Source: Candidatus Sumerlaeota bacterium (lineage in GTDB: Bacteria > CG03 > SLGR01). Taken from it: DNA of 19,735 bases. Location: assembly GCA_007136585.1 (NCBI GenBank), contig SLGR01000014.1, positions 1-19,735 of the forward strand, read 5' to 3'. Made by a program: the position numbers and the translations under genes. The notes under the pieces were generated by a model. It had not been told where the DNA came from, ran no database searches, and saw only the letters and a list, made by a program, of their open reading frames with translations. Shown piece after piece: positions 1 through 19,735 of the stretch; within the stretch, counting starts at the first letter, position 1, and every line of letters starts with the position of its first letter.

Positions 1-26
1 ATCACAGCGAATATAACTAGTATCAT
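1..26 (-). CDS. Start of a further operon gene, probably a membrane subunit (cut by the window edge)
   Basis: An ATG lies 22 bp beyond the large-subunit stop and is preceded by GAGGAAG (37-43) at a 10-nt spacing, a good ribosome binding site. The eight visible codons read MILVIFAV, which is hydrophobic and would suit the first membrane helix of an antiporter-like (NuoL/M/N or MrpD type) or other membrane subunit. Group 4 hydrogenase-type operons usually carry such a gene, but eight residues cannot establish identity. The assignment as a gene start rests on the binding site and operon position; the family is inference. Confidence 0.4.
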
Positions 27-48
27 AATACTAGGGCTTCCTCTACCA

Positions 49-1077
49 TTAACTTCCCCCTCCGGCGTCTCCGAAGGCAATATCAGTGAACCCCGGGTCC
101 CATATCCTGTGCCTGTAGGGAAGATTCCCGCCGCGGCTGTTAAGGTAATGAAAGACCTCGCCCCGGGGAGACTCATTCCTCCCTATCCCTTCGCCGGGGG
201 GAATCTCATCTGTTTTCGTCTCAAGAGGGGTATCAGTCTTTCTAAGCGCGGCTTCGCACTGCATTATTATAAGCGCTGACTGGCGGATCTCGCGCAGCCG
301 AATTACGGCCCTGGCATAAAGATCCCCTCTGCCGAGAACCGGAACACTGAACTCAACCATCGGGTAGGCCGCGTACGGTTCGTCGCGGCGGAGATCAATA
401 TCTATATCCGAGGCCCTGGCAGCGGGTCCCGTGACACAGTTCTTCCGGGCATCTTCCCTGGGAAGGACCCCTTTCCCTTTCAGGAGGGAGCCCAGAACCG
501 GGTCATCCTCCACGGCTTTCTCAATCATATCCGTTTTAGGTAGAAGCTTATTCAGTGCGGCTTTTATCATCTTACCCTGCTCCACGGAGATATCCCGTCG
601 GACCCCGCCTATCTTCATCACGGCGTAATTACGCCTGTTGCCGAATATCTTTCCGCATACTTCCAGGAGGGGTGCCCTGTACCGGGCGCACCACATCCAG
701 AGCGTATCATAACCCGTCAGGCGTCCGGCAAGGCCCAGCCATAGAAGATGGGCCTGGATCCGCTCCATCTCCGCTGCAAGGGTCCTTATATACTTTGCCC
801 TTTCGGGTATCTCTATTCCGGCCAGGTCCTCTACGGCGCTTACGAAAGCAAGCGGATGGGAGACGGAGCATAAACCGCATATCCTTTCCGTAAGGAAAAC
901 TACCTGGCTGAAATGCCTGGATTCAGAGAGTTTCTCTATGCCCCGGTGCCTGTACCCCATATCAATATCCGGGGCCCCGGACGCCGGACGGCGATTGAAA
1001 AACCCGGGTTCCCCGAAGAGTCCGCCGGCGGGACCCGTATGAACCCGCCGGGGGTTTCTACCCGTATCCGCGCTCAT
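49..1077 (-). CDS. [NiFe]-hydrogenase group 4 / NuoD-like large subunit lacking the C-terminal metal-binding motif
   Basis: Homologue of the catalytic large subunit of energy-converting hydrogenases and of NuoD of complex I, expected on the cytoplasmic face of a membrane complex. Visible landmarks are GYRHRGIEKLSESR (41-54), the first metal-ligand motif ERICGLC with C67 and C70 followed by H74, and the conserved helix AAEMERIQAHLLWLG (101-115). The C-terminal part PRGEVFHYLNSRG...LPYRHRI (304-325) is also present. The protein stops at residue 342, about 40-50 residues early, so the family's last helix and DPCxxC ligand pair are absent. ATG is preceded by GAGGAAG and overlaps the upstream gene by 4 bp, so the start is well supported. 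Without the second cysteine pair a normal Ni-Fe site cannot form. I read it as an Ehr-type paralogue rather than a hydrogenase. A disrupted gene is the alternative, although a new gene with its own binding site begins just downstream. Confidence 0.85.
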   Translation of the reverse strand: MSADTGRNPRRVHTGPAGGLFGEPGFFNRRPASGAPDIDMGYRHRGIEKLSESRHFSQVVFLTERICGLCSVSHPLAFVSAVEDLAGIEIPERAKYIRTLAAEMERIQAHLLWLGLAGRLTGYDTLWMWCARYRAPLLEVCGKIFGNRRNYAVMKIGGVRRDISVEQGKMIKAALNKLLPKTDMIEKAVEDDPVLGSLLKGKGVLPREDARKNCVTGPAARASDIDIDLRRDEPYAAYPMVEFSVPVLGRGDLYARAVIRLREIRQSALIIMQCEAALRKTDTPLETKTDEIPPGEGIGRNESPRGEVFHYLNSRGGNLPYRHRIWDPGFTDIAFGDAGGGS

Positions 1078-1496
1078 TTCTTCCTCAGAGGGAACTTCCT
1101 CCCCCTGTACCCTCGGCCAAGAATAAGGTTTCCGGGAGTATCGTTTCCCCTGAAGGATACCCCCATAAGCTCATATATCTCCTGTTCAGCCGGTTCAGCT
1201 CGCGGGATCACTTCTTTCAGGGACTCCACCTCGGGGTTTACGGGATCCAGGGAAACCCTCAGGGTCAGCACCCCCCCGGAAGTATCGTCACTGAAATGAT
1301 ACAGGACCTCAACCGAATCTTTCAGGTCCACACCGCTTGCGGTTATGAACCTGAACCCGGCTTCCCCGAAAAGATGACCCGCGACATCCCCAACACGGGC
1401 AGGGTCTATCCCCAGGTATATTCTACGGGAAGAATGAGCCTGAACGGAGTTTATTACCGAGGAGAACCTTTCCTTGAGTTCCTTCAGAATATCCAT
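1074..1496 (-). CDS. NuoC-like (30 kDa) subunit of the hydrogenase-related complex
   Basis: A 140-residue protein of the respiratory-chain 30 kDa subunit family (NuoC, EchD, N-terminal part of HycE). It normally binds the large subunit and has no cofactor. The diagnostic stretch is AEQEIYELMGVSFRGND (about 102-118), equivalent to the family's E-x-E-V-Y-D-L-F/M-G-I-x-F-x-G-H/N, followed by LILGRGYRGRKFPLRK at the C-terminus. The start ATG has AAGGAG and AAGGGG just upstream and lies 13 bp inside the small-subunit gene. Its stop overlaps the large-subunit start by 4 bp. Both overlaps suggest translational coupling and a fixed stoichiometry. The family assignment is secure; its binding partner here is inferred from gene order. 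Confidence 0.88.
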   Translation of the reverse strand: MDILKELKERFSSVINSVQAHSSRRIYLGIDPARVGDVAGHLFGEAGFRFITASGVDLKDSVEVLYHFSDDTSGGVLTLRVSLDPVNPEVESLKEVIPRAEPAEQEIYELMGVSFRGNDTPGNLILGRGYRGRKFPLRKK

Positions 1497-1930
1497 CGCC
1501 CCTTTCTCCTTTTCCCGGGACCCGGTTTATCCTTTCCGTAAAGCCCGAGGAGTCCGGAGAGGAGGGCCTCCGGGGTAGGCGGGCACCCCGGGATGTATAG
1601 ATCAACCGGGATGTATTTATCCAAGGGTTTTAAAACATTATATGAGCCCCTGAATATCCCGGTATCAAGGGCGCAGGTTCCCACGGCCGCCACCTTAACA
1701 GGGCGGGGAGCCTCCCCGCGCACCTTTTTAAGAAGGGAAAGAGATTTTGGGTTAAGAACACCCGTAACCAATAAACAGTCGGCGTGACGTATGCTCAGCG
1801 CCTCTTTTATCCCGAACCTTTCCGAATCAAACCCGGGGGTAAATATCTCAAGTATCTCCATATCGCAGTTACTGCAGGAAGAGGCAGCAAAATGATAAAC
1901 CCAGAGTGAGCCCGCAGCCGGTTTTATCAT
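1484..1930 (-). CDS. NuoB / group 4 [NiFe]-hydrogenase-like small subunit, one [4Fe-4S] cluster
   Basis: A 148-residue small subunit carrying the proximal (N2-type) [4Fe-4S] cluster. All four expected ligands are visible: C19 and C22 in SSCSNCDMEIL, C86 in VGTC, and C116 in YIPGCPPTPEALL. GIFRGSYN after the third ligand is also typical of the family. It should pass electrons between the ferredoxin subunits and the large-subunit interface. Because this cluster is intact, the electron path up to the altered large subunit looks functional. ATG overlaps the NuoH-like stop by 4 bp (ATGA), and the C-terminus is basic. Length matches EchC/HycG-type small subunits without long extensions. Confidence 0.92.
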   Translation of the reverse strand: MIKPAAGSLWVYHFAASSCSNCDMEILEIFTPGFDSERFGIKEALSIRHADCLLVTGVLNPKSLSLLKKVRGEAPRPVKVAAVGTCALDTGIFRGSYNVLKPLDKYIPVDLYIPGCPPTPEALLSGLLGLYGKDKPGPGKRRKGRWIF

Positions 1931-2829
1931 AACCCCAGACCCCCGAGAAGAACGGAGAAAGCCGCCGCGGCGGTTACCGGATAACGGAAAAATTTCTCTA
2001 TCTGGTCTATCCTAAGTCGGGGGAAAATGTTTTTTACAAGCGCTGAAAAAAGAAGCAGCCCCGCATACCGTAACAGGGTCCCGGAGAGACCGGAGCCGCC
2101 CAGGAAAAGAAGCACGGCAAGGAGCGGGATAAAAGCGTCCAGTATCCATCCGGAAAGCATAAATAGAGCCAGCGGAGGGCCCGAGTACTCCGCGAAAACC
2201 CCGCCCATTATATCCCGCCCGGAGGAGGGCATATCAAAAAGCGAGCGCGAGGACCTGGCCATCAGGCAGAGAAAAGCCGCCGCAAAAGCTATAAACCCCG
2301 AGAGAGAGGCTGCAAATGCGCCCTCATATGACTGGATGGAGTGTATTCCCGCCAGGCTCAGTTCTCCTGAGCTTTTCAGTATCACGGTTACAACGGAAAG
2401 TATAAGCGGAACCTCGCAGGCTGCGAAAACCCTCACCTCTCCCGAAGCCCCTTCCGAAGAGAAAGGTCCCGGGGATGAGGCTCCTGCCAGAAATATGGAA
2501 AAGACCGGAACCCTTAATAGGTAGAGCACGGCAAATATATCTCCCGCGAACCCGCGACCGGCTCCCGCTTCCGTAAGTATCATTGCCGTAAGTATAAGGG
2601 CCGAAAACCCAAGAACCGGAGCGCCCAGGAAAACCGGGGCCGGTGCCCCGGCGGGGATAAGAGTTTCCTTCCGGGAAAGTTTAAGTATATCGTAAAGTGG
2701 CTGCAGGAGAGGCGGACCGCTCCTAAACTGGATAAGGGCGCTTATCTTCCTCTCTATCCAGCAGACCGCCGCCCCCGCCGCCGCGGCAAATATTATTCCC
2801 GGAAAAAGAATATAATTAAAAACGCTCAT
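1927..2829 (-). CDS. NuoH-like membrane subunit (EchB/HycD type)
   Basis: A 300-residue integral membrane protein with about eight hydrophobic helices. It belongs to the NuoH/HycD/EchB family that anchors the soluble arm and forms the start of the ion path. Recognisable family stretches are WIERKISALIQFRSGPPLLQP (about 25-45) with YDILKLSRKE following, and SSPGPFSSEGASGEV (about 117-131), equivalent to the family SPYxxxGASREL loop. ACEVPLILSVV and LRIDQIEKFFRYP near the C-terminus are also characteristic. Having this subunit beside NuoB-, NuoC- and NuoD-like genes is the main reason to call the whole cluster an ion-translocating, energy-converting complex. Start and stop both overlap neighbours by 4 bp. 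Confidence 0.93.
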   Translation of the reverse strand: MSVFNYILFPGIIFAAAAGAAVCWIERKISALIQFRSGPPLLQPLYDILKLSRKETLIPAGAPAPVFLGAPVLGFSALILTAMILTEAGAGRGFAGDIFAVLYLLRVPVFSIFLAGASSPGPFSSEGASGEVRVFAACEVPLILSVVTVILKSSGELSLAGIHSIQSYEGAFAASLSGFIAFAAAFLCLMARSSRSLFDMPSSGRDIMGGVFAEYSGPPLALFMLSGWILDAFIPLLAVLLFLGGSGLSGTLLRYAGLLLFSALVKNIFPRLRIDQIEKFFRYPVTAAAAFSVLLGGLGL

Positions 2830-3236
2830 CTCCAGCCGTAAGACCTTGCCCCCACCCCGTCATCTATAAGAACCCAGCCCTCCGGAAGCTCATCGGAAAA
2901 CTCTATCGCTCCCCTGCGGCATAACTTTCTGCATTTTTCAAAATCAATCTTATAAGCCGGGTACTGAACATATTCAAGAAGGTACGCCGGGTTGGCCCCC
3001 ACCGGGCAGACCGCGGAGCATTGCCGGCAGGAGACGCACCTCATGGAAAGCCTTTTTACCCCCCCCCCTTCCGTTTTTACCAGTGCCCCTGCAGGGCAGG
3101 CGGCCGCGCAGGGCGGGTTCAGGCAGCGGCGGCATACCGCGGCCCTTACCCCGCGTTCAATAAGAGCAAAAAGGCCGGGGTGCGCCCGGCGGCACTTCAC
3201 ACACCCGAAACATTTATCAAGATCTATAAGTATCAT
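2826..3236 (-). CDS. HycB/CooF-like polyferredoxin with altered cluster ligands
   Basis: Electron-transfer protein with ferredoxin-type motifs. Counting from the chosen ATG (136 residues), C9-x2-C12-x2-C15 is followed by H19 where a fourth Cys is usual. C35, C38, C43 and C47P form a standard set, and C67, C70, C73 and C77P another. The last set is reduced to C102 and C106 in KCRKLCRRGA. It most likely links the HydB/HydG-like subunits to the small subunit. The ATG at 3236 gives the ATGA 4-bp overlap seen throughout this operon. An ATG at 3242 is a close alternative. A longer frame upstream to 3329 would overlap the preceding gene by almost 100 bp and lacks family similarity. Altered ligands may mean fewer than four clusters. 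Confidence 0.85.
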   Translation of the reverse strand: MILIDLDKCFGCVKCRRAHPGLFALIERGVRAAVCRRCLNPPCAAACPAGALVKTEGGGVKRLSMRCVSCRQCSAVCPVGANPAYLLEYVQYPAYKIDFEKCRKLCRRGAIEFSDELPEGWVLIDDGVGARSYGWR

Positions 3237-4048
3237 ACCCATAACCCCGGAAGATCCTTCACCCTGCTGTATGGGAAGACAGGCCCGTCCCGGCAGACGT
3301 AGTAAGTACCCGCCAGGCAGCAGCGGCATTTCCCGAACCCGCAGGATATTCTCTTTTCAACCGGCACCCATACCCTGCTCTCATCAACCCCCATCTCCTT
3401 AAGAGCCCCGGCACCGCTCCTTATTATTTCGGGAGACCCCGCGACCACGGCGGAGCAGTTTTCGGGTTCGGGGCTTAGCCGGGAAAAAAGACCCGGGAGC
3501 GGCCCCGCTTCTCCGTTCCAGGACTCACCGGGGGTCTCAGCTGTTTTCAGGACCCTGAACTTCTCCCCCCATTTCTCAAGATCGGTCCTGTATAGCAAAT
3601 CCCCGGGTGACCTGCACCCGTAAAGAAGGGTTACGCTCGGGTACGAATCCCTGGAGGAGAGAATATCCAGGATAAGAGGCCTTACGGAAGCAAGATGCCG
3701 CCCCCGGGCTATTATTATAAACTCCCGGTTTCTGAGCTTTTCCAGAGGGAACCCTTTCCCGCACGGTCCGCGAACCCCGAGGGTATCCCCCTTCTTTTTC
3801 CTGTGAAGGGCCCCCGTGATATCCCCGGTCCTCTTAACCGTAACCTCCACTCCGGGCTCCCCCCCTGGCCGGGGTGAGGGGGTAAAGGGAGCCTCACCTG
3901 TTCCCGGCGCCGCAAGAAGGATGAACTGCCCCGGGTAAAACTCCACCGGCTCATCCGTCTCCAGTGAAAAAGTCTTTATCTCGGGAGTCTCCTCTATTAT
4001 ACCCCTTATAACGCCCCTTACCGGTTCGTAAAGGTTATTCCCGGTCAT
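3233..4048 (-). CDS. HydG/AsrB-type iron-sulfur flavoprotein-like subunit with degenerate nucleotide-binding motif
   Basis: Member of the ferredoxin-NADP reductase superfamily branch that includes sulfhydrogenase gamma (HydG), AsrB and PyrK. The order is a beta-barrel flavin domain (about 8-105; FYPGQFILL at 37-45, KKGDTLGVRGPCGKGFP), a Rossmann-type domain (108-230; LLYGCRSPGDLLY), and a C-terminal [2Fe-2S]-type motif C236, C241, C244, C252 followed by DGPVFPYS. In well-known relatives this subunit moves electrons between NAD(P)H and the complex. Here the glycine-rich stretch normally like AGGxGLAPxRP reads ARGRHLASVRP (114-124), and the later CGPP-type motif is AGSP (203-206). NAD(P)H binding is therefore doubtful. 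The start overlaps the upstream gene by 14 bp with only a weak binding site. Confidence 0.86.
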   Translation of the reverse strand: MTGNNLYEPVRGVIRGIIEETPEIKTFSLETDEPVEFYPGQFILLAAPGTGEAPFTPSPRPGGEPGVEVTVKRTGDITGALHRKKKGDTLGVRGPCGKGFPLEKLRNREFIIIARGRHLASVRPLILDILSSRDSYPSVTLLYGCRSPGDLLYRTDLEKWGEKFRVLKTAETPGESWNGEAGPLPGLFSRLSPEPENCSAVVAGSPEIIRSGAGALKEMGVDESRVWVPVEKRISCGFGKCRCCLAGTYYVCRDGPVFPYSRVKDLPGLWV

Positions 4049-5030
4049 AAATTTCTTTCAGAGTATCTCTCATATCTATCCTGCCGGGGCAAACCTGCAC
4101 GCACCTGCCGCATCCGGTGCATCCCGGTATACCGAACTCCTCACGCATAAGATAGAACTTGCAAAGGTACCTGTGGCGGAAACTTTTCCAGAGTTCTTTC
4201 CCGGGGTTCCCTCTTCCGGGCGAAGAAGCGTAGCCTTTGAACTGGCAGGAATCCCACTGAAGCGCCCTGGTAAACTTTTTCCCGGAAGTAGATTCGTTCA
4301 AAAGGGCGCAGTAACAGGTGGGGCAGCAGAAACAGCATCCTCCGCACCTTATACAATCCCCGGATACTGCGCCCCATAATTCGGCGGCATCATTTTCCAG
4401 GACCTTTTTTCCTGCAGAGGTTTCACAGTCAGAGACCCCGAAGTTTCCCCTTACTTTCCTGGAGGCGGTATCCCTTATATTATCGCGCTGGAGAATATCT
4501 CCCGGTCCGGGTCCGGACCGCTCAGAGTCTCCCAGGAGCTCCACCGCTCTCTCCCCGGAAAACTCTATCAGGAACTCCCCGTTTTTCAGGATGGAAAGGT
4601 TGATCCCGGACCCCTGCTTAACGTAGGGAGAACCCCCTGTCTGGATGCAGAAACACGTATCTGCGGGGGAAGCGCAGTCGGCGGTTACAATTGTAAGGTT
4701 ATCCCGGAGACTCCCGTATACAGCATCAGCCGGCTCATTCTCAAGGAATACCCTGTCAAGAACACCGGCAAGAGCCCGCAGGTCGCAGGAACGGGCCCCC
4801 ACGATTATAACGGGTTTTTCAAGCAGGCTGCTTCCCCCTGCGGCAAACCCCCTCGCTGGCAAGAGAAACTCTTTTACCCCCCGCCAGAGGGGGAGAGACG
4901 CAAGGTCAAACTCCCCGAACTCTTCAAAAAGAGAGATCCGGCCCCGGGTGTCGGGGAGAAAGACCAGGTTTTCCAGGGACCACCTGCTCAGTAGCTCTTT
5001 AAACTCTTTTTCTGTTTTTTTTATTATCAC
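4035..5030 (-). CDS. HydB/AsrA-type iron-sulfur subunit with two [4Fe-4S] motifs
   Basis: Similar to sulfhydrogenase beta (HydB) and anaerobic sulfite reductase A: a long N-terminal domain followed by two ferredoxin motifs. Counted from the GTG start (331 residues), VIIVGARSCDLRAL (about 74-87) and CFCIQTGG (126-133) match the family's GxxxCDxxxL and CFC stretches. The first cluster motif is C226, C229, C232, C236PTC. Next comes the family signature WDSCQFKGYAS, then RYLCKFY, and the second cluster motif C304, C307, C310, C314P. An ATG-initiated frame reaches 5120 but its first 30 residues lie inside rex and do not resemble the family. GTG at 5030, 32 bp inside rex, fits better, although its ribosome binding site is weak. 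It is expected to pair with the following HydG/AsrB-like subunit. Confidence 0.85.
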   Translation of the reverse strand: MIIKKTEKEFKELLSRWSLENLVFLPDTRGRISLFEEFGEFDLASLPLWRGVKEFLLPARGFAAGGSSLLEKPVIIVGARSCDLRALAGVLDRVFLENEPADAVYGSLRDNLTIVTADCASPADTCFCIQTGGSPYVKQGSGINLSILKNGEFLIEFSGERAVELLGDSERSGPGPGDILQRDNIRDTASRKVRGNFGVSDCETSAGKKVLENDAAELWGAVSGDCIRCGGCCFCCPTCYCALLNESTSGKKFTRALQWDSCQFKGYASSPGRGNPGKELWKSFRHRYLCKFYLMREEFGIPGCTGCGRCVQVCPGRIDMRDTLKEIYDRE

Positions 5031-5664
5031 CGGTTCCGGGGTTCCCGCCGTCCCGGGAGCTGAGGAAAAAAGCCAGGTTCTCAAGTTCAAAGGCAAGGTC
5101 CGCGCTGCGGACGTGGACATCTTCGGGAACTCTCAGGTTAACGGGGGCAAAGTTCAGCATCTCCCTTATCCCGGCGGAAACAAGTTTATCCGCCACACCC
5201 TGGACCGCGGAAGCGGGGACTGCTATGACCGCAATATGTATATCACCCTCGCTGAGCCGGCTCCGGATATTACTGCTATCTTCTATAATTACATCTTCCC
5301 ATTTTTTTCCGATCCTTTCCGGATCTGCATCAAAAACGGCCCGGAAGAGAAAACCTTCTTTTCTGAAACCGGAGTAATAAAAGAGCGCCCGCCCCAGGTT
5401 TCCCGCGCCTATCAGGGCCACCCCCCAGCTCCTGTCAATCCCTATGAGCCTCTCCAGGTCTTCCCGGAGAGCCGGGATATTGTACCCTACCCCGGGTTTA
5501 CCCATCCTTCCTATAAGAGAGAGGTCTTTTCGTACCTGGGCGGGAGACTTGGAAAGTATGAGGGCCAGTTTCCTTGATGTAACCCATCTTTCGCCGTTCT
5601 TCTCCAGCCTCTTGAGAAGACGGCGGTATATAACCAGTCTTTCTACAGTGTGTGTGCTTATCAC
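4999..5664 (-). CDS. rex: Redox-sensing transcriptional repressor Rex
   Basis: A 221-residue Rex protein. The N-terminal winged-helix DNA-binding domain (about 5-75) includes the signature SPAQVRKDLSLIG and GKPGVGYN (up to 62). The Rossmann domain begins with VALIGAGNLGRALF (82-95), the dinucleotide-binding glycine loop, and continues with FRAVFDADPERIG. The family represses fermentation and respiration genes when NADH/NAD+ is low and leaves DNA when NADH rises. Translation starts at GTG (5664) 8 nt after GGCGGAT, 19 bp beyond the DUF4914 stop. Its end overlaps the next gene. Sitting second in the redox operon, it probably controls the operon and itself. I could not find a classical TTGTGA-N6-TCACAA operator in the promoter region. 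Confidence 0.95.
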   Translation of the reverse strand: MISTHTVERLVIYRRLLKRLEKNGERWVTSRKLALILSKSPAQVRKDLSLIGRMGKPGVGYNIPALREDLERLIGIDRSWGVALIGAGNLGRALFYYSGFRKEGFLFRAVFDADPERIGKKWEDVIIEDSSNIRSRLSEGDIHIAVIAVPASAVQGVADKLVSAGIREMLNFAPVNLRVPEDVHVRSADLAFELENLAFFLSSRDGGNPGTGDNKKNRKRV

Positions 5665-5683
5665 GGTTTTTTATCCGCCGGAT

Positions 5684-7576
5684 CTACTCACTGGTTATGA
5701 CGGGTTCGGAATCAATTATACTGAAATAATCCTCCAGGGCGCACCCCGATAAAAAGGCTTTAATAATGCGCCGCCCCTGGGGCATAAGGTCGGGTTCCAG
5801 GTACTTCTCAAGGTGTTTTTTGAAAAAATCCTCCAATATTCGGCTCCCGGCGTCATAGGCCTCTTCCCCTACCTCCAGCTGTTTCTCAACCTGGAGGAAC
5901 TCCCTCTCCATAAGCTGCCCCTCTATCATAAGCTCCCTGAAAGCGTACCCAAGGACCGGTGATCTTGCCGGAACAAGCTGTTTCTCCGTAAACCAGGCCC
6001 CTCCGCGTCTTGCAAGGTACTCCCGGGCAAGCCACTGCGGCATAAACCCCACCTCCCAAGCCCCTATATGCTGGTTGGGGGTCAGTATATACCTTACTTT
6101 CGGCGTGGATATTATCTGTTTGAGAAGCATATTTGCCTGCTTAACGCGTTTGCCGGTCGCAAAGGGCCAGTACGATCCCACACCCTCGGAGCTCATCTCC
6201 TCTGTGAGTGTTATACTGGGGTTGGAGTGACCCCTGGGCGATACAAGCCTCCAGAGCCAGGCCAGGGCCGGGGGAAGAACATGAAAAAGACCTATTATGC
6301 CGTAAGTCGGGTTCTCCTTCGTGCAGGCGGGGGTCCTTACCCCGAAACTCCTTACATCCACATCAACGGGGTCGTCAATTGAATCGGTTACAACCTTCCG
6401 GGGAAGCGTTATGCGGGGGTTAGGGCAGGGTTTCCCGGGCTCGTCCTCTATATGCTCCCATATGAGGGCCGTGCTGCCGGGTGCCGCGTCAATATTCAGA
6501 AAGAGCATAGGATCCCTTGACATACAGGACAACTCCTCAAGATGAGGGTCTGTACCGTAACGGCTTATATGGTTTACCCTTATGAACCAGGCGTTCTCGG
6601 CGTCAATAAGTGAGAGTTTTCCGTTATCCTTCTGCACCGAGGGATGGCTGGCAGCCATATCGTCTGTGACCGGGCGCAATGCGCAGCCGAGGGGGAGCGT
6701 CAGGAACCTTTCTTCGCCCGTAAGAGTGTTTTTCCCCAGGCGGAGCCTTCCGCTTCTCTCCCTGTGCATATCCTCGAGCATCTCGCTCTTTCCGCACCCG
6801 CTGGGCCCCTCGTGGGATATGGTTATCTTATTATCATACGGGGTTATCACCTGGACCGTGGAGCAGTGAAGGGTAAGCCAGTCCTCGAACTCCCCCCGGT
6901 TTATAAGCATACCGTATACGCCTTTCTTCGCGCTCGGGCCCGGGTAAAGGTTATAACTGAACATTTCGTGAAGATCGGGTTTCCTGCTGTGAACAACCAC
7001 CTGTTTCCCCTTAAAACGGGTATGGCGGAAGGGGGGCGCCACGAATATGAAAGCCTTAGGATCAAACTCCCGCTTCAGTTCGGCGGGATCTATTATCCCC
7101 TGAAGGAGGGCCAGTCCAAGGGCAAAGAAACCCGCGTTGGCCGGAGCGACCGCCATCGCCTCCATCCCAAGTTCTCCCGGGCCGGCCCGGAAAAAGAAAA
7201 CGCAGAGCTCCTGGGATTTAAGCCAGTTGAAAGTCTCTGCCCTTAGTTCTTCAAACCCGTACCCGAACCTCTCCTTAAATATGGGTTTATCGGTAGGATA
7301 CTCGTCGGCAACCACCATACAGTCCGGGTCACGCCGGCGCATATAGCTCTCCGTATAATTTGCCGCGACACCGTTTCTCACCCGGCAGACCCGGGCCTCT
7401 TCAACCGGCCCTTTTCCCGGGACCTCGTACGAGACCCTGTGCCATCCGTCGGGGCCCAGATCCCTGCAGGAAAGAGAGACCAGATCCTCTATACAGGAAG
7501 CAACCGTATACCCCGGGCACCCGGAGAGAAGATCAGAGATCTCAGTTCCAAGTTTTATGTTATCAATATTTTCCAT
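5684..7576 (-). CDS. DUF4914 family P-loop protein of unknown function
   Basis: A 630-residue protein that I recognise as the DUF4914 family, cytoplasmic and uncharacterised. It is strongly conserved over its length. Examples are NYTESYMRRRDPDCMV (73-88), APPFRHTRFKGKQVVVH (180-196), FSYNLYPGPSAKKGVYG (206-222), LRPVTDDMA (300-308), WEHIEDEPGKPCPNPR, and GIIGLFHVLPPALAWLWR. It has a Walker A loop, GPSGCGKS (257-264), preceded by a beta strand (KITISHE). That arrangement recalls the PEP carboxykinase / HPr kinase class of P-loops, so phosphoryl transfer with a nucleotide is plausible. It lacks the GTP-PEPCK hallmarks I would expect and should not be named pckG. The ATG follows AAGGA by 9 nt. 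Being the first gene of the rex operon suggests a role in central-carbon or redox control. Confidence 0.85.
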   Translation of the reverse strand: MENIDNIKLGTEISDLLSGCPGYTVASCIEDLVSLSCRDLGPDGWHRVSYEVPGKGPVEEARVCRVRNGVAANYTESYMRRRDPDCMVVADEYPTDKPIFKERFGYGFEELRAETFNWLKSQELCVFFFRAGPGELGMEAMAVAPANAGFFALGLALLQGIIDPAELKREFDPKAFIFVAPPFRHTRFKGKQVVVHSRKPDLHEMFSYNLYPGPSAKKGVYGMLINRGEFEDWLTLHCSTVQVITPYDNKITISHEGPSGCGKSEMLEDMHRERSGRLRLGKNTLTGEERFLTLPLGCALRPVTDDMAASHPSVQKDNGKLSLIDAENAWFIRVNHISRYGTDPHLEELSCMSRDPMLFLNIDAAPGSTALIWEHIEDEPGKPCPNPRITLPRKVVTDSIDDPVDVDVRSFGVRTPACTKENPTYGIIGLFHVLPPALAWLWRLVSPRGHSNPSITLTEEMSSEGVGSYWPFATGKRVKQANMLLKQIISTPKVRYILTPNQHIGAWEVGFMPQWLAREYLARRGGAWFTEKQLVPARSPVLGYAFRELMIEGQLMEREFLQVEKQLEVGEEAYDAGSRILEDFFKKHLEKYLEPDLMPQGRRIIKAFLSGCALEDYFSIIDSEPVITSE

Positions 7577-7617
7577 ATGACTTATTCCTTTTTTTCCTTT
7601 TACAAATTCCGGTTAAC

Positions 7618-7646
7618 TTTATCTCATTTTAAAGGATTTTTGTCAA
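7618..7646 (-). promoter_or_regulatory. Promoter of the DUF4914-rex-hydrogenase-related operon
   Basis: On the minus strand a perfect -35 box TTGACA (7646-7641) is followed by a 17-bp spacer and the -10 box GATAAA (7623-7618), with an extended TGA immediately before it. Transcription would begin near 7611 and leave a leader of about 35 nt before the DUF4914 ATG, with AAGGA (7586-7590) as binding site. The -35 box lies inside an 11-bp inverted repeat (TTTTG-T-CAAAA on the plus strand, 7638-7648), which could be an operator. Confidence 0.65.
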
Positions 7647-7648
7647 AA
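7638..7648. promoter_or_regulatory. Candidate operator: inverted repeat overlapping the -35 box
   Basis: TTTTG and CAAAA flank one central base, giving a perfect 5-bp-arm palindrome that covers the -35 hexamer of the minus-strand operon promoter. A repressor bound here would block RNA polymerase. It does not match the classical Rex operator spacing (TTGTGA-N6-TCACAA). Short A/T-rich palindromes arise by chance, so this remains a candidate. Confidence 0.3.
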
Positions 7649-7702
7649 CACCAGTTTCCCGCGGGATACTGATGAAAAAATCCGGTCCCTGTGTTAGTAT
7701 TA

Positions 7703-7741
7703 TATAATATAGTAAAAACCCGGCAATAATGACAAGGGAGG
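7703..7741 (+). promoter_or_regulatory. -10 box and ribosome binding site of the aminotransferase gene
   Basis: A perfect TATAAT lies at 7703-7708 within a very A/T-rich stretch. No convincing -35 hexamer is seen 16-18 bp upstream, so an activator or an upstream element may help. GGGAGG at 7736-7741 is a strong ribosome binding site 7 nt before the ATG at 7749. Together with the minus-strand promoter at 7618-7646 this makes 7577-7748 a divergent control region. Confidence 0.5.
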
Positions 7742-7748
7742 CAAAGAA

Positions 7749-8942
7749 ATGAGAAAAGCGGAGCGGATAAACCGGCTTGGAACAGAGACCGCCTTTGCGG
7801 TATCACGGGAGGCGGCTGAGTTTGCCGCAACAGGAAAAAAGGTCTTCCCGTTTCACCTGGGAGACCTGAATTTCCCCACACCCCGGAAGATAATTAATGC
7901 CTCCCTTAAAGCCTTGAATGAAGGGAAAACCGGGTACTCTCCCAACGCGGGGATCCCCGAGCTGAGAAAAGCCCTGGCTGAGAATTTAAACATCTCGCAT
8001 AAGACTTCCTATACGGGCGATAACGTGGTCATACAGCCCGGCGGGAAGCCGGTCATAGGAAAGTTCATACTGGCCCTTATGAACCCGGGTGACGGGGTGC
8101 TCTACCCGAGCCCCGGGTACCCCATATACGAATCCCAGATAGAGTTTCACGGGGGAGTTCCCGTACCATACTCCTACAGGGAAGGAAAGAACGGGTTTGA
8201 GCTTGATATCTCATCAATTGAAAGAAGGATCACTGGAAATACCCGGCTGCTTATATTCAACGATTTCCAGAACCCTATGGCCGCCGAAGCATCCCCGGAG
8301 GAACTGCGCCGGATAGCCGAGCTTGTGGAGAAACACGATCTTTACGTACTCTGTGACGAAGCCTACTTTGATGTCAGATATTCGGGAAGCTCAACCTCCC
8401 TGGCCTCTATCGGCGGGATGCAGGAAAGATGCGTTCTTCTGTATACTTTCTCAAAAAAATTCGCTATGACGGGGTGGCGCCTCGGAGCCGCCGCGGCTCC
8501 GGCGGATATCGCGGAGATAATAGCAAAGCTCAATACTAACGACGAATCCTGCCCCAACCACTTCATCCAGTACGGGGCCCTTGCCGGGCTCCGGGAGGAG
8601 CAGCCGGAGGTCGGAGAGATGCTTGAGGTGCTTAAACGCAGAAAGGATACAGCGGTGGAGATATTAAACTCCATAGAGGGGGTGAGGTGCTTCAACCCCG
8701 ATACCACATTCTACCTTTTCCCTAACGTGACCGGGGCAATGGAGAGGCTGGGGATAGACTCCTATGACGATTTCCGGAGGAATGCCCTGCATGAGACCGG
8801 GGTTTCTTTCTGCACAAGACTGCATTTCGGGCGCCAGCTTGAAGGGGAGAAGGAAAAACACATAAGGTTCGCCTACTCGGGGATTGACGCTGACGATCTT
8901 GAGGAAGGGCTTCTAAGACTCAAGAAATTTATAGAAACCTGA
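7749..8942 (+). CDS. Class I/II PLP-dependent aminotransferase
   Basis: A 397-residue fold-type I aminotransferase of the aspartate-aminotransferase-like group, cytoplasmic. Visible landmarks are GYSPNAGIPELRKALAE (62-78) and QPGGKPVIGKFILAL (96-110). N175-P176 replaces the usual NPTG with NPM, and LCDEAYFDVRY holds the cofactor Asp203 and Tyr206. The catalytic lysine is K236 in TFSKKFAMTGWRLG. The C-terminal HIRFAYSG contains the substrate carboxylate-binding arginine. The substrate cannot be read from the sequence; aspartate, aromatic or branched-chain acceptors are all possible. It is the only plus-strand gene here, divergent from the redox operon and converging with the YdjM-like gene with only 4 bp between the stops. 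Confidence 0.92.
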   Translation: MRKAERINRLGTETAFAVSREAAEFAATGKKVFPFHLGDLNFPTPRKIINASLKALNEGKTGYSPNAGIPELRKALAENLNISHKTSYTGDNVVIQPGGKPVIGKFILALMNPGDGVLYPSPGYPIYESQIEFHGGVPVPYSYREGKNGFELDISSIERRITGNTRLLIFNDFQNPMAAEASPEELRRIAELVEKHDLYVLCDEAYFDVRYSGSSTSLASIGGMQERCVLLYTFSKKFAMTGWRLGAAAAPADIAEIIAKLNTNDESCPNHFIQYGALAGLREEQPEVGEMLEVLKRRKDTAVEILNSIEGVRCFNPDTTFYLFPNVTGAMERLGIDSYDDFRRNALHETGVSFCTRLHFGRQLEGEKEKHIRFAYSGIDADDLEEGLLRLKKFIET

Positions 8943-8946
8943 TCTT

Positions 8947-10092
8947 TTAATCTATAAGAGGATCCCCAGTCCCGTCGGGCTCTTCCGGTTCGGGCTCCCC
9001 TTCGGATTCTTTCCGGACCGCGGCTATGATCTTCTTCATCACGGAAAAATAAATAAGGAGGGGGAGCGCCAGAAAGAGAAGCAAGAAGAGCTGCCAGGAG
9101 ATTGCGGATTCCGGGGCCCCGGTGATAAGTTGAGTCGAAAACCTGTCTATATTAAATATTATAAGGATAAAAGCCGCGTATATGACGCTGAAATTTGTAC
9201 GAGGGTCGCTGGCCTTGAAAAGCTCCAGCCCTTCGGTCCTCTGCCGCATCAGAGGCCAGAGAATCGAACCTCCGATATGCCCCGTCATATCCTCCGTAAG
9301 GTGTACGGCAAACCCCAGGAAGGCCACCCCCCCGTAAAGCGACCAGTTCTCAACTCCCAGCAGATAAGCCCCGAGGAAAACCGGAACCGAGAGGATCAGT
9401 CCAAGCAGGTAGGAATGGGTCCAGGTCCTGTGCCAGGGGAGCCAGTTAAAGTACACCCTTCCGTCGGGCTCCTTCTCAAGACCGAACATGGTGCTTGAAA
9501 GTATATCAACGGTTGTCGGGGGTATCTTCTTTCCGGGCTTATCCGGGCCTTTTATGAGTCTTCTGAGGAGCCTTACCGAACTGTTCAGCCAATCAACCTT
9601 CTCCGATCTTGGTTTCAGTTCATAATCAAACTCCGCCGTGGCGCTCCTCTTATCCGCAGGCGGAGCCGTTCCGGGGACGGGGATCTGCGAGGTGCTTACG
9701 ATCTCGTTTACCTGAACCGAAACCGATTTTTTATCAAAAAAAATACAGTACTGCCTCCACTCATTTCCCGAGAGCTGTATCGGAAAGAACTGTATCCTGA
9801 CCTCCTTCCCTGTGCGCCCGGCCTCGTTTACGGCGCGGGCGAACTGAGCGGCTATCTCAGCCGGGTCGGGAGATGAAGGTTCCGGGTCAACTTTGAAGAG
9901 AGGTTTCTGAAAGAACTGGTTGAACTTAAAATCAAGGGTGTCGGGGAGCATGCCGAATATCCCCGCAAGAACTATTATAAAACTTCCGGCGGCCCCTTCC
10001 ACAGCAAACCTGGCGGAGGTGGAGATTCTGACTACCTGGGGGATAAAAGTGGCCGCGGCAACTCCCGAGACGAAATGTGTCATCCCCTTCAA
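8947..10092 (-). CDS. YdjM/DUF457-like membrane-bound metal-dependent hydrolase with a large insertion
   Basis: A 381-residue membrane protein resembling the YdjM/YbcI family of predicted metal-dependent hydrolases. Likely metal-site motifs are H6 in MTHFVSG, LPDTLDF (49-55), HRTWTHSYLLG (221-231) and HLTEDMTGHIGGSILWP (264-280). Around residues 60-215 a soluble segment of about 150 residues, rich in charged residues, is inserted between the second and third motifs; relatives are usually compact. Hydrophobic segments lie near 30-50, 229-246, 252-266, 305-322 and 334-355. The start is a TTG placed 8 nt after a perfect AGGAGG. An ATG three codons downstream has worse spacing. It is the last gene of the run, 52 bp after the permease-like gene. 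The substrate is unknown; the family's hydrolase role is itself a prediction. Confidence 0.75.
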   Translation of the reverse strand: MKGMTHFVSGVAAATFIPQVVRISTSARFAVEGAAGSFIIVLAGIFGMLPDTLDFKFNQFFQKPLFKVDPEPSSPDPAEIAAQFARAVNEAGRTGKEVRIQFFPIQLSGNEWRQYCIFFDKKSVSVQVNEIVSTSQIPVPGTAPPADKRSATAEFDYELKPRSEKVDWLNSSVRLLRRLIKGPDKPGKKIPPTTVDILSSTMFGLEKEPDGRVYFNWLPWHRTWTHSYLLGLILSVPVFLGAYLLGVENWSLYGGVAFLGFAVHLTEDMTGHIGGSILWPLMRQRTEGLELFKASDPRTNFSVIYAAFILIIFNIDRFSTQLITGAPESAISWQLFLLLFLALPLLIYFSVMKKIIAAVRKESEGEPEPEEPDGTGDPLID

Positions 10093-10144
10093 GTGATTAT
10101 CCTCCTGATTCCGGCTGAGTTCTCCGGCTCACGCGGTAAAAACA

Positions 10145-11581
10145 TCAGATAAGCCTGAGGAACCTGGCCACAGCGTCGCCGTAACCGGCCATATTGAGGG
10201 CTATGGGAACCAGCAGGACGGCCATACAGTGGCTTCTCCGGCACCCGTAGAATACAGGGATCATACCTATGCAGGTAGTTGCCAGGGAGACGGTGATCCC
10301 GGCCCATCCGCCCCCGACGGCGTATATTATCAAAAATACCAGTATAAGAGAAGATATGTAGATGAGCTTCAGGTTCAGCCTGTGAACGATACAGACCATA
10401 AGTTTTGTAGAGACAATAAGAAGTAGGAAGGCAAGGCTGCCGCTCAGGAGTATTGTGCCGAGCATTACCGGGAAATCCCCGGGTTCGGCTGTAAATACCG
10501 GGCGCAGTATGAAGGTAAGTCCTCCCCTCCCCGTTCCGTATGGGGTCAGATCCGTGAGTATGAAAAGCATAAGAAAGGCCCCCACGTAGTACATGATCTT
10601 TATCATTCCTCCTGAAATAAGGAAAAGTCGTTCCTGCCGGTAGTACATCTCAGGGGTATGAAGGTGCTTTATCTCCCCCGGAGACTGCGGGTCCCTGAAC
10701 TCCGCCCGGGAGATGTTTCTGTGGTTTGTCACATGTCCGGCTATCATCGCGCCTATACCCGCGGTGACCGCCGGAAGGTAAGCGGCAAGCATCCCTCCAA
10801 CGAAACCGGGGACGGCCCCGAACCCGAAATCCTCCCACCCCGCGTTGATCTTACGGCTTATATGCTGCCGGGGCGGACGGTAATCGGATATAAGAGTCTG
10901 GATGATGGATGGTATGGCAAAGAACCCGATGAATACGGGCATTATATTCTGGAAACTGCTCTCCACGGGCATTATCGGCTTGGCAGTATATATAAGCCCG
11001 AATACGGCGGCTAGTGTAAATGTAAGTATCCCGGCGAAACAGTTCCTCCAGGCCTCCCTGAACCTTTTAAAGGGCGTCTCGCCCCTGCCGGCTCCCTTGG
11101 GCCACTCGCTCATTATGTAATGCGCTATAACAAGCCCCAGTATCCAGTGAAGGTGGGGGCCGGTAGCCCTGGCTATGTAAGGCCATATATACCAGAAAAA
11201 GGGGTAGAGAAGTATAAGGACCAGGACCCCCGCCATTGTTCCAAGCCCGGTCAGCAGGGCCGCGTCCTGACCCCGTCCCTTCGTCACCAGGCTAAGCGAG
11301 GGAAGGAGGGTAGCCCCTGCCGATTCATCGGCAGCCCCGAGGAACGTCATAGGAATCGTATTAAGAAAAGAGTAAGAAACCACCAGCGACATAAAGAAAG
11401 GAGCAAGTGCGTAGTAGGGTATAAGGTGCCTTGCCGTGGCCCAGAGGAGCATGGCTATACCTGCGACATTGTATATATGCAGGGCCGGGATGAGGCAGAG
11501 AAGAGCCCCGGAAAAAGTGCCCAGTATTACATATAATATCGTTACCGCATCCGGAACCGCTGCCGCGTAACTGCTCAGCAC
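10145..11581 (-). CDS. COG1784/TctA-like multi-spanning membrane protein (DUF112-type permease)
   Basis: A 478-residue integral membrane protein with roughly ten to twelve hydrophobic segments. It resembles the archaeal-type COG1784 branch of the TctA tricarboxylate-permease superfamily. The N-terminal segment LCLIPALHIYNVAGIAMLL (about 19-37) matches the family's GLIPGxHxN signature, and a second repeat-like GFGAVPGFVGGMLAAYLPAVTAGIGAM lies near 252-278. No TctB or TctC partner is seen nearby, so it is not an ordinary tripartite transporter. The GTG start lies 2 nt after the stop of the OB-fold gene. Ribosome binding site is weak, suggesting coupled translation. Substrate unknown. Confidence 0.78.
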   Translation of the reverse strand: MLSSYAAAVPDAVTILYVILGTFSGALLCLIPALHIYNVAGIAMLLWATARHLIPYYALAPFFMSLVVSYSFLNTIPMTFLGAADESAGATLLPSLSLVTKGRGQDAALLTGLGTMAGVLVLILLYPFFWYIWPYIARATGPHLHWILGLVIAHYIMSEWPKGAGRGETPFKRFREAWRNCFAGILTFTLAAVFGLIYTAKPIMPVESSFQNIMPVFIGFFAIPSIIQTLISDYRPPRQHISRKINAGWEDFGFGAVPGFVGGMLAAYLPAVTAGIGAMIAGHVTNHRNISRAEFRDPQSPGEIKHLHTPEMYYRQERLFLISGGMIKIMYYVGAFLMLFILTDLTPYGTGRGGLTFILRPVFTAEPGDFPVMLGTILLSGSLAFLLLIVSTKLMVCIVHRLNLKLIYISSLILVFLIIYAVGGGWAGITVSLATTCIGMIPVFYGCRRSHCMAVLLVPIALNMAGYGDAVARFLRLI

Positions 11582-11583
11582 GG

Positions 11584-12426
11584 TCAGTCCAGCACCCTGA
11601 AATAATACGGATCTGACGGGTCGGCCGGCTCAAGCTGGGGCTCGTCCCTGTAGGAGCCTATATTGGCCATAACCCTGACCTCTGTGCCGCGGAGCCTGAT
11701 GCGGTTCCCCGTATCTTCCGGAAGAGATTCGTACTGGGTCTCAAAGAGCGGCATATCTATGCTTCCCGTACCGTCGGAGAGCCTGACCATATGAATAAGC
11801 CCCCCGCTTCTTGTGGTAAACTCCCTGTAGCTCTGCACCCTTGCGGTTATCCAGTAAGTGCTCCCCTCGTCAGCAAGGGTTATCTCACCTATATCCTTAT
11901 CCTCCACGGCGTCCCGGGCCAGTATCTCCATCCGGTCGGGGATGGAAAGAAACATGGAGTTTCCCCAGGCCTGGGATATGCTTAGAACCCCCGTGACGGC
12001 CAGGCGGTCCCTGAGCCGGGGCATCTTCTCCCCGTGAACCCTCCTGAATGCCCGCAGGCGGTTTATAGCGTTTATGCGTATCTGGCCCGTACCGTCGTTA
12101 AGGGTCATCCGGAAACTGTTATCTTCCTCGCTGTAATCAATCCTTGTAACCAGCCCTTCAACCCTTACCAGGGCGTTATTCATCGGCTCGCTTATATCGC
12201 CTATATTTATATGGGGGGGAACCTTAAGGTAGGCGGCTATCCAGAGAAGCGCTATCCCCGCTACCGAACCGGCTATGGCTATCTTCCTGGCGGCTCGCAC
12301 AGAGATGCTCTTGTTTATCCTTGCCCCGCACCTTACGCAGGTCCCCGTTACCCCGGCATAGTACTCGCATACGGGACAGACGCTTGCCTTTCTTGCCGGG
12401 GTGCTGGGGGTGGGTATCTCCGCCAT
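11584..12426 (-). CDS. Membrane-anchored zinc-ribbon protein with two OB-fold domains
   Basis: A 280-residue protein I cannot tie to a named family. Its N-terminus has a zinc ribbon, C17-x2-C20 and C30-x2-C33, followed by one transmembrane helix (about 48-68). Two OB-fold-like domains follow (about 84-185 and 190-280). Each carries the nucleic-acid-binding-type pattern of V-x-G-x-V-x-x-I followed by L-x-D-G-T-G-x-I (LNDGTGQIRI; LSDGTGSIDM). With the ribbon inside, the OB domains would face outward (periplasm); the opposite topology is possible. ATG at 12426 overlaps the upstream stop as TAATG. A frame reaching 12501 exists but its first 25 residues lie inside the carbonic-anhydrase-like gene and look non-native. 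OB folds can bind nucleic acid, sugars or proteins, so no function is assigned. Confidence 0.75.
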   Translation of the reverse strand: MAEIPTPSTPARKASVCPVCEYYAGVTGTCVRCGARINKSISVRAARKIAIAGSVAGIALLWIAAYLKVPPHINIGDISEPMNNALVRVEGLVTRIDYSEEDNSFRMTLNDGTGQIRINAINRLRAFRRVHGEKMPRLRDRLAVTGVLSISQAWGNSMFLSIPDRMEILARDAVEDKDIGEITLADEGSTYWITARVQSYREFTTRSGGLIHMVRLSDGTGSIDMPLFETQYESLPEDTGNRIRLRGTEVRVMANIGSYRDEPQLEPADPSDPYYFRVLD

Positions 12427-12830
12427 TACTTCGGAAGCAGCCTGATAACCTTCCAGTCGGGGGAAACCCATAGCCCGGCCACCGTTACCTCGGGTTTCCA
12501 TTTACTTACCCTTTCAACCGCCTTTAATATCTGATCCCGGTGGGTCTCATCGTCAACGGGGTTTCCCCCGCAGTCGGAATGGCCGCTTATACAGATTACG
12601 CGGGACCCGTGTTTCTCCAGGGATATATCAAGTTTTTCAATCAGGCTCTCCTTGCAGGGGCATACCTCCCCTGAAAGAATACCGTCCATCCCGGCCTCGG
12701 TTATCATATCAACACAATCCACCCCGAAATTTTTCCTTATCCACTCTATAAGCGGAACTATTACCCTGCCGTCCATACAGCTCATACAGGTCGCGAAACT
12801 CTTCCGGCTCTTCTCTCCGCTATCACCCAT
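12426..12830 (-). CDS. Small beta-carbonic-anhydrase-like zinc protein
   Basis: A 134-residue protein with the zinc pattern of beta-class carbonic anhydrases. C18 is in SCMDGRV (CxDxR, with the Asp20-Arg22 dyad kept), and H84 and C87 are in SGHSDCGGNPV. The family normally has about 170-230 residues; this short form lacks the N-terminal arm. The usual CxDSR serine is Gly here. It belongs to a widespread small subgroup with MDGRV and GNPVDDETH motifs that is annotated as carbonic anhydrase without, as far as I know, a proven activity. AGGAG lies 7 nt before the ATG, a strong site. The gene end overlaps the OB-fold gene, which suggests co-production. Confidence 0.8.
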   Translation of the reverse strand: MGDSGEKSRKSFATCMSCMDGRVIVPLIEWIRKNFGVDCVDMITEAGMDGILSGEVCPCKESLIEKLDISLEKHGSRVICISGHSDCGGNPVDDETHRDQILKAVERVSKWKPEVTVAGLWVSPDWKVIRLLPK

Positions 12831-12859
12831 AATATTTCTCCTTTTTACGAACCACTCTT

Positions 12860-13828
12860 TTAGAAAAGGCTGAACCTGACCCCGGCGTCTATCATATGGT
12901 TAACGGTCTCAAGGTTTCCCCCGGATGTAAAACTGTAATTTACGATAACCTGGCCGCCCCAGTCCGAAAACTCGGGGGGAGCGGATTCAAACCCTCCTCC
13001 CATTGTATAGAAGAGCCCGCCCTCTGTATCTTTTATGCCTGCGCGGAACCGGAACCCTTCGGCTGCTTCTATCTCTGTTCCCAGATGAATACCGGTCTTA
13101 TCCTTGCCTAACTCAAAATCAACCCCGGCAAGGAGTATCTCCAGCGGCCGGTAACTTGCCCCGACCCTGAAAATGGTAGGCATCGATATAATTTTCCCGT
13201 TAAAAAAGAAGAAACCAAAATTACTCACAGCGGCGCCGGCCCGGATATCCCCGGGAAGGTCCGTAAGAACTCCCATATCAATAGAAGCGCCGTGCCCCTT
13301 GTACCCGGCTATATTCTCATTAAGATACTTCACGTTTGCGCCTGCGTACAGGTCACCTTCAAGGTTAAGACCGAAGTTAAGCCCTAACGAAAGGTCGTAA
13401 TACCTCAGTCCGCCGGTTCGGCGACCAGTTTCATCATAGGCATCAAGCCCCGCGACAGTGAAATAATCTATACTCAAAGCATGCAGGGGAACCGCGGAAA
13501 GAAGTCCGGAGGGAAGAACAATAAGGAAAGAGCCTTTTCCGGCGCTCTTTATCCAGTCAGCGTACCCCGCGGCGACAAAGAAATCATCCCGGTTCTGCCT
13601 TACCAGCCCCGCGGGGTTGTAAAATACGGAAGCCCCCGGGTCCTGTGATACGGAAGTATAAGCCCCGCCCATCCCCTCGGAGGCGGCAAAGACCGGAATT
13701 CTAAGGTACTGAAGGGCGGCCCCCCGTAACGGAGCGGGAAAAATAAAAACCGCAAGCAGAAATAAGACCATAGATCTCACGGGCGCTGAACCGCGAGGAC
13801 GGACCGGGTCTTTTATACCATCTGGCAT
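12860..13828 (-). CDS. PorV/PorQ (UPF0164)-family outer-membrane beta-barrel protein
   Basis: A 322-residue predicted outer-membrane protein. After an N-terminal hydrophobic stretch (MVLFLLAVFIFPAPLRG, about 20-36) comes the family signature FAASEGMGGAYTSVSQDPGA...FYNPAGLV (about 47-77). The rest alternates in the manner of beta strands, with aromatic-rich segments, and it ends in VRFSLF, a terminal Phe typical of barrel proteins inserted by BAM. In type IX secretion, PorV shuttles cargo bearing a C-terminal sorting domain; elsewhere the role of this family is unknown. AAGGGG stands 9 nt before the first ATG. An internal ATG at residue 20 would give a more classical signal peptide. It follows the gene for a protein with a sorting-like C-terminus by 12 bp. 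Confidence 0.83.
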   Translation of the reverse strand: MPDGIKDPVRPRGSAPVRSMVLFLLAVFIFPAPLRGAALQYLRIPVFAASEGMGGAYTSVSQDPGASVFYNPAGLVRQNRDDFFVAAGYADWIKSAGKGSFLIVLPSGLLSAVPLHALSIDYFTVAGLDAYDETGRRTGGLRYYDLSLGLNFGLNLEGDLYAGANVKYLNENIAGYKGHGASIDMGVLTDLPGDIRAGAAVSNFGFFFFNGKIISMPTIFRVGASYRPLEILLAGVDFELGKDKTGIHLGTEIEAAEGFRFRAGIKDTEGGLFYTMGGGFESAPPEFSDWGGQVIVNYSFTSGGNLETVNHMIDAGVRFSLF

Positions 13829-13840
13829 AAAAACACCCCT

Positions 13841-15361
13841 TTATCTCACGACCACCAGGGTTTTATTAACCTGGTACTTCTCATCCCCGGAGATCGCCCT
13901 CAGCCTGTAAAAATACAACCCCGGGGGCACCCGGTTTCCACTGTCGTCCCTTAGGTTCCAGGTAATAATATGCTCACCGCGTTCAAGGTCGGTTACCCTT
14001 CTGCTGTATATTTTATTCTGCATAAGATTAAATATCTCAAGGGTCAGATCAGACCTGGAATAAAGCTCAAAAGCTATATTCACATCCCCGGTTTCGGCAG
14101 GCTGGGGGTAGGCCTTGACAGAGCTGCGGAAAATCATCTTCGGGGTTATCTCGTCCCCCGTGGTCTCAACCTCAACCTCAATATCCTGGACAAGGAACTC
14201 TCCGGATATCAACTCCCCGAGCGCGCTCCTGCCGGTCAGCGCCGCGCGGTAAAGACCCGGCTCCACGCCTCCCTGCCTCTGGGTTCTCCCGTCCCACTCC
14301 AGGGAAACATCTCCGGCGGGTTTCGTTCCGGGTTCCATTATCCTTATTATGCGCCCGGGCTCAACCTCTTCGGTCACCGGGTTTACAGGCAGGGGTTCTC
14401 CTTTTACATACTCATAGGTAAACCCGTAATCCATATAATCCATAGAGCCGTCATCCGGAGCGGGAATGAATTCGGTTCCGGGGAGACATATAAGGACCCG
14501 TGAAGCGGAGCGGGTATTGCTCTGGTAGGTAAGTACCGATACCGGGTTATCCTCGCTGATGGGGGCAACCTCAAAGTTCCTGTAATCGGGTTTAGGTATA
14601 ACAACGGTCTTGAACCCGGAATCCCTTTTAACCTCTTCAGTATCAAAAACCTCAAAAAATACGTAATACGTGCCGGGGGGCTGGACGACTCCGGACTCAT
14701 CTCTCCAGTCCCAAGAGACACTCTGGGTTTCTCCGGATGGTGTCAGAGGGACGTCCCACCCGGCCCTTAAGACTTTAACGGGGTCGTAACCTCCCGGGGG
14801 TTCTCCGGGACTTACCCAGTACCCGTCGGAGTCTCTCGCTCCGGGGTCATCCCTGAACTCCATAAAATCCCCCCTTCTGTAAACCTCAATATTAACCGAG
14901 GAGATATCCTGAACGGAAAACGGTATATGCCAGATCTGCCCGTAACCCCAAAGGTGTCCGCCCTCACCGTCATACTCCCTGAACCGCTCCGCATTCCCAC
15001 GCGTCTCGGAGATTCCCAGGTACCTGTTCTGTACTATACCGCTTACTACGGTTCTTGGCTCCTCGTCAGTAGCTGTTACCCGGTACTCGTGCGTTCCCGG
15101 TTCAGAATCTTCATATACCCGGTCTGAACCCGGTATTAAGGTCACGCTATCCGTATCCAGGTTCCCTATACCCGGGGCCCGCTCCAGTATATATGCAACA
15201 GTGCCGGAAGAGTTCGTCATCTCTGACCAACTGAGGGTAAATTTCCCGGCCTCTTCATCCCAGGAACCCTCCAGTCTTATCTCGGCGTAAGATTCGGCCG
15301 GAAAAACCGCAGCTGATATAAGAATCGCAAGTAAGAAAAAAACCCTTATCTTAACGCTCAT
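13841..15361 (-). CDS. Secreted protein with Fn3-like and FlgD/T9SS-type C-terminal domain
   Basis: A 506-residue exported protein. Residues 1-26 form a signal peptide (VFFLLAILISAAVFPAESYA). Residues about 28-115 look like a fibronectin-type-III-like domain (WSEMTNSSGTVAYILER, then EPGTHEYRVTATDEE). The middle contains repeated Ig-like segments of the DxSGxxxPPGxY type (about 215-235 and 365-385). Residues about 405-506 form a FlgD-Ig/type-A-sorting-like domain, with the last module reading DLTLEIFNL, GEHIITWNL and VPPGLYFYRL. Such C-termini direct T9SS export in Bacteroidetes and are common in several uncultured phyla where the secretion route is less clear. The start overlaps the response regulator stop by 4 bp. 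Enzymatic motifs are absent, so a structural or surface role is likely. Confidence 0.8.
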   Translation of the reverse strand: MSVKIRVFFLLAILISAAVFPAESYAEIRLEGSWDEEAGKFTLSWSEMTNSSGTVAYILERAPGIGNLDTDSVTLIPGSDRVYEDSEPGTHEYRVTATDEEPRTVVSGIVQNRYLGISETRGNAERFREYDGEGGHLWGYGQIWHIPFSVQDISSVNIEVYRRGDFMEFRDDPGARDSDGYWVSPGEPPGGYDPVKVLRAGWDVPLTPSGETQSVSWDWRDESGVVQPPGTYYVFFEVFDTEEVKRDSGFKTVVIPKPDYRNFEVAPISEDNPVSVLTYQSNTRSASRVLICLPGTEFIPAPDDGSMDYMDYGFTYEYVKGEPLPVNPVTEEVEPGRIIRIMEPGTKPAGDVSLEWDGRTQRQGGVEPGLYRAALTGRSALGELISGEFLVQDIEVEVETTGDEITPKMIFRSSVKAYPQPAETGDVNIAFELYSRSDLTLEIFNLMQNKIYSRRVTDLERGEHIITWNLRDDSGNRVPPGLYFYRLRAISGDEKYQVNKTLVVVR

Positions 15362-16023
15362 GCTGAACCCCCGGGTTTATTTTCGTTCTCCAGTTCTTTC
15401 ATAAGTTTCTCACTGCATTCTGTACATATCCCGTGTGTGAAATCCGCGTCCGAACGGGTGCAGATGTAATCCTCAACCCTCTGCCAGTACCCGTCATCAT
15501 CCTTGATCTTATGACAGTAGCAGCATATAGGCAGGAGCCCGGTAAGGGTCTTTACTCTGGAGAGGGCCTCAGAGAGCTCTTCCCTGAGTTTCTTCTCTTT
15601 CTCATATTCCTGCTTGAGCTTATCCCTGGTCCTCTTGAGCTCAACGTGGGTTGCGGTCCTTATCCTTACCTCTTCCGCCCGGAAAGGTTTCGTTATATAA
15701 TCAACCGCGCCGGCCTCAAACCCCTTTTTTATATCGTCAAACTCCTTCCTTGCGGTAATAAATATAACCGGGATCGCAGATGTCTGAGGCGAACCCTTCA
15801 GCTTAGCGCAGACCTCGTACCCGTCCATCCCGGGCATCATTATATCAAGAAGAACCAGGTCATACTCTTCCCCGGCGGCCATCTCAAGGGCGGAGTCCCC
15901 GCCTGAAGCTGTATCAACACGGTACCCCGAAGCCGAGAGCATATCCCCTATTATCTCAATGTTTTCAGGGACATCATCAACTATCAGTACCCTGGGAGGG
16001 GACTCCCCGCTTCGCGGACCCAT
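15358..16023 (-). CDS. Single-domain response regulator with C-terminal four-Cys motif
   Basis: CheY-like receiver domain (about 10-125) with the acidic pair D16-D17, phosphorylation site D60 in VLLDIMMPGMDG, T90 and K112 in YITKPF. A charged coiled coil (about 128-160) follows. The final module has ICCYCHKIKDDDGYW (166-180) and GICTECSEKL (198-207), whose cysteines C167/C170 and C200/C203 probably bind zinc. This tail is common at the ends of bacterial receiver and PAS proteins and has no agreed function. There is no DNA-binding output, so signalling is by protein contact. No partner histidine kinase is in the window. It lies 12 bp after the DUF1844 gene and overlaps the secreted-protein gene. 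Confidence 0.9.
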   Translation of the reverse strand: MGPRSGESPPRVLIVDDVPENIEIIGDMLSASGYRVDTASGGDSALEMAAGEEYDLVLLDIMMPGMDGYEVCAKLKGSPQTSAIPVIFITARKEFDDIKKGFEAGAVDYITKPFRAEEVRIRTATHVELKRTRDKLKQEYEKEKKLREELSEALSRVKTLTGLLPICCYCHKIKDDDGYWQRVEDYICTRSDADFTHGICTECSEKLMKELENENKPGGSA

Positions 16024-16035
16024 ACCCGTTACCTC

Positions 16036-16473
16036 TCAGGACTCCTTTTTCTCACCGCCTGATTCATCAGCCTCGTCCCCTGCCCCCTTTTCCCCCTCCT
16101 CTACATCTCCGGACCCCTGCCGGGTAACGTCCTGCTCCTCTACGTTCTCTTCCCGTTTCTGATCATCCGGGAGATCTTTCTCTTCCGGCGCCTCCGTAGT
16201 CTCTTTCTTTTTTTCATCGGCATAGGTAAGCTGGAGGTTTGTAAGGGTATCAAAAAGAACCTCCTTCTCCTTATCCGTAAGGTTACCCCGGGTCTTCTCC
16301 TTGAGCATCTCAAGTATATCAATATTTATCCTGCTGAGCCCCATATTTTTCTCCACTTTCCCTGTCTGGGGGTTGGAAATCTTGCCCATCCCCACCAGAG
16401 CGGTCTGGGAAAGGGAAAGAACAAAATTGAGAAAATTCATATCAACCTGCTGACCGGTATTATTCTCACTCAT
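16036..16473 (-). CDS. DUF1844 family protein with acidic tail
   Basis: A 145-residue cytoplasmic protein. Residues about 12-93 match the DUF1844 domain: MNFLNFVLSLSQTALVGMGK, INIDILEMLKEKT, and LFDTLTNLQLTYADE. The last 50 residues are low-complexity, rich in Glu, Asp, Lys and Gly, and probably disordered. Function of the domain is unknown; it is found across many diderm bacteria. Its stop is 12 bp before the response regulator start, and its own start overlaps the gltX stop by 4 bp, so it is translated with them. Confidence 0.88.
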   Translation of the reverse strand: MSENNTGQQVDMNFLNFVLSLSQTALVGMGKISNPQTGKVEKNMGLSRINIDILEMLKEKTRGNLTDKEKEVLFDTLTNLQLTYADEKKKETTEAPEEKDLPDDQKREENVEEQDVTRQGSGDVEEGEKGAGDEADESGGEKKES

Positions 16474-17906
16474 TTTACATACTCCTTTAAAGCGTATCCT
16501 ATCCTTTCAACCGATTTATCCCTGCCTATAAACTCCAGGAGTTCAAAAAGACCGGGGCCCTTCATCTGACCCGATACCGCTACCCGGACCGGGTGAAATA
16601 CCTTCCCCGCCCCTAACTGCTTTTTTTCCACATAGGACCGGAAAATGTCCTCAAGGTTTTCCCGGGAAAAATCCTCCGTTTCCCTGAGAAGGTTCTGTAT
16701 ATCTGTAAGTATATCTATTACCCCGTCCTTCTCAAGGCGTTTGCTGACTGCTTTGGGATCATATGCCACATCATCCCTGAGAAGGAACCCTATTTTCTCA
16801 GGGACCTCGCTTAAAGTGGAGAACTTTTCCTTCTCCAGCGCTAGAGCCTCAATGATTCTCTCCGGGATATCCTCCGGGGATTTCAGAATCCCTGCGCGGA
16901 GGAGCCAGGGGGCCGCCAACCGGGCCAGCTCGGCGGGGGAAGTCTCTCTTATGTACTTACCGTTAATCCACCGGAGCTTCTCCATATCAAATACCCCCGG
17001 GGAGCGCCCGACCCCGGAAAGATCAAATTTCTCCTTAAGCTCATCGGGGGCGAATATCTGCTGCGCATCCGAGGTTGACCACCCTAAAAGGGCAAGGAAG
17101 TTCCTGAGGGCCCCGGGAAGGTACCCCTCCTCCCGGAACTCGTCAAGGGAGGCGGCCCCGGTCCTCTTTGAAAGGCGTTTTCCGTCAGTTCCGTGAACCT
17201 GGGGAAGATGGGCGTACCTCGGAGGATTCTCTCCAAGCGCCCTGTATATGAGAAGCTGTTTGGGGGTATTGGAGATATGGTCATCACCCCTTATGACATG
17301 CGTTATCCTCATATCGGAATCGTCCGCTGCGCAGGCGAAATTATAAGCAGGACCGCCGTCTGATTTTACCAGGACAAAATCCTGTATGGTAGCGGCATCT
17401 ACCGTTATATTGCCCTTTATGATATCATCAAAAGAGATGGCGCCGGATTCCGGGGTCCTGATCCGCCAGGCATACCCCCTCCCTTCTTTTTCAAGGCGCC
17501 CTGATTCGGAAGAAGAAAGCTCACGGCACCGCCCGTCATACCCGGGAGGCTCGCCCCTGGACTCAGCCTCCCGTCCGCGCGCGGCAAGCTCCTTCGGGGA
17601 GCAGAAACACCTGTAGGCCTTACCCTCTTCAGAGAGTTTCCTGATCGCCTTCTCATAAATCTGTCCCCGCTCTGACTGGTAAAAGGGTCCCTCGGACCAA
17701 TCAAGACCGAGCCATCTGAGCCCCTCCATTATAGCCCGGGAGTACCTGCTCTCGGAACGGCTCCTGTCGGTATCCTCTATACGCAGTATGAACTTTCCTT
17801 TATGTTTTTCGGCAAAAAGATAATTGTAGAGAGCGGTCCTGACCCCGCCTATGTGAAGGAACCCGGTAGGAGAGGGAGCAAACCTTGTTCTTATTTCAGT
17901 AGACAA
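16470..17906 (-). CDS. gltX: Glutamyl-tRNA synthetase
   Basis: Class Ic aminoacyl-tRNA synthetase of 478 residues, normal length, charging tRNA-Glu (possibly tRNA-Gln too in a non-discriminating organism). The catalytic HIGH-like motif is PSPTGFLHIGGVRTALYNY (11-29). The KMSKS-like motif is KRLSKR (243-248). A zinc-site pattern C100, C102, Y123, C127 is intact. The C-terminal anticodon-binding region continues to residue 478. The only start that keeps the N-terminus is a TTG 11 bp inside hisG (17906), with no clear ribosome binding site. That would imply coupling to hisG translation. Whether it discriminates against tRNA-Gln cannot be judged here. Confidence 0.96.
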   Translation of the reverse strand: MSTEIRTRFAPSPTGFLHIGGVRTALYNYLFAEKHKGKFILRIEDTDRSRSESRYSRAIMEGLRWLGLDWSEGPFYQSERGQIYEKAIRKLSEEGKAYRCFCSPKELAARGREAESRGEPPGYDGRCRELSSSESGRLEKEGRGYAWRIRTPESGAISFDDIIKGNITVDAATIQDFVLVKSDGGPAYNFACAADDSDMRITHVIRGDDHISNTPKQLLIYRALGENPPRYAHLPQVHGTDGKRLSKRTGAASLDEFREEGYLPGALRNFLALLGWSTSDAQQIFAPDELKEKFDLSGVGRSPGVFDMEKLRWINGKYIRETSPAELARLAAPWLLRAGILKSPEDIPERIIEALALEKEKFSTLSEVPEKIGFLLRDDVAYDPKAVSKRLEKDGVIDILTDIQNLLRETEDFSRENLEDIFRSYVEKKQLGAGKVFHPVRVAVSGQMKGPGLFELLEFIGRDKSVERIGYALKEYVK

Positions 17907-18774
17907 TCTTATTAAGCGGGTACTCTATTATACCCTGGGCCCCCGCGCGCTTAAGCTCGGGGAGTATCTCCAACACCTTCTTCTCCTGTATTATAACCTC
18001 CAGCGCCACCCAGCCCTCAAGGGTAAGCTCGGAAACCGTCGGGTTCATCAGAGAGGGGAGTATACTCATAACCTTATCAACGTTAGATTTTTCTATATTC
18101 ATCTTAAGTCCCACCATACCCTCGGCATCCACCGCAGCGCCCAGGAGCAGAGATATATTCTCTATCTTTCTTCTTTTCCAGGTATCCCTGAAAGAACCCC
18201 TGTTTGCTATAAGCCGGGTGGTGGAAGAGAGGATCTCCTCAACAATCCTGAGCCTGTTTGCCTTAAGCGAAGACCCGGTCTCGGTAAGCTCTACTATCGC
18301 GTCGCAGAGGACCCCGGGTTTCACCTCAGTCGCCCCCCAGGAAAACTCTACCTCGCACTTAATATCGCGTTCATCGAGATAACGGCGGACGTAGCTTATA
18401 AGCTCGGTGGATACCTTTTTCCCCTCAAGATCATTCAGTGAGTTTATATCCGAGTCCTCCGGGACAGCAAGGACCCATCTTACCGGCCTGAATCCGCTCT
18501 TGGCGTAAATAAGCTCCGAGACCTCCTCCAGATCTGAACCGTTCTCCATAAGCCAGTCCCACCCGCAGAGCCCGGCGTCAAAGACCCCGTCCTCAATATA
18601 CCGCGGCATCTCCTGCGGGCGAATTAACATAAACTCTATCTCCGGGTCGTTCGATTCCGGGTAGTAGGTTCGCTTTTCGGGCATATATATCTTTATCCCG
18701 GCCTTCTCAAAAACCTCTATTGTAGATTGCTGAAGACTTCCCTTCGGAAGCGCAAACTTGAGTCTTTTATCCAT
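17896..18774 (-). CDS. hisG: ATP phosphoribosyltransferase, long form
   Basis: First and committed enzyme of histidine biosynthesis, joining PRPP and ATP. About 292 residues, so this is the long HisG with its own C-terminal histidine-binding regulatory domain, which needs no HisZ. Visible motifs are LKFALPKGSL at the N-terminus, GLCGWDWL, and the PRPP loop region DAIVELTETGSSLKAN. The regulatory domain ends with GAQGIIEYPLNKIV. Two ATGs are possible: the first (18780) directly abuts AGAGG, whereas the second (18774) sits 6 nt after it, so the second is the likelier start. No other his genes are in the window; the histidine pathway must be dispersed. Confidence 0.96.
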   Translation of the reverse strand: MDKRLKFALPKGSLQQSTIEVFEKAGIKIYMPEKRTYYPESNDPEIEFMLIRPQEMPRYIEDGVFDAGLCGWDWLMENGSDLEEVSELIYAKSGFRPVRWVLAVPEDSDINSLNDLEGKKVSTELISYVRRYLDERDIKCEVEFSWGATEVKPGVLCDAIVELTETGSSLKANRLRIVEEILSSTTRLIANRGSFRDTWKRRKIENISLLLGAAVDAEGMVGLKMNIEKSNVDKVMSILPSLMNPTVSELTLEGWVALEVIIQEKKVLEILPELKRAGAQGIIEYPLNKIVY

Positions 18775-18812
18775 TTCCATCCTCTTTTTTTCTTACTTTC
18801 CGGCGGTTCTTA

Positions 18813-19382
18813 TTAAGAGCCAGGAGAACTCTTTTTCTTCCTGTAAACCGTTTCCATCACATAAATGGGGTTTATATCTCTCCAGTCCCCCCTATCTCCC
18901 TTAGAGTGCAGCCTGCAGGCTTCTTCAAAGATGAGTCCGGCATCTGGAGTAACCTCCGGGCCCCCGTTTAGTTTCCTCTCCGCCTCATCTATAAGAGAGT
19001 ACGGACCAAGGCGCATCCCCCCTTTCCCGTAGAGGGCGCTGTAATACTTTGAGCCGAAAGCTTTAATAACGGATCTTGCATGAGTTCTCCCAAAGATATC
19101 CATCGGGGATACGCCGTAAAGAGGTATCCCGCATACCTGAGCTATTGTGATTGCGCAGCTCAGACCCACTCTTATCCCGGTGAATGAGCCCGGGCCTACG
19201 GAGGCCCCGAGGGCCTTAAGGTCCTTCGGGGATGACCCGTGTTTACCCAGAAGTTCTTCAATGGCCGGGATGAGTTTTCCGGAGTGCCTTTTACCCGGTA
19301 CTCTGTAAATTTCCGGATCCCGCCCCGGTAAGCCCAGGGCCGCGGAAAAAACATCAGTTGTTGTCTCAAGAGCCAGAAGCAT
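18813..19382 (-). CDS. tsaB: tRNA t6A biosynthesis protein TsaB
   Basis: A 189-residue ASKHA-fold scaffold subunit. With TsaD and TsaE it installs threonylcarbamoyl on A37 of ANN-decoding tRNAs. The signature LGASVGPGSFTGIRVGLS (about 58-75) is clear, and LLALETTTDVFSAAL is the N-terminal strand pair. The protein is shorter than the usual 220-230 residues, with the second half reduced. ATG has GAAGGGCG upstream and lies 17 bp inside tsaE. The tsaE-tsaB order is common in bacteria. No TsaD or TsaC is in the window. Confidence 0.93.
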   Translation of the reverse strand: MLLALETTTDVFSAALGLPGRDPEIYRVPGKRHSGKLIPAIEELLGKHGSSPKDLKALGASVGPGSFTGIRVGLSCAITIAQVCGIPLYGVSPMDIFGRTHARSVIKAFGSKYYSALYGKGGMRLGPYSLIDEAERKLNGGPEVTPDAGLIFEEACRLHSKGDRGDWRDINPIYVMETVYRKKKSSPGS

Positions 19383-19735
19383 CGCCCTTCACCTGTGAAA
19401 CCCTTATAATCCGCCTGCTGCCGGAAATATACCCGAAATTTATAAAAAGCCCTTCATCCGGAAGTATTGGCGCGGCCCGGTCCGCCCATTCCACAGCCGT
19501 AACTGATTCCCCGGAAAGGATATCGTTCCATCCCAGATGAAGGATCTCCCTCTTATCAGAGATGCGGTAGAGATCAATATGGACCAGTTCCGTATCCCTG
19601 CCGCGGTACCTCCTGAGTATCTGGAAAGTGGGGCTTAGAACCTCTTTCTCATCTATACCCAGACCGGAGGCCAGCCCTTTCAGAAAAGTCGTCTTTCCGG
19701 AACCCAGATCACCGGTCAAAAAAAGATTCCGGGAG
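19366..19735 (-). CDS. tsaE: tRNA t6A biosynthesis ATPase TsaE (5' end outside the window)
   Basis: P-loop ATPase that resets the TsaBD complex in t6A synthesis. The Walker A region reads LTGDLGSGKTTFLKG, followed by the family motifs LSPTFQIL, HIDLYRI and EWADRA. The frame stays open to the window edge (SRNLFLTGDLGSGK), so the true start lies beyond 19735. An internal TTG at 19719 would cut the strand leading into the P-loop and is not the start. It ends 17 bp inside tsaB. Confidence 0.94.
   Translation of the reverse strand, partial: SRNLFLTGDLGSGKTTFLKGLASGLGIDEKEVLSPTFQILRRYRGRDTELVHIDLYRISDKREILHLGWNDILSGESVTAVEWADRAAPILPDEGLFINFGYISGSRRIIRVSQVKGDASGS

Follow-up and report, generated by a model that had tools for sequence, protein, structure and literature searches.

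The first genes of the analysed window, a stretch of 19,735 nucleotides (contig SLGR01000014.1) from the genome of a Candidatus Sumerlaeota bacterium (G000), form an operon encoding a reduced form of a widespread membrane hydrogenase, in which the sites for hydrogen and for NAD(P)H have been lost; at a probability of about 0.55, it would now serve as an Fe-S conduit similar to energy-converting hydrogenase-related complexes (Ehr). The ancestry of the operon, its losses, the retained Fe-S ligands and the open reading frames can be traced in the sequences of two sister genera, represented by G000 and G002.

Gene content and order of the operon

The operon is located on the minus strand (bases 49-5664) in the order rex-AsrA/HydB-AsrB/HydG-ferredoxin-NuoH-B-C-D (Table 1). 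Besides rex, it comprises seven adjacent or overlapping ORFs at 49-5120 (1-5030 in the first-pass annotation), whose family profile matches agree with the gene content predicted there, including the AsrAB/HydBG-type module: Complex1_49kDa, Complex1_30kDa, Oxidored_q6, NADHdh, Fer4, a DHODB-type FAD/NAD reductase (AsrB, HydG) and Fer4_22 (AsrA, HydB). The name polyferredoxin was also a fair one for the ferredoxin, which contains several 4Fe-4S motifs and has lost 0/15 conserved positions. Among the other redox subunits, AsrA/HydB retains 15/15 conserved cysteines, AsrB/HydG its [2Fe-2S] cysteines and most of its FAD loops, and NuoB all four proximal-cluster cysteines. The best solved matches of the AsrA/HydB and AsrB/HydG homologues in genome G001 are Pyrococcus sulfhydrogenase 1 beta (9nez_B) and 9nez_C, respectively, and rex likewise adjoins AsrA in G001, G003, G004 and G005.

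Table 1. Predicted features of the operon at the start of the window
Feature	Position	Strand	Matches and remarks
rex, NAD(H)-sensing repressor	4999..5664	-	NCBIfam Rex, 236 bits; heads operon
AsrA/HydB-like Fe-S subunit	4035..5120	-	Fer4_22, AsrA, HydB; true start probably inside ORF (relatives ~330 aa)
AsrB/HydG-like flavoprotein	3233..4048	-	AsrB, 154 bits
CooF-like multi-cluster 4Fe-4S protein	2826..3329	-	Fer4 domains; probable true start near 3236
NuoH/MbhM-like membrane subunit	1927..2829	-	NADHdh, 175 bits
NuoB/MbhJ-like subunit	1484..1930	-	Oxidored_q6
NuoC/MbhK-like subunit	1074..1496	-	Complex1_30kDa
NuoD/MbhL-like large subunit, 342 aa	49..1077	-	Complex1_49kDa and NiFeSe_Hases
NuoL-like antiporter subunit, start only	1..28	-	Rest on contig C43 of G000

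Relationship to Mrp-linked group 4 hydrogenases

A search for this gene order in other genomes, as had been proposed, found that it is not unique to the contig but common to 54/57 complete relatives across many phyla, where an Mrp module and maturation genes mostly follow the operon. These relatives are Mrp-linked group 4 [NiFe] hydrogenases accompanied by Hyp/HycI genes, and they look functional, given their intact Ni-binding and NAD(P) motifs and, in many cases, a Rex operator. Since the AsrAB-type module feeds such an ordinary enzyme in the relatives, the arrangement does not constitute the new wiring initially envisaged; asrA, asrB, cooF and Mrp have moreover been noted together in one Mrp-linked group 4 [NiFe] hydrogenase locus of Saganbacteria RX5A (Matheus Carnevali et al. 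2019, PMC6349859), and the Mrp-linked enzymes of Cloacimonadota and Omnitrophota have been named group 4g (PMC8542988). Ownership of the HydBG-like genes by a separate group 3 hydrogenase was rejected, as only one large-subunit homologue is present in G000.

The window large subunit nests with full support (100/100) among Ni-containing proteins of the same order, away from MBS and complex I, in a tree that took in no Ehr reference sequences and in which several homologues from other genomes, being in the wrong frame, were uninformative. The order-mates whose Ni sites are intact have large subunits 55-58% identical to that of the window. G000 and G002 do not group in the single-gene trees of NuoH, NuoB and the large subunit, which is put down to long branches.

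Loss of the nickel site

Both Ni-binding CxxC motifs are intact in 92/92 relatives. The window large subunit contains the first (RICGLCSVSH; consensus RxCGxCxxxH) but ends at GGGS*, ahead of the position of the second. The DPCxxC motif (DPCYCC in relatives) is absent, in agreement with the incomplete Ni site noted earlier, and is not restored in any frame up to the contig end. A frameshift was rejected as the cause, since no frame encodes DPCxxC and the missing C-terminus, which takes ~198 nt in relatives, would have to fit into ~46 nt. Overall, 44/134 conserved positions of this subunit are lost, against at most 5% in the 92 relatives. In the G002 large subunit it is the first Ni motif that has been lost.

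Loss of the NAD(P) site, Rex operator and maturation genes

The glycine-rich NAD(P) motif of AsrB (GGxGxAPLR) is intact in 70/70 relatives and its GPP motif in 68/70. In the window, ARGRHLASVRP replaces GGGxGxAPLRS and AGSP replaces xGPP; the NAD(P) motif is also broken in G002. A Rex operator with 0-1 mismatches precedes the operon in G001, G003, G004 and G005, and such operators occur at 27/66 operon heads as opposed to 1.3% of tiles, while none was found in front of the window operon. The conserved NAD(P) motif and the Rex operators speak for a link to NAD(H) in the widespread intact form, which annotations usually describe as linked to ferredoxin only. G000 does retain a Rex-like site before an NAD-type [FeFe] hydrogenase cluster.

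The maturation proteins HypD and HypF, among those suggested for inspection, were found in G001, G003 and G005 but not in G000 (88% complete) or G002 (84% complete). Given the incompleteness of these genomes, and since G004 also lacks HypD/HypF despite its intact large subunit, probably because its contig is cut, this absence does not amount to proof.

The downstream region

The question of what follows the large subunit is answered by the start of NuoL in the window and by contig C43 of G000, which carries the remainder of NuoL (565 aa) and, directly after it, a 200-aa 4Fe-4S protein (Fd2). The join between window and contig is inferred from reading frame and synteny, the two sharing no overlap. 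Fd2 and MazG lie close together in G000 as well as in G002, and the same interval in G001 holds HycI-HypA-HypF-HypD-HypE and more; no HycI, HypA or HypF follows Fd2 on C43. Nor does an Mrp block adjoin NuoL in the G000 operon. A separate Mrp cluster of G000 (C156) was rejected as the ortholog of the operon genes, its MnhD being 33-35% identical to the operon MnhD proteins of the order, which are ~58% identical to each other. An antiporter subunit on contig C42 of G002, considered as NuoL, proved to be MnhD, and where MnhE-G are expected in this genome lie ~750 bp without a recognisable gene, in which no significant match to MnhE/F/G remnants was detected.

The membrane subunits have also diverged. 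NuoL has lost 26/89 conserved positions, among them a lysine that aligns with TM8 of MbhH, and NuoH 12/54, its FDxxEAExE motif (PEAE) having become FDMPSSGRD. This loss of coupling residues in both subunits also weighs against a conduit.

Selection, decay and alternative explanations

Outside the large subunit, every conserved cysteine is kept (44/44 in G000, 31/31 in G002), whereas 24-38% of the other conserved positions are lost (72/299 and 74/195; Fisher 3e-5 and 2e-6, two tests that are not independent since the genera are sisters). A comparison of seven genes between G000 and G002 shows, in each of them, far less divergence at codon positions 1 and 2 than at position 3, and all subunits seen have open frames in both genera. 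The operon evolves 1.6-9.5 times faster, with GltX not raised (0.99, 0.89), and the increase is uneven, being low in AsrA, the ferredoxin and NuoC. Such general acceleration also fits slow decay.

Under slow decay, [FeFe] hydrogenases would have taken over NADH-linked H2 production, leaving a dispensable complex that drifts towards pseudogenes through frames open only temporarily. The elevated rate beside a normal GltX, the lack of an Mrp block beside NuoL in G000 and its apparent erosion in G002, the vanished Rex operator, the loss of coupling, Ni and NAD motifs alike and the Rex-like site at the NAD-type [FeFe] cluster would all follow, and we consider this explanation unlikely but the main rival; the open frames, the constraint on the first two codon positions in seven of seven genes, the uneven rate and the loss of zero conserved cysteines outside the large subunit argue against it. 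An assembly or binning artefact, whereby the true large subunit would possess the second CxxC, is far less credible. Contig ends are error-prone and the stop codon lies 49 bases from one, but NuoL starts (MILVIFAV) ~20 bases downstream of that stop, and C43 opens in frame at approximately NuoL residue 12, which makes the truncation look like a genuine feature of the operon. Conserved N-terminal residues of the large subunit are lost as well, HypD and HypF are absent, and the independently assembled G002 has lost the first CxxC.

The ion pump proposed in the first-pass annotation finds no support for the window copy, which no longer has the NuoH PEAE motif, the NuoL lysine or an adjacent Mrp block. 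As a special case of the conduit, the complex could still be Ni-free and MBS-like, with ferredoxin and NuoH/NuoL moving ions and with polysulfide, a quinone or the like as its new acceptor. The proximal-cluster end of the electron chain is intact, and NuoL is retained in G000 and MnhD in G002. MBS, furthermore, deviates at the same NuoH motif and yet pumps ions, which leaves room for pumping here too. Set against the extent of the NuoL losses, the lost NuoH motif and the absence of the Mrp block from the G000 operon, we consider this improbable.

Proposed origin and role

By its sequence, the operon descends from the widespread Mrp-linked group 4 [NiFe] hydrogenase, in which an AsrAB/HydBG-like module would exchange electrons with NAD(P)H. 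Hydrogenase function would have been dropped, probably in the common ancestor of G000 and G002, with deletion of the Hyp/HycI block, loss of Ni ligands (the second pair in G000, the first in G002) and decay of the NAD(P) site; this could plausibly have followed a takeover of the H2/NADH role by [FeFe] hydrogenases. Thereafter, the genes would have been retained for a Fe-S/flavin wire without Ni, anchored in the membrane and similar to Ehr. Since all conserved Fe-S ligands outside the large subunit are kept and the operon is intact in two related genera, the complex probably has some other electron-transfer job. We infer its continued activity, its partners and the direction of electron flow. 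The electron chain, which begins with AsrB/AsrA, continues through the ferredoxins and ends at the NuoB cluster, is intact, and its likeliest use would be to connect ferredoxin, or else a flavodoxin-like protein, with a second partner; as in MBS and complex I, the exchange may take place where the NiFe cavity has been vacated. We suggest tentatively, at slightly less than even odds, that bacteria here turned an NAD(P)H-linked Mrp [NiFe] hydrogenase independently into an Fe-S conduit free of Ni and NAD(P)H, which selection has maintained in the two genera.

Comparison with known systems

A common ancestry with hydrogenases is assumed for complex I, MBS and Ehr, with the nickel site lost or never present. 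In MBS, the membrane arm is of the Mrp type and an AsrAB module is lacking. The window complex resembles MBS/MBX of Thermococcales (6u8y) in its derivation from a hydrogenase, its lost Ni site and an Fe-S chain ending at a NuoB-type cluster, but its large subunit falls elsewhere in the trees. With Ehr it shares incomplete Ni ligands and NuoBCDH plus NuoL-like parts; its loss is, however, nested inside one family of Ni-containing relatives, in a tree without Ehr sequences. The two-protein flavin/Fe-S input module, with its Fe-S cysteines kept, is like that of Pyrococcus sulfhydrogenase 1 beta/gamma (9nez B, C) and AsrAB, except that the NAD(P) pyrophosphate-binding motif is destroyed in both the window and G002. 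The kinds of genes are those of the Saganbacteria RX5A enzyme (hydrogenase core, Mrp-like subunits, asrA, asrB and cooF), while the second Ni motif, NAD(P) motif, HycI/Hyp genes, Rex operator and adjacent Mrp block of Mrp-linked group 4 [NiFe] hydrogenases are missing. With intact and de-hydrogenased versions side by side in one family, the order in which maturation genes, Ni ligands, NAD site and Mrp arm were lost is open to study, and the conversion, if true, would parallel the steps from hydrogenase to MBS and complex I with the intact relatives still in the family.

The window operon and its continuation

The window is contig C208 in full of the Candidatus Sumerlaeota genome G000 (1.88 Mb, 88% complete). 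Its minus strand carries rex, followed by AsrA/HydB-like and AsrB/HydG-like genes and those for a multi-cluster ferredoxin (Fd), NuoH, NuoB, NuoC and a NuoD-like large subunit. The first Ni motif of the large subunit (RICGLC) is present, and its C-terminal end reads GGGS*. The large subunits of relatives are ~65 residues longer, running through DPCYCCTER, with NuoL as the next gene. As the NuoL start (MILVIFAV) lies ~20 bases past the large-subunit stop in the window and a second contig of the genome, C43, opens in frame at approximately NuoL residue 12, the second Ni motif is most likely genuinely absent. We infer that C43 is the direct continuation of the window; the two have no overlapping sequence, and a few bases are probably missing between them. 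C43 encodes, in order, NuoL, a 200-aa 4Fe-4S protein, a 287-aa protein without a Pfam match and MazG. Further features are listed below.

Location and content of additional features
Feature	Contig	Position
322-aa protein whose N-terminus resembles a signal peptide and 506-aa protein with a C-terminal FlgD/gliding-type sorting-like region	G000:C208 (window)	12860-15361
L203, [FeFe] hydrogenase cluster: HydF maturase, two HydA, NuoE/NuoF-like subunits	G000:C149	2182-14905
L139, separate Mrp-like cluster (MbhDE, MnhB-G), then two large transporter-like membrane proteins	G000:C156	
L157, stretch at the expected MnhE-F-G site	G002:C42	2524-3281
L049, related large subunit adjoining AsrA/AsrB	G060:C65	8595-10298

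The intact version in relatives

A single scan of genome contigs yielded 80 loci from Omnitrophota, Bacteroidota, Elusimicrobia, Cloacimonadota and others. The order AsrA-AsrB-Fd-NuoH-NuoB-(NuoC)-large subunit is found in 54/57 loci with sufficient upstream sequence, while among the 48 with sufficient downstream sequence, at least four Mrp subunits occur in 43, a 4Fe-4S protein in all 48 and HycI within the span in 28. In the relative G005, the downstream Pfam order is NuoL, MbhD/E, MnhB, NuoK, MnhD, E, F, G, 4Fe-4S, HycI, HypA and HypF. The intact version is a widespread Mrp-linked group 4 [NiFe] hydrogenase that carries an additional input module. This wiring, which the first-pass annotation suggested would be new, has already been reported: a 2019 study describes such a locus with asrA, asrB, cooF and Mrp-like subunits in one Saganbacteria genome, for which an Mbh-like role was guessed (PMC6349859), and group 4g is the name given to the Mrp-linked enzymes found in these phyla (PMC8542988). 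The passages describing it make no mention of an NAD(P)H side.

Among solved structures, the intact-version AsrA and AsrB are best matched by Pyrococcus sulfhydrogenase 1 (beta and gamma subunits). An unbroken NAD(P) glycine motif is seen in 70/70 AsrB relatives, and Rex operators (≤2 mismatches in 500 bp) occur at 27/66 operon heads versus 36/2693 tiles of the same loci. Together, these suggest that H2 turnover by the intact version is linked to NAD(H) and coupled to ion transport.

In four loci of the same hydrogenase clade (L089, L095, L108 and L120), three of them from Omnitrophota or Auribacterota MAGs, no Mrp subunit can be recognised in the stretch from the large subunit to the 4Fe-4S protein; HycI is still found in two. 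In the L049 large subunit, an in-frame TGA stands exactly where the first Ni motif has its second cysteine (ERICGI*GTVH). A GACAGTAC...GTACTGTC stem comes after it, in a region without an Rfam match. This is a possible selenocysteine in the first motif, whereas known [NiFeSe] enzymes carry theirs in the second.

Losses in G000 and its sister genus

Conserved large-subunit positions are lost at 44/134 in the window and at 40/71 covered in G002, a different genus of the same family, compared to ≤5% in 92 relatives. The first CxxC is lost in G002 (SERISAHSS), where the second motif falls past the contig end. In both genomes the NuoH PEAE motif is gone, as is the AsrB GGGxGxAPLRS motif (ARGRHLASVRP in G000, AQDEGIIQLHS in G002). 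HypD and HypF were not found in either genome and are present in G001, G003 and G005. In G001, HycI, HypA, HypF, HypD, HypE and several further genes separate the 4Fe-4S protein from MazG; this block is missing from G000 and G002. The operon's Rex operator is absent from the window and occurs at 0-1 mismatches in G001, G003, G004 and G005. The operon's own Mrp genes are not the closest relatives of the separate Mrp-like cluster (L139).

The window large subunit is nested among Ni-containing order-mates (100/100). The AsrA, Fd and AsrB trees place G000 and G002 together as sisters (90/96, 98/97 and 96/97), so the two genomes do not count as separate trials. The simplest reading is a single loss in their ancestor, after which the genes were long retained.

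Proposed conduit, rival decay and a possible replacement

We favour the reading of the window complex as a putative Ni-free, Ehr-like Fe-S/flavin conduit, of which ferredoxin would most likely be one electron partner. Slow decay of the operon is a serious rival, consistent with the replacement of MnhE-G in G002 by ~750 bp without recognisable genes, possibly a graveyard of the Mrp module. The operon genes are accelerated relative to intact relatives (from 1.6-2.2 times for AsrA, Fd and NuoC to 2.9-9.5 times for the large subunit), with GltX at a normal 0.99 and 0.89 in the two genomes. Between G000 and G002, codon position 3 is far more diverged than positions 1 and 2 in all genes compared. 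Outside the large subunit, all conserved cysteines, nearly all of them Fe-S ligands, are kept (44/44 in G000, 31/31 in G002), versus changes at 72/299 and 74/195 other conserved positions (Fisher 3e-5 and 2e-6, respectively).

NADH-linked H2 production may have moved in G000 to the [FeFe] hydrogenase cluster, which is preceded by a Rex-like site with one mismatch. Both enzyme types are, however, present in G001 and G004, and as such this cluster is no more than suggestive as the reason for the loss. It also encodes a 1049-aa protein fusing a NuoF-like and a pyridine-nucleotide reductase domain.

Ion pumping by the favoured conduit is uncertain, since the coupling residues of NuoH and NuoL are lost, yet the NuoH motif of MBS likewise deviates.
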